Positions 1 to 64,000 of a DNA stretch of 64,000 nucleotides are shown one piece after another; positions within the stretch are counted from its first letter, which is position 1, and each line of letters starts with the position of its first letter. Below the pieces are notes generated by a model. It was not told the DNA's origin. It made no database searches and worked only from the letters and a program-made list of their open reading frames with translations. Source of the DNA: Sphingobacteriales bacterium 44-15 (lineage in GTDB: Bacteria; Bacteroidota; Bacteroidia; Chitinophagales; Chitinophagaceae); the NCBI GenBank assembly GCA_001899685.1, contig MKWG01000007.1:128206-192205 (forward strand), in the 5' to 3' direction. The position numbers and the translations under genes are program-made.

Positions 1-377
1 CACCACGTGATTCGTTCCACGGTCGCCGGGGCACGTGTCTCCACGTGCCGGAAAGATGAGACTGCGCTTCCCTCCTCTAAAACCTGAACATCGTTCGGGC
101 GGGTCTCACTGGCCGGAAAGTTGTGCATGAAGCGAAAATTATACATACCCCCTTAGCCCGGGCTTAGCGCTCTTTGCCTGCCCGACTAGTCATTCAGGCG
201 GGCGCAATTCCTTAGCGTCCTTTGCGGTAAAAAAAATTAACCGCAAAGGAAATACAAAGTTTTTCGCAAGACCACAAAGAAATTTAATAGGTATATTCTA
301 TGTTTTGCAGGCGCACCTGCTGGGCTGATCTGAAATGCGCCCCTTCCAAACTTACCTGGTAAGCCGCATAATAAGGA
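1..377. repeat. Gene-free left edge with mixed inverted-repeat fragments
   Basis: No convincing gene is seen here. Positions 30-49 form a perfect hairpin with GGCACGTG/CACGTGCC arms and a four-base loop. Positions 218-250 form an 11-bp stem (TCCTTTGCGGT/ACCGCAAAGGA). Roughly 90-138 is the reverse complement of the start of the repeat at 14554-14804 (shared AACTTTCCGG, GAGACCCGCCCGAAC and CGATGTT). A lone TIR half (TGAAATGCGCCC) lies at 331-342. The stretch looks like a mosaic of nested dispersed repeats rather than a promoter, since the first gene runs toward it. Confidence 0.6.
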
Positions 378-1664
378 TTATTTCCCTTTTATATTTGACC
401 AGACTTTTTCCTGCATGCCTTCCATGCGAAGGGCTATGCCGGGTAATGAGGGCAGATTGCTTGATGGTTTATCCAGGTAAAAATAAACTGTGGCTGATAC
501 ATCATCACTCCGGTAGAAATTTACGCTTTGTGCCGTTGCCGGAAATTTTTTATCCGTAAGCCGGGGAAAAGCAGTGCTGTCGAGCATAAGCACCTGCTCT
601 GTAGGATTGCCCCTCATATTCAGTATATCACCCCCCTCAGCGCCAAGCAGTGTCCACACCGGCATTAATGACGCACCGGCAGCAATCATTGCCTTCACCT
701 TGTCTGGCGCAGCGCTACCCATTTGCTGAAGCCGTACCGAGCATTCCTTATGAAAATAAACCGGATCGGGTATATGAAACCGGTAGAAAGTATAGATATC
801 ATGATCCGTATCAGCTACCAGTGAGCCCTGGTAGCGGTTGACATATACACCCTGTCCCCAGCCGCTTCCTATATAGTCTTCCGTGCCGGTACCTGCCAGG
901 GTAGGATACCTGCTGTCTCCATCCATATATATTTTCACCTCGCCTTCTCCAAACCATGTGCCGCGGTAAACGGGATCACCAATCACCCCGATGTTTGCGC
1001 CGATATACCTGCCTGCGCCTGTCACCTTTGGCAGTATTACATAATCTTTACCCAGCGCTGTTTGAGGCACCCTGTTCCAATAAGCATGGAAATACATTGC
1101 ATCATTGGGAAGCCTTTCCATCTCTGTATAATTAATATCATACCATACCAGCGCATGAAAAGGAGACTCATTGGTCAATACAATTTTTGCAGACTTACGG
1201 TAAGGCATTGGAATGGTAAAATTGAAAGACCTTGCTTCAGGACTGGAAAATAATGCATTCTCAAAAGGCACCATCAGCCCGAGCGTATTACCAAAAAAAT
1301 CCCCTACGGGAGCAGACACAGCCGGCTTTGTGGCCCCATCCCAATACATCTCAATACGTATCAGTCTTCTTTGTTCTGCACTGCGTGGTATGGTGCCGCT
1401 CAGCCACATACGGTTGATGATACCTGCGCCTTTTACATCCATCAGCACCAGTTGTTCGCCCGACTTCAGCGTATAGAACGCACTGCCTTTGGCCCCTTTA
1501 TTGGTTTTTCCTCCCTGCCCTCTTTCGCCGGACGGATTTTCAGGACTTATCCACCGGGTATTGGTTTTCGGCTCCGGAGCTTTGTACAGCTCCTGCGCTG
1601 CCGGCTTATCAATATTGCAGAATATCCAGAAGGTCAATAGCAGCAAAGGCAAATATTTTTTCAT
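378..1664 (-). CDS. Secreted GH172-family (DUF2961) glycoside hydrolase
   Basis: 428 residues with a clear N-terminal signal peptide (KKYLPLLLLTFWIF, cleavage near AAQ). The body matches DUF2961, now glycoside hydrolase family 172. Seen are an N-terminal segment with GAGIINRMW, the region around SAPVGDFFG, and the strongly conserved GTGTEDYIG motif near residue 260, whose Glu belongs to the family active site. Characterised family members act on fructofuranose or arabinofuranose linkages as homomultimers; the substrate here cannot be told. It stands alone on the minus strand, with about 160 bp separating it from the upstream heme operon. Family call is firm, substrate open. Confidence 0.88.
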   Translation of the reverse strand: MKKYLPLLLLTFWIFCNIDKPAAQELYKAPEPKTNTRWISPENPSGERGQGGKTNKGAKGSAFYTLKSGEQLVLMDVKGAGIINRMWLSGTIPRSAEQRRLIRIEMYWDGATKPAVSAPVGDFFGNTLGLMVPFENALFSSPEARSFNFTIPMPYRKSAKIVLTNESPFHALVWYDINYTEMERLPNDAMYFHAYWNRVPQTALGKDYVILPKVTGAGRYIGANIGVIGDPVYRGTWFGEGEVKIYMDGDSRYPTLAGTGTEDYIGSGWGQGVYVNRYQGSLVADTDHDIYTFYRFHIPDPVYFHKECSVRLQQMGSAAPDKVKAMIAAGASLMPVWTLLGAEGGDILNMRGNPTEQVLMLDSTAFPRLTDKKFPATAQSVNFYRSDDVSATVYFYLDKPSSNLPSLPGIALRMEGMQEKVWSNIKGK

Positions 1665-1824
1665 GCGACAGCGTTAAAGGTTGATAATGTATGACAGATA
1701 TATGAAGATAAACAAATCGTAAAGATAGCCGCCCCTTTAAACCTTTAAAGTATTCCACAAAAACAAATAAGAGCAACAAAATTTGCTGCTCTTATCCAGG
1801 TATCTGTAATAGATCAGAAAATAC

Positions 1825-2751
1825 TTACTTCTTTTGCAGCGCAGTATTACCGCCACGCTGTATATATCCCTGTATAACTGCTGCCGCTTTCTTCTCCACT
1901 TCAGTTGAAGAAAGAGACTGTTCTTCAAGACTGTCCAGCTCCTCTCCCAGCCTTTTATCATTCAGTTTTGCCACCAGGTGAATATTAGTGCGGTCTCTCA
2001 GCACTTCATCCCAGCCCCGGCGAACAGCCTGCCAGAATTGCCGGTGCTTTTCCCACCAGGCCGCAGCCTGGCGGCATTTGCTGTCGTCAACTTTGCGATA
2101 AATATTATATCCCTTCTCATCTGCAATATACTCGTCGGGAGCGCCGTCGGTGCGGCGTATCTTTTTATTATCCTGCTCATGCACCCAGCCGGTATCAGTG
2201 ATCACGATACGATTGGTGCGCTGCAACACATTATAATCATTCCGTTTGGTATACTCTCGCCTGGGCAAAGGAGCATCTGTGGTATTCTCCCAGAATAATT
2301 TACCATCGGTTTTTACCCATTTGCTGCTACCCTGGTATCTCGGCGCATCATCTACCTCCCATACCGTCTGTGTCCACTGGCCTTTTACATCCTGAGGTCT
2401 TCCTGCTACAGGCTTCCAGCTCGCATCGTGGGTAAACTGCCACCAATTTGATTTTTCGTATTCCCAGTCTTCCCGCCAGTGCTTTATGATCATCGTATCA
2501 TTGATCACCAGCAGGTGCTGGAACACAAATTTTTTTCCTGAAGCCTCTTCCGGCACTACCCATTCCAGCCCCATGGCACGATAGCGCGGTTTAAATTTAT
2601 ATTCTTCATCTGCAGCAAAAGTCTCTGCATATTTAAATTCTACTTCATAACACCCGCAAAGGCTTTTGATCGTCTGCTGTTCAGCAACCGGCTGTGCATG
2701 TGCTGCCATTGTAAATACAAAAGGCAGTGCGGTAAAGAAAAGTTTTTTCAT
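1825..2751 (-). CDS. DUF6607 family secreted protein, third gene of the heme operon
   Basis: 308 residues with a signal peptide (KKLFFTALPFVFTMAAHAQ). A CGCYEVEFKY segment near residue 32 is followed by a Trp/Tyr-rich body with several WEY/WWQF/WEV motifs, as in Bacteroidota DUF6607 proteins. No catalytic motif is recognised. It follows the HmuY-like gene by 40 bp on the same strand and is probably cotranscribed with it and the TonB receptor. From this context a periplasmic or surface role in heme or iron handling is inferred; no function is established from the sequence. Confidence 0.8.
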   Translation of the reverse strand: MKKLFFTALPFVFTMAAHAQPVAEQQTIKSLCGCYEVEFKYAETFAADEEYKFKPRYRAMGLEWVVPEEASGKKFVFQHLLVINDTMIIKHWREDWEYEKSNWWQFTHDASWKPVAGRPQDVKGQWTQTVWEVDDAPRYQGSSKWVKTDGKLFWENTTDAPLPRREYTKRNDYNVLQRTNRIVITDTGWVHEQDNKKIRRTDGAPDEYIADEKGYNIYRKVDDSKCRQAAAWWEKHRQFWQAVRRGWDEVLRDRTNIHLVAKLNDKRLGEELDSLEEQSLSSTEVEKKAAAVIQGYIQRGGNTALQKK

Positions 2752-2791
2752 GTCCGTTTAAATTTAATCCGGGTTATTTGTTGGCAATACC

Positions 2792-3400
2792 TTAAAAGCT
2801 TTTAGATCCGTCAGGCTGGTAAATGAACCTGAAAGTATAATACCTTGCCACATCGTCTGCAACAGGCGTAGCGGGAGCGCCCTTATAATAGCTGAGAATC
2901 TCCAGCTTGGCATATTTTCCTGAAGCGGTACGCAACACTATAAAATTGCCCGGTATAGATGAAATGATATTAGTGGTAAAATCATAATTGTACCATCCAT
3001 TGCCGGAACCTGTGGGAACAGCATAAGCAGGAGCGTTATCTGTATGAAAAGCAGAATCAGCAGCAATGGCTGCATAGCTGTCAAAGCTGGTGGCACGCTG
3101 CACAAAAGCTCCTCCGGCTCCGGGACCACTGGCGCCGCCATTAGTAATAATAGTAGTGCTCCTGAAAGCAATATCCCATTTTGATGAGGCGGAATCTGAA
3201 ACTGCTATTTCTTTCCCGGTTTCAAGGGAATAAAAAGCATAGTGGTTATCATTCGCTGTCGGATCGGCTGCAAAACTTTTTACTTCCGTAGCAGTTAATG
3301 GTATTTCTTCTTCCGGCTTATCATCTTTTTTGCAGGAGCTTGCTATTATCATTGTCATCGCAAAAAAATAACTTACTGCTAAAGCGCTTTTGTTCCTCAT
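2792..3400 (-). CDS. hmuY: HmuY-like heme-binding lipoprotein
   Basis: 202 residues. The N-terminus has a lipoprotein signal with lipobox ASSC (Cys23) followed by KKDD, so the mature protein is lipid-anchored. The remainder fits the HmuY family: YAFYSLETGKEI, then SSKWDIAFRSTTI, and a C-terminal ARYYTFRFIYQPDGS strand typical of the fold. Known HmuY proteins capture heme and pass it to a TonB-dependent partner. Only 3 bp separate it from the receptor gene upstream, so the two are almost certainly coupled. The heme ligands cannot be assigned by eye. Confidence 0.85.
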   Translation of the reverse strand: MRNKSALAVSYFFAMTMIIASSCKKDDKPEEEIPLTATEVKSFAADPTANDNHYAFYSLETGKEIAVSDSASSKWDIAFRSTTIITNGGASGPGAGGAFVQRATSFDSYAAIAADSAFHTDNAPAYAVPTGSGNGWYNYDFTTNIISSIPGNFIVLRTASGKYAKLEILSYYKGAPATPVADDVARYYTFRFIYQPDGSKSF

Positions 3401-3403
3401 GTT

Positions 3404-5503
3404 TTATTGATTGTTTTTTTGAAAAAATCGGTAATTGAATGCTATATAAAAGCTGATACCCGGATTATCCGTCATGTATCTTTTATCACGCACATTAGTA
3501 AGATTGTCAATGCCCGCTTTCACATCAATTGTTTTGCCAAATGATCTTCCCCCACTGACATTGAGCTGCAAGTTCCCCTTTGCATATTCATCGTCCCGGT
3601 TCAGGATAAGATTACCATCCATATCAGCTACTCCCCACCGGCTCCTGTAGATGCCCCTGAGCGTGGCAAACCACGCACCCTGCTCATAAAAGAGCTTGAT
3701 ATTAGCCATGTGCTTGCTGCGATCCATTAATCCTCCATAATCCTTCCTGGGAACTTGTACAGATAGTAATGATCCAGGCTTTTTGCCAAATGTTTTTCCT
3801 TCTTTAACCTGGCGAAGCTCCTCTTTATCCGCAGTAAGCAGGAACTGGTATCCGCCTTCTGCGCTGAGATTTTTATTGATGCGCCATTTCAGGTTTGTTT
3901 CAATCCCCTGTGTATATGCACTATTGACGTTAAAATAACTATATACGTAAGCCCCGGTGGATTTAATGGCAACGATACGGGTAATGATCATGTTATCTAT
4001 ATCGTTGCGAAAAACATTTACCTTAACAGAAATATCATTGTTAAACCGGTATTCTCCTGCAATATTTACTCCCCGGGAATATTCAGGCTCAAGCACCTTT
4101 AACATCTTCCCATAGGCTGAGATACTGTCTAATATTCCCGCCTGAAATTGTTGTTGCAATTGTGCCACAGATGTTTCGCTGGCGCCATACACGGTATACC
4201 CCCCTGCAGCATTGTTGGTGAAGTTGAGATAAAGCTGCCTGAAATCAGGTGCCTTAAAGCCCGCACCGTAGGAGGCACTGAAGGAGAGTTTCTCTGTAGC
4301 TTTAACACGTACCGCCAGCTTAGGGCTGAACCTGCTGGCATAGGCCGCATTATTATCATAACGCAATCCACCGATCAGTACAGCACGATCGCCAAAGCGG
4401 TGCTCATCCTGAATAAAAATATATTCTGTTGTATTATGTTTAATACCGGAATACCGGTTAGTGTTCAGCCGTTCCCTGGTATAACCAGCACCCAGCGTAA
4501 GGTCATTGGTTTCCAGTAACTTGATATCCGTCTGGTTTTCGATGCGGTTAAAGCGCTGCTGGAAAAAATCATTATAATAAGGAGTGTCAATCGCTTTCAC
4601 ATACTCCATTGTCTCCGATTCAAACTGTGAAAAATTGCCCCTGAATACGGACTGGACCTTTGGAGAAAAATTGAACCTGATAAACGGGTAAATATTATAC
4701 TCCCTGATACGGGGGCTTCCCTGGGCAATACCGTAATCTGTACTGTAAAGCGTTTGCTGCTTTTCATTATAATACCTGAGCGATATGCCGGTTTTTACTA
4801 TCGAGCCAAATCCCTGTTCTGCTTTTACCTGGGCGGTATAGCTGTGAAAAGGCATTACCGTCTTACCGGTATCCTTTTTGTTAAAATCATATCCCGAAGA
4901 GCTGTTCCTGTTCACAAACGCCGACAGGCTAAAGCGTTTATGTGAAAAGCTGCCGCCGGCATTCGCATCCACTGTATTATAGCTTCCATAACGCAGGTTA
5001 GCATACAGCCCATTGGATCTGGAAGCATCTGTAATGATATTGATCACTCCGCCCATAGCTTCACTCCCGTAAAGGCTGCTGGAAGGTCCCTTGACTATTT
5101 CGATCTGCCTGATGTTATTTACGGTTACCCGGTTGAGGTCAAGTACACCGCCATTACGGCCTACCAATGGTTCTCCATCCACCAGTATCAGCACATAGTC
5201 AGGACCTAATCCCTGTATCTGCACGCCATTACCAAAGCTGTTGGTAATATATAGTCCTGTCTGTTCTTTAAGAATATTATTAAGCCTGAGAGCGCCGGAT
5301 TGCCGGATCACTTTCTCAGGCACTACAGTAACCGGGACAGCAACATTGCTCAGCTTTCTTATTGTGCGTGTGGCAGTGATCACCACCGGCTCAAGCTGCC
5401 TGGAAAGGCTATCTGTATCACTCTGTCCCATTGACGCAGTGGGAAATAGAGACATTATTCCAAATATCATTAGTATCACTGAAGATACTCTATATCGTTC
5501 CAT
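3404..5503 (-). CDS. TonB-dependent outer-membrane receptor, HmuR-like (heme/iron uptake)
   Basis: 699 residues: signal peptide to about residue 26, then a plug domain with LEPVVITATRTIRKLSNVAV, LVDGEPLVGRNGG and IEIVKGPSSSLYGSEAMGGVINI, followed by a beta-barrel ending in an aromatic residue pattern (FYIAFNYRFFQKNNQ). Unlike SusC proteins it has no N-terminal carboxypeptidase-like domain and no SusD partner, and its next gene is hmuY-like, so heme is the likely cargo. It heads the operon receptor-HmuY-DUF6607. A -7-like TAGTTTTG lies at 5541-5548 on the coding strand, without a good -33 box. No Fur-type box was recognised. Confidence 0.88.
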   Translation of the reverse strand: MERYRVSSVILMIFGIMSLFPTASMGQSDTDSLSRQLEPVVITATRTIRKLSNVAVPVTVVPEKVIRQSGALRLNNILKEQTGLYITNSFGNGVQIQGLGPDYVLILVDGEPLVGRNGGVLDLNRVTVNNIRQIEIVKGPSSSLYGSEAMGGVINIITDASRSNGLYANLRYGSYNTVDANAGGSFSHKRFSLSAFVNRNSSSGYDFNKKDTGKTVMPFHSYTAQVKAEQGFGSIVKTGISLRYYNEKQQTLYSTDYGIAQGSPRIREYNIYPFIRFNFSPKVQSVFRGNFSQFESETMEYVKAIDTPYYNDFFQQRFNRIENQTDIKLLETNDLTLGAGYTRERLNTNRYSGIKHNTTEYIFIQDEHRFGDRAVLIGGLRYDNNAAYASRFSPKLAVRVKATEKLSFSASYGAGFKAPDFRQLYLNFTNNAAGGYTVYGASETSVAQLQQQFQAGILDSISAYGKMLKVLEPEYSRGVNIAGEYRFNNDISVKVNVFRNDIDNMIITRIVAIKSTGAYVYSYFNVNSAYTQGIETNLKWRINKNLSAEGGYQFLLTADKEELRQVKEGKTFGKKPGSLLSVQVPRKDYGGLMDRSKHMANIKLFYEQGAWFATLRGIYRSRWGVADMDGNLILNRDDEYAKGNLQLNVSGGRSFGKTIDVKAGIDNLTNVRDKRYMTDNPGISFYIAFNYRFFQKNNQ

Positions 5504-5632
5504 ATATCTTATGAGGCAAATAGAATAGTTATTTACAGGACAAAACTATTTTTGAAGGAGCTCAAAAGGAGTAGCTATCGGGAAAATTATTTACGAGAAA
5601 GGAAATTATTTGGAGTGGTTATTCTAAACAAA

Positions 5633-5656
5633 CAGGGTAGCATGACTGCTACCCTG
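5633..5656. terminator. Strong hairpin upstream of the heme receptor gene
   Basis: Perfect 10-bp arms CAGGGTAGCA / TGCTACCCTG with a 4-base loop. Read on the minus strand it is followed by TTTGTTTAG, a poor U-tract, about 130 bases upstream of the TonB receptor start. It may end a transcript entering from the right or act as a leader structure; which of these cannot be decided here. Confidence 0.45.
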
Positions 5657-5951
5657 TTGCAATGTCTTTAGTTGACGGTTCCGAGGACATTTGATTTTCA
5701 TCGGTTTGGATTTCAGGTGGTCGTTTTTCGGGTTATTGGATTTAAAAGGCTGGGTGCTTTCCGAGATCAGGGTTGAATTTTCAATAAATATCGGATTTGT
5801 TACACAAAGAAACTACAATATGGATTGTGGAAAAATAGTGCATAATAGGATTGTATTGTAATGATGTTACGACAATAGTAGTAAAACTACGTTGTATCAT
5901 ACTAAGTGAATACCCTGATGAAGAATAGACAAACATATTAGCGAGGAAAAA

Positions 5952-6030
5952 AAGTGGTAAGTGGCAGGTGGTAAAATGTGCGCGCCTGCAGCTTACCACT
6001 TACGACTTATCACTTACCACTTACTACTTA
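5952..6030. repeat. GTGGTAAGTG-type inverted repeat (dispersed family, variant)
   Basis: The left arm carries AAGTGGTAAGTGGCAGGTGG. The right arm carries TTACCACTTACGACTTATC and CTTACCACTTACTACTT. The arms pair imperfectly around a short GC core. The same unit recurs at 41793-41854. Confidence 0.7.
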
Positions 6031-6086
6031 TTCCCTGTTACCGCGCCAATAACATCTTTTAAGATAACGTTAGCACATTTCGTTAT

Positions 6087-6212
6087 TAACTTTGTGTCAC
6101 ATCAGGAGGAAACATTTCCCTGGTGTTTATAATAAATAATACAGTAAATTTTTCTCATAAGCAGTTAGTTTTGGTTGCGGCCCCTATTTCCATAGGGGCT
6201 TTTTTATTTAAA
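6087..6212 (+). ncRNA. Candidate small RNA: promoter element, hairpin, intrinsic terminator
   Basis: TAACTTTG at 6087-6094 fits the Bacteroidota -7 box (TAnnTTTG), though no good -33 box is seen. A stem-loop follows immediately at about 6100-6125 (CATCAGG paired with CCTGGTG, inner GAA/TTC). An A/T-rich linker leads to a textbook terminator, GCCCCTAT-TTCC-ATAGGGGC plus six T's, ending near 6207. No credible coding frame lies between, and the downstream sulfatase starts 235 bases later. This is an inference from structure only; no known RNA family was recognised. Confidence 0.4.
6180..6207 (+). terminator. Intrinsic terminator
   Basis: An eight-pair stem GCCCCTAT/ATAGGGGC with a TTCC loop, followed directly by a run of T's. 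It has the canonical rho-independent form on the plus strand. Confidence 0.75.
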
Positions 6213-6271
6213 GCAGGCAACCTGCCGGTGAGCAAAAAAACAAAGAAAGCTGCACGCAAACGTTTGACTAC

Positions 6272-6372
6272 GGGCGCATTTCAAATTTTCACACCATTTC
6301 TCCCCTTTCTGCTGCACGGAGAGGGATTGCAGGGGTGAGGGAAATATGTGCCGCAAAATTTGAAATGCGCCC
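6272..6372. repeat. Miniature element with terminal inverted repeats
   Basis: The left end GGGCGCATTTCAAATTTT and the right end AAAATTTGAAATGCGCCC are perfect inverted repeats of 18 bp bounding about 65 bp of unrelated interior. Related ends occur at 14554-14804 and 40859-40996, with a single half at 331-342. No target duplication was recognised and no transposase is present. Confidence 0.7.
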
Positions 6373-6446
6373 TTTGTCTATCCGGATTAAGAAGAGAAAG
6401 ACTAACTTAACAGCCTCCTTTCACTTTATCAAAACATTACTTCATT

Positions 6447-7982
6447 ATGAAAAAACCAGGCGGGCTGTTTTTAATAATACTGCTGTTTATATGCGGGTTG
6501 CAACTGCGCGCTCAGCAATCCCTCCGCCCGAATATCATTGTTTTCCTGGTAGATGATATGGGTTGGCAGGATTGCTCCCTGCCTTTCTGGACTTCAGCAA
6601 CGCCTCTGAACAAACGATATCACACTCCCAATATGGAACGCCTTGCAAAGGAAGGTATGAAGTTTACCAATGCCTACGCCGCCCCGGTTTGTACGCCTTC
6701 GCGCAGCAGCATGCTCAGCGGGATGAATGTGGCGCATCATGGCATCACCAACTGGACCTCTCCGGCAAAAGACAACAATACGGATGCCAAAGACGATCAG
6801 TTTGAAGCCGCTCAATGGAACATGAACGGGTTAAGCCCAACAGCGGGTGTGGAAGCAACAGCTTATGCCACAGTTTTTCCCGAGTTACTGAAGCAATCCG
6901 GATATTTTACCATACATGTAGGCAAAGCACATTGGGCATCCTATGGAACGCCGGGCGCAAGCCCGTATAACATGGGCTTTATCGTAAATATTTCCGGGCA
7001 TTCTGCAGGGCATCCGCAGAGCTACCTCAGCGAAGAGCATTACGGCAATATGCCCCGCAAAGCGATCATACAGGCAGTCCCTGACCTCGAAGAGTACTAT
7101 GATTCAGGGACTTTCCTGACGGAAGCGCTCACACTCGAGGCCGAAAAAGCGCTGGAATACCCTATTAAAAATCATCAGCCCTTTTACCTGAATATGGCGC
7201 ATTACGCCGTACATACTCCCATCATGGGAGACAAACGTTTTGTTCAAAAATATCTTGACAATGGGCTTGACAGTATAGAAGCCAGGTATGTCAGCCTGCT
7301 TGAGGGAATGGATAAAAGCCTCGGCGATATCATGGATTTCCTTAAAGCAAAAGGCGTCGAGAAAAATACCATCATCATCTTTATGAGCGATAACGGAGGG
7401 CTTAGCCTTGCACCACCAAGAGGCGGCGCCCCGCATACGCAAAATCTCCCGCTGAAAGGAGGTAAAGGATCGGTATATGAAGGCGGTATCCGTGAGCCGA
7501 TGATCGTAAAATGGCCAGGCATTGTAAAGCCATCTTCGGTAACAGACCAGTATGTTATTATAGAAGATTTTTTCCCTGCCATACTTGAAATGGCGGGCGT
7601 GCGCAATTACAAAACCGTGCAGCGGGTTGACGGAAAAAGCTTTGTGCCTGTATTGAAAAACCCGTTGTATAAAGACACTTCACGGTTATTGATCTGGCAT
7701 TATCCCAATAAATGGCAGGACCAGGGCGGCCCAGGGATTAATTATTTCAGCGCCGCAAGAAAAGGCGACTGGAAACTGGTATATAGCCTGCGCACCGGCA
7801 AAGGAGAACTGTATAATCTGAAAGAGGATATCGGTGAAACAAACAATCTCGCGGCTAAATATCCTGCAAAACTAAAAGAGCTGGAATCCCTGCTGGGAAA
7901 AAAGCTGCAAACGTGGAATGCCCCTATGCCACTGGATAAAACAACGCGTCAGCCTGCAGCATGGCCGGGGCAAACCCTTTAG
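6447..7982 (+). CDS. Secreted sulfatase (Cys-type)
   Basis: 511 residues. A signal peptide ends near residue 22 (LRAQ). RPNIIVFLVDDMGWQD gives the two metal-binding Asp at 36-37. The sulfatase signature PVCTPSRSS places the formylglycine-forming cysteine at residue 82, followed by SMLSGMNVAHHG. IGKxHW-type (VGKAHW) and IIIFMSDNGG motifs complete the active site. Cys rather than Ser at the key site means an anSME or FGE maturase must be encoded elsewhere, as none is in the window. It forms a tandem pair with the next sulfatase, about 106 bp away, and may share a transcript. The substrate is unknown; such enzymes remove sulfate from glycans or aryl sulfates. Confidence 0.92.
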   Translation: MKKPGGLFLIILLFICGLQLRAQQSLRPNIIVFLVDDMGWQDCSLPFWTSATPLNKRYHTPNMERLAKEGMKFTNAYAAPVCTPSRSSMLSGMNVAHHGITNWTSPAKDNNTDAKDDQFEAAQWNMNGLSPTAGVEATAYATVFPELLKQSGYFTIHVGKAHWASYGTPGASPYNMGFIVNISGHSAGHPQSYLSEEHYGNMPRKAIIQAVPDLEEYYDSGTFLTEALTLEAEKALEYPIKNHQPFYLNMAHYAVHTPIMGDKRFVQKYLDNGLDSIEARYVSLLEGMDKSLGDIMDFLKAKGVEKNTIIIFMSDNGGLSLAPPRGGAPHTQNLPLKGGKGSVYEGGIREPMIVKWPGIVKPSSVTDQYVIIEDFFPAILEMAGVRNYKTVQRVDGKSFVPVLKNPLYKDTSRLLIWHYPNKWQDQGGPGINYFSAARKGDWKLVYSLRTGKGELYNLKEDIGETNNLAAKYPAKLKELESLLGKKLQTWNAPMPLDKTTRQPAAWPGQTL

Positions 7983-8088
7983 AAAGGAAAAGAGGATGCA
8001 TTAAACCTCTGTTAAAAAATATACCTTTAACCACGCAGCCTGCATGCAAGCTTTAATCTATCGAAAGTTAATAATCAAAATTAAGTTC

Positions 8089-9612
8089 ATGGCTTCTACC
8101 AGATTTGCTTTCTTCTGCCTGTTGCTGTTATCATCAATATCTGTATATGCGCAGACGGGTAAGCCCAATGTAATTTTTATTTGCGCCGATGATCTGGGTT
8201 ACGGGGATCTCAGTTGCTATGGTGCAACAAAATTGCATACCCCCAACATTGATAAACTGGCGCAACAGAGCCTGCGTTTCACCAATGGGCATGCCACTTC
8301 CTCTACCTGTACACCCAGCCGCTACGGGCTGATGACAGGACAGTATCCATGGCGAAAGCAAGGCACCGGGATATTACCGGGCGATGCTGCCCTGATCATC
8401 CCTACCGATAAGACGACCCTGCCATCCCTGTTTCGCAAAGCCGGTTATCATACGGGTATAGTGGGCAAATGGCATCTCGGGCTGGGAACACAGGTAGAGA
8501 AGAACTGGAACGGCAATATACAACCCGGTCCCAATGAAGTAGGCTTTGACTATTCTTTTATCTTCCCGGCAACTGCAGACAGGGTACCGACAGTCTTCCT
8601 GGAGAATCATAATATAGTGGCGCTCGACAAATCAGATCCTATTAAAGTAAATTATGAAGAAAAGGTAGGCAACGATCCTACCGGTAAAGAACACCCGGAG
8701 CTGTTGAAATTAAGATCATCTCCCGGTCAGGGGCACGATCAGACAATAGTGAATGGTATTGGCAGGATAGGTTATATGAGTGGCGGGCATACCGCCCGCT
8801 GGACAGATGAGGAACTTTCACTGACTTTCCTCACTAAAGCGCAGCAATTCATTCATGAAAACAGCAAACAACCTTTCTTCCTGTATTTTGCGCTGACTGA
8901 ACCGCATGTGCCACGCATGCCTGCAACTATCTTCAAAGGCAAAAGCGGGCTTGGGTTTCGCGGGGATGCGATACTGCAGTTAGACTGGACAATAGGTGAG
9001 ATCATGAAGCAGATCGCTTCGCTGGGGCTCTCGGGCAATACCATTATTATATTCACAAGCGATAACGGGCCTGTACTGGATGATGGTTATCAGGATGGCG
9101 CAGTGACACAGTTGAATGATCACACCCCGTCGGGGCCTTTCCGTGGTGGAAAGTACAGCATACTGGAAGCAGGCACCCGCGTTCCTTTCATCATTAGCTG
9201 GCCCGGGAAAATCAAGCCGGGGATATCTCCTGCCATGGTATGCCAGATAGATATGACCAGCTCTTTCGCCACTCTTCTCAGGCAAACTATCCCTGCGGGC
9301 GATGCGCCTGACAGTGAAGATACATGGGCGGCATTCAGCGGAAAATCGAAGAAAGGAAGAACAATATTGGTGGAGCACGGCAGCATTTTGAGCATTGTGC
9401 AAAACCACTGGAAGTATATAGAGCCGGGTAAAGGACCAAAAATTTTCAGTAAAGTAGATATTGAATCCGGCATTGATGAACAGCCGCAGTTATACGATCT
9501 GGATAAAGATCCCGGTGAAAAGAATAATCTTGCCGCGGCACACCCGGAAAAGGTAAAAGAGCTGGCAGACCTGCTGCAGAAGATAAGGAACAACCAGGCT
9601 GGTTTCAGGTAA
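8089..9612 (+). CDS. Secreted sulfatase (Cys-type), second of tandem pair
   Basis: 507 residues from the start at 8089, chosen because a proper signal peptide (FAFFCLLLLSSISVYAQ) begins there; an in-frame ATG at 8044 would add 15 residues ahead of it. KPNVIFICADDLGYGD holds the metal Asp pair, STCTPSRYGLMTG the formylglycine cysteine (residue 74), VGKWHLG the conserved Lys/His, and IIIFTSDNGP the second metal site. The sequence around RGGKYSILEAGTRVPFI is typical of arylsulfatase A-like enzymes. It is only distantly similar to the preceding sulfatase, so this is not a recent duplication. A long imperfect hairpin follows the stop. Confidence 0.92.
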   Translation: MASTRFAFFCLLLLSSISVYAQTGKPNVIFICADDLGYGDLSCYGATKLHTPNIDKLAQQSLRFTNGHATSSTCTPSRYGLMTGQYPWRKQGTGILPGDAALIIPTDKTTLPSLFRKAGYHTGIVGKWHLGLGTQVEKNWNGNIQPGPNEVGFDYSFIFPATADRVPTVFLENHNIVALDKSDPIKVNYEEKVGNDPTGKEHPELLKLRSSPGQGHDQTIVNGIGRIGYMSGGHTARWTDEELSLTFLTKAQQFIHENSKQPFFLYFALTEPHVPRMPATIFKGKSGLGFRGDAILQLDWTIGEIMKQIASLGLSGNTIIIFTSDNGPVLDDGYQDGAVTQLNDHTPSGPFRGGKYSILEAGTRVPFIISWPGKIKPGISPAMVCQIDMTSSFATLLRQTIPAGDAPDSEDTWAAFSGKSKKGRTILVEHGSILSIVQNHWKYIEPGKGPKIFSKVDIESGIDEQPQLYDLDKDPGEKNNLAAAHPEKVKELADLLQKIRNNQAGFR

Positions 9613-9617
9613 CAGTT

Positions 9618-9676
9618 CGTAAGTTGAAACCTGTGTCAGGACAAGACATAATTTACGTCTCAGGTTTTCATTTACG
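9618..9676. terminator. Imperfect hairpin between convergent genes
   Basis: CGTAA, GAAACCTG and AGGAC on the left face GTCT, CAGGTTTTC and TTTACG on the right. It lies between the sulfatase stop at 9612 and the convergent lipase stop at 9688, and could serve as a bidirectional terminator. Confidence 0.4.
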
Positions 9677-9687
9677 CTATTCTCCAT

Positions 9688-12069
9688 TCATCTCCTTCCC
9701 TGCATCAGCTTCACAAGGCTATCCAATACGGGCTGCCGGTCCAGTCGTTTGTCCATACGCATCCGCACGTCTTTTGAAATGAACCAGTTCATAGCGTAGG
9801 GACCATTGCTGGGTAATGTATCCGATGGGTCTCGCTTATACGGGAGGGTATCAGCAGGATTTATTTTGGGATTATTATACAGATCTACCGGGAGATAGGC
9901 AGCGCTTTTAAAGCCGGTATAGGAAGAATCATAGTGGTGATTAAGATCTATAATAAAATTTTCAAGCCTTTTGTCATTTACCGTGGTTTGCATATCATAC
10001 GCACCCAGGATAGTAAGCATCGGGGCGGTGAGATCATTTGTCAGCGGCGCTACCTTTTCCAGGTCAGGCTCATCCAGCGGGCTGTTGGTAATGTGTAATA
10101 CCACAAGCTGAAGCTTTTTTATGCGCTGCTGCAGCACAGGGTCAGTGCAGGTATCGGCTACCTTTCCGATAGCGGTGATCATCTCCTGCACCACTCCTGC
10201 CCCGGAGTTATCAAAATATCCGCCATCTACAAAATAGTTGGGATGGGTAGTGGAATCATTTATTTTTTTATCAATCCTGCCGGCAGGGCTTACATAGGGA
10301 AATCTTGCGCCGAGTATAGCCGCCGTGCTCATGCGTATGGTTAAGCTGTCCTGCAAAAGGCTCAGCACGTCTACCCGTTTATTAAATAATACAGAATCCA
10401 TTTTCAGGTTCGTGACCACACCCGGTGTCCCATCCTGCACTCTTGTAGTATTAATACAAAAAACAGGAAGCGTTGCATCCCGGGTAACAAAAGAATCAAG
10501 GGGCGTGGAAAAACGAAGCTTATACACACCGGTATCGGCGCTGTTTTCAAAAGAATATTCCAGCGCTGCCGCCCTGTCGCCCCAGGGGCTGAGATGAAAA
10601 ATATATTTAAAATAATCTGGTCCCAGCATTCTTGCCAAAGTGTAGGTAAGATAATCCTGTCCAAGGAATTGCTTACCGGAGACTTCAAATCCTTTTACGG
10701 CTTTATTGTTTTTTTGTGCATCATACAGCAACTTATAAAAAGCTGCCATCCCCACTCCTCCACCCGAAGTACCGGAAAGGCAGAACACATGACGTGAGAA
10801 CCTGTCTCCGCCTGTAACAGACGCATCTTCCAGCCTTCCCAGCACAGAAGTGACCCAATAAGCAGAGCGCGTAGCGCCGCCATTCCCCAGCACAAAATAA
10901 ACAGGGTAAGCGGCCGCGCTGTCTATCTCATTGCGCTGCTGCAGCCAGCTTACAAAATATTGCTGAACAGTCGGGCGCTGGCTGAATATTGCATGTGATA
11001 CATTCCTGTTATCGAGTGAAGCAGTGCGTACCCAGTGGTTTTCCGAAGAACTGAAGATTGCCGCCAATAGAAAAATGATAAAGTGAAGGTTGATGCTGCT
11101 CTTTACAGACATGGCTGTAATGAAATTGCCAAAGCCCAGCAATACAGCAAAGGCCAGTAATACAAAGGGGAAAGGCCCGACAAATACAGAAAAATTGAAG
11201 CTGATGATCACCGCAATATATACGATAAAGCCAATAGCGCAGATAATATTAAACCATTTGAAATATCCCAGCTCTTTCCCGGGCAGGTTCAGCCAGCGCA
11301 TGATTTTTTTTGACAGCCGGTTTATCCATGAATCCTTTCTTACTACGAGCTTTATATCTTCCAGCTCCATATCCTTTTCCTTGAGATTGGTATAAAGTAT
11401 AAAGATCACGAGCAGCCATATCACTAATGCAAACAACCACCAGATGCTGGTATTATTACTTAGAAGCGAAAGCAATCCAAGCACAGCCATAAATGCAACA
11501 AGCGTAAACCAGAACAGCCTGTCAAACAGCTTCGGATGAGTTTTGGCAAAAGCATCCGTACGCCGGTTTACCCAGCCCATGCCAGCCAGCAGCAACAACA
11601 ATAATCCTGCCGGCGCAAGCATATACCTAGCTATAAAAGACCCGGGATATGCCAGGCGGAGTATGGCAAAAGCTATGATAAAGAAGCAGGCAAAGCCCAG
11701 CATGCGCGGGATATGGTTGAGATAGAAAGCCCGCAGCGGGTACCTGGCAGACAAAGTTTCTTTTTTTTCGTTGGGATTGCACAACAGTATATACCTGTCC
11801 TGCTGCATTTTTTTTATGTAGGCAATGATCCGTGAAGAGTACCAGGTGACATATACCCAGAAAGCAATGGCAATAAAGAAAAACACTTTTGCCTTCCCGT
11901 TTTCGGCAAAGGCAATGATAAGATCTTTACCCTGGCTGAATACCCAGAAACAAACTGACACCAATACGAGAAAAAGCACCGAAGGGAAAAATAACCACAG
12001 GGATTTCAAAACATTGGATACGATCTCTGCTGTTTTGAGCGCCGCTTTTTTCCATTTGGGATTATCCAT
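9688..12069 (-). CDS. Patatin-like phospholipase with large N-terminal membrane domain
   Basis: 793 residues. The first roughly 350 contain about ten hydrophobic membrane segments (for example VLFLVLVSVCFWVFS and LLLLLAGMGWV). The C-terminal half is a patatin-type hydrolase: a glycine-rich oxyanion region GNGGATRSAYW, the nucleophile elbow SGTSGGG (Ser near 434), and the DGGYFDNSG motif with the catalytic Asp near 614. It is therefore probably a membrane-anchored lipid acyl hydrolase. No N-terminal secretion signal is evident beyond the first membrane segment. It stands alone, convergent with the sulfatases and divergent from the ADP-ribosylglycohydrolase-like gene. Confidence 0.82.
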   Translation of the reverse strand: MDNPKWKKAALKTAEIVSNVLKSLWLFFPSVLFLVLVSVCFWVFSQGKDLIIAFAENGKAKVFFFIAIAFWVYVTWYSSRIIAYIKKMQQDRYILLCNPNEKKETLSARYPLRAFYLNHIPRMLGFACFFIIAFAILRLAYPGSFIARYMLAPAGLLLLLLAGMGWVNRRTDAFAKTHPKLFDRLFWFTLVAFMAVLGLLSLLSNNTSIWWLFALVIWLLVIFILYTNLKEKDMELEDIKLVVRKDSWINRLSKKIMRWLNLPGKELGYFKWFNIICAIGFIVYIAVIISFNFSVFVGPFPFVLLAFAVLLGFGNFITAMSVKSSINLHFIIFLLAAIFSSSENHWVRTASLDNRNVSHAIFSQRPTVQQYFVSWLQQRNEIDSAAAYPVYFVLGNGGATRSAYWVTSVLGRLEDASVTGGDRFSRHVFCLSGTSGGGVGMAAFYKLLYDAQKNNKAVKGFEVSGKQFLGQDYLTYTLARMLGPDYFKYIFHLSPWGDRAAALEYSFENSADTGVYKLRFSTPLDSFVTRDATLPVFCINTTRVQDGTPGVVTNLKMDSVLFNKRVDVLSLLQDSLTIRMSTAAILGARFPYVSPAGRIDKKINDSTTHPNYFVDGGYFDNSGAGVVQEMITAIGKVADTCTDPVLQQRIKKLQLVVLHITNSPLDEPDLEKVAPLTNDLTAPMLTILGAYDMQTTVNDKRLENFIIDLNHHYDSSYTGFKSAAYLPVDLYNNPKINPADTLPYKRDPSDTLPSNGPYAMNWFISKDVRMRMDKRLDRQPVLDSLVKLMQGRR

Positions 12070-12200
12070 GGCAAAGGGTTTATCTCGTCAAGGTAGAAAT
12101 GAATATGCGATAATACAAGCGAAGCGGGAAAAATATCTTTGAGTATTCAGTATTTTCATGTAGAAAGGTTTATATTTCTGCATATTTGACTCTTATCAAT

Positions 12201-13763
12201 ATGAAAAGAAAAATATTTTTTGTAGGGCTCCTGCTTTGTACCAGCGTTGGTTTCCTGCAGGCGCAATCCCCAAAACCCATCACTATAAGCAAACAAACGC
12301 TGCAAGATAAGATCAAAGGGGGCTGGGCCGGTCAAACCATCGGGGTAACGTTTGGCGGGCCGTATGAATTCCGCTATAACGGGACCTTTATCGGCGACTA
12401 TCAGCCTTTGAGCTGGCACGATGGCTATCTCAAAAATACCATGATCAATAATCCGGGCTTATACGATGACCTGTATATGGATCTCACTTTTGTTGAAGTA
12501 TTTGAAAAATACGGGCTCAACGCTCCTGTGGATTCATTTGCCAACGCCTATGCTCATGCCGACTATATGTTGTGGCATGCCAACCAGGCCGGGAGATACA
12601 ATATCCTCCATGGTATTAAGCCTCCGCTAAGCGGCTACTGGATGAACAATCCCCACGCAGACTGTATTGACTACCAGATAGAAAGTGATTTTGCAGGGCT
12701 TATGAGCCCGGGAATGCCTAATACTGCTTCGGAAATAAGCGACAGGATCGGTCATATCATGAATTACGGCGACGGATGGTACGGAGGTATATATATAGGC
12801 GCGATGTATACACTGGCTTTTACGTCAGGCGATATTCCCTATATCATTACCGAAGCCTTAAAGACAATTCCCCGTGAAAGTAATTTTTATAAATGCATAT
12901 CCGACGTGATACAATGGTATAAGCAGTATCCTGATGACTGGAAACAGACCTGGCTGGAAGTGCAGAAAAAATGGGCTGATGATATCGGTTGCCCTGAAGG
13001 CGTTTTCGAGCCCTTCAACATTGACGCCACCGTAAATGCTGCCTATGTTGTAATAGGCCTGCTGTATGGAAAAGGAGATTTTACACGAACGCTGGAGATC
13101 ACAACACGTTGCGGGCAGGATGCCGACTGCAATCCTTCCTCCGCGGGTGGGATACTGGGAACAGTACTGGGCTACAACAATATTCCCGCCTACTGGAAAA
13201 TGGGGCTTAAAGAAGCGGAGGACATCAACTTTAAATACACCACCATGAGCCTGAATAAAGTATATGCCACAGGTGTAAAGCATGCATTGCTCAACATTCA
13301 GCAAAACGGCGGAAAGGTGAACGGGGAAGTAATTACTATTAAAACGCAACAGCCTGTTGCGGTAAGATTTGAAAAAAGCTTCGAAGGGATATACCCGGTA
13401 GCCACTATCGCTGCTAACTGGAATGAAGATAAAACAGCGCTCCGGTTTGCTTTTGAAGGAACCGGCTTTGTCATGAGAGGAGAAACAGCGGCAGAGGGAA
13501 GCTCCTCACCGTTCGTATTCCGTACGGAATTATATATTGACGGCAAACTGGTGGAATCGCCGGAGCTCCCGGTAAGCTATACCACCCGCAGATATGAGCT
13601 CTGCTGGAAATATGACCTTCCGCGTGGTAAGCATAATGTGCAGCTAAAAATTTTAAACAGCTCAGGTGAATATAAAGTAACTCCCGGCACTGTCATTATT
13701 TACGACAACAAGCCATCAGACGGCATAAAGGCCAATGAGAATGCCGCACGACAGCAGCCGTAA
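12201..13763 (+). CDS. Secreted ADP-ribosylglycohydrolase-family protein
   Basis: 520 residues from the start at 12201, where a signal peptide (KRKIFFVGLLLCTSVGFLQAQ) begins. An in-frame start 15 bases upstream is possible. The family motifs are KIKGGWAGQTIGVTFGG near residue 35, DDLYMDLTFVEVFEKYG, and late ITTRCGQDADCNPSSAGGILG, which carries the metal-binding GxDxD. After residue 380 there is an extra beta-rich C-terminal domain. The family removes ADP-ribose from proteins or nucleic acids, but exported Bacteroidota members are commonly seen near glycan-degradation genes, so the substrate may instead be a glycoside. It lies just upstream of the SusCD locus on the same strand. Confidence 0.85.
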   Translation: MKRKIFFVGLLLCTSVGFLQAQSPKPITISKQTLQDKIKGGWAGQTIGVTFGGPYEFRYNGTFIGDYQPLSWHDGYLKNTMINNPGLYDDLYMDLTFVEVFEKYGLNAPVDSFANAYAHADYMLWHANQAGRYNILHGIKPPLSGYWMNNPHADCIDYQIESDFAGLMSPGMPNTASEISDRIGHIMNYGDGWYGGIYIGAMYTLAFTSGDIPYIITEALKTIPRESNFYKCISDVIQWYKQYPDDWKQTWLEVQKKWADDIGCPEGVFEPFNIDATVNAAYVVIGLLYGKGDFTRTLEITTRCGQDADCNPSSAGGILGTVLGYNNIPAYWKMGLKEAEDINFKYTTMSLNKVYATGVKHALLNIQQNGGKVNGEVITIKTQQPVAVRFEKSFEGIYPVATIAANWNEDKTALRFAFEGTGFVMRGETAAEGSSSPFVFRTELYIDGKLVESPELPVSYTTRRYELCWKYDLPRGKHNVQLKILNSSGEYKVTPGTVIIYDNKPSDGIKANENAARQQP

Positions 13764-13806
13764 CAGCAGCGCACATCAGCAAAGTACCCTTTACATAAAC
13801 CTGTAC

Positions 13807-13835
13807 TTTGAATACAGTATTATAAAATACATTTG
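13807..13835 (+). promoter_or_regulatory. Bacteroidota-type promoter for the ECF sigma gene
   Basis: TTTG at 13807-13810 and TACATTTG at 13828-13835, separated by 17 bases, match the primary-sigma consensus TTTG / TAnnTTTG of this phylum. Transcription would start near 13842, upstream of either candidate start of the sigma factor. Confidence 0.7.
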
Positions 13836-13927
13836 CATGCGCTTTTCGAAATCTGGTAAATGTTTTTTAATTTAACTTTTTAAAATCCATGCTGCCCGTT
13901 CGCAGAAGCAGGGATTTACTAACGCTT

Positions 13928-14551
13928 ATGTCAACAAAAGCAAGCCATACGAATATATGGGAGCGGCTCCGGGAAGGCAATAAAGATGCTTTGCTTTCCC
14001 TCTACAATGAGCATTATATCGGCTTGATGAACTACGGGATAAAGCTTACCAATAAAAGAGATATCACCAGGGATGCCATCACCCAGGTTTTGCTCCGGCT
14101 GTGGGATAACCGTTCCAGGCTGCCGGAAGTAAATAATGTACGATCTTACCTTCTCACCACTTTGCGCAGGGAACTGATGGCAGAAGTGAAAATGGAAAAC
14201 ATACGCCACACCAGGAACCAGGAAGCCTGTCAGCTTATCCCTACAGAGGAAAAGTCGTACGAGGAGCTGATCATTCAATGGCAGCACAACAATGAGCTGA
14301 GACTAAAGCTGGCAAAGGCTTTCAACACATTGACCGCAAGAGAAAAAGAGCTGCTGCAATTAAAGTTCTTTGAAGATCTTGACTATAAGGAAATTGCCGA
14401 AAGGTGTAATATTTCCAAAAGAACGGCTTATAATATCATTCATGCAGCCCTCAAATCGCTGCGAACCATTCTCATCGCCACTCCCAGGGAGAACAGTATC
14501 CCCGATCATATCCTGCTGAGCTGTATTTTTCTTATTTTAATACAAGCTTGA
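13928..14551 (+). CDS. ECF RNA polymerase sigma factor (FecI-like)
   Basis: 207 residues from 13928; an in-frame ATG at 13889 would add 13 residues. The shorter start puts sigma region 2 (WERLREGNKDALLSLYNEHY) at the usual distance from the N-terminus. Region 4 is clear: LTAREKELLQLKFFEDLDYKEIAERCNISKRTAYNIIHAALKSLR. A hydrophobic tail (HILLSCIFLILIQA) is common in Bacteroidota ECF factors of this group. With the FecR-type gene 346 bp downstream and SusC/SusD after that, it probably drives expression of the glycan-uptake genes when the outer-membrane receptor signals. Confidence 0.88.
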   Translation: MSTKASHTNIWERLREGNKDALLSLYNEHYIGLMNYGIKLTNKRDITRDAITQVLLRLWDNRSRLPEVNNVRSYLLTTLRRELMAEVKMENIRHTRNQEACQLIPTEEKSYEELIIQWQHNNELRLKLAKAFNTLTAREKELLQLKFFEDLDYKEIAERCNISKRTAYNIIHAALKSLRTILIATPRENSIPDHILLSCIFLILIQA

Positions 14552-14897
14552 AAGGGCGCATTTCATTTTTTCGCTCCATGCACAACTTTCCGGTTGGTGA
14601 GACCCGCCCGAACGATGTTCAGTCGGGCGGGCACCATAGCCGTCAACTTAAGCCCGGAGGGCTTGAATTTGAGTAGCCCTCAACAAAGTGGGGGGTAAAG
14701 TGTCGAAGTTTTTGTTGAACCCCGTAGGGGTTCAATGTCAAAACGGTTCAATTTATCCACCGGTTGCACCGGTGGTCCACCCGCCTGCGGAAAATTGAAA
14801 TGCAACCACCTGAAAATTACAGGGCGCTTCAAAAAATTATTTTCTTTTTTATAGTAAAAATCAAAAGTTACCTGCTCAATACTCCAAAGACAGCTTC
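14552..14897. other. 346-bp spacer between sigma and anti-sigma genes, filled by repeats
   Basis: No gene. Positions 14554-14804 hold a repeat element with inner hairpins at 14650-14664, 14715-14735 and 14757-14775. The last roughly 80 bases are A/T-rich and may contain the fecR promoter, but no clear consensus was found. The insertion may uncouple the two genes transcriptionally. Confidence 0.6.
14554..14804. repeat. Dispersed element with terminal inverted repeats and nested hairpins
   Basis: The left end GGGCGCATTTCATTTTTTCG and the right end reading inward GGTTGCATTTCAATTTTCCG are inverted copies. The inner sequence starts with CACAACTTTCCGG and GAGACCCGCCCGAAC, shared with 40859-40996 and with the left edge of the window. 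Nested perfect hairpins include TTGAACCCC/GGGGTTCAA and CCACCGG/CCGGTGG. Confidence 0.65.
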
Positions 14898-16025
14898 ATG
14901 AAATATACAGATTTTGAAATGGAAGATTTCGTTCTTGATAAATCCTTTCAGAATTATTGCCTGGAGAAAACTCCTGAAGATGTTGCTTTCTGGCAAAACT
15001 GGATAACGGAACATCCGGGAAAATCGGAAACCATCCGGCAGGCCAGGGAAATTTACATTGCCCTGAATGGCAATCATACTGCCGCTCAGTTTGTTGCTGA
15101 CAGGGAGGCATTTGCCATCATCGCCGAGAAGCATCTTTCGATGGCAATACCAGATACCGCCGGCGACTTTATACAGCCAGCAAAAAGCACGCTTGTACGA
15201 CGACTGGTATGGTACAGCAGTATTGCCGCTGCAGTCATTATTATCGCATTCTTTGTTTCAAGGCTTGAAAATCATATTCCCGCTACATCAGCTTCAAATC
15301 ATCAGCTTACTTATAATGTCACCGAAACAAGCAGGGAAGGTGAAAGAAAATCATTCCGGTTACCCGACGGAAGCAAGGTGATGCTGAACGCGGGGAGCAC
15401 TATGCAAATTGATGAAAATTTCAACACGAAAACCCGTGAGTTGTCGCTTGAAGGAGAAGCATTTTTTGATGTAGCGCATGATGCTTCCCGGCCTTTTATC
15501 ATACACACCAATAAGATGGATATAAAAGTACTGGGGACAATTTTTAACGTAAGGGCATATCCGGGAGATAAGACTACAGAAACTTCATTGATAAAAGGAT
15601 CAGTGGAAATAACGCTGCGGGAAAAAGCAATCAGGAAAATACTCCTGCGCCCCAATGAAAAAATAGTTCTTCCCAATCTCTCTGATCCGGCAAATACAAA
15701 AAATACCGAAACTAGGGGAAACAATGAACAGGATTTTAAAATAACAGGACTTACTTACAACAAGAACGAAGATATAGTTACAGAAGTATCCTGGACGCAA
15801 AATAGGCTTGCTTTCAGCAACTGCAGCTTTGAAACGATTGCCAAAGACCTGGAACGCTGGTATAATGTCACTATCCGCTTCACCAATGAAGAAGTAGAGC
15901 AATACAGGTTTACCGCAACTTTTGACCAGAAAAATATTGAACAGGTGCTAAAAGCATTGCAACTGTCCCGCTATTTTAAATATACTATTACAGAAGGCAA
16001 CAATATTATAATCAGTAAACAATAG
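14898..16025 (+). CDS. FecR-family anti-sigma factor
   Basis: 375 residues. A cytoplasmic N-terminal part with the FWQNWITEHPGK motif would bind the sigma factor. One membrane helix lies at about 104-121. The periplasmic FecR domain follows with LPDGSKVMLNAGSTMQI, ELSLEGEAFFDVAHD and VLGTIFNVRAYP, then a C-terminal SusC-signalling region (STN-like) ending IIISKQ. This arrangement is standard for transmembrane control of the partner ECF factor by the TonB-dependent receptor. It lies directly upstream of susC. Confidence 0.92.
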   Translation: MKYTDFEMEDFVLDKSFQNYCLEKTPEDVAFWQNWITEHPGKSETIRQAREIYIALNGNHTAAQFVADREAFAIIAEKHLSMAIPDTAGDFIQPAKSTLVRRLVWYSSIAAAVIIIAFFVSRLENHIPATSASNHQLTYNVTETSREGERKSFRLPDGSKVMLNAGSTMQIDENFNTKTRELSLEGEAFFDVAHDASRPFIIHTNKMDIKVLGTIFNVRAYPGDKTTETSLIKGSVEITLREKAIRKILLRPNEKIVLPNLSDPANTKNTETRGNNEQDFKITGLTYNKNEDIVTEVSWTQNRLAFSNCSFETIAKDLERWYNVTIRFTNEEVEQYRFTATFDQKNIEQVLKALQLSRYFKYTITEGNNIIISKQ

Positions 16026-16073
16026 CACTGATAAAAAAAGGAGAAATGTTGACGCATTTCCCCTTCAAAGTTC

Positions 16074-16108
16074 TTGAGGAAAGCTGTTTGACGTCAGGCT
16101 ATCCTCAA
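16074..16108 (+). promoter_or_regulatory. Stem-loop between fecR and susC
   Basis: TTGAGGA and AGC pair with GCT and TCCTCAA around a 13-base loop, with one A/A mismatch. A smaller hairpin (GAAATG/CATTTC) precedes it. It ends 26 bases before the SusC start and lacks a U-tract, so a leader or processing structure is more likely than termination. Confidence 0.4.
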
Positions 16109-16134
16109 TTATAAAACTTAAACAAGGTAAAAAT

Positions 16135-19100
16135 ATGAAAAAAAGGCTACAAAGCCGGGTACCAGCCAGAGTATCCGTGCTTATCCAAATTGTATTGCTT
16201 ATGAAATTGGCGGTTATAATCATTCTTTCCACCTGCTTGCAGGTTTCTGCAAGAACCTACTCCCAGGAAGTCAGGCTTACGCTTGACCTCAAAAAGATCA
16301 CGATCAGCAGCGCTCTTCGAACTATAGAGCGAAAATCTGATTACAAATTTGTCTATTCAAGCGACTTTTTCCCTTCAGAGCACAAGGTGGACTTAAGAGT
16401 TAAAGACATGCCACTCTCCCAGGTACTTGGTATTATACTTGACAACACCGGATTTACATTCAAAAAGATTGATAATGATCTTATTGTTATTACCAGCGAT
16501 CAGCCGGTTGCCGATCAGGCAGTGATAAGAGGAAAAGTGACAGACGCTAACGGACAGCCCCTCCAGGGGATCACGGTGGCTGTAGAACACAGCACTATAC
16601 AGACCGCTACCGACAGTAACGGTGAGTTTTCTATTAATGCACCTGAAAACAGTGTGCTTGTATTTACATCAGTAGGATATACTACGGAAAGGGTTGTTAT
16701 TAAAAACCAACCTACCATAAATGTAGTGCTTACTGCCAACGCCCGCGGGTTGGATGAAGTGGTGGTGATCGGCTACGGTCAAAGAAAGAAAAAGGACGTA
16801 ACGGGAGCATTAACTACTATTTCAGGAAAAGAAATTTCAAAGAGCACTTCAATGACACCCGAGCTTGCCCTGCAGGGAAACGCAGCGGGAGTATTTGTAG
16901 AATCAGGTGGTGGCGAGCCTAATGCAAGACCAAAAGTGAGGATACGGGGGGTGAACACATTCGGATATGCTGAGCCGCTTTATGTAATTGACGGCGTGCC
17001 TGTTTATGAAGGTGGCGCCGGCGTCACAGACGGGGCAATAGGAGATATTCGTTCCTCTATCAATATCTTTTCCAAAATCAACCCCCAGGATATAGAGTCC
17101 ATATCTGTTTTAAAAGATGCTTCAGCAGCCGCTATATATGGAGTGCGGGCTTCCAACGGCGTAATTCTTATCACTACAAAAAAAGGGAAATCCGGCAGGC
17201 CCAGCGTTGAAGCAAGCGCTTCTTATGCCATACAGAATATTGCCAAAACCATTCCTCTGCTCAACACACAACAGTATATAGCGCTGGTGAAGGAGGCTTA
17301 TGCCAATAATCCTGATGCAGGCGTTTCATTTGGAGATAAATTTGGTCCGCTCTATGATGAGAGCAGCGCCACCTATGTAGGCAACGGACCTACTTACGAC
17401 TGGGTAAAAGAGCTCAAGAATAAAAATGCACCGATCAAAGATTATAATGTCAGAGTATCGGGGGGCAATGAAAGCTTTACTTACTATTTTTCCGGCAGTT
17501 ATCAAAAAACAGAGAGCCCGCTGAAAGCGAATAACCTTGAGCGTTATTCTTCCGCTATTAATATAGACTCCCGCATTTCAAAATATATCCAGGCAGGGCT
17601 TACGGTAAGACTTATCAAACAGACAGGGCTTACCAATACCCAGGCTGACCTGAGCACTATGATGTCTACCATACCTTTTCAGCCTGTTTACGATCCCGGC
17701 GGTCCTTATGGGTTTGCACAGGTAGCCTCAGGTAGCTTTGAGCCCAATCCGGACTATGATCCTAATCTGTTGAACCCGGGCGCTCCATTCAATTTTGTGA
17801 GCGGAGATCCGAAGCTGCTATGGGGGCAGCAATCCCGCTTCAATGCCTTCGCCTTTCAGCAGTTGAACAATACCAGTTATGATCTGTACGATATTATCGG
17901 CAACGCCTATATACAGATCGAGCCCGTAACAGGGCTAAAGCTGAAGGGGACGCTGGGAGGAGAATATTATTTCAACCTCCGCAAAACATGGACCAGTAAC
18001 GACCAATGGATGTTTTCGCAAACACCGGGAAACCCTTACAGCAACCAGGATGGAAACGCAAAGGGACTATATGGCGAACGCCAGGGAAGAACATATAACT
18101 TAAATAAAGAGCTCACTTTAAATTATAACCATACCTTCTTCCATGACCATAATATAGATATCCTGCTTGGCGCCTCAGAACAGTTTGGCAGGTGGAATGT
18201 TACCGACCTCAACGGAAATGTCAACTACTCCGACTTCCAGTTCAGAAGCATAGGTAATGTGCCGCCCTATACAAATGGCTTTGCAGGCATATTGCAGGAA
18301 GATGCATTGATAGGTTATGTTGGGAGGCTTAGCTATAAATTCAAAGACAAATATTATGTGGATGGCACTTTACGTCATGACGGATCATCAAGGCTTGCGC
18401 CCGGGCATAAATGGGACAATTTTGCTTCCTTTGCAGCCGCATGGCGTATCAGCGCAGAAGATTTTTTTCCCAAAACAAGATTTATTAATGACATAAAGGT
18501 CAGAGGCGGATGGGGAAAATTAGGGAACTACCAGTCGGCAGCCTATTATGCATTTTTGTCCAATGTGTCTCTTACCCCCGATTACCCGCTTGGATCGGGC
18601 AACGGGGATGGATATGGCACCCAGCTACAGGGAGCAGCCCTTCCCAATTTTGCCAACACCACGCTTACCTGGGAAAAGCTGAGAACCACAAGCATCGGGA
18701 TAGATGCAACATTGTTTGACAACCAGCTAAGCTTTACCGCAGAATATTATAATAAGACCACTTACGATATTATTCAATCCGTATCGTTGCCGCCCAATAC
18801 CGGAATAGAGGGAGCGGCAGACCTGAACATAGGAAAGGTGCGTAACCGTGGATTTGAGTTTCAGCTTGGGTACAATACCAACCTGGGGCCTGTGGGATTT
18901 AATGCTTCTGCAAACCTAACCACTGTCAATAACAAAGTGATCCGGTTGTATGGCGGTACTCCTCTTGGAGGTGAGCTGAACAGAATAGAGGAAGGCTACT
19001 CCATGTTTTATTTGTGGGGATATAAAACAGGAGGTGTTTTTCAAAACCAGGCTGAGATAGATGCATGGCGCCAAAAGTATGCGGATGTTAATATCGGGCA

Positions 19101-19719
19101 GAACCCGGACAACCCTGCAGTGGGTTATGTTTATAAGCCGGGGGATATGTACTTCAGTGATGTATATGGTAACCCCAAAGACAATAGCGAGCGATATAAT
19201 AAATCACCTGACGGGATTGTAAACGGTAATGACCGTACTTATCTCGGGAAAACAATTCCCGGTTATTATTATGGACTGAATCTTGGCGCTAATTACAAGG
19301 GAATTGACATATCCATCTTTTTCCAGGGTGTTGGAGATGTGCAGAAATACAATGGAGTACGGTCAGGTCTGGAAAGTATGAGCGGGCTTGCCAACCAGTG
19401 GGCAACCACTTTAGACCGATGGACCGCCGACAATCCTTCCACATCCATACCGAGAGCTGTATATGCTGATCCGGCTGCTGCACTCAGGATCTCTGACCGC
19501 TTTGTAGAAAACGCTGCATACTTCAGGCTAAAAAACCTTCAGTTAGGATATACATTCCCGAAAGATATGACGAACTGGCTGGGCTTTATGCAGAACCTCA
19601 GGATATATGTAGCCGCGATTAATCTCGCCACCATTACAAAGTATTCAGGGCTTGATCCCGAAAATGATCTTATCCCGCCCACAAGGCAAGTGCAGTTTGG
19701 CATTAATGCATCTTTCTAA
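16135..19719 (+). CDS. SusC/RagA-family TonB-linked outer-membrane protein
   Basis: 1194 residues. The N-terminal signal region ends near SARTYSQ. A secretin/TonB short N-terminal (STN) domain covers about 45-125 (ISSALRTIERKSDYKFVYSS, MPLSQVLGIIL). A carboxypeptidase-regulatory-like domain follows (IRGKVTDANGQPLQG). Then come the DEVVVIGYGQRKKKDVTGA box, the plug (PLYVIDGVPVYEG, ISVLKDASAAAIYGVRASNG) and a 22-strand-type barrel. The STN domain marks it as a signalling receptor, fitting the FecI/FecR pair upstream. It would import oligosaccharides together with the SusD protein encoded 17 bp downstream. Confidence 0.96.
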   Translation: MKKRLQSRVPARVSVLIQIVLLMKLAVIIILSTCLQVSARTYSQEVRLTLDLKKITISSALRTIERKSDYKFVYSSDFFPSEHKVDLRVKDMPLSQVLGIILDNTGFTFKKIDNDLIVITSDQPVADQAVIRGKVTDANGQPLQGITVAVEHSTIQTATDSNGEFSINAPENSVLVFTSVGYTTERVVIKNQPTINVVLTANARGLDEVVVIGYGQRKKKDVTGALTTISGKEISKSTSMTPELALQGNAAGVFVESGGGEPNARPKVRIRGVNTFGYAEPLYVIDGVPVYEGGAGVTDGAIGDIRSSINIFSKINPQDIESISVLKDASAAAIYGVRASNGVILITTKKGKSGRPSVEASASYAIQNIAKTIPLLNTQQYIALVKEAYANNPDAGVSFGDKFGPLYDESSATYVGNGPTYDWVKELKNKNAPIKDYNVRVSGGNESFTYYFSGSYQKTESPLKANNLERYSSAINIDSRISKYIQAGLTVRLIKQTGLTNTQADLSTMMSTIPFQPVYDPGGPYGFAQVASGSFEPNPDYDPNLLNPGAPFNFVSGDPKLLWGQQSRFNAFAFQQLNNTSYDLYDIIGNAYIQIEPVTGLKLKGTLGGEYYFNLRKTWTSNDQWMFSQTPGNPYSNQDGNAKGLYGERQGRTYNLNKELTLNYNHTFFHDHNIDILLGASEQFGRWNVTDLNGNVNYSDFQFRSIGNVPPYTNGFAGILQEDALIGYVGRLSYKFKDKYYVDGTLRHDGSSRLAPGHKWDNFASFAAAWRISAEDFFPKTRFINDIKVRGGWGKLGNYQSAAYYAFLSNVSLTPDYPLGSGNGDGYGTQLQGAALPNFANTTLTWEKLRTTSIGIDATLFDNQLSFTAEYYNKTTYDIIQSVSLPPNTGIEGAADLNIGKVRNRGFEFQLGYNTNLGPVGFNASANLTTVNNKVIRLYGGTPLGGELNRIEEGYSMFYLWGYKTGGVFQNQAEIDAWRQKYADVNIGQNPDNPAVGYVYKPGDMYFSDVYGNPKDNSERYNKSPDGIVNGNDRTYLGKTIPGYYYGLNLGANYKGIDISIFFQGVGDVQKYNGVRSGLESMSGLANQWATTLDRWTADNPSTSIPRAVYADPAAALRISDRFVENAAYFRLKNLQLGYTFPKDMTNWLGFMQNLRIYVAAINLATITKYSGLDPENDLIPPTRQVQFGINASF

Positions 19720-19736
19720 CTTAAAAGCTTTTAACA

Positions 19737-21248
19737 ATGAAAACCAGCATAAAACAGTTAACAACAATAAGTATAATCCTTATATCAGTATGTCATTTAT
19801 CCTGTACCCGCTCCCATCTTGACCTCCTCCCGCATAATCCGACGGAAGAATCTTATTTTAAACAGGAATCAGAATTCACAAAAGCTATATTGGGAGTATA
19901 TGCAAAGATCAACGATGTATTCTGGTACAGGGGAAACCCCTATGCCTGCACCATGCCTGTTTATATTTTGCCGGGAGATGATATTACAACCAATGAGAGC
20001 AATGAAGAATTTGAGATATTTGGTAACCTCCAGCCGGCAAGCGACAGGGTTACCTTCTTCTACAAAGTCTGGTACCAGGTAATAGCAAGGGCCAATGTGA
20101 TGCTCGAAAAGATCAGTGAAGAAGAAGGAATATACCACACTCCCAATCTGAAAAATTATCACAAAGGGGAAGCGCTGTTCCTTCGCGGGTATGCTTTCTA
20201 TAATCTCTGGAATTATTTCGGGACTTCTCCCCTGGATACGGCAAGAGTAAAATCTTCTGAACAATTTACTCCCCCGGGCACTACCGGCACACAGTTGCTG
20301 GACCAGGCTATTCTTGATTTTGAAGCGGCAGCAGCACTGCTGCCGGAAGCATGGGACAATGCGAATCGAGGTCGTGTAACGAAAAATGCTGCATATGGTA
20401 TGCAGGGAAAATCACTGGTATTCAGGGGTTCCGCAACCCAAACTATTGCCGACTATACTACAGCTATATCCGTTTTTAACAATATCTCAGGGGTGCATCT
20501 TGTTACTGACTTTACCGACAACTTTGCCTGGGATACTGAGAATAATGAGGAATCTCTGTTCGAATATCAGGCCACCCAGGCTTTTGGTTTCGACAATGTA
20601 TGGCTTCCCAACGATTTTGACAATGCTGTTGGCAATCTTTCAGTGTATTACGGGTACTATACTTATGACAATAGCAGTATGTGGGACAAATCTCCTTTTT
20701 TTGCAACCTCCAAGCTCGCCAATGCATTTGACGCCAATGATCCCCGCCGTGATCTTACCCTGGATTTCGCAAATAAGAAGATGAAAAAATATGTATTAAG
20801 AGATAAGCTCGACCAGGTAGGTATAGGGTCAATAAATAACGTCAGGCTGCTGCGATATGCAGACATATTGTTACTGAAAGCAGAAGCTGTATTGCAATCC
20901 GGCGGTTCAACTGCCGAAGCTATCGGTTATATCAATGAAGTAAGGAAAAGAGCCAGGGATATGGTAAGCGGAGGAACTGCCCCGGCAGATTATGCTGCTT
21001 CCGAAACCGATAAAAGCAAAATAATGAACTGGATCATGAATGAGCGTTTTTTGGAGCTGGCAGGAGAAGGGCAAAGATGGATTGACCTCAGAAGATGGCA
21101 GATGCAGGGCGTCATTTCGCTGGATAATGCGTTCTTCAGCTCTAACACTTCATCAATGTCTTTCCAGTCGCCAAAGCATTTATATATGCCGATCCCCAAC
21201 AGCGAGACAGATGTAAATCCCAACGTGACACAAAACGCAGATTATTGA
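19737..21248 (+). CDS. SusD/RagB-family surface glycan-binding lipoprotein
   Basis: 503 residues with a lipoprotein signal (Cys23 in CHLSC). TPR-like helical SusD features include the region around YHKGEALFLRGYAFYNLWNYFG and the C-terminal NEVRKRARD, ERFLELAGEGQRWIDLRRW and YMPIPNSETDVNP motifs conserved in the family. It caps the SusC barrel and binds the glycan at the cell surface. The 17-bp gap to susC and the following large hairpin indicate a two-gene transcript end. Confidence 0.96.
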   Translation: MKTSIKQLTTISIILISVCHLSCTRSHLDLLPHNPTEESYFKQESEFTKAILGVYAKINDVFWYRGNPYACTMPVYILPGDDITTNESNEEFEIFGNLQPASDRVTFFYKVWYQVIARANVMLEKISEEEGIYHTPNLKNYHKGEALFLRGYAFYNLWNYFGTSPLDTARVKSSEQFTPPGTTGTQLLDQAILDFEAAAALLPEAWDNANRGRVTKNAAYGMQGKSLVFRGSATQTIADYTTAISVFNNISGVHLVTDFTDNFAWDTENNEESLFEYQATQAFGFDNVWLPNDFDNAVGNLSVYYGYYTYDNSSMWDKSPFFATSKLANAFDANDPRRDLTLDFANKKMKKYVLRDKLDQVGIGSINNVRLLRYADILLLKAEAVLQSGGSTAEAIGYINEVRKRARDMVSGGTAPADYAASETDKSKIMNWIMNERFLELAGEGQRWIDLRRWQMQGVISLDNAFFSSNTSSMSFQSPKHLYMPIPNSETDVNPNVTQNADY

Positions 21249-21295
21249 CGACAGTAACCGTATTTAGTTCCTAAAAACAACATCTGCTTTTGTAA

Positions 21296-21358
21296 AACCA
21301 TTAAGACGTTGAGGCTAATTAAAGCTTCTGACTTAATTTTCTCAACTTCTTAATGGTT
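21296..21358. terminator. Long hairpin after susD
   Basis: AACCATTAAGA and TTGAG pair with CTCAA and TCTTAATGGTT, enclosing an A/T-rich inner stem. It sits 48 bases after the SusD stop and likely ends or stabilises the susCD transcript. The arms resemble dispersed CCATTAAG repeats of Bacteroidota intergenic DNA. Confidence 0.5.
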
Positions 21359-21504
21359 ATTTATAAGAACTAATAATATTCCCGATCAATAACATCTCGC
21401 ATTCACGATAATATACAGACATCATTTGATTGACACGACACTATCATCCGTGCCATATTTAAAAATTCAGCTTAACTTCCACTATAAGAAAATACAAACC
21501 AGGT

Positions 21505-22863
21505 ATGCGGCTTTTATATCGTCTTTTAGTTATCCTGTTGATCCTGCCGGCGCGCAATGTTTCGGCGCAATTCAGCATCAGCGATAATCATCGCTTTTTA
21601 TTAAAAGACGGTAAACCATTTTTCTGGATGGGCGATACGGGATGGGAGTTGCTGCACCGGCTCAACAGGGAACAGACAGATCAATATCTTGAAAAAAGGA
21701 GCGAACAGGGATTTACTGTGATACAAACTGTAGTGCTGGCAGAATTAGACGGGCTGCATACGCCCAACGCATACGGTGAAAAACCTTTGATTGACGACGA
21801 TCCGCTCAAACCGAATGAGCAATATTTTAAGCACGTGGACTACGTCATTGACAAAGCCAACGAATATCATATCAACATAGGGTTGCTGCCCACGTGGGGA
21901 GACAAGATATTCAAAAGCACCTGGGGCAAAGGCCCGGAGATATTTAATGAAAAGAATGCCGCGGCATACGCAGGATGGCTGGCCGCCCGGTATAAAGACA
22001 AAAAGAATATTATATGGATATTGGGAGGTGACAGAAAACCACGCGGCGAGGCCGATATAGCTGTATGGAATGCTATGGGCAATGCTATTATGAAAGCCAC
22101 GAACAACAAAGCGGTCATAAGCTTTCATCCCCAGCCCGGTCCTTTAGGATCTGCCGAATGGTTCCATAAAGAGCACTGGCTTGCATTCAACATGTTCCAG
22201 ACAGGGCATTGCAGGGACGAAAAAGTATATGAGCAGATACAGCGCGTATACCGGTTAAGCCCAACAAAGCCGGTAATGGATGCGGAGCCTATCTATGAAG
22301 ATCATCCTGTTTGCTTCAATGTAAAAGACCTTGGCACTTCCAGCGCATACGACGTAAGAAAATCAGCCTATCTCGATCTCTTTGCCGGCGCCTTTGGTCA
22401 TACCTATGGCTGCCATGATATCTGGCAGATGTATAGTGAAAATGTTGAGCCTGTGAACGGTCCTCATTATTACTGGTACGACGCAATGGATCTTCCCGGC
22501 GCGTGGCAAATGCAATATGTACGGAAGCTGATGGAATCCCGACCCTATGCTGACCGGGTGCCTGACCAGTCCGTTATAAAGGAAAATGACCTGACCGCTT
22601 CGGAAAGAATACAGGCAACAAGGGGCAAAGATTATATCTTTATCTACAGCGCAGCAGGAAAACCGTTTACTGTTTTACCGGGCAAAATAAGTGGCGATAA
22701 GCTGCATGCATGCTGGTACGATCCTAGAAACGGTAAAGTCACCGAAGCAGGCATAGTGCCCAATACAGAAGAGAGCAGTTTCACTCCCCCATCAGCAGGT
22801 TATGGAAAAGACTGGATATTAGTGCTTGATGATGCGTCGGAAAAATATCCTTTTCCGGGATAA
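21505..22863 (+). CDS. Secreted GH140-like glycoside hydrolase (DUF4038, apiosidase-like)
   Basis: 452 residues. A signal peptide ends near SAQ. The TIM-barrel begins with HRFLLKDGKPFFWMGDTGW, the DUF4038 hallmark. NIIWILGGDRKP and KPVMDAEPIYEDHP carry the likely acid/base Asp and nucleophile Glu. A C-terminal Ig-like (putative collagen-binding) domain ends with KDWILVLDD. The founding GH140 enzymes cleave apiose linkages of rhamnogalacturonan II, but many DUF4038 proteins have unknown substrates. It is the only glycosidase immediately next to susCD, so it probably acts on the imported glycan. Confidence 0.86.
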   Translation: MRLLYRLLVILLILPARNVSAQFSISDNHRFLLKDGKPFFWMGDTGWELLHRLNREQTDQYLEKRSEQGFTVIQTVVLAELDGLHTPNAYGEKPLIDDDPLKPNEQYFKHVDYVIDKANEYHINIGLLPTWGDKIFKSTWGKGPEIFNEKNAAAYAGWLAARYKDKKNIIWILGGDRKPRGEADIAVWNAMGNAIMKATNNKAVISFHPQPGPLGSAEWFHKEHWLAFNMFQTGHCRDEKVYEQIQRVYRLSPTKPVMDAEPIYEDHPVCFNVKDLGTSSAYDVRKSAYLDLFAGAFGHTYGCHDIWQMYSENVEPVNGPHYYWYDAMDLPGAWQMQYVRKLMESRPYADRVPDQSVIKENDLTASERIQATRGKDYIFIYSAAGKPFTVLPGKISGDKLHACWYDPRNGKVTEAGIVPNTEESSFTPPSAGYGKDWILVLDDASEKYPFPG

Positions 22864-22909
22864 GAATATTTAGGGCTTGCTGTTTAACGGCCATGTCTAT
22901 TTTTTCTAT

Positions 22910-22959
22910 GCCACGAATACACGAATGCGCCTGCGGCGTATTCGTGTATCAAATTCGTG
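22910..22959. repeat. GCCACGAATACACGAAT hairpin repeat
   Basis: GCCACGAATACACGAAT faces ATTCGTGTATCAAATTCGTG with a short GC-rich loop. A related hairpin lies at 28092-28151. The 309-bp spacer 22864-23172 holds this, a lone half-copy at 23101-23116, and a GGGGC/GCCCC stem at 23139-23171 that could end the deacetylase transcript. No gene is seen. Confidence 0.6.
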
Positions 22960-23172
22960 TTATGTATTTTGTGCCTGATAACTGCAGCTGTTTTTAAATA
23001 ATTCTCACAAAAGTCTTGCAGCAATGATGCCGCCAGATCAAATCTTACACTTCAAAAACAGATAATTCTCTCAAGATTTTTTATGAATTAACCCTAAATA
23101 TTAGTGCATTAGTGGCGATATACTCCTTTTTCCCAAATTTATGGGGCAGCCCAGTTATTCAGCAGCCCCTAT

Positions 23173-24060
23173 TTATTGCAAAAGATCTCTATAGCTCAGC
23201 AGTACGATTTTCCGCTTTTTTATCAATGAGATAATAGCAGGATCAGTCCATACATTAGTAACACCCTGGCGGTCTTCGGCAACATGCTCATAGCCGGTAT
23301 GATATATGGCCTTTGTTTCAGCCGTGTTAAGCGCAGGATGATCTACAAAAAGATAGGTTACTCCCGGTTCCAGGCTTTTCAGCATTGCTGCAAAGGAAGC
23401 TTTTTTTTCTGCAAAAGTGCGCGAATTGCCTTTATAGCTTACCGCTTTTACTCCCATTTCCGAAGGATCAATATCAATATGGTATTCTTTTGCGAGCTTT
23501 TTGGTGAGCGCTTTAACCTCAGGATCAAGGTCAGTACAGCCCATGTGGGAAGAAATATGACTGATACGCGGAATATGTTTAATTGCCAGCTCAATCTGGG
23601 CCCTGAATTCCTTTTCTATATCGTTCAATACCCAATTATTTTCCCTGAGCGACTGACCCGGATAGTTCTTATTCGGCCACACCATAGGGTAAAAATAACC
23701 GTCTGTATTGGTAAGGCTGGGGCAGAATGATACAGGGCGCCATTTTATATTTTCCCATTCACTGCTGAGGCAAAGGTGTATGCCTGCATCCACTCCCGGA
23801 TTTTCTTTCAGCAGCCTTACAGCTTCGGGGAACCAGGGGGAAGGCACGATCACCTCAACAGACCGTTCAATACCTTCATTGTAAGACCGGATAAGGGCAA
23901 GATTTCCACTATGGGAAAAACCCATATCATCGCCCCTTACAATTAAACGAGGAGGCTGGCACTGTGCTATAAGCGAGGTTGAAAGTGCCAGGGCGCTTAA
24001 ACCATACCTCAATACTACCCTTAACACGCACAACCTTAGAAAAATAATCTTATTGATCAT
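23173..24060 (-). CDS. ChbG/HpnK-family (YdjC-like) carbohydrate deacetylase, exported
   Basis: 295 residues with a hydrophobic signal-like N-terminus (up to about residue 34). The family metal site is visible in RGDDMGFSHSGN (Asp pair), VDAGIHLCLSSEW (His) and ISHISSHMGC (His). Known relatives deacetylate chitooligosaccharides or hopanoid sugars. Its start overlaps the end of the upstream CvfB-like gene by 11 bp, so it is translationally coupled to that gene rather than to the convergent glycan locus. Even so, the location opposite GH140 makes a role in deacetylating imported sugars plausible. Confidence 0.83.
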   Translation of the reverse strand: MINKIIFLRLCVLRVVLRYGLSALALSTSLIAQCQPPRLIVRGDDMGFSHSGNLALIRSYNEGIERSVEVIVPSPWFPEAVRLLKENPGVDAGIHLCLSSEWENIKWRPVSFCPSLTNTDGYFYPMVWPNKNYPGQSLRENNWVLNDIEKEFRAQIELAIKHIPRISHISSHMGCTDLDPEVKALTKKLAKEYHIDIDPSEMGVKAVSYKGNSRTFAEKKASFAAMLKSLEPGVTYLFVDHPALNTAETKAIYHTGYEHVAEDRQGVTNVWTDPAIISLIKKRKIVLLSYRDLLQ

Positions 24061-24892
24061 TTCCTTCTGTCAATTTAATCCCTGTATTCGTGAAAATGAT
24101 TTTTTTCTGTTTGTACAAATTACCGGCGGTCATTTTAAAAGTCTTCTTGCTCATAGAGAAAAAAGCATAAATATCTTCGGGGTCAGATCTGTCATTGTAT
24201 GGCAGGTATCCTCCATTTTCCCGGAGAAGCTGCAATACTTTACCTGCTTCATCCGACACTTTATCATAACCGGGCTTGCCGGCTACCACGTCAATCTTAT
24301 TTCCCGGCCCGATTTGTTTAATGAACCCCTTAAAACGGTCGCCCGGCTGCATATCCCTGAAAACTTCATTGAAATGGATAACTCCCGTGTGCACATTATT
24401 GATAATGACCACATACCCGATATCAGTCCGGCGGTATACCACAAGATCCACCATTTCCATTTCCTTTACCGTAAGGGTTTCATTACTAAGAAAAGGTTCA
24501 ATCTTTTCGGTGGCGGCTATTCTGCCCGTCAGCTCATCTATATATATTTTTACAAGATACTTTTCGTCTTTGTACATTCTTAAGCGCTGCTTCGACCTGG
24601 GAACAAAAATATCTTTCATCAGCCCCCAGTCCAGGAAAGCGCCCTGCGGAGTGACGGAAACAGCTTTGAGCAATACAATATCCCCTACTACGCCTGCCGG
24701 TTTTTGCGTGGTAGCGATCAGCCGGCTTTCTGAATCGTGGTATATAAAGACCTCGATAATATCACCTGTCTCTGTACCTCGGGGCAGGAACCGCTTCGGT
24801 AGTAAAATACCTTTATCCCCGTCATCAAGGTATGCCCCGGCGTCAACCATGCGCATAACTGTAAGCTTGTTATATTCTCCAACTTTTATCAT
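24050..24892 (-). CDS. CvfB/YitL-like S1 RNA-binding protein
   Basis: 280 residues built of S1-like beta-barrels: residues about 5-60 (VGEYNKLTVMRMVDAGAYLD), 68-130 (GVVGDIVLLKAVSVTPQGAFLDWGLMKDIFVP) and 150-205, followed by a winged-helix tail (SDPEDIYAFFSMSKKTFKMTAGNLYKQKKI). This is the CvfB domain order. CvfB proteins bind RNA and modulate expression; targets here are unknown. It overlaps the next gene by 11 bp. Confidence 0.85.
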   Translation of the reverse strand: MIKVGEYNKLTVMRMVDAGAYLDDGDKGILLPKRFLPRGTETGDIIEVFIYHDSESRLIATTQKPAGVVGDIVLLKAVSVTPQGAFLDWGLMKDIFVPRSKQRLRMYKDEKYLVKIYIDELTGRIAATEKIEPFLSNETLTVKEMEMVDLVVYRRTDIGYVVIINNVHTGVIHFNEVFRDMQPGDRFKGFIKQIGPGNKIDVVAGKPGYDKVSDEAGKVLQLLRENGGYLPYNDRSDPEDIYAFFSMSKKTFKMTAGNLYKQKKIIFTNTGIKLTEGNDQ

Positions 24893-24936
24893 ATCAAATT
24901 TCCGGCAGGTTTTAAATAAAGATACATCATAGCGGG

Positions 24937-25719
24937 TTACCCTCTATGTTCCAGCTCCCTGAATTGAGACCTGTATTTTGAAGGGAGCAAGATGAGCCTT
25001 ATCAAAAAGTCAATATGAAGAAGCGTAAAGATCTTGTATATACGGATGGCAACGGGTAAAATGAGCGATGGCCTTAACCCCAGCAATGCGCTCACTTCTG
25101 CAGGCACGAGGCGGCTCTGCACCTGCAGGAGGATAATATACCGGAATGCGCCGAGATGCTTCCGGTACTGCTTATAGAGATCAGTTGTGTAGCTGCTTTT
25201 TTCCAGGTCTTGTTTTAATTGTTCTGCACGGGCTGTAACCCACTCATTATAGCTCCCCGGCAGATCTTTCAATCCCATTCGCTGTCCTACCGCAGTAAAA
25301 ACGCGAAACACTTCTTCTTTTTCCTCACGGTTGAGTTTTCGCTCTGTTAATTCAAAAGCGGATACAGAATAGCAGATCAGCATATACAGCACATCGCGGT
25401 AAGCCCAATCGGGGATAACGCTACCACGTGCATCTTCCACTCCCCGGTGTATTTGTCTCATCTTGTCAATGACATTCAGGGCAGTACTTTTCTCGAAAAA
25501 AATAATTTTCCCCGCATAACTCACGGTAGAGAATAAACGCCCTATGGGATCGTGTGGCAGCTTACCGGTAAAATACAACCAGTCAACCGTTTTATTCAGG
25601 GAAAACTCTGCAGCAGCGCCTGCAAAAATAAAAAGCACCACTTCTGCTTTTCCCCATATTTTCCTTACAATTGACCGGGGATGTACGAAATAATCTGTGT
25701 CTGTTGCCGCTGTTGTCAT
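24937..25719 (-). CDS. MpaB-like (DUF2236) family protein
   Basis: 260 residues, no signal peptide. The N-terminal segment YFVHPRSIVRKIWGKAEVVLFIFAGAAAEFSLNKTVDW matches the DUF2236/MpaB opening, and RDVLYMLICYSVSAFEL lies at the expected middle position. The family contains heme oxygenases such as latex-clearing protein and MpaB, but many members are uncharacterised. It lies 44 bp upstream of the CvfB-like gene on the same strand. Confidence 0.7.
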   Translation of the reverse strand: MTTAATDTDYFVHPRSIVRKIWGKAEVVLFIFAGAAAEFSLNKTVDWLYFTGKLPHDPIGRLFSTVSYAGKIIFFEKSTALNVIDKMRQIHRGVEDARGSVIPDWAYRDVLYMLICYSVSAFELTERKLNREEKEEVFRVFTAVGQRMGLKDLPGSYNEWVTARAEQLKQDLEKSSYTTDLYKQYRKHLGAFRYIILLQVQSRLVPAEVSALLGLRPSLILPVAIRIYKIFTLLHIDFLIRLILLPSKYRSQFRELEHRG

Positions 25720-25752
25720 AGCATAGTATTATGTTGATCATGTGAGCTATTT

Positions 25753-25840
25753 CGTGAGAAGTGAAACGATAAAAGAGAGACTTCTCACGATGCAAGGCTC
25801 TCACGTCTCACGTTTCACCTCTCCCCTCTCTCCTCTCTCC
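25753..25840. repeat. GTGAGA/GTGAAA dispersed hairpin, copy overlapping a gene end
   Basis: The left arm CGTGAGAAGTGAAACG and the right arm TCTCACGTCTCACGTTTCAC form a long imperfect stem. It overlaps the last codons and stop of the membrane-protein gene on the minus strand (stop at 25801). Confidence 0.75.
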
Positions 25841-26304
25841 AACAGCCTTGTTTTTTTATAACAAATCCATAAGGGGACGATACCTATAATACCGAATGAA
25901 CAGTCTGTCAGCCGCCAGAAAACAGGGATCTGCCGCACCTCTCCTGCAATAAAAGCCAAAGGGAATACCAGAATACAGGCTATGCAGCCAAATTGTATTA
26001 CCCAGATGTTTCTTACAGGATCTCTTAACGGACCAACAAATACTACTGCAATTACGATATGGGCAAACGCCAGCCAGTCATATCCATAAGCAATAAACGG
26101 GTAATCGTCATTGGTTGCTTTTACGGCATTATATATTTTCTGCAACCATTCATATATTTTCAATTGCCGGTCCGGCCACCAGGAAAGCAACCACCTGAGC
26201 TCTGTCTCTATCGCAAATGCTGTGATGCCGCTAAGCACAAGACATATCATAAATACCACCAGCCATACCCGTATCCCTTTTTTAAGTGATATCATTCCTT
26301 GCAT
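25801..26304 (-). CDS. Unrecognised four-helix membrane protein
   Basis: 167 residues from 26304; starts at 26358 (adds a Cys-rich 18-residue leader) or 26295 are also open. Four hydrophobic segments are visible: VWLVVFMICLVLSGITAF, WLAFAHIVIAVVFVG, WVIQFGCIACILVFPLAFI and FGIIGIVPLWICY. A loop between helices 1 and 2 contains WWPDRQLKIYEWLQKIYNAV. I do not recognise the family. The C-terminal ERGERGEVKRET is translated from a dispersed intergenic repeat that also provides the stop codon. Confidence 0.7.
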   Translation of the reverse strand: MQGMISLKKGIRVWLVVFMICLVLSGITAFAIETELRWLLSWWPDRQLKIYEWLQKIYNAVKATNDDYPFIAYGYDWLAFAHIVIAVVFVGPLRDPVRNIWVIQFGCIACILVFPLAFIAGEVRQIPVFWRLTDCSFGIIGIVPLWICYKKTRLLERGERGEVKRET

Positions 26305-26406
26305 AAAAATACATTTACAAAAGCACTTTGAAATACAAAGTAAAATATAAAATATCATTTCCTCAAAAAATTTCGATGGATCAATCCGGGCCTCCGCCAG
26401 ACTTTG

Positions 26407-26503
26407 TGAATAGTGAATGATAACGTCAAACGTGAAAGGTCAAACGTGAAAAGGCGAGCTTTTCACTTCTCACGTTTCATCTCTCACTTCTCATTATTCA
26501 CTA
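26407..26503. repeat. GTCAAACGTGA dispersed hairpin
   Basis: Outer arms AATAGTGAAT/ATTCACTATT enclose two GTCAAACGTGAAA units and the facing TTCACTTCTCACGTTTCATC. It lies in the 381-bp spacer between divergent genes (26304 and 26686), so termination alone cannot explain it. The rest of the spacer (26504-26685) shows no clear promoter. Confidence 0.75.
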
Positions 26504-26685
26504 TTGTCCCATTCATCTTTCATCTCCCGGCCACTGTAGAATTTATTACTCGTAATGCGTATTTGTTGCACATATCTCCTCTGTATCAAAACCTTTAAAC
26601 GGCAGGAGCATTTTTGGCATCTTTTTCTTACGGAGTAATGAAGAAATAAACTATAGTAATCTGTCATGTTAAAAAATGAAACAGT

Positions 26686-27150
26686 ATGAAAACAAATGAA
26701 AACAACGAAATACTGAATGATCTTATCAGGATCAACAACGACCGTGCAACAGGCTATGAAAAAGCAGCGAGAGAAACGGAAGCAGCAGATCAGGATCTGA
26801 GATCGATATTCAACAGCATGGCTTCAGAAAGCCACGCTTATGTGAGTGAATTGAGCCGCTATGTAATGCAGTCGGGCGAAGCCCCCACAGACAGCACAAC
26901 GGTGAGCGGTAAAATATACAGGGCATGGATGGACATAAAAGCGGCTTTTACAGGTAAAGACCGTAAGTCCATACTGGAATCCTGTGAATTTGGGGAAGAT
27001 GCCGCTCAAAAGGCTTATAAAGAAACGCTTCAGTCGGATGCAGGCTTAAGATTCTCTAGCGATATAAGAGAGATGATCACCCGGCAAAAAGAAAAACTGA
27101 AAGCATCACATGACCGGATCAAACTATTAAGGGATGCTCAACCTGCGTAA
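26686..27150 (+). CDS. PA2169-family four-helix-bundle protein (DUF2383)
   Basis: 154 residues, soluble and helical. The N-terminal EILNDLIRINNDRATGYEKAARE and the later ESCEFGEDAAQKAYKETL match the PA2169/DUF2383 ferritin-like bundle. Members occur next to stress and envelope genes; the function is not established. It is followed at 67 bp by a small conserved gene and then a response regulator, suggesting a stress-type cluster. Confidence 0.88.
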   Translation: MKTNENNEILNDLIRINNDRATGYEKAARETEAADQDLRSIFNSMASESHAYVSELSRYVMQSGEAPTDSTTVSGKIYRAWMDIKAAFTGKDRKSILESCEFGEDAAQKAYKETLQSDAGLRFSSDIREMITRQKEKLKASHDRIKLLRDAQPA

Positions 27151-27217
27151 AATACCACCAGTCTGTATCATCATCATCAACAATGGTGATACAGCTCTTT
27201 TAAAACAAACCATTTTT

Positions 27218-27589
27218 ATGATACGTAATGCAACAACGGAAGACATGAAAACGCTTACCGTATGCCTGAATAAACTGATGTCAGAGGGATACAATATTGA
27301 TTTTAAAGTGGCAGAAAAAGGTGAAGAGCTTACAGCGCTCCAAACAGAAAAAAATTATCGTCCCGGGGAAATACATGTGGTAAACTTCTACCGTTTTGAG
27401 GGAGCAAGTGATCCTGCCGACAATTCCATACTGTATGCCATTGAAACAAACGATGGTGCAAAAGGCACACTGGTAGACGCTTTCGGACCTTATGCCGACC
27501 GGAAGGTGGAAGATTTCATGAAAGCAGTAGAGGATATCTCCAAGAAAAATGCCGGGGATGTAACACCTGAAATGATTAACGGTGTATGA
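27218..27589 (+). CDS. Small conserved Bacteroidota protein, often mislabelled PRPP synthetase
   Basis: 123 residues from the ATG at 27218; the frame is open 84 bases upstream to 27134, but that would overlap the previous gene and add a leader without homology. The core NFYRFEGASDPADNSILYAI followed by GAKGTLVDAFGPYAD is the hallmark of a short family commonly annotated as phosphoribosylpyrophosphate synthetase. It lacks any PRPP-binding loop, so that label is not supported. It sits 67 bp after the PA2169-like gene and 28 bp before the response regulator. Confidence 0.8.
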   Translation: MIRNATTEDMKTLTVCLNKLMSEGYNIDFKVAEKGEELTALQTEKNYRPGEIHVVNFYRFEGASDPADNSILYAIETNDGAKGTLVDAFGPYADRKVEDFMKAVEDISKKNAGDVTPEMINGV

Positions 27590-27617
27590 GCAACTTTAAG
27601 ATCTTAATTTCAGTACA

Positions 27618-28016
27618 ATGGATAGTGAGGGTAACCATAACACCAACAGACCGCTGGTAATGTTTGCTGATGATGACCCGGACCTGCTGCGCCTCGCAAA
27701 AATGAGGCTCACAACGGAAGGATTTAATGTTAAGCTCTGCCCTAACGGGGAAAACATCATTCCTATGGCAGCTTCAGAAAAACCTGATGTGATTCTTCTT
27801 GACCTGAAAATGGACAATACAGACGGCAGAGATATATGTCTCTCGCTTAAAGCAGACAAGCGGACCACTGATATCCCGGTAATTTTTATTTCTGCCAATA
27901 ATGATCTTGAAAACATTGCCAGGTTATACGGAGCTGATGGCTTCATTCACAAACCATTCAGTATTCACAGCATAAAAGAAAAAATAGAAGGTATGTTATC
28001 CGCCGGTGCGGCTTAA
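27618..28016 (+). CDS. Single-domain response regulator
   Basis: 132 residues, receiver domain only. The acidic pocket is at Asp18-20, the phosphoacceptor is Asp62 (DVILLDLKM), and Thr/Ser and Lys positions are present (IFISANND, Lys112 in FIHKPF). There is no output domain, so it acts by phosphotransfer or protein interaction, like CheY or Spo0F. No kinase is adjacent. It ends a three-gene plus-strand run with the PA2169-like gene. Confidence 0.93.
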   Translation: MDSEGNHNTNRPLVMFADDDPDLLRLAKMRLTTEGFNVKLCPNGENIIPMAASEKPDVILLDLKMDNTDGRDICLSLKADKRTTDIPVIFISANNDLENIARLYGADGFIHKPFSIHSIKEKIEGMLSAGAA

Positions 28017-28091
28017 AGTAACGCTACTCATCCATCAAATCTGCCAGCCAGCGCCTTTCCTTTGTACATTCTACACAACCAAAGAAGATAT

Positions 28092-28151
28092 AGCCACAAA
28101 TGCACGGATAAATGGTCAATCGAAAAAAAGCCTATTTGTGCATTAGTGGCT
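28092..28151. repeat. AGCCACAAATGCAC hairpin repeat
   Basis: AGCCACAAATGCAC faces GTGCATTAGTGGCT, pairing at almost every position, around a 30-base loop. It lies just after the response regulator and may act as terminator. It is related to the hairpin at 22910-22959 and the half-copy at 23101-23116. Confidence 0.6.
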
Positions 28152-28206
28152 TACTTTGCTCATATTATCAAACCCCAAAATTTAGATACTTTGCCCTGCC
28201 TGCCTG

Positions 28207-28237
28207 TTTGCCTTTTCAATACAAGGCTGTACATTTG
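28207..28237 (+). promoter_or_regulatory. Bacteroidota-type promoter for isocitrate dehydrogenase
   Basis: TTTG at 28207-28210 and TACATTTG at 28230-28237, with a 19-base spacer, form an exact match to the phylum consensus 36 bases upstream of the start codon. Confidence 0.75.
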
Positions 28238-28272
28238 CGCTCAACAAAATTTTTTAATCTAAAAAAACGGGC

Positions 28273-29508
28273 ATGGCTGAAAAAATCAAAGTAGCTAATC
28301 CGGTGGTAGAACTGGATGGAGATGAGATGACAAGGATCATCTGGAAGTTTATTAAAGACAAGCTGATCCTTCCTTACCTGGACATTGATATTAAGTACTA
28401 TGATCTCGGGATTGAGCACAGGGATAAAACAGACGACCAGGTAACTGTTGACGCAGCCAATGCCATCAAGCAATACGGCGTAGGGATCAAATGCGCTACC
28501 ATCACTCCCGATGAGGCAAGGGTCAAAGAATTCAGCCTGAAGCAGATGTGGAAAAGCCCTAACGGAACTATCCGTAATATACTGGACGGCACGGTATTCC
28601 GTGAACCGATAGTTATACAAAATGTACCCCGCCTTGTAACCAACTGGACTGCTCCCATTATCGTTGGCCGTCATGCCTTCGGCGACCAGTACCGCGCCAC
28701 CGATACCGTAATTAAAGGAAAAGGCAAACTGACCATGACCTTTACTCCCGAAGACGGTGGTGCTCCCCAGACTTTTGAAGTATTTAACTTTAAAGGTGAT
28801 GGCGTGGCTATGACGATGTACAATACCGACGAAAGCATCAAAGGCTTTGCCAGGAGCTGCTTCAATATGGCGCTCAGCAAAAAGTGGCCGTTATATCTTT
28901 CTACCAAGAATACTATCCTGAAAAAATATGACGGAAGATTTAAAGATATTTTTCAGGAAATTTATGAAAATGAATTTAAAGCCCAGTTTGAGGCGGCGGG
29001 TATTACCTACGAGCACCGTCTTATAGATGATATGGTAGCCAGTGCATTGAAGTGGAACGGAAACTTTGTATGGGCATGTAAAAATTATGATGGGGACGTA
29101 CAAAGCGATACCGTTGCGCAGGGATTCGGCTCCCTGGGATTAATGACCTCGGTGCTCGTTACGCCTGATGGTAAAACACTCGAAGCAGAAGCGGCACATG
29201 GCACCGTTACCCGCCACTATCGCGACCACCAGAAAGGCAAGCCCACTTCTACCAACCCGATCGCATCTATCTTTGCATGGACCAGAGGGCTGGCTTTTCG
29301 CGGAAAGCTTGACGGTAACCAGCCCCTGATTGATTTTGCAAATGCGCTGGAAGCGGTATGCATAGAAACTGTGGAAAGTGGCAAGATGACCAAAGATCTC
29401 GCCGTTTGCATCCATGGCAGCAAAGTAAACCATGGAGAACATTACCTGTATACCGAAGAATTCCTCGAAGAGATCAATAAGAACCTGGTGGCAAGATTGA
29501 AAAAATAG
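28273..29508 (+). CDS. icd: NADP-dependent isocitrate dehydrogenase (eukaryotic-type)
   Basis: 411 residues. [33 protein letters not shown] (substrate-binding Ser/Asn/Arg), the Lys/Asp-containing [11 protein letters not shown] and [25 protein letters not shown] with [13 protein letters not shown] identify the homodimeric type II (eukaryotic-like) enzyme. It converts isocitrate to 2-oxoglutarate with NADPH in the cytoplasm. Full length. Its own promoter lies at 28207-28237 and an intrinsic terminator at 29530-29561. Confidence 0.97.
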
Positions 29509-29529
29509 TCTCAATCTGATTTAAGTAAA

Positions 29530-29561
29530 AAAGCATCGCCCGGGTAAAGCGATGCTTTTTT
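29530..29561 (+). terminator. Intrinsic terminator after icd
   Basis: AAAGCATCGC pairs with GCGATGCTTT around a short GGGTAA-containing loop and is followed by a run of T's; the flanking A-run makes it usable on both strands. It lies 22 bases after the stop codon. Confidence 0.9.
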
Positions 29562-29770
29562 TATTATGGCAATGCAATCGTTTCCCTTAATATTAAGTAT
29601 TGATTCACAATGTTTTTTACAGAAGCAGACAGACAGCGCTTATCTTCGCGCTATATTTATATCCTCTCTGTTAGTCTTCCCGTAACGGTGCATGTCATGA
29701 AAATAATTACCTTTGCACGCCGCATAGGTACTCCCCTTTTTAATAGAAGAAAACAATTTTTTGAAATTCT

Positions 29771-31027
29771 ATGGCAGATATTTTTGAAAGACTGGTAAAG
29801 AATTATGGACCTCTTGGTCAACACCGTGAAAGAGCACACGGATATTTTGCATTCCCCAGGCTGGAAGGAGAGATTGGAAGCAGGATGACATTCCGGGGAA
29901 AAGAAATGATTGTATGGAGCCTGAACAATTACCTGGGTCTGGCTAACCATCCCGAAGTAAGGAAAGCTGATGCCGATGCAGCAGCGCGTTTCGGGCTTGC
30001 GCTGCCTATGGGGGCGCGCATGATGAGCGGGAATTCTAATTATCATGAACAGCTCGAAAGTGAATTAGCCGCCTTTGTGCATAAAGAAGATGCCGTGTTG
30101 CTCAACTATGGCTATCAGGGCATGGTAAGTATTATTGATGTACTGTGCAGCCGCCATGATGTGATCGTATATGATGCCGAAAGCCATGCGTGTATCATAG
30201 ACGGTGTGCGGTTACATGCCGGTCAGCGTTTTGTGTTTAAACATAATAATATCGCTGATTTTGAAAAGCAATTGCAGAGAGCATCTGCTTTGATTGAAAA
30301 GCAACAGGCAGGTGGTATACTGGTCATTTCGGAAGGTGTATTTGGCATGGCCGGAGACCAGGGAAAGCTGAAAGAAATAATTGCTTTGAAAGAAAAATAC
30401 TCCTTCAGGCTGCTGGTGGATGACGCCCACGGCTTTGGCACCCTGGGCAAAACAGGCGCCGGCGCGGGAGAAGAACAGGGTGTACAGGATAAAATAGATC
30501 TTTATTTTTCCACCTTTGCCAAATCAATGGCATCTATCGGTGCATTTGTTGCCGGAGATAAAACCATCATTGATTATATCCGCTATAACATCCGCAGCCA
30601 GATCTTTGCCAAAAGCCTGCCTATGCCATTAGTGCTCGGCAATTTAAAACGGCTGGAATTGCTGCGCACCCATCCTGAATTCAAAGAAAAGTTGTGGAAG
30701 AACGCGTTGTCACTGCAAAAAGGATTGAAAGAAAAAGGATTTGATACCGGTAACACAAACACTGTAGTAACACCCGTATACATGAAAGGCGGCGTGGAAG
30801 AAGCTACGGCAATGGTGATGGATCTCAGGGAAAACTATGGCATTTTCTGTTCTATTGTAGTTTACCCCGTTATCCCCAAAGGGCATATCATCTACAGGCT
30901 GATCCCTACAGCCTCGCATACCCAGGAAGATATTGACAGAACCCTGGTTGCATTTGAAGAAACCAAGAAGAAATTAGACGCAGGCGCTTATAAAGTAGCA
31001 GAAATACCTGCTATGGCGGACGCGTAA
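29771..31027 (+). CDS. AONS-family PLP enzyme, probable serine palmitoyltransferase
   Basis: 418 residues of the alpha-oxoamine synthase fold. Seen are WSLNNYLGLANHPEV, MGARMMSGNSNYHEQLE, the Asp/His pair LVDDAHGFGTLG, and the PLP lysine in STFAKSMASIG (Lys251). The GARMMSG/NYHEQLE pattern and the lack of a biotin neighbourhood favour the Bacteroidota serine palmitoyltransferase group, which makes 3-ketosphinganine for sphingolipids. 2-amino-3-ketobutyrate CoA ligase remains an alternative. A -7 box TACCTTTG lies at 29708-29715. Confidence 0.75.
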   Translation: MADIFERLVKNYGPLGQHRERAHGYFAFPRLEGEIGSRMTFRGKEMIVWSLNNYLGLANHPEVRKADADAAARFGLALPMGARMMSGNSNYHEQLESELAAFVHKEDAVLLNYGYQGMVSIIDVLCSRHDVIVYDAESHACIIDGVRLHAGQRFVFKHNNIADFEKQLQRASALIEKQQAGGILVISEGVFGMAGDQGKLKEIIALKEKYSFRLLVDDAHGFGTLGKTGAGAGEEQGVQDKIDLYFSTFAKSMASIGAFVAGDKTIIDYIRYNIRSQIFAKSLPMPLVLGNLKRLELLRTHPEFKEKLWKNALSLQKGLKEKGFDTGNTNTVVTPVYMKGGVEEATAMVMDLRENYGIFCSIVVYPVIPKGHIIYRLIPTASHTQEDIDRTLVAFEETKKKLDAGAYKVAEIPAMADA

Positions 31028-31154
31028 GCTATAGCAGGAAGCCCGGAAAAGAGAGGGTTGCAGGTTACACACTTCTTAAGGAAACGACATTTATTCACTA
31101 TTGCCCATTCACCGATAGTGCAACATATAATGGGTCAATTCTTAACCCACGTAT

Positions 31155-32345
31155 ATGAATATCAGAAACAATCTCGCACTATGCTTAGGGATTGTTGCTT
31201 TGTGGAGTTGCGATACTTTTCAGAAAGTCCAACAATCCGGCAACGATAAAGACCCGGTTTCTATAAACGCCCTTCCTCATAATATCTATGTTGAAGATGG
31301 GAATTTTCATGTGCAGGGTGTTGTTGTTGACACCAAACGCGGGTATGCCTATTTTTCGTTTACAACAAGCCTGGTTAAGACCAACTTAAAGGGAGAGATC
31401 ATCGGCAGCGTTGATGGCTTCATCGGGCATTTGGGCTGCCTGGATATAAATCCTGAGGACGGCCGTATTTATGCCTCACTGGAGTATAAAAATGATAAAA
31501 TAGGTAAAGGCATTTTAAAGGGATTAGGAAACGAATCGAAAACAGGCGAGAATGAAAACTCTTTCTATGTCGCAATTTTTGATGGTGAAAAAATAACCCG
31601 GCCGGGTATGAATGCTGAAAAAGATAATATCATCAGCACCGTTTATTTAAAAGAAGTAGTTGACGATTATAATGCAACGGTGATGAACAGGGGCAAACAG
31701 GTGGAACACAGATATGGATGCAGCGGTATTGACGGCATTGCTTTCGGTCCCCAGCTTGGACAAAAACAGGGGAAGGATCTATTAAACGTCGCATACGGCA
31801 TATATGGAGACACTTCACGCACCGACAACGATTACCAGGTGATCCTGCAATACGATCCTGACAATCTCAGGCAGTATGAACACCCTCTATCACAAAGCCG
31901 TTTTGATGTAACCGGGCCGGACAAACCACTGAACAAATATTTTCTTTATACCGGCAACACTACCTATGGCATTCAGAACCTGGAATATGATGCCAATACC
32001 GGGTATTGGTTTGCTGCCGTTTACCCCGGCAAAAAATCAGCGTTTCCCAATTACAGCCTGTTTGCCATTGACGGCGCTAAAAACGCTGCGCCGCAAACAT
32101 TAAAAGGATTTGATAATGCGGAGAAAGGCAAGGTGCTGCAACTGGCGAAAGCCGGTATGCACGTTGAGAGAAGCAACATATACGGATGGCATTATACATG
32201 GGGCGCCACTGGCATTTGTTCCCTGGGTAACGGCTATTTCTATATTTCTCAAAACGGAGTGACTGAAAATAAAAAACAATATTGCAATCTTCAGTTATAC
32301 CGCTGGATAGGAGATGCGGGCAAGCCGTTTGAAGAGATAAAATAA
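31155..32345 (+). CDS. Unrecognised lipoprotein, possible beta-propeller
   Basis: 396 residues. A lipoprotein signal (ALWSC, Cys19) is followed by repeated beta-rich blades of the type VVVDTKRGYAYFSFTTSLVKTNLKGE, CLDINPEDGRIYASLEY and NLEYDANTGYWFAAVYPG, suggesting a propeller of four to six blades. I do not recognise a named family. It is preceded by the PLP enzyme (127-bp gap) and followed by a bidirectional-looking terminator at 32591. No catalytic motif is seen. Confidence 0.75.
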   Translation: MNIRNNLALCLGIVALWSCDTFQKVQQSGNDKDPVSINALPHNIYVEDGNFHVQGVVVDTKRGYAYFSFTTSLVKTNLKGEIIGSVDGFIGHLGCLDINPEDGRIYASLEYKNDKIGKGILKGLGNESKTGENENSFYVAIFDGEKITRPGMNAEKDNIISTVYLKEVVDDYNATVMNRGKQVEHRYGCSGIDGIAFGPQLGQKQGKDLLNVAYGIYGDTSRTDNDYQVILQYDPDNLRQYEHPLSQSRFDVTGPDKPLNKYFLYTGNTTYGIQNLEYDANTGYWFAAVYPGKKSAFPNYSLFAIDGAKNAAPQTLKGFDNAEKGKVLQLAKAGMHVERSNIYGWHYTWGATGICSLGNGYFYISQNGVTENKKQYCNLQLYRWIGDAGKPFEEIK

Positions 32346-32718
32346 AAATTACATTGCTTTTCGTTGGCTGAATTATAGCTAATTTATGCTGTATTGCAAA
32401 AAGATGCGGAAGCATTTGAAAAAGCCGCATTGCAAAAAAACAGGCTATATATGGCGGTCTCACGAAAAGCGAACAGCCAGCGCTTTCGCGATATGATACG
32501 GTCAAAAGGCAACAGCGAAAACCTTACAGCAAGGTACCGGGCTCTCCGCGGCAGGAGCCTTTGTCCGGTATATGCTGAAGAATAAAAGGTAATAAAAAGA
32601 GGTTGCCTCAAAAGTATGAAGCAGCCTCTTTTTATTCGGGTCCCCCCTGATGGAGACGGTAGTCGTTTAAGCGATGCTCAAAGCCATTATTTATTGTTGA
32701 TTCTAATCTCTTTGCCTG
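32346..32718. other. 373-bp spacer between convergent genes
   Basis: It contains a TTG-started 63-codon frame (32394-32585) of low credibility and the hairpin terminator at 32591-32636. Nothing else was recognised. Confidence 0.5.
32591..32636. terminator. Bidirectional intrinsic terminator
   Basis: AATAAAAAGAGG-TTGC pairs with GCAGCCTCTTTTTATT; the A-run on one side and T-run on the other let it serve both the plus-strand lipoprotein gene and the convergent oxidoreductase operon. Confidence 0.85.
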
Positions 32719-33348
32719 CTATACACTTTCCATCCCGTACTGCTTCAACACATCTGCCGGAACGCCTTCCCATTTATTAGGCACATTACCCACATAGCCC
32801 AGGTCTTTTATTCCTATTTCAGTGGTATAAAATCCCGAAGCTGTAAGGTCGCGCATACGGTTGAAAAAAGCTACGCCCTGCTGCATTTCCGGCTTTGCCT
32901 GCTGCGGGTAGGCTATCTCATTCACGATTTCCAGTTGCTGCTCTTTGGTAGATTCCCTGAAAGTGGCATTATAGCGGTTAAGACACTGCACGTCAAGCCA
33001 GCGCAGCCCGCCGCGCATGGGTACCTGATGCGAGGGCATATCTTTAACTATAAATTCTATGAACTCAGGCACCTTTGCGTCGGAAGCGCTGCCTGAAATA
33101 TCATCTTTAGGAATAATAATATCTGCTAATATCGTAATAGTAGCCATTTCATGCTCGGTAAAAAACTTTTCCGCGTTGAGCTTCTTATTTCTTTCGATCT
33201 CAAAAGGTTCTCTCCCGTCATTCATTCCCGGCTCTTCTGCTGCTGCAGCAGCGCCGGTCTTATTTTCATTTGTATTGCAGGCATTGAGCAAAACGCCGGT
33301 GGATACGGCAGTCAGCCCAAGCGCTTTGAGTGAGTCACGTCTGTTCAT
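32719..33348 (-). CDS. Gluconate 2-dehydrogenase subunit 3-family protein
   Basis: 209 residues. The N-terminus MNRRDSLKALGLTAVSTG resembles a Tat or lipoprotein-type export signal, with ACN near residue 24. The family body shows FFTEHEMATITILADIIIPKD, VPEFIEFIVKDM and MRGGLRWLDVQCLNRY. Such small subunits chaperone or co-export the GMC-type flavoprotein. It starts 18 bp after the GMC gene, so both form one operon. No cytochrome subunit is adjacent. Confidence 0.88.
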   Translation of the reverse strand: MNRRDSLKALGLTAVSTGVLLNACNTNENKTGAAAAAEEPGMNDGREPFEIERNKKLNAEKFFTEHEMATITILADIIIPKDDISGSASDAKVPEFIEFIVKDMPSHQVPMRGGLRWLDVQCLNRYNATFRESTKEQQLEIVNEIAYPQQAKPEMQQGVAFFNRMRDLTASGFYTTEIGIKDLGYVGNVPNKWEGVPADVLKQYGMESV

Positions 33349-33366
33349 AATAAGAATATTTCTTAG

Positions 33367-35103
33367 TTAAACGTTTCCTTTTTTTCTTTGTTCGAGTATA
33401 TATTCCGCCGTGCGCCACGATAATGCCAATATCGTCCATGTAGCATTTTTATCTCCCTGTTGTACGAACGGGGCGGCATCTACCACAAAGAGATTTTTAC
33501 AATCGTGCGCCTGGCACCACTTGTTGAGCGCAGATTTTTTAGGATCGTCGCCCATGCGGATAGTGCCCACTTCGTGAATGATCCTTCCCGGCGCTTCAAG
33601 CCCCCAATTGTCATGCTCACCGTGAGGGGATGAAGTAACAATGCCTCCCATTGCGTGGAAGAGCTCCTGGAAAGTCTCCTGCATATGCTTAGCCTGTTTT
33701 ATTTCCTCGTTGCTCCATGTATAGTTAAAGCGCAACACGGGTATACCATATTTGTCTACCACATTAGGATCTATCTCACAATAATTCTCTTTTCTTGCGA
33801 TGGCAGTACCACGGCCGGCCATGCCAAGCGTAGTGCCATAGAAACGACGGTAGTCATCCTTCAGAGAAGCGCCGAAACCGCCCGCCTGTTTGGTTTTTCC
33901 GTCCTTTCCCGGTACAAGCCCGTTCATCCTGTGCATACCTCCGCCAAAGCCGTAAGAAGGCATACGCATACCGCCGCCATATTCAATATGGTATCCGCGG
34001 GGAAAATCCAGCTTCTTGTTATCCAGCCACCAGGGAGAATAGATATGAATGCTACCCGTGCCATCTTCATTGAAGCGCTTGCGGTCCAGCAGTTGAGGAA
34101 GGAAGCCCCCAAGGCTTGAGCCTGTGGAATCATGCAGGTATTTACCCACTACATTGCTGTTATTTGCCAATCCGTTTGGATGTGCAGATGATCTGGAGTT
34201 GAGCAGTATACGGGCGGATTCACAGGCGCTGGCGCCGAGTATAACCGTTTTTGCGCTCACCTGGTATTCCTGCATATCTTCTTTATTGATGTAGGAAACT
34301 CCTGTTGCCTGACCGTTCTTATCCGTCAATATTTCCCGCACCATTGCATTGGTGATCACCTCGAGATTTCCTGTTTTAATTGCAGGGATCACAAGACAGG
34401 ATGAAGCAGAAAAATCGCCATACACTTTACAGCTTCTGCCGCATTGCCCGCAATAAAAACAGGGTTGCCTGTCTTTATTGTCAGGAAGCGCTTCCGTCAT
34501 TACAGAGCCCCTTCCGGCAATCACCTTGACTCCCACCGAAGCCCCGGCTTTCTTAATAAACAATTCGGGGAGGCGTGGTTTTGGAGGTGTCATGAATATG
34601 CCGTCGGGCTCGTTCTCGAGTCCTTCCACAGTACCGTACAGGCCTATCAGCCTGTCAACCTTATCGTAATAAGGCTTGAGCTCATCATACCCAAAGGGCC
34701 ACCTTTCGGTAAGACCGTCCTTGGGCTGAAAATCATCCGGACCCATACGAAGAGAAATTCTTCCCCAGTGGTTGGTCTTGCCGCCGAGCATCCTGGAACG
34801 AAACCAGTCGAATTCGGTATTGTTGTTCCTCGTGTAAGGCTCACCATCAATTTCCCAGCCGCCATAAGCCGCATCAAAGTCGCCAAACGCACGCACCGTA
34901 CTTGCCCCGCGGCGGGGAGACTGCCAGGGCCACTTCAATTGATGTGAATCTTTTCTCGGGTCGAAATAAGGACCAGCCTCAAGCATTAGTACTTTAACAC
35001 CTGCCTGCGCCAGGACATAGCCTGCCATTCCCCCTCCGGCTCCCGAACCGATGACCACTACATCGTGAACGGTGGGGGATTTTTTGATTTGTAATTTTCC
35101 CAT
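33367..35103 (-). CDS. GMC-family FAD oxidoreductase (sugar/alcohol dehydrogenase large subunit)
   Basis: 578 residues. The FAD-binding Rossmann motif is [20 protein letters not shown] at residues 16-35, followed by VLMLEAG. The GMC signature region [18 protein letters not shown] and the C-terminal [20 protein letters not shown] are present. A Cys-rich stretch [17 protein letters not shown] could bind an Fe-S cluster, as in related sugar dehydrogenases. It has no signal peptide of its own, so it likely rides out with the small subunit encoded next. The sugar or alcohol substrate is unknown. Confidence 0.9.
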
Positions 35104-35264
35104 ACCTGATAAAATAAATATTTAGCAATCGTAATTTTACGAGAATAATGCAGCATAAAACATGCTACTCCCTCCTAAGGAGCCATTTAAGATGAAAAAA
35201 TACCTAAAAAACAGCAAAAAACATTCATATTATCATTGATTTCCGGTTTCTATACCTTTATGCT

Positions 35265-35960
35265 ATGAAGGTATTGATTGTGGATGACAACAAAATCGCC
35301 CGGACCACTATGAGGCACCTGGCAGGCCAGGTAAAGGACCTTGTGGTTGCAGGAGATGCCGACAGTGCAATAAGCGCTTATAATTTTTTGCAGGAGCACC
35401 CCGCAGATATCCTGTTGCTTGATATCCAGATGCCGGGAATGAACGGGCTGGAGCTGACCAAAAATCTTGGCAGTAAACGCCCCGTCATTATTTTTACTAC
35501 CTCGCTGAAAGAATATGCGGTAGAAGCATTTGAGCTCAATGTTGCGGATTACCTGGTGAAGCCGGTGACACCTTCCAGGTTTATACAGGCTATTGACCGC
35601 GCAAGAACAATTATTGAAAGCAACAAGGAAGAGGTGAAGATGAATGATGATGAGTTTATTTTTATCCGTGATTCCAATATTGTGAAAAGGCTGAGCGTAG
35701 ATGATATCCTTTTTGCGGAGGCAATGGGAGATTATGTAAAACTGCATACTCCGCAAAAATTTTTTGCCATCCATACTACATTAAAAACTGTTGAAGAACG
35801 CCTGCCTGAACATAAATTTCTCCGGGTTCATCGTTCTTACATTGTTGCTCTTCATAAAATAGATACCATCCGCGACGGGTCAATTGTTATTAATGGCAAA
35901 CCGGTACCGGTGGCAGATGCTTACCGCTCCCAGTTGAACCGGCGAATGAATATTTTATAA
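35265..35960 (+). CDS. LytTR-family response regulator
   Basis: 231 residues. Receiver domain with Asp7-8 and phosphoacceptor Asp53 (LLLDIQMPGMNG), Thr and Lys conserved (IIFTTSLK, VKPVT). A LytTR DNA-binding domain follows from about 125 (FIFIRDSNIVKRLSVDDILFAEAMGDYVKLHT, FLRVHRSYIVAL). The typical partner is a LytS-like kinase, which is not present; the nearby hybrid kinase at 36452 could be a partner but is separated by a small gene and a repeat. It is divergent from the GMC operon with a 161-bp spacer. Confidence 0.93.
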   Translation: MKVLIVDDNKIARTTMRHLAGQVKDLVVAGDADSAISAYNFLQEHPADILLLDIQMPGMNGLELTKNLGSKRPVIIFTTSLKEYAVEAFELNVADYLVKPVTPSRFIQAIDRARTIIESNKEEVKMNDDEFIFIRDSNIVKRLSVDDILFAEAMGDYVKLHTPQKFFAIHTTLKTVEERLPEHKFLRVHRSYIVALHKIDTIRDGSIVINGKPVPVADAYRSQLNRRMNIL

Positions 35961-36113
35961 ATATGCTGATTTCTTTGTACAGCATTGTGATAAAAAGAGA
36001 ACTTTCAACGACAGTTAATGCCTGTTCAACGTTTACGAAGCCCCTTTATAAAGTGTTCTTTTTAATTTTACAACTGAACAGAAAAGTGAAGGACGGGGTT
36101 TCAACAGGCAGGT

Positions 36114-36314
36114 ATGAATATCAAACACATCATATTATTCGTTTTTCTTACAATACTGCTCATAATACTATCTTACGGGTTATTGGATGTAATAGACAGG
36201 CATTTCAGTTATAAGCTGATCATCACACTGGGGTTGTTAGTGATTGCCGATATTGTTATGATGACCGGTGTCTTCAGGCAGCATATCAAATCTTCCAACC
36301 ATCGCGAATCATAG
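36114..36314 (+). CDS. Small two-helix membrane protein, unrecognised
   Basis: 66 residues with two hydrophobic segments (IIFVFLTILLIILSYGLL-like at about 6-24, and LIITLGLLVIADIVMMTGVF at about 34-53) and a basic tail. The ATG follows a CAGGCAGGT stretch. It lies between the LytTR regulator and the hybrid kinase on the same strand. Short and without known homology by eye, so only moderate belief. Confidence 0.45.
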   Translation: MNIKHIILFVFLTILLIILSYGLLDVIDRHFSYKLIITLGLLVIADIVMMTGVFRQHIKSSNHRES

Positions 36315-36418
36315 TGCTATACCAAACGTGAGAGGTGAGACGTGAGAAGTCAAAGGTGAGAGGTCATTTCACATCTCACCTTTCACCTTTATCGTCTCAC
36401 TTTTCACGCTGAACACTA
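36311..36418. repeat. CAAACGTGAGA dispersed hairpin
   Basis: The outer ATAGTGCTAT is followed by CAAACGTGAGAGGTGAGACG, and the right half carries TCACATCTCACC, TTTCACC and CGTCTCACTTTTCACG. It starts within the stop region of the small membrane protein gene and ends 34 bp before the kinase. Confidence 0.75.
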
Positions 36419-36451
36419 CATTAATTATTGTAATTTACGTTCTCCATTATC

Positions 36452-38644
36452 ATGAACCGTTATTTCAGATACCTGTTACTCGCTATTTTTATTATAGCTG
36501 TCTTACTAATTGTTTTTCTCCAGTTCAATTCCAACAGGAGCATCAATAAGCTTATACAGGGAAATGAAACCGTGCTGGGCGACCTGGCGATTAAAACCAA
36601 CCTGCAAAGGCTTCAGACAAATATTATAACCCTTGAAAGCAAGCTGAGAGGGGCGATCATCAGCGGGTCTGTAGTGGATTCGGAGCACCTGTATGAAGAG
36701 ATAAACAGCGTAAATGAATCTCTTAAAAAATTAGACATCCTCGGCAACGATAAAAGCATCCGGCCTTTACTCGGCGACCTCAACAGGCAGGTAAACTCAA
36801 AAGTAGCATACAACAGGGCAGTGCTTGACACTTTCCGCATACGCGGTAAAACACAGGCAGAAAAAATGATCAACACACAGTTGGGTAAAAAGCTTACAGA
36901 TTCTATAAGAACAGTTTGCAACCAGATAGACGCCCTGCACCAGCTAACAGTAATTGCTCTTATCCACGAAGCTGATGCCAATGGCCAGAGAGCAAGGATA
37001 CTTGGCTCTATTATAGCTGTGATCGCAGTTATTGTGTCGCTTTTCACTTTTGCTTATGTTACTTACGAGCTTCGCCGCCAGCAACAGCTTATTGCAAGGC
37101 TGAATATTTCCGAAAAAAAAGCAAAAGAGGCAGCCGCAATAAAAGAAAATTTCCTGGCAAATATGAGCCACGAAATAAGAACACCCCTGAATGCTATTCT
37201 CGGCTTTACCAATCTTTTACAAACAAAAGCAATTGACGGGCAGACCAAAGAATTTGCGCAAACTATCCAACGCTCCGGTGAAAGCCTGATGGCTATCGTT
37301 AATGATGTGCTGGACCTCTCTAAAATAGAAGCAGGTATGATGCGGATCGAAACGACGCCATTCAGCATCAGGGCGCTCGTACATTCGGTGGCAACAATGT
37401 TCAAACCAAAAGCAGATGAAAAGCAGCTACGGCTATGCGCTACTGTGAGTGAAGATGTGCCTGATATCCTGGAAGGCGATGCAACCAGGCTAACACAAAT
37501 CCTTGTGAACCTTATAGGGAATGCCATAAAATTTACTTCTTCAGGAAACATTGATATACAAATAACAAACAAAGGAATAACAGGCAACAGGCTCAGTGCA
37601 GGCATCACGGTAAAAGATACCGGTATCGGGATAGCGAAAGAGCAGTTGGGCAAAATTTTCGAACGTTTTCAACAGGCTGAAGCTTCCGTAACCCGCAGGT
37701 ATGGCGGCACCGGGCTCGGGCTCTCTATAGTATATGAGCTTGTGCAGTTGCAACATGGCAGGATACAGGTAGAAAGCGCCCCAGGAGCCGGAACCACTTT
37801 TGAAATAGTAATTCCTTATACAATCGCTGCTAATGCCCCTGCTAAGAATAATATGACTCCACAGATACCGTTTGAACCGCCGCCGGATGGGATAAAGATA
37901 TTGGTGGTGGAAGATAATGAGATCAACCAGAACCTGATAAGGCATTTGTTTACTAACCGGGGGTTATCCTTCGATATTTCCTCTAACGGTAAAGAAGCCA
38001 TTGACAGGCTGCAGCAACATTCCTATAATATCATTCTGATGGATATCCAGATGCCTGAAATGGATGGCTATACTGCCGTGCAGGTGATAAGGCAAACGCT
38101 CAAACTGGATACACCCGTGATTGCCATGACGGCGCATGCCATGCCGGGAGAAAGGGAAAAATGCCTGAGCTACGGAATGAATGAATATATATCAAAGCCC
38201 ATCAAAGAAGAACAATTGCTACAACTGATGGCACAGTTTACCGGCAACCGCAATATAACCCGGACTGTGCAGCCAAACTTAACCGGTCAACACAACAATG
38301 TCTTCCGCTATATTGACCTTCAATACATGAAAGAGATCAGCCAGGGAGACCATGAATATGAAAAGACCGTAACAGCACAATTCCTGGAAATGGTTGCAGC
38401 ACATCTCAAAGATATACAGCAATGCTGGCAGAAGGGAGATATTGCAACATTAAAACGAACTGCCCATAACATGAAGACCTCTGTATCCATAATGGGGCTT
38501 ACAGAACAGCTATTGCCCTGGCTCGATGCAATGGAGCATGAGCAGCTTACAGAAAGCTCCTTTCAGCGCTATTATACTTCCGTTAAGGAAATTTGCAGGA
38601 ATGCTTCGGAAGAAGCCAGGGAGTTTTACAATACTTTAATATGA
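36452..38644 (+). CDS. Membrane hybrid histidine kinase with receiver and HPt domains
   Basis: 730 residues. Membrane helix at about 5-25, an extracytoplasmic helical sensor region (CHASE3-like) to about 185, and a second helix near 186-208. HisKA has FLANMSHEIRTPLNAILG (His240). HATPase has NLIGNAIKF, DTGIGIA and GTGLGLSIV. The receiver holds VVEDNEINQ and MDIQMPEMDG (Asp531). A C-terminal HPt has LKRTAHNMKTSVSIMGL (His672). The full His-Asp-His relay implies transfer to a separate regulator. The sensed signal is unknown. It overlaps the methyltransferase start by an ATGA junction. Confidence 0.95.
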   Translation: MNRYFRYLLLAIFIIAVLLIVFLQFNSNRSINKLIQGNETVLGDLAIKTNLQRLQTNIITLESKLRGAIISGSVVDSEHLYEEINSVNESLKKLDILGNDKSIRPLLGDLNRQVNSKVAYNRAVLDTFRIRGKTQAEKMINTQLGKKLTDSIRTVCNQIDALHQLTVIALIHEADANGQRARILGSIIAVIAVIVSLFTFAYVTYELRRQQQLIARLNISEKKAKEAAAIKENFLANMSHEIRTPLNAILGFTNLLQTKAIDGQTKEFAQTIQRSGESLMAIVNDVLDLSKIEAGMMRIETTPFSIRALVHSVATMFKPKADEKQLRLCATVSEDVPDILEGDATRLTQILVNLIGNAIKFTSSGNIDIQITNKGITGNRLSAGITVKDTGIGIAKEQLGKIFERFQQAEASVTRRYGGTGLGLSIVYELVQLQHGRIQVESAPGAGTTFEIVIPYTIAANAPAKNNMTPQIPFEPPPDGIKILVVEDNEINQNLIRHLFTNRGLSFDISSNGKEAIDRLQQHSYNIILMDIQMPEMDGYTAVQVIRQTLKLDTPVIAMTAHAMPGEREKCLSYGMNEYISKPIKEEQLLQLMAQFTGNRNITRTVQPNLTGQHNNVFRYIDLQYMKEISQGDHEYEKTVTAQFLEMVAAHLKDIQQCWQKGDIATLKRTAHNMKTSVSIMGLTEQLLPWLDAMEHEQLTESSFQRYYTSVKEICRNASEEAREFYNTLI

Positions 38645-39513
38645 TCTGTAAAGAGCGTACGATGGAACAAAATAACAAGGTTAGAATGCCGGACAATACA
38701 GCAGTAAGAACAGCGCTGTGGAGAGCCCTGCATGTACAGGTGGATGCCAAGCCGCATATTCTCGAAGATGAAATTGGCCTTGCACTGGCAGCCCCGGCTG
38801 ATGGCTGGCAGCAACGACCTGATATGAAGTTCACCAAACGGCTTCGCGCTTCTATTGTAGCACGTGCCCGTTTTATAGAGGATCTTATCATTGAACAAAG
38901 CCGGCAGGGGATCAGCCAGTATGTTATCCTGGGCGCAGGGCTTGATACATTTGCACAACGCAGACCGGATATTGCCTCGGGGATACAGGTATATGAGATA
39001 GACCAGCCGGATACCCTGGAGTGGAAAACGCAGCGATTGACAGCTCTTGGCTTTGGCATCCCGGGATATTTACATTTTGTACCTGTAGATTTCAATACCT
39101 CCTCATGGTGGGAGCAACTGCTAAAAGCAGGATTTGATATTAATAAACCTTCTGTCGTCGCCTGCACCGGCGTCAGCCTGTATCTTTCCAGGGAAGCCAA
39201 TATTGCTATATTACATCAGGCGGCCGCACTGGCGCCGGGCTCAACATTAGCCATGACATTTTATTTACCCATGGCATTGCTTGATGAAGAAGACAGACCA
39301 ATGCAGGAGATAGGGGAAAAGGGCGCCCGTGAAGCCGGCACTCCGTTTGTAAGTTTTTTTTCGCCCGATGAAATATCAGCCTTAGCTACCGAAGCAGGCT
39401 TTAAAGCAATAAAAACAATATCAACAAAAGATATGGAACAATATTATTTTGCAAACAGGACCGATGATCTTTTGCCTGCAAGCGGGGAAGTATTTCTATT
39501 GGCAAAGACGTAG
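38641..39513 (+). CDS. Class I SAM-dependent methyltransferase, TIGR00027/LCMT-like
   Basis: 290 residues from 38641, whose ATG overlaps the kinase stop codon; ATG at 38662 is an alternative with AAAGAG ahead of it. PDNTAVRTALWRALHVQ, FIEDLIIEQSRQGISQYVILGAGLDTFAQR (SAM-binding loop) and IQVYEIDQPDTLEWKTQRL match the leucine-carboxyl-methyltransferase-like family. The methyl acceptor is unknown, probably a small molecule. Translational coupling to a signalling kinase is unusual for the family. Confidence 0.85.
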   Translation: MICKERTMEQNNKVRMPDNTAVRTALWRALHVQVDAKPHILEDEIGLALAAPADGWQQRPDMKFTKRLRASIVARARFIEDLIIEQSRQGISQYVILGAGLDTFAQRRPDIASGIQVYEIDQPDTLEWKTQRLTALGFGIPGYLHFVPVDFNTSSWWEQLLKAGFDINKPSVVACTGVSLYLSREANIAILHQAAALAPGSTLAMTFYLPMALLDEEDRPMQEIGEKGAREAGTPFVSFFSPDEISALATEAGFKAIKTISTKDMEQYYFANRTDDLLPASGEVFLLAKT

Positions 39514-39519
39514 TTGAAA

Positions 39520-39652
39520 AGGTATCAGGTTTCAGCTATTAGCTATCAGGTATGAGCCGGGCTTACCACTTCAGGTTACAGGTTCAGGTTGTCTCACATT
39601 TCACTTCTCACGTTTGACCATTCACCCCTCCCCTTACCACTGCCTGTCTCCC
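39520..39652. repeat. Repeat tract between convergent genes
   Basis: It combines ATCAGGTTTCAG / CAGGTTACAGGTTCAGGTT units with TCTCACATTTCACTTCTCACGTTTGACC, the right half of the dispersed hairpin family. It separates the methyltransferase stop from the ExbD stop. Confidence 0.6.
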
Positions 39653-39654
39653 CC

Positions 39655-40050
39655 TCAATTGGCATCTACAGAAGCCACTGCCGTAGCTCCTAATTTTTTT
39701 GCCGTCTGCAATACTTTATATACATCGCCCCAATGGCCCGCTGTATCAGCATTCACTACAACAGAAGGCTTTTCGTTTTCTTTTGAAAGCACCGCCTGTA
39801 ATTCTTTTTCGAGGTCATTCAGGGTTGTCTTCTTTTGTCCTATATATACCTGGTTATTCTTATCAATAGACACCACAACGGTTTGCTTGGCCTTGGTATC
39901 GCTCTTTCCTTTGGGAGCGGAAACTTTTATTACATTGGGATTGGCAAGTGTAGACACGATGAGGAAGAACAACAACAGTATGAACAATATGTCGTTCAGC
40001 GCTCCGGTATGCACTTCTGCATGGTCTCTTAGTCTTTTCCTGATATTCAC
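39655..40050 (-). CDS. exbD: ExbD/TolR-family biopolymer transport protein
   Basis: 131 residues. One membrane helix (NDILFILLLFFLIVSTLANP) bears the conserved Asp just before it. The periplasmic domain has VVSIDKNNQVYIGQKK and VVVNADTAGHWGDVYKVLQTA. It pairs with the ExbB-like gene 46 bp upstream to form the proton-driven motor that powers TonB receptors or Tol functions. No tonB gene is adjacent. Confidence 0.9.
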   Translation of the reverse strand: MNIRKRLRDHAEVHTGALNDILFILLLFFLIVSTLANPNVIKVSAPKGKSDTKAKQTVVVSIDKNNQVYIGQKKTTLNDLEKELQAVLSKENEKPSVVVNADTAGHWGDVYKVLQTAKKLGATAVASVDAN

Positions 40051-40096
40051 ATTTGTCAGTTAAAAGTGTTGATCACAAAATACCACTCCGTTATCC

Positions 40097-40798
40097 TTAC
40101 CTGGTGGGTTCCTGCAGCACATCAATAAACTCAGCGCTTGCAGCTTCCATCCTGTTCACGTTCTTATCTATCTGCGCATTCAGATAGTTGTACCCTACAT
40201 AAGCCAGCAACCCGATGATGAGACCACTGGCAGAAGTGACCATCTTGGTATAAATACCACCGGCAATAGTCCCTAAGGTATACTCGCCGGTAGAAGATAT
40301 CCCGTAAAATAATTGTACCATCCCTACTATAGTGCCCAGGAAACCAAACATAGGCGCTATACCTGCTATCAGAGACAGCACATTCAGGTTTCTTTCCATT
40401 TTATATACTTCAAGTTTACCTACATTCTCCATGCTTTTTTCTATGGCATCTATTGGTTTTCCGATACGCTGCAATCCTTTATCAATGATCCTGGCGACCG
40501 GGTTAAACGTATTTTTCGCCAGCGACCTGGCAGCGGTTACATTCCCGTTTACAATATGATCCCGGATAATACTCATGAAATTATAATCCACCTTCCCGGC
40601 ATTGCGTATAGCGATCAGCCTTTCAAAGAAAAAAAAGATCGCAATTACCAGCAACAAAAAAAGAGGCACCATTATCCATCCGCCCGATAATAAAAGATCC
40701 CAAAGGCTGATCTTAGTACCCGGCTCCGGTATACCATGTTGGGCTGCTACTGCTTTATTGAGAGAATCTGTAGCTACCTGCAGGAAAAATAACTTCAT
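40097..40798 (-). CDS. exbB: MotA/TolQ/ExbB-family proton channel
   Basis: 233 residues. Three membrane helices: about 37-58 (WIMVPLFLLLVIAIFFFFE), 140-165 (LSLIAGIAPMFGFLGTIVGMV) and 185-210 (ASGLIIGLLAYVGYNYL). The conserved GFLGTVxGM-type loop and the LARxGLxxI-like cytoplasmic region are present. It assembles with the ExbD-like protein downstream. Clients likely include the TonB-dependent receptors in this window (3404 and 16135), inferred from family role only. Confidence 0.92.
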   Translation of the reverse strand: MKLFFLQVATDSLNKAVAAQHGIPEPGTKISLWDLLLSGGWIMVPLFLLLVIAIFFFFERLIAIRNAGKVDYNFMSIIRDHIVNGNVTAARSLAKNTFNPVARIIDKGLQRIGKPIDAIEKSMENVGKLEVYKMERNLNVLSLIAGIAPMFGFLGTIVGMVQLFYGISSTGEYTLGTIAGGIYTKMVTSASGLIIGLLAYVGYNYLNAQIDKNVNRMEAASAEFIDVLQEPTR

Positions 40799-40858
40799 AT
40801 TATAGTGTTATTGTAAAGTGCGACAAATGTAATGACTCTTACAGAACTTTAGCTGGTT

Positions 40859-40996
40859 GGGCGTATTTCAATTTTCGCGGTACACAACTTTCCGGCCGGT
40901 GAGACCTGCCCGACTGCGTCATTCAGGCGGGCACCGATCGGTAGCGGTTTCTACAGGCGGGTATCCCCATCCGCCTGCGAAAAACTGGAATACGCT
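40859..40996. repeat. Dispersed element with terminal inverted repeats
   Basis: The left end GGGCGTATTTCAATTTTCGC and the right end GCGAAAAACTGGAATACGC are inverted copies. The interior carries CACAACTTTCCGGCCGGTGA and GCCCGACTGCG, shared with 14554-14804. It lies in the 405-bp gene-free stretch 40799-41203; the remainder holds a hairpin repeat at 41143-41198. Confidence 0.65.
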
Positions 40997-41142
40997 CAGC
41001 CGGTTCATTGCCGGACGTGAAAATAGTGTGATTATTTTTTTATATTCCTTCCCGGCAATTCTATTAACAATTTTTATAGAAAGGCGGAACGGCGGTCATT
41101 CCGGCAACTATTGTTAAGTCAGGCAAATTATGCCCGTGTATT

Positions 41143-41198
41143 ATCGTGAAAAGCGAGAAGATAAAGGTGAAAGAATATCTCACGTTTCTCGTTTGACA
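41143..41198. repeat. GTGAAA/TCACGTTT dispersed hairpin (short copy)
   Basis: ATCGTGAAAAGCGAGAAG faces ATCTCACGTTTCTCGTTTGA. It ends six bases before the stop of the DUF7935-like gene and may act as its terminator. Confidence 0.65.
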
Positions 41199-41203
41199 CA
41201 GCG

Positions 41204-41722
41204 CTATGCGCCACTCATTATCTTTTTGGCATCAAAACGAAGCGTTTCAATGACCACGGTATGCAGTGAAGTCTTGGGATCCGCATCCAGCAATTCGAGT
41301 ATACGCTTACAAAGATCGGGCCCGGATGCTCCCTGCGGGAGTGTATTTGCCAGTTGATGGATAATGAAAATATTCTGCTCTTTCAGGTTGGTTATTGCCT
41401 GCCATACCTGGGGTGAAACATATAACTGCTGGGAGAGATTATAATCATATTCCTGTTTTATTGTTTCTACCAGCAGGCGCTGGTATGTGTCGGCGGTCAT
41501 ACCTGCCGGGGCGATCCTTGCTACCAGGTTTTTCAGGGCAAGGCGCTCCGCAAGTATGGTAAGCCGCTCATGGGCCTGCAATTGCAGGCTTTTGTCCAGT
41601 GCCGGTTGCTTTTCTGCTTTCTTTATCTCTTTTACATCACTCCTGTATACAAAAATATAAATGCCCAAAAAGCATATAATGATCACAACAGCGATAATGG
41701 TAATAGTGGTATTGTCTAACAT
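41204..41722 (-). CDS. Conserved membrane-anchored protein (DUF7935-like)
   Basis: 172 residues: one N-terminal helix (ITIIAVVIIICFLGIYIFVY) then a charged, helical cytoplasmic part (LQLQAHERLTILAERLALKNLVARI, then YDYNLSQQLYVSPQVWQAI). This arrangement resembles a Bacteroidota family listed as DUF7935; the function is unknown. It lies alone, downstream of the ExbB gene's divergent side and convergent to nothing close. Confidence 0.65.
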   Translation of the reverse strand: MLDNTTITIIAVVIIICFLGIYIFVYRSDVKEIKKAEKQPALDKSLQLQAHERLTILAERLALKNLVARIAPAGMTADTYQRLLVETIKQEYDYNLSQQLYVSPQVWQAITNLKEQNIFIIHQLANTLPQGASGPDLCKRILELLDADPKTSLHTVVIETLRFDAKKIMSGA

Positions 41723-41792
41723 AGTATTGATTTGGACCGTTCAGCAAAAATAAATAAAGGAATGGTAAAGCAAATTATAGCTGTATGTTATT

Positions 41793-41854
41793 GTGGTAAG
41801 TGGTTAGTGGTTAGTAATAAGTCGGATACTTCTTACCACTTATCTCTTACCACT
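41793..41854. repeat. GTGGTAAGTGGTTAG inverted repeat
   Basis: GTGGTAAGTGGTTAGTGG faces TTCTTACCACTTATCTCTTACCAC. It is the same variant as 5952-6030, and lies between the DUF7935-like start and the Lrp-family stop. Confidence 0.7.
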
Positions 41855-41866
41855 CTTCGCCACATC

Positions 41867-42364
41867 TCATACCAGCACATGCGTCTGCTTAACGATACCC
41901 ATCACAAAAACACTCTGCACATTCCCTATATTTTCCGCTTCGCTCAGCCTGTTGACATGAAAATCGTAATAAGCGTCCATATTCTCCACCAATACTTTCA
42001 GCATGAAATCAAAGTCGCCGGAAATATTGTAGCACTCCATCACTTCATCCATTTCCATAATGGCTTTTATAAACTTAGCGCCGGCTGTTTTATTGTGCTG
42101 CCTGAGCGATACATAGCATATCACCATCAGTCCTCTTTTTACTTTGGAATGATCAAGGAGCGTGGCATATTGTTTTATCACTCCTGCATCTTCCATCCGT
42201 TTTATCCTTTCATGCACGGGTGTGGTGCTCAGATGTATCGCGTCGGATATTTCCCTGACGGTAATGCGGGCATTTTGCTGCAACAGCTTCAGTATCGCCA
42301 GGTCCTTTTCGTCAAGCAATGGTGGCAGGAGAGGCACTTTTTCTTTTTGTAGCATTTTTTTCAT
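41867..42364 (-). CDS. Lrp/AsnC-family transcriptional regulator
   Basis: 165 residues. The N-terminal winged helix-turn-helix has LDEKDLAILKLLQQNARITVREISDAIHLSTTPVHERIKRMEDAGVI. The C-terminal RAM/effector domain covers GLMVICYVSL through YNISGDFDFMLKVLVENMDAYYDFHVNRL. It usually binds an amino acid and regulates amino-acid metabolism. It is divergent from ahcY, so it may control that gene and itself from the shared spacer. Confidence 0.93.
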   Translation of the reverse strand: MKKMLQKEKVPLLPPLLDEKDLAILKLLQQNARITVREISDAIHLSTTPVHERIKRMEDAGVIKQYATLLDHSKVKRGLMVICYVSLRQHNKTAGAKFIKAIMEMDEVMECYNISGDFDFMLKVLVENMDAYYDFHVNRLSEAENIGNVQSVFVMGIVKQTHVLV

Positions 42365-42381
42365 CCCGGACTGTATGTTTA

Positions 42382-42419
42382 TCCTATAAAAATAAAAAAA
42401 ACATGTTTTTATCCCAAAT
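42382..42419. promoter_or_regulatory. Candidate Lrp-type operator between lrp and ahcY
   Basis: A perfect 14-bp palindrome AAAAACATGTTTTT lies at 42397-42410. On the minus strand GGATAAAAACATG and GGATAAACATAC form two direct repeats spanning this and the adjacent bases. The location just upstream of an Lrp gene fits autoregulation. Inference only. Confidence 0.35.
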
Positions 42420-42497
42420 ATTCAAATAATGTCAGATATTCTGTTCTACCGTTGTAGTTTTGCGCCTTATTGTATACAATCAAAAAAATATCTGAAT

Positions 42498-43826
42498 ATG
42501 TCAGCAGCATCCACATCTACTATTGATTTTACATTGCCCTATAAGGTTAGGGATATCAGCCTTTCCACCTGGGGACGTAAGGAGATCAGGCTTGCCGAGG
42601 CAGAAATGCCCGGACTGATGGCTCTCCGGGAAGAATTCCGAGCATCGCAGCCTCTGAAGGGCGCAAGAATTGCCGGTTGCCTGCACATGACCATCCAAAC
42701 AGCCGTGCTGATAGAAACACTGATAGCACTGGGTGCAGAAGTAAAATGGAGCTCCTGCAATATTTTCTCTACACAGGATCACGCTGCCGCTGCCATTGCC
42801 GAAGCCGGCATAGGCGTATATGCATGGAAAGGGCAGACCAATGAAGAAGCCGAATGGTGCATAGAACAAACATTATTTTTCGGCAGCCCCGACCGCCCGT
42901 TGAACATGATCCTTGATGACGGAGGCGACCTCACCAATATTGTCTTTGATAAATACCCTGAGCTGATACAGCATGTAAAAGGTTTGAGCGAAGAAACGAC
43001 TACAGGTGTGCACCGCCTGTATGAAAGAATGCAGAAAGGCACATTGCCTATCCCTGCTATCAACGTGAACGACTCCGTTACCAAATCAAAATTCGATAAT
43101 AAATATGGTTGTAAAGAAAGCCTGGTAGACTCCATACGCCGTGCTACAGACGTAATGCTTGCCGGCAAGATAGCCGTTGTAGGCGGTTATGGCGATGTGG
43201 GAAAAGGTTCTGCAGCTTCCCTCGCAGGAGCAGGCTGCCGCGTGATCGTTACGGAAATAGATCCGATCTGTGCATTGCAGGCCGCTATGGACGGCTATGA
43301 AGTAAAGAAAATGATTGATGCCGTAAAAGAAGCTGATATCATCGTAACTGCCAGCGGCTGCCGCGACCTCATCTCCGGAGAACATTTCAAGCTGATGAAG
43401 GACAAGGCTATTGTATGTAATATCGGGCACTTCGATATTGAAATTGATGTAGCATGGCTGAATAAAAACTACGGGCATACAAAGGATACCATCAAGCCGC
43501 AGGTTGACCTGTACACCATTGATGGAAAAGATATTTTACTGCTTGCCGAAGGAAGGCTGGTAAATCTTGGCTGCGCCACAGGGCATCCCAGCTTTGTGAT
43601 GAGCAATTCATTCACCAACCAGACGCTGGCCCAGATAGAGCTCTGGAACAATCATAAAAATTACGAAAACAAAGTGTATGTGCTCCCCAAGCATCTTGAC
43701 GAGAAGGTAGCGCGCCTCCACCTGAAAAAAATAGGTGTGGAGCTTGATGAGCTGACCGACGTGCAGGCAGCTTACCTTGGCATTCCGCAGGCAGGTCCAT
43801 ACAAGCCCGAGCATTACAGGTATTAA
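42498..43826 (+). CDS. ahcY: Adenosylhomocysteinase (S-adenosylhomocysteine hydrolase)
   Basis: 442 residues from the ATG at 42498, where family homology begins; an in-frame ATG at 42429 would add an unrelated 23-residue leader. [21 protein letters not shown], the NAD-binding [20 protein letters not shown] and the C-terminal [18 protein letters not shown], ending PEHYRY, are diagnostic. It recycles S-adenosylhomocysteine to homocysteine and adenosine with tightly bound NAD. A -7 box TAGTTTTG at 42455-42462 probably starts its transcript. Confidence 0.97.
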
Positions 43827-43830
43827 TATT

Positions 43831-43928
43831 ATACTATTATATCAAACGTGAGACGTAAAACGTGAAACGTGAGAGGACAAAAGTGAAAGAAAAGTTTCAC
43901 TCCTATCTTCTCACGTTTGATATAGTAC
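43831..43928. repeat. ATCAAACGTGAGA dispersed hairpin, best-paired copy
   Basis: TACTATTATATCAAACGTGA and its partner TCACGTTTGATATAGTACTT pair across the whole outer stem. Inner units GTGAAACGTGAGAGG and GTTTCACTCC continue it. A partial second copy (CTGTCACTTTTCACGTTTGA) lies at 43939-44005. It separates the convergent ahcY and azurin-like genes. Confidence 0.8.
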
Positions 43929-44012
43929 TTATAGCTTTGGGGTATCAGCTGTCAGGTTAACCTGTCACTTTTCACGTTTGACTTCCACGTCTGACGACCA
44001 TTCACCCGACAC

Positions 44013-44540
44013 CTACTCTACAATAAAATCACCTTTCATAAAAGCAGAGTGGCCCGGGAAACTACAGATAAAAGGATAAGTACCTGCAGCAGGAGCTGTA
44101 AATTCAATAGTAGTACTTTCTCCACCGCCAATCAGTTTGCTGTGCGCTATTACATTTCCTGCTTCTGATTCAGGGAAATAATCGGTAGCTTTTGCATCAA
44201 TTGCCTTAGCTGTAAAAGCTGCAATATCAGTACCTGGTTTTAATATAACAATATTATGTCCCATAGCTTCCTTAGCCAGTTTACCGGCATGGTGAAGTGT
44301 TAGCTTAACCTTCTGACCGGCTTTGGCACGAAGCTCCGTCTTATCATACCTCATTATATCATTGCCCGTTATCTCCAACTCAGCTACATCGGTTGCTGCC
44401 GCAGCAGGCTGTTCCTGCGCAGGAGTTTCTGTTTTAGGTTCTTCTGAAGGTTGCTCTGCCTTTTTTGAGGATTCATCTCCGCTGCCGCATGCTGTAAGAC
44501 TTACGATACCGGCAATCATTACATATTTGATCATTTTCAT
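44013..44540 (-). CDS. Azurin-like cupredoxin lipoprotein
   Basis: 175 residues from 44540, giving a lipoprotein signal with lipobox LTAC (Cys18); an upstream in-frame start at 44579 adds 13 residues of no clear value. A Glu/Pro/Ala-rich linker is followed by a blue-copper domain. Copper ligands are visible: His in AMGHNIVIL, then Cys, His and Met in YPFICSFPGHSAFMKG. It likely carries electrons at the periplasmic face of a membrane, as azurins and auracyanins do. It is convergent to ahcY, and the next gene starts divergently. Confidence 0.9.
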   Translation of the reverse strand: MKMIKYVMIAGIVSLTACGSGDESSKKAEQPSEEPKTETPAQEQPAAAATDVAELEITGNDIMRYDKTELRAKAGQKVKLTLHHAGKLAKEAMGHNIVILKPGTDIAAFTAKAIDAKATDYFPESEAGNVIAHSKLIGGGESTTIEFTAPAAGTYPFICSFPGHSAFMKGDFIVE

Positions 44541-44706
44541 AATAAAAAAATTTTTGCAAAGATACGCATCAAAGCTCAAGAGTGTAAAAGTAATAGTATC
44601 CGAAAAGCACTTGTTAAAGAAAAGATATAAATCCCGGAAAACAGTTACTGCTATAAACCATCGGGAAAACGGGTTGTCAAACCAAACGGATCAAAACCTG
44701 AATACC

Positions 44707-45009
44707 ATGCGAACAAATTTCTTTTACACGTTATCAGCCATTGCTATAGCCGTAGCATTCAGCTCCTGCGCTTCGCAATCGCATATATATGTTGCAGAAA
44801 GACCTGCTCCGCCGGTAGTAATGCGGTCTGCTCCGCCATTCAGAGGTGCGGTATGGATCCCGGAAGAATATGTATGGCGCGGCGGGAGATATGTATATGT
44901 GGCCCCGCATTATGTAAGAGCACCCCACCGGGGTCATACCTGGGTGGCAGGCTACTGGAACACGCACCGCGGAAGATCGGTGTGGGTGAAGGGGCATTGG
45001 AGAAGATGA
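44707..45009 (+). CDS. Small YXWGXW/WXXGXW-repeat lipoprotein
   Basis: 100 residues from the ATG at 44707; the frame is open far upstream but overlaps the azurin-like gene antisense. Lipobox FSSC (Cys21). Repeats of aromatic-Gly type follow (VWIPEEYVWRGGRYVYV, HTWVAGYWNTHRGRSVWVKGHWRR), as in the WXXGXW family of surface lipoproteins. Function unknown. Confidence 0.8.
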   Translation: MRTNFFYTLSAIAIAVAFSSCASQSHIYVAERPAPPVVMRSAPPFRGAVWIPEEYVWRGGRYVYVAPHYVRAPHRGHTWVAGYWNTHRGRSVWVKGHWRR

Positions 45010-45090
45010 AAGAGGTAAGGGATAAGTGGTAAGACACAGCAAACATGCCAGGGAGCCGCTAACCTGAAACTTATATGGAAAGCTATTTGA

Positions 45091-45570
45091 TTAAAGGTTA
45101 ATAAAACCAGCGACAGCACTCCATGAAGCATCCTTTTGAATGGAAAAATTTACTTGCCTTTCTTTTAATATGGCCTCAAAGAAAGTATTCAATTCTTCCC
45201 GTATTAGCTTTGGCGTGTCAATGTAGATGAGTATGTCTCTTGTGCCGTTACGCGTCACCCGTGCAACTGAATGAACCGTATGCTTTTGTCTTAAAAGGGT
45301 TTCTATTTCATCTTGTATCTGGTTAAGTCTTGCTGCCTCAGTATCTACCGGATGCCCACTATCATTCTTGTCCAGAATCTCAAGTTCAATACCAACCAAA
45401 AATGGATAAAAACTTTTATTAGGATAATTTTCATACGCCTTATTAACTGTTGCCAAAGCCAGTCCGTCAGACATATTTAACTTAAGGATCGAAAAATTTT
45501 CACCAGGAAAAACAGGTTCACCCGGTTGTGTCACTCCCGATTTTCCAAATAATCTTTTAAATAAACTCAT
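45091..45570 (-). CDS. DUF695-like cytosolic protein
   Basis: 159 residues, no signal. LALATVNKAYENYPNKSFYPFLVGIELEI, then ETLLRQKHTVHSVARVTRNGTRDILIYID, resembles the DUF695 fold (value plus error-type domain that reads Thr-x-x-Gly-x-Arg). Function unknown. It is flanked on both sides by partial repeat tracts (45010-45090 and 45592-45633). Confidence 0.6.
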   Translation of the reverse strand: MSLFKRLFGKSGVTQPGEPVFPGENFSILKLNMSDGLALATVNKAYENYPNKSFYPFLVGIELEILDKNDSGHPVDTEAARLNQIQDEIETLLRQKHTVHSVARVTRNGTRDILIYIDTPKLIREELNTFFEAILKERQVNFSIQKDASWSAVAGFINL

Positions 45571-45591
45571 GTCGTATAAATATAGTTACAA

Positions 45592-45633
45592 GCCTGAAAC
45601 TTGAAACTTGCAACCTGAAACCTGTAACAGGTC
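45592..45633. repeat. CCTGAAACTTGAAACTTG repeat tract
   Basis: GCCTGAAACTTGAAACTTGC is followed by AACCTGAAACCTGTAACAGG. Similar units occur at 50380-50400 (ACCTGAAACCTGAAACTTG) and 39520-39600. It lies between the serine hydrolase stop and the DUF695-like start. Confidence 0.5.
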
Positions 45634-45637
45634 TCCC

Positions 45638-46951
45638 TCAATCATCTATCGCCGCTTCAGCCATCTGCCTGAATTTCCATCCGGTTTCGTCATCCACCTT
45701 GCCCTGTGTTTGTTTGAGAATGATCCCTATGAGCTTTTCTTTGGGATCGGCAAAGTATTGTGTATTAAAATAACCGCCCCAGTCAAAGGTACCGGCGCTT
45801 CCTATTCCGCCGGCATCCTGTCCTTTCTGATTGACCAATCCAAAGGCCAGCCCGTATGAAGTGTTACCCTTCAGGATATCGCCAATCTGGTTTGCCATGA
45901 TCACTTCAATAGTTTTGCGGCTTAATAACCTCACACCATTCAATGTTCCATTGTTGACATACATCTGCAGGAAAGTTGCATAGTCTTTTGCTGTGCTGCT
46001 TAGTCCTCCCCCGCCGGAGAAAAATTGTTTAGCGCCCTTTATGGGATAATCAACATCAAAGAAACTGCCTTCAGCTCTTCCCCATTTACCGTCTGTATTT
46101 TTCTGCACGCTTACCAGGCGGCTTTTACTCGCATCCGGCAGGTAAAACCATGTATCATTCATGCCCAACGGATCAAATAGCCGGGTGCGCAGAAATTTAT
46201 CGAAAGGCATTCCCGAAATTTTTTCAATGAAATATCCCAGCACGTCCAGCCCTTCACTATATGTCCAGTTTTCGCCGGGCTCCTGATGCAGGGGAAGCCT
46301 GGCCAGCTTTTTTATATTTTCTTCAATACTGATGGGCTCCGTTGTAAAAGCGTCTATGATACCTGCTTTCTTATAAATCTTCCTGAACCTGTCATCACCA
46401 TCAATAGCGCCATATCCTATACCGGAAGTGTGGGTCAGCAAATGACGGATAGTGATCTGGTGTTTGGCAGGTATGGTAGTATAGCTTGAATCCTTTTCAT
46501 TAAAAGTATCAAGGAGCTGTGCTTCACCAAATTCGGGTATATATTTCGATATGGGATCATCCAGCTTAAACTTTCCTTCTTCCCAAAGCATCATTACCGC
46601 AGTGGCTGTTATGGCTTTGGTCTGGGAGGCGATCCTGAAAATATCATCTTTCTTAAGCGCTTTACCCGTTGCATTATCGGCCATGCCATAAGCCTTGTAA
46701 AAAACAATTTTCCCGTTTCTTGCTATCAGCGCTATAATACCGGGAAGCTTATTTTGTGTCACTGCATCTTTAAGCATATCATCTATTCTGGCAAGCCTTG
46801 CCGCCGACATGCCCTGCGAGACCGGGGTGGCTTCTATAAGCGGTGAGGGGCGCCTGCCGGCTGTTGTTTGCGATAAGCTGTCAGATACAATGCATGCGAG
46901 CGCCAGGCTGAATATTATATTGGTAAAGCGGAAAATTGTCATACCGTACAT
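45638..46951 (-). CDS. Class C beta-lactamase-family serine hydrolase, exported
   Basis: 437 residues with an N-terminal signal segment. The nucleophile motif SQTK (Ser109, Lys112) is followed by the usual helix, then GENWTYSEGLDVLGYFIEKISG where the YxN box is Tyr-Ser-Glu. A third region FFSGGGGLSSTAKDY is typical of the EstB/esterase-like branch. The activity is probably esterase or peptidase rather than beta-lactamase; the sequence cannot decide. Confidence 0.88.
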   Translation of the reverse strand: MYGMTIFRFTNIIFSLALACIVSDSLSQTTAGRRPSPLIEATPVSQGMSAARLARIDDMLKDAVTQNKLPGIIALIARNGKIVFYKAYGMADNATGKALKKDDIFRIASQTKAITATAVMMLWEEGKFKLDDPISKYIPEFGEAQLLDTFNEKDSSYTTIPAKHQITIRHLLTHTSGIGYGAIDGDDRFRKIYKKAGIIDAFTTEPISIEENIKKLARLPLHQEPGENWTYSEGLDVLGYFIEKISGMPFDKFLRTRLFDPLGMNDTWFYLPDASKSRLVSVQKNTDGKWGRAEGSFFDVDYPIKGAKQFFSGGGGLSSTAKDYATFLQMYVNNGTLNGVRLLSRKTIEVIMANQIGDILKGNTSYGLAFGLVNQKGQDAGGIGSAGTFDWGGYFNTQYFADPKEKLIGIILKQTQGKVDDETGWKFRQMAEAAIDD

Positions 46952-47006
46952 TAAAAGTTTATCGTAAATATATTTAAAATGAGGGAAGATACAATTACAG
47001 GCAATT

Positions 47007-47082
47007 TAGTGTCATGTCAAACGTGAAATGTGAGACGAAAAACGTGAGATGTGAAAGCTAATCTCACCTCTCACATTTCATA
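47007..47082. repeat. GTCAAACGTGAAA dispersed hairpin between divergent genes
   Basis: GTCATGTCAAACGTGAAATG and a second AACGTGAGATGTGAAAG face TCTCACCTCTCACATTTCAT. It lies upstream of both the serine hydrolase and the sulfatase. A -7-like TATCTTTG follows at 47117-47124 for the sulfatase. Confidence 0.75.
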
Positions 47083-47179
47083 CCTCCTAGCCTGTATATA
47101 TTATTTTAATCATGATTATCTTTGGCAAATGCCGGCACAGGCAGGACAAGCGGTATATCCGGCCTTACAATTAAAAGCT

Positions 47180-48535
47180 ATGCATAAAAAAAATTTAATC
47201 CCATTAGTTGCATTTTGCCTGTTGCAAAGTCTTTCGCATGCTCAGGTACCGGCAAAGCGCCCTAACGTTATTATCATTTATTCCGACGACCAGGGAGCAG
47301 CCGATCTCAATATTTACGGCTCAAAAGACCTGATGACACCTCATCTTGACAAGCTTGCCCGCAATGGTGTACGGTTCTCTCATTTCTATTCCGCCTCGCC
47401 TATATGCTCGCCTTCCCGTGCATCATTGCTCACGGGGCGCTACCCGCAAAGAGCAGGACTTCCCAATATGGCTTCATCAAAAGAAGGCGATGCCGGAATG
47501 CCGGGAGATCAGCTTACCATAGCTGAGCTTTTTGCCTCCGCAGGTTACAAAACCGCACATATCGGTAAGTGGCATGTAGGATATACTCCCGAAACAATGC
47601 CTAATGCACAGGGCTTCGGTTATTCGTTCGGGTTTATGGGAGGCTGCATTGATAATTACTCTCACTACTTCTACTGGAATGGCCCCAACCGCCACGACCT
47701 CTGGCGCAATGGAAAAGAAATATGGGAGCCCGGAAAATTTTTTGGCGACTTAATGGTGGAAGAGACTAATGCATTCCTCGCCGAAAATAAGAACGATCCT
47801 TTCTTTTTATACTTTGCCATTAATATCCCTCATTATCCTTTACAGGGGGAAAAGAAATGGCTGGATTATTATAAGGATCTTCCTTCGCCTCGAAAGATGT
47901 ACGCAGCATTTATATCAACCATGGACGAGAAAATAGGATTGATTTTAAATAAGCTTGACGAACTGGGCTTAACGGATAATACCATTGTCGTTTTCCAGTC
48001 AGACCAGGGATTTTCCACGGAAGAAAGGACTTTTGGAGGCGGCGGCTCGGCCGGCAAACTGCGTGGCTCAAAATTCAGCTTATTTGAAGGTGGGGTAAGG
48101 GTTCCGGCTATCATCAGTTGGCCGGGACATATACCCAAAGACCAAGTAAGAGACCAGTTTGGCGCCAATATAGACTGGTTTCCCACGCTGGCGGCTTATT
48201 GCAATATCCCGCTGCCAAACCGAAAGTTTGACGGCAGGAGCCTGAAACCAGTCATTGAATCCGCGGCAGCAACAAGCCCTCATAATGAGTTTTACTGGCA
48301 AAGCCAGGGCGCTAAAACAAATCCCCAATGGGCTGTCCGCGAGGGTGACTGGAAATTATTGCACAGCCCTTTTGAAGCCGACAAAACTGAACTGACCGCC
48401 GACGGGCTTATGCTGGTGAATATGGCTGCAGATAGTACGGAACATAGCAACGAAGCTGTTAAACATCCTGATATCGTAAAACGGCTGCAGTCAAAATACC
48501 AGGCATGGATAAAAGAAGTGGCTGATCAGCAGTAA
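47180..48535 (+). CDS. Secreted sulfatase (Cys-type), third
   Basis: 451 residues from 47180, where a signal peptide begins (KKNLIPLVAFCLLQSLSHAQ); the frame is open to 47051, but that leader has no homology. RPNVIIIYSDDQG gives the metal Asp pair. ASPICSPSRASLLTGRYPQRAG holds the formylglycine cysteine (residue 76). IGKWHVG and VVFQSDQGFSTEE follow; here the usual SDNG is SDQG, a Gln in place of Asn. It depends on a maturase encoded elsewhere. It is separate from the other two sulfatases by 38 kb. Confidence 0.91.
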   Translation: MHKKNLIPLVAFCLLQSLSHAQVPAKRPNVIIIYSDDQGAADLNIYGSKDLMTPHLDKLARNGVRFSHFYSASPICSPSRASLLTGRYPQRAGLPNMASSKEGDAGMPGDQLTIAELFASAGYKTAHIGKWHVGYTPETMPNAQGFGYSFGFMGGCIDNYSHYFYWNGPNRHDLWRNGKEIWEPGKFFGDLMVEETNAFLAENKNDPFFLYFAINIPHYPLQGEKKWLDYYKDLPSPRKMYAAFISTMDEKIGLILNKLDELGLTDNTIVVFQSDQGFSTEERTFGGGGSAGKLRGSKFSLFEGGVRVPAIISWPGHIPKDQVRDQFGANIDWFPTLAAYCNIPLPNRKFDGRSLKPVIESAAATSPHNEFYWQSQGAKTNPQWAVREGDWKLLHSPFEADKTELTADGLMLVNMAADSTEHSNEAVKHPDIVKRLQSKYQAWIKEVADQQ

Positions 48536-48554
48536 AGCTGCAATATTATTAACA

Positions 48555-48605
48555 TAGTGCTATGTCAAACGTGAAACGGCAGATGATAAATGTGAGATCC
48601 TCACA
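48555..48605. repeat. ATAGTGCTATGTCAAACGTGA hairpin, short copy
   Basis: CATAGTGCTATGTCAAACGT begins the copy, and the inner GTGAGA/TCTCAC arms are short (TGTGAGATCCTCACA). It lies just after the third sulfatase. The left end is shared with 36311 and 62972. Confidence 0.65.
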
Positions 48606-48673
48606 GCTTGTTAAGTTGATCACATTAGGTAAAAGAGTTTATCATTGCCTGATAAAAAATAAAGACAACCGGT

Positions 48674-49318
48674 ATGTTATCGTTCATAAATAATTTTAAT
48701 AAAGCCGGAAAAAGATTTTTTGCATGGTGCCCTATTGCTACGGTAGTTATATTGGGAGTATTGCCGGGTTGCGCCTCTCAGAAAAATTATGACAACCCGG
48801 TAGTGGTAATTGAAACGAAATTCGGGAACATCAAAGTAGAATTATTCCCCAAAAAAGCTCCGGCTACTGTATCCGCTTTTCTGCGGAATATTGATTCGGG
48901 ATATTTTAAGAACTGTTCCTTCTATCGGGTATTGCGTAATGACAACCAGGTTACAGGCGCACTCCACTCCTATCTTATACAGGGCGGTATCTGGCAATCC
49001 GATCCCAGGATAAAAAAGAAATTTAAACAGATACCCCACGAGCCCACCAGCCAGAGCGGGATACTGCACACCAGGGGCACCATCTCCATGGCAAGGAATG
49101 AGCCCGGATCAGCTACTTCTGAATTTTTTATTTGTGTTGAAGATGAACCCGGTTTCGACTATGGCGGTCAAAACAACCCTGACGGAGCCGGGTATGCGGC
49201 TTTCGGCAAAGTGGTGGAAGGCATGGGAACAGCAGACAGGATATACCGGCAGCCGGAAGACCAGCAGCAGTTCACCCCTCCTGTAACCATACTTAATATT
49301 GTACAGCTGAAACAGTAA
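48674..49318 (+). CDS. Cyclophilin-type peptidyl-prolyl isomerase lipoprotein
   Basis: 214 residues. A lipobox LPGC (Cys33) after a long hydrophobic signal is followed by the cyclophilin core: IETKFGNIKVELFPKKAPATVSAF, FYRVLRN, GTISMARNEPGSATSEFFICV and YAAFGKVVEGM. Cis-trans isomerisation of periplasmic or surface proteins is the likely role. Its stop overlaps the 3' end of the convergent cytochrome gene by 26 bp. Confidence 0.92.
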   Translation: MLSFINNFNKAGKRFFAWCPIATVVILGVLPGCASQKNYDNPVVVIETKFGNIKVELFPKKAPATVSAFLRNIDSGYFKNCSFYRVLRNDNQVTGALHSYLIQGGIWQSDPRIKKKFKQIPHEPTSQSGILHTRGTISMARNEPGSATSEFFICVEDEPGFDYGGQNNPDGAGYAAFGKVVEGMGTADRIYRQPEDQQQFTPPVTILNIVQLKQ

Positions 49319-50282
49319 ATTTCTCTACTTTATTTTTGACCGGCTGCAGGCTTTTCAAATATTTATAAATAGCCGACAGGTCCCTTTCTGTCATTCTCCC
49401 ATACATATTCCAGGGCATAATAGTATTAAATTCACCGGCTTTAACTGTTGGCGGCTGATATGATGAATCTGCGAAAGAAGTGAATTTTTTTACGAACATT
49501 TCTTCCGTCCAGGACCCGATACCCGTAGCCGGGTCAGGGGTTATATTTGCCGAGCGGACAATGGAGCCATCTGGCATAGCAAATTCACGCCCCCCACCGA
49601 AAGCAAGCTTTTCGATGATCTGGCCTTTATCCACGGGAGTATGACACTCAATACAGGAAGCGGCATTTACAAGATATCGCCCATACCCCAACTCGTCAGA
49701 CACAGGAGGTTTCTGCTGTGGGTCTGCCTTTACAGGTATGGTGTTCAGGATAAAATTCATAGGGAAATCCGAAACAGATTCTGGTATCTTACTTTCAACA
49801 GGCTTAAAAGAACGGATATAGGCAATAATAGATTCAATATCCTCTTTATCCATTTTTCCGTAATGAGCATAAGGCATTACAGGAAACATTGCCCGCCCTT
49901 CCCTGGTAACGCCTGTGGTGATCAGGCGAAAAAGCTCTCCATCGCTATAACGGCTGATGCCAAAAGGAGTAATATTTTTTGAATAATAAACACCTGGAAA
50001 ACCTGCTTTCTGGTCAAACCGCTCCCCACCTTTTCCAAGCGTTCCTTCCACTAACGGCCCGGCAAATTTTGTCCAGTCGCGGGTAGAATGGCAATCGGTA
50101 CAAACGGTGACACAATTTGCAAGATATCTTCCTCTCTCTACCTTTTCCGGTGTATATGAAATTTTAATGTCAGGCGCAGTTCCTACGTTAGGCAGTGCAG
50201 CCTTGACATATAACAATAATCCCGAGACAAGCACTATAATACCCAGGAATACATAGCCCAGGATTTTAAGTATCTTTTTCAT
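49293..50282 (-). CDS. Membrane-anchored diheme cytochrome c
   Basis: 329 residues. One N-terminal helix (ILGYVFLGIIVLVSGLLLYV) anchors it. Two heme motifs are CTDCH at 61-65 and CIECH at 210-214, each followed by a Met-containing region (MPYAHYGKM and IMPWNMYGRM) that could supply axial ligands. The two halves are similar, implying an internal duplication. It probably carries electrons from a dehydrogenase to the respiratory chain; the GMC enzyme at 33367 lacks its own cytochrome and is one candidate donor. Confidence 0.9.
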   Translation of the reverse strand: MKKILKILGYVFLGIIVLVSGLLLYVKAALPNVGTAPDIKISYTPEKVERGRYLANCVTVCTDCHSTRDWTKFAGPLVEGTLGKGGERFDQKAGFPGVYYSKNITPFGISRYSDGELFRLITTGVTREGRAMFPVMPYAHYGKMDKEDIESIIAYIRSFKPVESKIPESVSDFPMNFILNTIPVKADPQQKPPVSDELGYGRYLVNAASCIECHTPVDKGQIIEKLAFGGGREFAMPDGSIVRSANITPDPATGIGSWTEEMFVKKFTSFADSSYQPPTVKAGEFNTIMPWNMYGRMTERDLSAIYKYLKSLQPVKNKVEKFTVSAVQY

Positions 50283-50582
50283 TGCAGGTAGTTTTGATGA
50301 TGAAACAGTAGAAGAGCATAAATATAAAACAAAAAATGAACAGAGTCCTCACAAGTGCCAGGTATCAGGCATTCCCGGACCTGAAACCTGAAACTTGTAA
50401 TACTTACCTTATAATAGTTTCCCCCTTATTTTATTACATAAAAAATATTAGCAGTATTGATATGGCTAAAATATTTTCTTACGCCTGTTCTAATTCAGCA
50501 ATAATTATCTATTTTGAAGCCTGATCCCATATCTTCAGCAGAGCCTACCCGGATACTATTCTTTTACTTAAAACATGAGAAG

Positions 50583-50777
50583 ATGAATTCGCGCATCCTA
50601 ATGGTGAAACATGCCCATCTTGAATTGCTGCTTATCCGTGCAAAACATCAGGAAATCAAAAACCTGTATGGAGAAAATATTCCCGCGGAGCTGATACAAC
50701 AAATGACTGAAGAGCTAAAAGTATTCCGGATGCAATGTGATAAAGAAGTCAGGCGAATGCTTCCTTACGAGCAATAA
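50583..50777 (+). CDS. Small hypothetical protein
   Basis: 64 residues from the ATG at 50583. Soluble and helical, with the pattern HAHLELLLIRAKHQEIKNLYG and a basic/acidic C-terminus. No family is recognised and the coding case rests on the compact frame and amphipathic pattern alone. Confidence 0.4.
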   Translation: MNSRILMVKHAHLELLLIRAKHQEIKNLYGENIPAELIQQMTEELKVFRMQCDKEVRRMLPYEQ

Positions 50778-50825
50778 AAGATATGCAACATGTCAGCTTC
50801 AGCATGCAGGTCAATAGATAAAATA

Positions 50826-51284
50826 CTATTGCATATCCCAGAACATCCGGATATTCCGGATCAGCACTTTATTGGATATTGATATTGGCTCTATATGCCG
50901 CTTTCGCCCCGGTACTCCGTTGCGTGTATGTTTTGCTCTCGCTGCATCTGAAACAGCAAGCGTAAATTCTGTTTTAGTACCGGGCTGACTGTCAGTGATA
51001 AGCATATGAAGCTTTTCCCTGTCGTGGTCATACGCAAGATCGAGTATCTGGGTATTTACCTTCCATACACCATCAGAACGGCAGGGATCCGGAAAATGAT
51101 AGATTACAGAAGTTATCCTGGCTTCATGCGGAGATAAAATAATTTTTATCCTCGTTCTCTGAAACTTCAATATCTGCCTGAAGTATAATTCTTTCACAGG
51201 AGAAGTTTTAAGGTTTATGATACGATGAGACAATAGGCCTGGCTTTGAGAAAGGAGGATGATGGATTGCGCTACAAAGGAACAA
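50826..51284 (-). CDS. Hypothetical protein with doubtful start
   Basis: 152 codons if TTG at 51284 is used. The frame extends upstream to a stop with a hydrophobic stretch (IFFSFCILFLCSA) that resembles a signal peptide but offers no ATG, so the start may be non-canonical or lost. The body (SPHEARITSVIYHFPDPC, DLAYDHDREKLHMLITDSQ) is not recognised. It could be a decayed gene. Confidence 0.3.
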   Translation of the reverse strand: MFLCSAIHHPPFSKPGLLSHRIINLKTSPVKELYFRQILKFQRTRIKIILSPHEARITSVIYHFPDPCRSDGVWKVNTQILDLAYDHDREKLHMLITDSQPGTKTEFTLAVSDAARAKHTRNGVPGRKRHIEPISISNKVLIRNIRMFWDMQ

Positions 51285-51371
51285 TATACAAAAAGAAAAG
51301 AAAATAGTATCTTATCTATTATCTTGTAATAAAAACACGACAATCTTCAAAGAAAATACTTATTCAAGTAC

Positions 51372-52148
51372 ATGAAAATAGCCACTTACAATGTAAACAG
51401 CATCAATGCAAGGCTCCCGGTATTGCTTCGCTGGCTGAGTGAGGCAGCTCCGGATATAGTGTGCCTTCAGGAATTAAAAGCACCCGGAGAAAAATTCCCG
51501 GAGGAGGCCATTCTCAGCGCAGGCTATCAGTCTATCTGGCACGGGCAAAAAAGCTGGAATGGCGTGGCTATTTTATCACGGCAGGAAAAGCCGCAGGAGA
51601 TCAGGCGTGTGTTGCCCGGCGATCCCGAAGACACCCACAGCCGGTACATCGAAGCCGATGCCGGGAGTATTGTGATCGGAAGTCTTTACCTGCCCAACGG
51701 GAACCCTGCGCCGGGGCCAAAATTCGATTATAAATTAGCGTGGTTAGAGCGCTTTCAGATACACGCAAAAGCACTGGTAAATATGAATAAGCCTGTGGTG
51801 CTTGCAGGGGATTATAATATAATTCCCGCTGACGAAGATGTGTACAAACCCGAACGGTGGGTAGATGATGCGCTGTTCCGCACAGAAGTAAAAGAAGCAT
51901 TCAGGCAACTTACAGGCAACGGATGGACAGATGCACTGCGTTATCTGTACCCGCAGCAAACCATCTATACCTTCTGGGATTATTTCCGCAATGCCTATGG
52001 AAGAAATGCCGGGCTGAGGATTGATCATTTTCTTTTAAATCCGGCAGCCCTGTCCCTCCTGGCAGCAGGTGGTGTGGATCGGCATGTACGCGGCTGGGAA
52101 AAGACAAGCGATCATGCCCCGGTGTGGATTGAAATAAAAAACGGGTAG
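51372..52148 (+). CDS. xth: Exodeoxyribonuclease III
   Basis: 258 residues. The exonuclease/endonuclease/phosphatase fold is clear: IATYNVNSINARLPVLL, VCLQELKAPGEKFP (metal Glu), GSLYLPNGNP, AGDYNIIPADEDVYKPERW and the C-terminal RIDHFLLNP with KTSDHAPVWIEI (catalytic Asp/His). It repairs abasic and 3'-blocked DNA in the cytoplasm. It is a single gene, followed by a hairpin repeat. Confidence 0.96.
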   Translation: MKIATYNVNSINARLPVLLRWLSEAAPDIVCLQELKAPGEKFPEEAILSAGYQSIWHGQKSWNGVAILSRQEKPQEIRRVLPGDPEDTHSRYIEADAGSIVIGSLYLPNGNPAPGPKFDYKLAWLERFQIHAKALVNMNKPVVLAGDYNIIPADEDVYKPERWVDDALFRTEVKEAFRQLTGNGWTDALRYLYPQQTIYTFWDYFRNAYGRNAGLRIDHFLLNPAALSLLAAGGVDRHVRGWEKTSDHAPVWIEIKNG

Positions 52149-52279
52149 CATTCTTTCTGCTGCTGCCCGTAAACCGGGGAAAAAAATCTACGCCACCTTC
52201 TTTTATCTGCTTTAAATTTTATGGCAGAATTATTTATATATTATCGCTGGTGTCATGTTAAGACTAATATGCCGCACAC

Positions 52280-52343
52280 GTTCGTGAGAAGTGAAACGTA
52301 AGACCTGAGCGTCTCTCGTTTTATCGTCTGACTGCTCACGATT
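52280..52343. repeat. CGTGAGAAGTGAAACG dispersed hairpin
   Basis: TTCGTGAGAAGTGAAACGTA faces TCTCTCGTTTTATCG and CTGCTCACGATT. It lies between xth and mlaE; the rest of the 226-bp spacer shows only A/T-rich DNA. Confidence 0.65.
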
Positions 52344-52374
52344 AACTTAATATATTGCACACTTAATCTTACGC

Positions 52375-53157
52375 ATGAAATCAAAAACCCGCACATACGT
52401 TATTTCACGAACGCTGGATAACTTTTTTGGGGGCGTATTCGAACTGTTACAGTTCATTGGAAAATTTTTCAGAGAATTGACGCCTCCTTTCGAGTGGAAG
52501 GAGATCATCCGACAATGTTATTATGTTGGCTACAGATCACTGCCGCTGATTTCCGTCACCAGTTTTGTAGTAGGTATTGTATTTACCAAGCAATCCCGTC
52601 CGTCGCTGGCCGAATTTGGCGCCACTTCCTGGTTACCCTCCCTGGTGGCCATTGCAATTTTCAGGGCATTAGCGCCGTTGGTAACGGCGCTTATTGCTGC
52701 CGGCAAGGTAGGATCGAATATAGGCGCCGAACTGGGGTCAATGAGGGTGACCGAGCAGATAGATGCCATGGAAGTATCCGCTACCAATCCGTTCAAGTTC
52801 CTGGTAGTAAGTAGGGTACTGGCTACCACGCTCATGTTGCCTGTGCTTATGTTTTATATGGGCTTTATCAGCATGCTGGGCGCGTACCTCAATATACTCG
52901 CCAACGAGCATACCAGCTTTACCACTTTTTTTATAAAAGCCCTGGAAAAAATAACATTCCTTGACATGTTTTCTTCTCTTATCAAAACCTTCATTTTTGG
53001 GTTTAGCATAGGGATAATAGGAACATACCAGGGATACAACGCCAGTCAGGGCACATTGGGAGTAGGCCGGGCGGCGAATGCGGCTGTGGTAGCTTCTATG
53101 TTTACGGTATTTATTGAAGAAATAATTATTGTTCAGATCACCAACTGGTTCAGATAA
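52375..53157 (+). CDS. mlaE: MlaE-family ABC permease (lipid transport)
   Basis: 260 residues with about five membrane helices. The MlaE hallmark region GSNIGAELGSMRVTEQIDAMEV is at residues about 118-139, and LGVGRAANAAVVASMF lies near the end. It forms the inner-membrane part of the Mla complex with the ATPase (5 bp downstream) and the MCE protein. It moves phospholipids between inner and outer membranes. Confidence 0.94.
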   Translation: MKSKTRTYVISRTLDNFFGGVFELLQFIGKFFRELTPPFEWKEIIRQCYYVGYRSLPLISVTSFVVGIVFTKQSRPSLAEFGATSWLPSLVAIAIFRALAPLVTALIAAGKVGSNIGAELGSMRVTEQIDAMEVSATNPFKFLVVSRVLATTLMLPVLMFYMGFISMLGAYLNILANEHTSFTTFFIKALEKITFLDMFSSLIKTFIFGFSIGIIGTYQGYNASQGTLGVGRAANAAVVASMFTVFIEEIIIVQITNWFR

Positions 53158-53162
53158 AATAT

Positions 53163-53936
53163 ATGCACAAGAAACATACTACTGCCGTCAGTGAAGAAAT
53201 AATCATTTCCATCAGGGGACTGGAAAAATCCTTCGGCAATAATCATGTGCTGCGCGGAGTGGATCTTGATCTCTACAGGGGAGAGAACCTGGTAGTGCTC
53301 GGCAGATCAGGGACCGGAAAATCGGTGCTGATCAAAATCATTGTCGGGTTGTTAAAACCTGACGCCGGAACCGTAATGGTCCTGGGCGAAAACATTGCTC
53401 ATCTCGATGACAAAGCGCTCCTGCAGCTCCGGCTTAAAATCGGCTTTTCTTTCCAAAGCAGCGCCCTCTACGATAGTATGACGGTGAGAGAAAACCTGGA
53501 ATTCCCCTTGCTGCGCAATTCCCGCCAGTTGAGTAAAGAAGAAATAAATAGTGCGGTAAAAGAAGTACTGGAAGATGTTGGACTACAACAAACGATTGAT
53601 CAATATCCTGCTGAATTATCAGGGGGCCAACGCAAAAGAATAGGCATCGCCAGGACATTGATCATGCGACCTAAGATCATGTTGTATGATGAGCCTACAG
53701 CAGGGCTTGACCCGGTAACAAGTGTAGAGATCAACAGCCTGATCAACGAAGTGCAGGAACGGTATAATACTTCTTCCATAATCATCACGCACGATCTCAC
53801 CTGCGCAAGCGCTACCGGCGACAGGGTTGCATTGCTGCTGGATGGCCGGTTTGCAAGGGTAGGAAGCTTTGATGAAGTCTTTAACACCAATGACGAAAGG
53901 ATCAACAGTTTTTATGACTATAATTTTATTAAGTAA
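53163..53936 (+). CDS. mlaF: MlaF-family ABC transporter ATPase
   Basis: 257 residues. Walker A GRSGTGKSVL, Q-loop SFQSSALYDSMTVREN, signature LSGGQRKRIGIARTL, Walker B IMLYDEPTAGLD and the switch His in IIITHDL are all present. It energises lipid transport through MlaE. The gene ends in TAATG, sharing a base with the start of mlaD. Confidence 0.95.
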   Translation: MHKKHTTAVSEEIIISIRGLEKSFGNNHVLRGVDLDLYRGENLVVLGRSGTGKSVLIKIIVGLLKPDAGTVMVLGENIAHLDDKALLQLRLKIGFSFQSSALYDSMTVRENLEFPLLRNSRQLSKEEINSAVKEVLEDVGLQQTIDQYPAELSGGQRKRIGIARTLIMRPKIMLYDEPTAGLDPVTSVEINSLINEVQERYNTSSIIITHDLTCASATGDRVALLLDGRFARVGSFDEVFNTNDERINSFYDYNFIK

Positions 53937-54943
53937 TGGAAACACAAAAAAATAAAAGGGGAATACTGGTGGGGATATTTGTCACCATCGGGCTCGTCAT
54001 ATTCGTGCTGGGCGTGTTCACGCTGGGCGGCCAGCAGAACGCATTTGTAAAAACCATTGAGGTCACCGCTATTTTTAATGATGTGGATGGTTTACAGCAG
54101 GGTAACAATGTATGGTTTTCCGGCGTAAAGGTGGGCATTGTAAAGCATATTGCTTTCCATAATCTGTCGCAGGTGAAAGTAACCATGCATATTCAGCAGA
54201 AAGCGCAGGAATTCATTCGCACGGATGCAAAGGCTACTATCAGCTCCGATGGATTAATAGGGAATAAGATCATTGTGCTGCAGGGAGGCACACCGTCTGC
54301 ACCGCACATTGAAGGAGGAGAAAACCTTGCCGTGAAAGAAAGCACCAGTTCAGACGAAATGCTGGCAACATTGCAGCAAAATAACAGGAACCTTAATGAT
54401 ATTACCCGTGATATCAAAATAGTCAGCCAGCGGCTTGCCAATGGCGAAGGCGCCCTCGGTGCTTTACTTACCGATAAGCAATTGTATACCGAACTTTCAT
54501 CTGTGCTAGCTAATCTCAAGACAGCAGCACAGCGTAGTAAAGCGCTTACCGGCAACCTCTCCGCATATACAGAGAAGCTGCAGCAACCCGGTACATTTGC
54601 TGGCGATATTGTAGCCGATACTACAATAATACCTGCGCTGAAAAATGTTATCCTGCAACTAACGCTTGCGTCCACCAACTCTGCTGAAGCCACCGGCAAC
54701 TTAAAAGAAGCTGCCACCAGGCTCAATACCACCAATGGACCCGCAGGAGTTTTACTCAATGATGAGAAAGCCGCTGCCGATCTCCGGTCGGTACTGCAAT
54801 ACTTAAACAGCAGCAGCAAAAAGCTTGATGAAGACCTGGAAGCCGTGCAACATAATTTCCTGCTCAGGGGATTTTTCCGTAAAAAGGTCAAACAGGAAGC
54901 AAAAGCAATGAAAGACAGCCTGAAAGCAGCAAACCAAAATTAG
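53936..54943 (+). CDS. mlaD: MlaD/MCE-family substrate-binding protein
   Basis: 335 residues. An N-terminal membrane helix (GILVGIFVTIGLVIFVLGVF) is followed by the MCE domain (VTAIFNDVDGLQQGNNVWFSGVKVGIVKHI), then a long helical tail (about 140-330) that likely forms part of the periplasmic channel. It completes an mlaEFD operon; no mlaB or mlaC is adjacent. It is convergent with eboF, 42 bp apart. Confidence 0.93.
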   Translation: METQKNKRGILVGIFVTIGLVIFVLGVFTLGGQQNAFVKTIEVTAIFNDVDGLQQGNNVWFSGVKVGIVKHIAFHNLSQVKVTMHIQQKAQEFIRTDAKATISSDGLIGNKIIVLQGGTPSAPHIEGGENLAVKESTSSDEMLATLQQNNRNLNDITRDIKIVSQRLANGEGALGALLTDKQLYTELSSVLANLKTAAQRSKALTGNLSAYTEKLQQPGTFAGDIVADTTIIPALKNVILQLTLASTNSAEATGNLKEAATRLNTTNGPAGVLLNDEKAAADLRSVLQYLNSSSKKLDEDLEAVQHNFLLRGFFRKKVKQEAKAMKDSLKAANQN

Positions 54944-54985
54944 ATGCTGCTGAATAGAGCCACGCTGTAATTCAATGAGCCCTGA

Positions 54986-56344
54986 TTACTTTGCTATATG
55001 ATCCCATATCACATCATATACATCGACGGCAGTGATGTCTGTTTTATCCACCACATTGTCTGTTATCAATACAGGATGATACGTTTCAGGAACAAGCACA
55101 CTGCCATGGGAGCCTTTTACCAGCGTGGCGTCGAGCGGGATCACATCCATTACATACCGGAACCCCAGCTTTTTCCGCAGCAGCTTATACCCTGCCCTTG
55201 CTTTGGAGGTCATGAATAATTCCACGGGATCATACCCCGGCTTCTTATGTATATCCACCACTCTCGCATAATCGGGAGCTACTGCATCGTCCGGCCAGAA
55301 GTAATAGGTGAACCAGCTATTGCTGTCTGCTACCAGCACAAGATCCCCCGCTCTTTCATGATCAATATGATATTTTTGCTGTCCTTCCCGGTCGAGCACC
55401 AATGCTACTCCCGGCAGGTGGGACACAATTGATCTTACTTTTTCTCCGACCGTATGATCATTTATATAAATATGCGCTACCTGGTGATCGGCGACTGCAA
55501 ATGCTTTTGAAGCGGCGGCATCAAGCAGTTCCAGTCCTCTTTCAACTCTTATTCCCAGGAGATCATGTTGCCTCAGCAACCGGTTGATATGAACAGGCTG
55601 AGACACCGGCACAATACCATATTCAGAAAGCATAATGATACGTGCTCCTGCTGCAGTATAATGAGTGACGAGTTGTTTTACCACCGCATCAATTTCGGAA
55701 AGGTCTTTCCCGATCCTGGAAAAATCATTCCCGAATTTCTGCAGGCAGTAATCAAGATGGGGCAGGTATATTAATGTGAGCCGCGGATCATATTTTTTAT
55801 CGGTATGGATTGCTGCGTCGGCTATCCACCGGGTGGAAGTAATATCAGCGCCGGGACCCCAGAATTTGAACAGCGGGAACTGCCCCAGCGTTGCTTGCAG
55901 CTCATCTCTCAACCCTGCAGGGCGTGTATAGCAGTCGGGGATCTTACGACCATCTGCAAGGTAGTTGGGGCGTGGTGTGGCAGAATAGTCGGCACTGGAA
56001 TACATATTGTACCACCAGAACATTTGCGAGGTGGTAAAAGAAGGATCAAGCTGCCGGGCGCGCTCCCATATTTTTTCTGCGGATACCAGCTTATTGGACT
56101 GCTTCCAGAATTTCACCTCGCAGTCAGTACGGTCATACCAGCCATTCCCCACTATGCCATGCTCAGCGGGCCATTTCCCGGTAAGATAAGAAGACTGCAC
56201 CGATGTGGTCACTGCCGGCAGCATAGGCTGTATAGTGCGAAGATGCCGGGTGGAAATATATTCCCGGATAAAAGGTGTATGTTCTCCGATCAAGGAAGAA
56301 GATAATCCTACAATATCTATCACTACTGTTTTATGCATATACAT
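54986..56344 (-). CDS. eboF: EboF: alkaline-phosphatase-fold nucleotide pyrophosphatase/phosphodiesterase
   Basis: 452 residues, no signal peptide. VVIDIVGLSSSLIGEHTPFI holds the first metal Asp. MLPAVTTSVQSSYLTGKWPAEHGIVGNGWYDR contains the Thr nucleophile region, as in type I phosphodiesterases. Later IYLPHLDYCLQKFG and IMLSEYGIVPV, then KGSHGSVL, complete the metal sites, though the usual SDHG is replaced by SEYG. It is the last gene of the ebo cluster, 18 bp after eboE. An alternative start lies two codons in (56338). It presumably hydrolyses a phosphate or pyrophosphate ester of the ebo metabolite; the product is unknown. Confidence 0.85.
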   Translation of the reverse strand: MYMHKTVVIDIVGLSSSLIGEHTPFIREYISTRHLRTIQPMLPAVTTSVQSSYLTGKWPAEHGIVGNGWYDRTDCEVKFWKQSNKLVSAEKIWERARQLDPSFTTSQMFWWYNMYSSADYSATPRPNYLADGRKIPDCYTRPAGLRDELQATLGQFPLFKFWGPGADITSTRWIADAAIHTDKKYDPRLTLIYLPHLDYCLQKFGNDFSRIGKDLSEIDAVVKQLVTHYTAAGARIIMLSEYGIVPVSQPVHINRLLRQHDLLGIRVERGLELLDAAASKAFAVADHQVAHIYINDHTVGEKVRSIVSHLPGVALVLDREGQQKYHIDHERAGDLVLVADSNSWFTYYFWPDDAVAPDYARVVDIHKKPGYDPVELFMTSKARAGYKLLRKKLGFRYVMDVIPLDATLVKGSHGSVLVPETYHPVLITDNVVDKTDITAVDVYDVIWDHIAK

Positions 56345-56362
56345 TCGTATTCGGATGAGTCA

Positions 56363-57577
56363 TCAGTCATGAGTTGCCAGCAGACCGGTTACCCATTGCA
56401 TTTCTCTGATGATAGAGTCTGCCAGCGGCAGGCGTATATCCTGGGGCAGCACTTCCCAAGTATAGGTTTCTATCTCTAAATACCGGGTAAAAGGGTTCGC
56501 GCAATGGATCTGCAGTACTTTTTCTATATCCTGTCGTGTGGCATCCAGTATACCATAGTTTTCAATAAAGATCGGCACATGATAATGCGCTCTCCATTCC
56601 CGCACCTGCGGGTTGTCAGCATCTGCAAGCGCATCCGGCATATCGGCATATCGCTTTAATTCTCCATTGGCATACTTTGCAACCACCTGGTGCAGGTAAG
56701 TAGATTCATTGAACTGGCGGAAAGCATCGAGCACCGGCTCGCGGTCTGCAATATCTGCTGCCATCCCTGCTTTTAATGCTGCGCTGATCTGTATCTTTCC
56801 GGTGCGGATCCCATGCGACCGGAATTTTTTTATCATTGCTGCATGGTCTTCATAACATACCGCAAAATGACAAACATCATAGCACAACTGTATGTGTGTT
56901 TTAATATGCGATTCGGCTTCCTCTTTGGTGCATCCAAATTTCTGACAGACAAAAGATATTCCCTCCGGAAGGAGATAATCAAGATACCAGTTAAGAAATT
57001 CCGTTCCATCGCCAAGCAGGCCATCCGGTTCCGGCTCTATATCAATATGGATCAATTTACCGGTAGACTGCCTGATCTGTATAAGCATATCCAGCACATC
57101 GAGAATATTCCGAGTAGCCTGCCTGAATACCGGTTCCAGGTGCTGCTGGTTGTGCCAGAAGCGATAGGATAATGGCGAAGTGGATATACCGCCCTCCATT
57201 CCCGCAGACAATAATTCCGATAATATCCCGGCCAGGCGTATAGTATATTGTACCCTGTCCCTGCTCAGCCAGTCGGGAGCATGGACATAGTCCTTCACCT
57301 TGGTGCGATGAAAACTCCCGTAGGGAAAGCCGTTCATGGTAAACACATAAGCTTTGTTTTCGGTTAGCCATTGACGAAAGTCGGCAAGGTTTGTACCCGC
57401 AGCCAGTTCCCTGCTTGCAACATCAGAGAGCCTCAGTCCTATACCAAACGCTTTGCCCGGGGCAACCTCCTGCCTGATAACAGGTATATACTCCCGCAAC
57501 CGGGCAAAATGATCAGCCCAGGTCTCGCCCGGAAGTATATTGGTGCAATAAGTAAGATGTCCGTGAGGAGTTTCCAT
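56363..57577 (-). CDS. eboE: EboE: sugar-phosphate-isomerase-like TIM-barrel protein
   Basis: 404 residues from 57577, where METPHGHLTYCTNILPGETW gives the family's conserved opening; an upstream start at 57619 would overlap eboD by 32 bp. The barrel of the xylose-isomerase/AP-endonuclease type shows FGIGLRLSD, LIHIDIEPEPDGLLGD (metal acids), LCYDVCHFAVCYED and IFIENYGILDATRQD. EboE proteins are called metabolite traffic proteins in databases. It starts 10 bp after the eboD stop. Confidence 0.88.
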   Translation of the reverse strand: METPHGHLTYCTNILPGETWADHFARLREYIPVIRQEVAPGKAFGIGLRLSDVASRELAAGTNLADFRQWLTENKAYVFTMNGFPYGSFHRTKVKDYVHAPDWLSRDRVQYTIRLAGILSELLSAGMEGGISTSPLSYRFWHNQQHLEPVFRQATRNILDVLDMLIQIRQSTGKLIHIDIEPEPDGLLGDGTEFLNWYLDYLLPEGISFVCQKFGCTKEEAESHIKTHIQLCYDVCHFAVCYEDHAAMIKKFRSHGIRTGKIQISAALKAGMAADIADREPVLDAFRQFNESTYLHQVVAKYANGELKRYADMPDALADADNPQVREWRAHYHVPIFIENYGILDATRQDIEKVLQIHCANPFTRYLEIETYTWEVLPQDIRLPLADSIIREMQWVTGLLATHD

Positions 57578-57587
57578 AAAATATTTT

Positions 57588-58733
57588 TTAAGCTGTTGTT
57601 TTGAGCCATGCAGCAGCATTCTTCAGCAATGCAATATCCAGCTCGTGCACTTCTTCTCCTTTACCGATAGCGGTCAGCAGCATTATAGTGAGTCTTCCGC
57701 CAAGATGCTCCCTGAATTCATGCAGGCCTTTCAGCACCGCGCTGCTTTCATCATCTACCATCATCAAAGGATGTGTAACGGCAAAGCCAAGCTTTTGCAG
57801 CAGATCCACGATCAACCGTGCATCGCTTTCGCCAATGCGGCCCGATACAAAAGAATAAGCGGTATCCAGCGCGATACCCATAGCCACCGCTTCACCGTGA
57901 CGTATGGCAAAATCAGACAGTTGTTCCACTTTATGAGCGCTCCAATGACCGAAATCCAATGGTCTTGAAGAGCCCATTTCGAAAGGATCTCCGCCCGCGA
58001 TATGCTCCATGTGCAGTTGTGCGCAGCGCTTGATCAGGTATTCCATAGTCGCCATATCCCTTGCAGCCAGCGCATGGCTGTTTTGCACAAGCCAGTCAAA
58101 AAAAGTCTTATCTCTTATGAGCGCCACTTTCACCGCTTCCGACATACCTGATCGCCAATCGCCATCAGAGAGGGTGGTAAGAAAAGAGAAATCACTGAAA
58201 ACGGCAACCGGCGGCACAAATGTGCCCAGGAAATTTTTCTTGCCTTTGTAATTGATGCCGTTCTTTACACCCACTCCTGAGTCATTCTGGGAAAGCACGG
58301 TAGTGGGTATACGGATATGCCGGATGCCCCTGTGTGATATGGCAGATGCATAGCCCACCAGGTCAAGCACTGCACCGCCACCGATAGCTGCGATGTAGGA
58401 ATGCCGGTCTATACCATATATATTAACGGCATCTACGATCTGGTCCAGATACGCTGTAGTATTTTTAGATTGTTCTCCACCTGGTACAACAAGTATATGC
58501 TCCACCAGCCTGATAGGGATGCCGGATGCAAAATAATACCTGATATCCTCCACAAGGCGGGGATGACAATCTGATACTCCTTTATCAATAACAAAGAATA
58601 TCTTTTGTGCAGTTCCTGCACTCACCGAGTGCAGGAAATCGCGGAAAACAGGATTGGCCGGGTGGAACAGGTTGTGCGTGAAAAAAACATCATATCCAAA
58701 CTGAACACTAAACCTTTGCTTTATATGATCCAT
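57588..58733 (-). CDS. eboD: EboD: 3-dehydroquinate-synthase-like sugar phosphate cyclase
   Basis: 381 residues. NAD-binding VPGGEQSKNTTAYLDQIVDAV and AAIGGGAVLDLVGYASAISHRGI are followed by PTTVLSQNDSGVGVKNGINYKGKKNFLGTF. Metal ligands are Glu in MSEAVKVALI, and His in DFGHWSAHKVEQL and AIRHGEAVAMG. No shikimate genes lie nearby and it sits in the ebo operon, so a specialised cyclase (as for valiolone- or scytonemin-related pathways) is more likely than AroB. It is separated by 76 bp from eboC. Confidence 0.9.
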   Translation of the reverse strand: MDHIKQRFSVQFGYDVFFTHNLFHPANPVFRDFLHSVSAGTAQKIFFVIDKGVSDCHPRLVEDIRYYFASGIPIRLVEHILVVPGGEQSKNTTAYLDQIVDAVNIYGIDRHSYIAAIGGGAVLDLVGYASAISHRGIRHIRIPTTVLSQNDSGVGVKNGINYKGKKNFLGTFVPPVAVFSDFSFLTTLSDGDWRSGMSEAVKVALIRDKTFFDWLVQNSHALAARDMATMEYLIKRCAQLHMEHIAGGDPFEMGSSRPLDFGHWSAHKVEQLSDFAIRHGEAVAMGIALDTAYSFVSGRIGESDARLIVDLLQKLGFAVTHPLMMVDDESSAVLKGLHEFREHLGGRLTIMLLTAIGKGEEVHELDIALLKNAAAWLKTTA

Positions 58734-58809
58734 TGCGCTTTATCTGAATATAAATTAGATGATCATGAAAAATAAATCCTAAAATTAAGCTATTGCCAAA
58801 ACATGCAGA

Positions 58810-59700
58810 TCAGGTTACTGCAAAAAGTTTAGCCAATAATAGAGAAAGTGGTAACAAGAGTATGATTATTAATGCAATGTATGGGAAGCCAAAGGCTGCA
58901 GCCCAGGAAGCATTCATTAAAATAAGCCCTATCACGCCCGCTTTTACCGCTTTGCCTATCCTGGGACCAACCGGCTGCCGGACAGCCCTGAACAATGGCG
59001 GAAGGATCATGGTAAGGAATAAAACAATACAAAGCAATGCCAACAGCCATTTGCCATGTACTATTGCAATACTCAAAATAGCGCCTGCGACAATAGCATA
59101 AAGTAATACCGCTCCGTACAGTGTGGATCTTTTTCCTCCATGCACTTCTCCCCTGCTGATCATAGTGATGGCAGCAATATAAATAATGGGAACAAAACCA
59201 AGATACCAAAGCTGCGGCACTGCTGCCGGAACAATGCTGACGCCAAGTATCAAATTCAGCCCCCGGCAGAGTCCCATATTCAAAGGACCGAACAACGCAT
59301 GATGCTTACCCCAACGGTCATATATAAGCGAAGCTGCCGCAGTGGCAACGGCCAGCAACACAGATACCGTTAAAAAGCCGGCATGAACAAACGCTGCAGC
59401 CACAATGGCAGCGAGAAGTAAAACAGCACCTAGTATCGCTGCTTCATTTTTAGCAACAATACCGCTGGGTATCGGTCTTTCCGGTCTTTCAATACTATCC
59501 AGATCTGCATCAAATACATCGTTGAATACCACTCCTCCGCCATACAGGCCGATAGTAGCTATCACTAAAAGCAGTATGGGATATAAGGAATATGCTCCGC
59601 TGAAATAGCCTGAAATGGCAATGCCTGCCAGTATATCTGAAACAGCAGTAATAATATTTGCCGGGCGCATCAGCCGCAGCAATGCAACAGTCTTATGCAC
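58810..59700 (-). CDS. eboC: EboC: UbiA-like membrane prenyltransferase
   Basis: 296 residues with about eight helices. The first Asp-rich motif NDVFDADLDSIERPERPIPSG (about residue 60) is intact. The second, usually DxxxD with DRWGKHHALFGPLNMGLCRG, retains YDRWGKHH, so prenyl-diphosphate binding is plausible. UbiA enzymes attach isoprenoid chains to an acceptor at the membrane. It lies 11 bp after eboB. Confidence 0.9.
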   Translation of the reverse strand: MHKTVALLRLMRPANIITAVSDILAGIAISGYFSGAYSLYPILLLVIATIGLYGGGVVFNDVFDADLDSIERPERPIPSGIVAKNEAAILGAVLLLAAIVAAAFVHAGFLTVSVLLAVATAAASLIYDRWGKHHALFGPLNMGLCRGLNLILGVSIVPAAVPQLWYLGFVPIIYIAAITMISRGEVHGGKRSTLYGAVLLYAIVAGAILSIAIVHGKWLLALLCIVLFLTMILPPLFRAVRQPVGPRIGKAVKAGVIGLILMNASWAAAFGFPYIALIIILLLPLSLLLAKLFAVT

Positions 59701-59711
59701 AATAAGGCTGG

Positions 59712-60725
59712 TTATTGGATGATGACAGAATTTTTATCAATCCTTGGCTGCTGCCCCCCTCTCAATACGGTATTACCGCTGAACTTCCGGCTCTGGTCTA
59801 TTTCTTTTACTGCTGCAAAATCCGCTTCGTTGATCTGCCCGCTCTGTCCGAATGCTGTAATAGCATTCTGATAGGTCACCATACGGATATCTGCATCAGA
59901 GATGCCTTTAGCTTTCATCAATGCAGCAGTCTTGGGTACAGCCAGCGGATCGCTGATGCCCCAGTCGGCAGCAGAGTTCACCATGATACGTTCTGTACCG
60001 TATTGCTTCACGATCTCCGCCATACGCTCGTTGCCCATTTTAGTGAAAGGATATATGGTGAATGCAGCCCAGAATCCCCGGTCAAGCACTTCCTTCACCG
60101 TTTCTTCATTATTATGATCCACGATCACCATATACGGGTCAAGCCCCTGCTCTGTAGCGATATCCATGCTCCTGGTGGTGCCCCGCTTTTTGTCGCGGTG
60201 GGGCGTATGTATCTGCACAGGCAAACCGGCTTCCTTTGCCAGCTCCAGCTGCAGGCGGTAATATTTTTCTTCGGCAGCGGTCTGGTCGTCAAAACCAATT
60301 TCCCCCACCCCTACTACACCTTCTTTGTAAATGAAAAGGGGCAGCAGCTCCATCACCTGCTCTGCCAGCGCCTCGTTATTGGCTTCGCGGGAATTCAACC
60401 CGATAGTACAATAATGTTTGATGCCAAACTGGGAAGAACGGAAGCGCTCCCAACCGATCAGGCTGCTGTAATAATCCCTGAAAGTGTCCACGCCTGTACG
60501 TGGCTGCCCCAGCCAGAATGCAGGCTCTATCAGCGCAACAACTCCCGCATCTGCCATTGCCTGGTAGTCATCGGTGGTACGCGATGTCATGTGCACATGA
60601 GGATCAAAAAACTGCATTCCCTTTATCTTTTCGAGATAACTGCTATCCTGCCTACCCGGTTGAATATCTTTTTCCGTAATGTTATGACTGCAACACATAT
60701 TCGTTCTTTTAAAAAATTTGATCAT
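59712..60725 (-). CDS. eboB: EboB: TatD-like metal-dependent hydrolase
   Basis: 337 residues. Metal ligands: HVH in FFDPHVHMTSRT (about 42-44), Glu in GVGEIGFDDQTA, His in VQIHTPHRD, His in VIVDHNNEE and Asp in VNSAADWGISDP. All five are present, so it should be active. A 35-residue Cys-containing leader (MCCSHNITE) precedes the barrel. It lies 12 bp after eboA. The substrate in the ebo pathway is not known. Confidence 0.92.
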   Translation of the reverse strand: MIKFFKRTNMCCSHNITEKDIQPGRQDSSYLEKIKGMQFFDPHVHMTSRTTDDYQAMADAGVVALIEPAFWLGQPRTGVDTFRDYYSSLIGWERFRSSQFGIKHYCTIGLNSREANNEALAEQVMELLPLFIYKEGVVGVGEIGFDDQTAAEEKYYRLQLELAKEAGLPVQIHTPHRDKKRGTTRSMDIATEQGLDPYMVIVDHNNEETVKEVLDRGFWAAFTIYPFTKMGNERMAEIVKQYGTERIMVNSAADWGISDPLAVPKTAALMKAKGISDADIRMVTYQNAITAFGQSGQINEADFAAVKEIDQSRKFSGNTVLRGGQQPRIDKNSVIIQ

Positions 60726-60737
60726 TAAAGATACAAT

Positions 60738-61628
60738 TTAACCTGTCACCGCCCTGCCTGCGGCAATAGTTGACCAGCTTAACGTCCTGTTATCTATCGC
60801 GGTTTTCAATTCCGCATGCCTGCTCAGCCATTCTTTTGCAGGAGGATAATGACTGTCGTTACAAGCCAGCGCTGCCGCTTCACGTTCCAGAAGGTCGCTG
60901 CTGCTGCCGATGCGCTGTATATCTGCAAAATTCTTTTCATCAATAAATTTTGCCACGCATCGCCACAACTGGGGATTCATACGACGCCCTGCTGCCCAGC
61001 GCTCATGCGCATAGTCCGACAATATTTTTGCCAGTTCCGCATTAGCTCTCTGGTCAAGCCGGTAAATACGGTCAACAGGTTTGTCTGTAAAAAAGGCTTT
61101 CATTACCAACTGGTTCCAGGCGGGCTCATCCAGACAAGCGGCAGGATAGGGATTATCGCACATGATTGCCGTAAGCACATCTCCTATATTGCTGCGGATA
61201 CCTTCGGCACAGCGTGCTTTCCAGCGAGACGGGTAGTCCAGCAGCGGCAGCGCCGAGTAAAGCGCCACCAGCTCATTCATATCAGCCGCCAGGAAAAGAT
61301 TTTCGATGGCAGCCACATACTGGTCTTCCGCTGTGCTGTCCCTGTTCATGAGCAGCCATACACGACTGAGACGGTCAACGCTCCAGCCTTCAAAAGACAG
61401 TCCGGGATACAGTCGCTGTACTTCCGTTCGCTGGATATCCGTTAATTCAACAGGAGATTTTCCCGTTTTCCGGGGTATCATGGCAAAAACAGCGTTGAAC
61501 TGCGCAACGGGTAAATTCTGGACAACCTTTTCCTGCAGCCAGTTCCAGGCTGCATCGTTGATGTGTTGCTTAATAATCGTTGAAACTATTACTGAGAGCT
61601 CTTTTACAGGGTAACTGAACATAACCAA
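60738..61628 (-). CDS. eboA: EboA-domain protein, first gene of the ebo cluster
   Basis: 296 residues, all-helical, no signal. Family features: WNWLQEKV near residue 29, VELTDIQRTEVQRLYPGLSFEGWSVDRLSRVWLLM, a helical repeat body, and RRMNPQLWRCVAKFIDE. EboA proteins have no assigned catalytic function. It starts 114 bp after the stop of the DUF3365 gene on the same strand, so the ebo operon may be transcribed with it or from a promoter in that A/T-rich gap. Confidence 0.88.
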   Translation of the reverse strand: MVMFSYPVKELSVIVSTIIKQHINDAAWNWLQEKVVQNLPVAQFNAVFAMIPRKTGKSPVELTDIQRTEVQRLYPGLSFEGWSVDRLSRVWLLMNRDSTAEDQYVAAIENLFLAADMNELVALYSALPLLDYPSRWKARCAEGIRSNIGDVLTAIMCDNPYPAACLDEPAWNQLVMKAFFTDKPVDRIYRLDQRANAELAKILSDYAHERWAAGRRMNPQLWRCVAKFIDEKNFADIQRIGSSSDLLEREAAALACNDSHYPPAKEWLSRHAELKTAIDNRTLSWSTIAAGRAVTG

Positions 61629-61742
61629 CCAGTTGACTGTTTGACAATCTTTCTACAACAGCGAAGTAACTACAAATACTACAATTAAAAACTGATTTAA
61701 AACATATTTTGTAATTGATTAAGAAAAAACAAAACAATTTAT

Positions 61743-62327
61743 CTATTCCCCAGCCGCAGAAAATACAATATGCCACATCCCCCTCAGATCACCCGTATGA
61801 TAACCTTTCGCTTTATCACCCGGGTAAAGCGAATCTATTACCGGGATAAGATCATTTGAAAGCTCTTCACCCGCAGCGCCATGACAGGCAAGGCACATGG
61901 GCTGGATAAAAATGGGCTTATAATAATGCACAGCATTGTCATGGTATACTACAACAGATTTCAATGAATCATGCTTCGCCAGTAATTGCCGGTATTGCTC
62001 CCACTGCAGGCCATCCTCCGCGGAAAGTGCGTTACGGGGGTTCCTGTTGCGGTCAGATACTCTCCCTATAGCAACGCCAGCCGCTGCATAAGTAGAGGAA
62101 ATAGAAGACGCTTCGGCATTACAAAAACGCAGTGCACCTGCGGCCCCCTTTTCTCCCATAGCCCGTAACAATGAATTTCGCAAGGTGTCGAATGTAATCT
62201 TTACCAGGCTGTCTCCTTTGTTAAGATATGCAGCCTCATCAGCAACCGCCGTTGCGGCGGGTCTATGATTTTCCACGCAACCGGCTGCAAAGGCAAAGAG
62301 GATTACATACAGGACAATTCTGATCAT
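61743..62327 (-). CDS. DUF3365 heme lipoprotein
   Basis: 194 residues. Lipobox FAAGC (Cys17). A Tll0287-like (DUF3365) sensor or heme domain covers about 45-180, with FCNAEASSISSTYAAAGVAIGRVSDRNRNPRN and the c-type heme motif CLACHG near residue 145. It probably binds heme in the periplasm as a redox or gas sensor, or as an electron carrier. It lies upstream of eboA and is divergent from thioredoxin across the GTNAC-rich spacer. Confidence 0.9.
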   Translation of the reverse strand: MIRIVLYVILFAFAAGCVENHRPAATAVADEAAYLNKGDSLVKITFDTLRNSLLRAMGEKGAAGALRFCNAEASSISSTYAAAGVAIGRVSDRNRNPRNALSAEDGLQWEQYRQLLAKHDSLKSVVVYHDNAVHYYKPIFIQPMCLACHGAAGEELSNDLIPVIDSLYPGDKAKGYHTGDLRGMWHIVFSAAGE

Positions 62328-62360
62328 ACCGTATCTCTTTAATATGTTTCAAAATTAACG

Positions 62361-62422
62361 CTTTAGTACCGTGACTAAAGTAACTTTAGTTACCTTGCAC
62401 CAGCTTTATTCGGGTAACTTTA
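62361..62422. promoter_or_regulatory. Array of GTNAC half-sites between DUF3365 and thioredoxin genes
   Basis: From 62371 to 62393, GTGAC, GTAAC and GTTAC follow each other at a 9-bp period, separated by TAAA and TTTA, so that the whole is almost palindromic (9 of 10 pairs in the outer arms). A fourth GTAAC with TTTA lies at 62414-62422 and CTTTAGTACC at 62361-62370. The divergent promoter setting suggests an operator for a dimeric regulator controlling both genes. Confidence 0.6.
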
Positions 62423-62440
62423 CGCAATAAAATATACATT

Positions 62441-62815
62441 ATGGCTGTAACCCAATTGACAACCCAGGATTTTAAAGACAGGATATTTAATTACGACAAA
62501 GAAGAAGAATGGAAATATGCCGGCACACTGCCAGCCATTATAGATTTTTATGCCGACTGGTGTGGTCCATGCAAGATGGTAGCGCCGATACTGGAAGAGC
62601 TGTCGGGGGAATATGCCGGTAAACTGCTTGTTTATAAAGTAAATACAGATATGGAACAGGATTTGTCTGCTGTGTTTGGCATACAAAGTATCCCTACGCT
62701 TTTATTCGTGAATGCTGCCGGCGAAGCAATGATGCAGCCAGGTGCATATCCCAAGCATGTTTTGAAAAAAATAATCGAAGAGAGCTTACTGCCTGTAGCC
62801 AAACCGGCAGAATAA
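62441..62815 (+). CDS. trxA: Thioredoxin
   Basis: 124 residues, no signal peptide, so cytoplasmic. The active site WCGPC has cysteines at 41 and 44 (FYADWCGPCKMVAPIL), and the cis-proline loop is SIPTLLFVNAAGE. General disulfide reductase. The N-terminus is slightly longer than in E. coli TrxA. Its promoter lies in the half-site-rich spacer shared with the DUF3365 gene. Confidence 0.96.
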   Translation: MAVTQLTTQDFKDRIFNYDKEEEWKYAGTLPAIIDFYADWCGPCKMVAPILEELSGEYAGKLLVYKVNTDMEQDLSAVFGIQSIPTLLFVNAAGEAMMQPGAYPKHVLKKIIEESLLPVAKPAE

Positions 62816-62971
62816 AGCCGGCTCCCACATTAATTTCAGGTAATTATAGTCTTCAAAAAAAATTAATCCGTCCGTCATATTTATTCTGAACATTTATTTG
62901 TACCTTTTCGTTCCTGCCGGAAACAGGTAACCTGTTATGATCCCTGTGAACTGATTGAACTGTGTGAAAGC

Positions 62972-63077
62972 TAGTGCTATGTCAACAATAATTTTTTGTA
63001 TTTCTTTGTGAGAGGTGAGGCAATAAACATTAGGATTTCACATTTATCTTCTGCCGTTTCACGTTTGACATAACACC
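62972..63077. repeat. TAGTGCTATGTCAA dispersed hairpin, long copy
   Basis: TAGTGCTATGTCAA at the left pairs at 12 of 14 positions with TTGACATAACACCA at the right end; the inner GTGAGAGGTGAGG faces TTTCACATTTATC. It sits in the 392-bp spacer between thioredoxin and the next plus-strand frame; the remainder (62816-62971) has no recognised feature. Confidence 0.75.
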
Positions 63078-63207
63078 AGAGGGTTTACGGTAGTCATGCT
63101 CCAATATCCTAAGTCATTCGTTTTTGCTCCTGCCCTTACCGTCCAATTACAATAGTTAGCGTGCCCACCCTGATCTTGTATTGACCATTCAAAATACATA
63201 TACCTGT

Positions 63208-63504
63208 ATGCCCCAACTCAACCCTTCTGCCGTCCATATACCCTCTATTGTAAATGACATGATCGTCATCGAAATAAAGGACAATACTTTTTCTGATAAA
63301 TATTTGAACTACGATATTACGGACGCCCGCAAAAGAATATGCCGGAAAGGACAGTTCAGGGGACAATATATCCAACTGAGAGTGACTCATCTGCAGGACG
63401 GGAAATACGCAATCAACCTTCACAGCTCCGATGCGGATAATTGTTCTTTTCTTTTTGAAAAAATATCCGGTTTTCCGCCGAGGCATTATGGATTTCCCTT
63501 ATGA
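63208..63504 (+). CDS. Small hypothetical protein
   Basis: 98 residues from the ATG at 63208 (open to 63181 with a TTG). It contains MIVIEIKDNTFSDKYLNYDI, then RKRICRKGQFRGQYIQLRVT and GKYAINLHSSD, a plausible small beta-rich soluble protein. An antisense frame covers the same DNA, but the plus frame has the more protein-like composition. No family is recognised. Confidence 0.4.
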   Translation: MPQLNPSAVHIPSIVNDMIVIEIKDNTFSDKYLNYDITDARKRICRKGQFRGQYIQLRVTHLQDGKYAINLHSSDADNCSFLFEKISGFPPRHYGFPL

Positions 63505-63525
63505 ACATATCCTACTGCTGTCTTA

Positions 63526-63584
63526 ATCGTGAAACGTGAGAAGTCAAACGTGAGATTTTCACGTTTCACCTTTCATGTCTCACC
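63526..63584. repeat. GTGAAACGTGAGAAGTCAAACG hairpin between convergent genes
   Basis: GTGAAACGTGAGAAGTCAAA and CGTGAGATTTTCACGTTTCA are followed by CCTTTCATGTCTCACC, forming a long stem. It lies between the stops of the hypothetical gene (63504) and the Crp/Fnr regulator (63608) and could terminate both. Confidence 0.75.
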
Positions 63585-63607
63585 TAATACTGCATAAGGC
63601 AGGAATA

Positions 63608-64000
63608 TTATTTAAATCCATCCATCAGTTTGATCTCATTCCTGTATAAAAGGATCTTACCTTCATTCTCAAGCTGCTTCAGCAAGCGGGAGATCACCAC
63701 CCGCGATGTGGCGAGATCTTCAGCAATTATATAATGAGAAGCTTTGATAACGCTTGATCCCGAAAGCTGCTGCTTACTTTTGAGATAATGGATAAGGCGT
63801 TCATCCAGTTTATGAAAAGCAATACTTTCAATAGACTTCAGTAATTCGAGAAAACGCTCATTAAAGCTCCGCATGATATAATTTTTCCAGCTCGCATATT
63901 TGCAGAGCCACCCATCCAGTTGAGTATGAGGAATAGCCAGCAGTTCCACATCTTCTTCCGCTATCGCTTTTACCTCGCTTTTTTTAGCTTCCACACAGCA
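63608..64000 (-). CDS. Crp/Fnr-family transcriptional regulator, 5' end beyond window
   Basis: The last 130 or so residues are present; the frame stays open to the window edge and the cNMP-binding domain is cut. Visible are its final strands (EDVELLAIPHTQLDGWL), the long dimerization helix (YIMRSFNERFLELLKSIESIAFHKLDERLIHYL) and the winged helix with IIAEDLATSRVVISRLLKQLENEGKI. It is a global-type regulator of the Crp/Fnr family. The nearby GTNAC array is a conceivable target but the link is not shown. Confidence 0.9.
   Translation of the reverse strand, partial: CCVEAKKSEVKAIAEEDVELLAIPHTQLDGWLCKYASWKNYIMRSFNERFLELLKSIESIAFHKLDERLIHYLKSKQQLSGSSVIKASHYIIAEDLATSRVVISRLLKQLENEGKILLYRNEIKLMDGFK

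Follow-up and report, generated by a model that had tools for sequence, protein, structure and literature searches.

The window (the whole stretch of DNA that was analysed, 64,000 nucleotides from Sphingobacteriales bacterium 44-15, hereafter the source genome) contains several short repeats with similar ends. The element at positions 6272-6372 has no assigned strand. It is 101 bp long and is delimited by two 18-bp terminal inverted repeats (6272-6289 and 6355-6372), which match each other inversely without any mismatch. A previous reading of the letters alone (the sequence-only reading) had described it in these terms, and the description holds. With up to three mismatches, the 18-bp end occurs four times in the window, where 0.20 occurrences would be expected, and none of 100 shuffles reached four. 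The element is directly flanked by two 9-bp target duplications, TTTGACTAC (6263-6271) and TTTGTCTAT (6373-6381), which are likewise unstranded and agree at 7 of 9 positions. A weak -7-like promoter box, TAACTTAA, is found on the plus strand at 6403-6410, 31 bp from the junction of the element. It matches the motif TAnnTTTG in part only and is placed upstream of a sulfatase gene (by Pfam) at 6447.

Two larger elements, both on the plus strand, were taken by the sequence-only reading as relatives that keep these ends. Their ends are indeed similar, but both belong to a second family (family B, with the element at 6272 in family A), and their right limits are 14807 rather than 14804 and 40997 rather than 40996. 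When the right ends are reset accordingly, imperfect 8-bp target duplications emerge. The first of these elements (14554-14807, 254 bp) has terminal inverted repeats and a longer interior; its duplication (GCTTGAAA/ACCTGAAA) is identical at 6 of 8 positions. It is located between a gene for an ECF-type sigma factor (13889-14551) and a FecR gene (14898-16025), both assigned by Pfam, and has a partial -7 box only, again at 31 bp. The second (40859-40997, 139 bp) has terminal inverted repeats and is flanked by the unstranded duplications AGCTGGTT (40851-40858) and AGCCGGTT (40998-41005), which match at 7 of 8 positions. Here, a -7 promoter box that fits TAnnTTTG (TACATTTG, 40824-40831, minus strand) lies 28 bp from the junction and precedes a gene for an ExbB/TolQ-like protein (40097-40798, minus strand, by Pfam). 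The fit to the motif is kept in all seven sibling loci that were aligned ("sibling" denotes another genome of the genus). Next to this element, at about 41097-41206, is a different repeat with many matches in the source genome, which also occurs in at least four of the 11 siblings.

The two family B elements were said to share an inner block that recurs in inverted form at the left window edge, and this is correct: CACAACTTTCCGG is present as an exact copy at 14581 (plus strand), 40883 (plus strand) and 113-125 (minus strand). The block alone is a weak signal, as it is found four times with two mismatches allowed against 1.3 expected, and 4 of 100 shuffles reach this count. The copy at the left edge is probably a decayed family B element on the minus strand (113-342), which combines the inner block with one degenerate end (325-342, four mismatches), the only end that could be delimited. 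The interior of the long family B element (14641-14790) looks, by eye, like a module that a sibling genome carries within a long repeat (GGGGTTCAATG...CCACCGGTT). From this likeness, the interiors may vary because modules are exchanged.

The end is abundant beyond the window. With up to two mismatches, it occurs 116 times (57 + 59) in the source genome, while a reversed-pattern control gave no occurrence. A 141-bp query yielded 33 matches in the source genome, and 29 full-length family A copies were taken for analysis. From all loci fetched up to that point, 169 end pairs were collected that are 71-508 bp apart, a span too short for a transposase, as are the 101 bp at 6272. The interiors of these 169 were grouped. 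Family A has 55 members with a median length of 104 bp, family B has 66 with a median of 116 bp, and each has 28 members in the source genome. A third family has 13 members (median 168 bp), and there are several small families and 18 singletons. Family B has matches in all 12 genomes of the genus. Family A has matches in 10 of 12, but in three of these it is the 21-bp end alone, so that the interior is present in 7 of 12.

Several lines of evidence point to transposition. Among the 29 family A copies, 14 have an 8-bp duplication, seven have a 9-bp duplication and eight have neither. Their 8-bp flanks match at 132 of 232 letters, compared to 67.4 +- 7.7 when flanks are re-paired (0 of 1000 re-pairings were as high). 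In the larger set, a duplication accompanies 111 of the 169 end pairs (71 of 8 bp, 40 of 9 bp; none in the other 58), while controls with a displaced right flank gave 2, 4, 2, 1 and 1 of 169. Target-site duplications, which the sequence-only reading had named as a check, are thus present. Those in the window are all imperfect, as expected of old insertions. Empty sites in relatives were another check. In a search of 11 siblings, the element at 40859-40997 proved to be absent from all ten siblings that had both flanks among the matches listed. In these, the flanks adjoin (overlapping by 7 bp at one extreme and separated by 35 bp at the other), compared to 140-175 bp in the window. Seven of the sibling loci align through the site at 78-83% identity once the element and one copy of the duplication are removed, with a few poorly similar bases at the junction in several of them. 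There are two further empty sites. At one of them, a sibling carries an element resembling family A, and the corresponding place in the source genome is empty (the two align at 68.7% identity, with small gaps). At the other, a second sibling has an element of 251 bp within a repeat that has other copies without it (92-95% identity). For the element at 6272, no sibling genome matched both flanks in the empty-site search. That the repeats in the window are true non-autonomous mini-transposons (MITEs) is well supported by these comparisons of sequences. Related bacteria have a small insertion sequence with the same or nearly the same ends.

This insertion sequence was reached by scanning public genomes for the MITE end, which gave at least 105 stretches. 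Among 13 terminal inverted repeat pairs at 500-3500 bp that enclose an open reading frame of at least 150 aa in the loci fetched by then, two appeared transposase-like by eye (L164 and L132). L164 is an insertion sequence of 1263 bp with perfect inverted ends of the MITE kind and an 8-bp duplication. Its transposase was detected at an E-value of 1e-40 or better in 9 of 294 genomes of the family, and in seven of these nine a total of eight elements could be delimited, one of which (L267) is more distant. The nine elements related to L164, counting L164 itself and the broken L132, are 1259-1337 bp long, and their ends deviate by 0-3 mismatches from the consensus of the MITE end. In six of the nine (L164, L214, L261, L262, L263 and L268), the 8-bp duplication is identical at all eight positions; there is none in L132, L213 and L264. 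A separate pair of ends, 6.09 kb apart in two siblings, was considered as a large transposon and was rejected, being one syntenic locus of SusC/SusD type (by eye from the open reading frames). This locus (L193 and L194) is 97% identical between the two siblings and has a terminal inverted repeat match on each side.

For all seven transposases that were scanned, the NCBIfam profile ISKra4 is the best hit. The scores (161-202 bits; 192.9 bits for the frameshift product of L164) are just below the cut-off of 205 bits, which is why we use the label "ISKra4-like" and do not assign membership in the family. The one transposase that was tested passes the threshold of the Pfam family UPF0236. The residues D106, D179, D200 and E289 are invariant across seven aligned transposases and are candidate DDE residues. 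The named ISKra4 transposases of Tolypothrix plasmids show a 27.5% match, and no solved structure was found at an E-value of 1. According to section 11 of PMC3942029, the ISKra4 family has inverted ends of 18-39 bp and duplications of 8 or 9 bp, and the partner insertion sequences resemble it in both respects. The same source equates the family with p-MULT 4 and divides it into the groups ISAzba1, ISMich2 and ISKra4. It describes the ISMich2 group as having two open reading frames that are joined by a -1 frameshift. The partner elements share the two-frame layout but differ in the shift. In all seven intact elements (L164, L213, L261, L262, L263, L264 and L268), a run of nine A at about base 231-316 joins two overlapping reading frames, and when the run is read as eight A, a product of 387-392 aa results. 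This appears to be a conserved slippage site, ribosomal or transcriptional, with an apparent shift of +1. In L132 the run has eight A and the break lies at another place, L214 is an interrupted copy, and L267, the more distant element, requires -1.

A transposase gene with matching ends, as had been called for, thus exists in relatives, but not as an intact gene in the source genome, where remnants only were found. Across the class, a search of 395 genomes at an E-value of 1e-60 gave no hit, a cut-off so strict that this is no proof of absence. One remnant in the source genome (L215:1402-1791) is an internally deleted ISKra4-like insertion sequence of 390 bp, which retains both ends and parts of both reading frames. 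Its ends are similar to those of the MITEs, it has no clear duplication, and it is perhaps an incipient MITE. Apart from this remnant, no match was found between the interiors of MITEs and those of insertion sequences, so that the ends are the main connection. Since transposase remnants only were found in the source genome, its MITE copies probably no longer move, unless a transposase is brought in from elsewhere.

The elements show a distinct position relative to promoters, a pattern that the sequence-only reading missed. The sides of the 111 elements with a duplication were classified by the nearest open reading frame of at least 100 aa, giving 138 flanks that face the start of a reading frame and 73 inward flanks that face its end. 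Reading frames were called mechanically, and promoters were inferred from the -7 box alone, which in Bacteroidota is described as TAnnTTTG with its T at -12 (PMC6847099, in the part drawn on here). Within 120 bp, the start-facing flanks contain 41 such boxes, 32 of which begin at 24-42 bp from the junction. The end-facing flanks contain the motif twice, and never at 24-42 bp (32/138 versus 0/73, Fisher p 3.6e-7). Hence, 23% of the start-facing flanks have a strict box in this range. Upon permutation of the junction-to-start distances, 7.3 +- 2.4 boxes were obtained, with a maximum of 16 in 10,000 permutations, compared to 31 observed. Letter-shuffled flanks gave 1.6 boxes at 24-42 bp. Boxes that read towards the element (10 on start-facing and 4 on end-facing flanks) are unclustered. 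A filter for redundant flanks (75% over 60 bp) removed none. The excess is seen in the source genome (15 of 18 boxes at 24-42 bp) and in the other genomes (17 of 23). The range was set after the first 86 elements had been examined. Among loci fetched after that point, 31 flanks contain 10 boxes, of which 6 fall within the range (p 0.0026) and 4 outside; 17 inward flanks contain none.

The box positions peak at 27-29 and 38-41 bp (near 28 and 39 bp), with few at 35-37 bp. That the two peaks are about one helical turn apart is suggestive only. By our conversion to start-point coordinates, the first base outside the element falls near -39 or near -50. A TTTG at -33 was sought and was not enriched. 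The 32 boxed sides reveal no fixed orientation of the element (6 and 6 in family A, 10 and 5 in family B, and 5 in others). The related insertion sequences are positioned similarly: nine strict boxes occur within 120 bp of their ends, and in six of the nine elements, one end is followed by a strict box at a distance of 24-42 bp. Seven of nine have a relaxed box at 25-40 bp, a form that is not rare by chance, as TAnnTTT occurs in 8 of the 73 inward flanks. The box of an insertion sequence sometimes faces away from the nearer start of a reading frame. The genes adjacent to the 111 elements are arranged in tandem (59), divergently (36) or convergently (6), with 10 undetermined. The set spacing upstream of promoters points to promoter recognition by the transposition machinery.

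The same pattern could arise by survivorship, if insertion were random and only those copies persisted that spare promoters and genes. Selection must act on copies this old, and harmful insertions may have been lost; the scan of reading frames would also be blind to insertions within genes, since an insertion splits the reading frame that it enters. For this reason, a count of insertions inside genes was uninformative and was dropped. Nevertheless, insertions at greater distances should do no more harm, and yet the boxes on the 138 flanks drop from 32 at 24-42 bp to 7 strict boxes at 46-120 bp. Convergent gaps, in which there is no promoter to harm, hold few copies: 6 of the 101 elements for which both neighbours were called, against a share of about 22% in the intergenic sequence of the window. 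We consider survivorship unlikely as the source of the spacing.

Two other explanations concern the nature of the elements. They might be moved by another transposase family that also produces duplications of 8-9 bp, with the ends being shared by coincidence. This would agree with the failure to find an intact ISKra4-like gene in the source genome and with MITE interiors that are unrelated to the insertion sequences. Coincidence would, however, have to account at once for 18-20 bp of shared end sequence, for the equal length of the duplications and for promoter spacings that are alike, the 390-bp derivative with similar ends is found in the source genome itself, and both transposase-like genes among the 13 end pairs proved to be ISKra4-like; we regard this explanation as very improbable. 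Alternatively, the elements might be retained as structured RNA or regulatory hairpins (terminators, attenuators or REP-like sequences) instead of being plain products of transposition. With RNA parameters, one long hairpin (-60.8 kcal/mol) is predicted for the consensus of family A, a structure that inverted ends yield anyway. The boxed elements are upstream of the box and so would not be transcribed from the promoter they face, no Rfam family reached its gathering score within the window, and the duplications and empty sites show transposition. This leaves a role as structured RNA barely credible as the reason for their presence.

The explanation that we prefer, with a probability of about 0.82, is that the elements are MITEs with the ends of an ISKra4-like insertion sequence (Mutator-type, p-MULT 4-like), and that their insertions cluster at a set spacing upstream of Bacteroidota promoters. 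The sequence-only reading was right in taking them for MITE-like elements, as the duplications, empty sites and transposases with matching ends indicate, but it was incomplete, as it named no partner transposase. From the ends, the duplications and the spacing, we infer the link between the MITEs and the ISKra4-like transposases. The short copies, which carry no transposase, would keep the terminal inverted repeats that the transposase recognises. The enzyme would cut at the ends of the element and insert it at a staggered cut of 8 or 9 bp, so that the MITEs would be mobilised in trans. It may be guided to promoters, most simply via RNA polymerase or via the DNA geometry that the polymerase imposes, and not by the target sequence.

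In the sections of PMC3942029 drawn on here, promoter targeting is placed in p-MULT 3 and, within p-MULT 4, in the ISKra4 group only, and a transposase motif tied to promoter specificity is described (section 15). TnGBS and its relatives insert 15-17 bases upstream of the -35 element of classical sigma-A promoters. The MITEs resemble TnGBS and ISLre2 (p-MULT 3) in their set distance upstream of promoters; by our conversion, the distance reported for TnGBS would be equivalent to about -51 and would correspond to the second peak. They differ in that the insertion of TnGBS and ISLre2 is oriented and occurs at classical sigma-A promoters, while here either end faces a Bacteroidota promoter, and in that there is an additional peak that lies nearer by about one helical turn. 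The MITEs of Porphyromonas gingivalis (PMC4596501, as far as that source was drawn on) are comparable as short elements with inverted ends in a Bacteroidota genome. Promoter-directed insertion is reported for a few Mutator-type families (TnGBS, ISLre2 and the ISKra4 group) at classical sigma-A promoters; here it seems to occur in MITEs as well, and at the promoter of Bacteroidota, which diverges from the classical one. The lineage seems to join promoter-linked insertion with an apparent +1 shift, which is unlike the p-MULT groupings in the sections of PMC3942029 mentioned above. Among the titles listed for Bacteroidota MITEs, ISKra4, ISMich2, promoter targeting and the -7 box in open-access PMC text, none reports the finding, which does not show that it is unpublished.

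Relative to the start point, insertions lie about as far upstream as at classical promoters (about -50, and a second group at about -39), despite a different promoter sequence. This leads us to speculate, tentatively and with more doubt than confidence, that the ISKra4-like lineage of Bacteroidota targets promoter-bound RNA polymerase, or the DNA geometry at such sites, and not a sequence. A like spacing at a very different Bacteroidota promoter helps to separate recognition of a sequence from recognition of the polymerase, and the many MITE copies provide a natural record of target choice. As similar upstream DNA has been placed beside many promoters, effects on expression are testable. If the reading as polymerase recognition is true, these genomes would have been dotted over time with MITEs directly upstream of many promoters.
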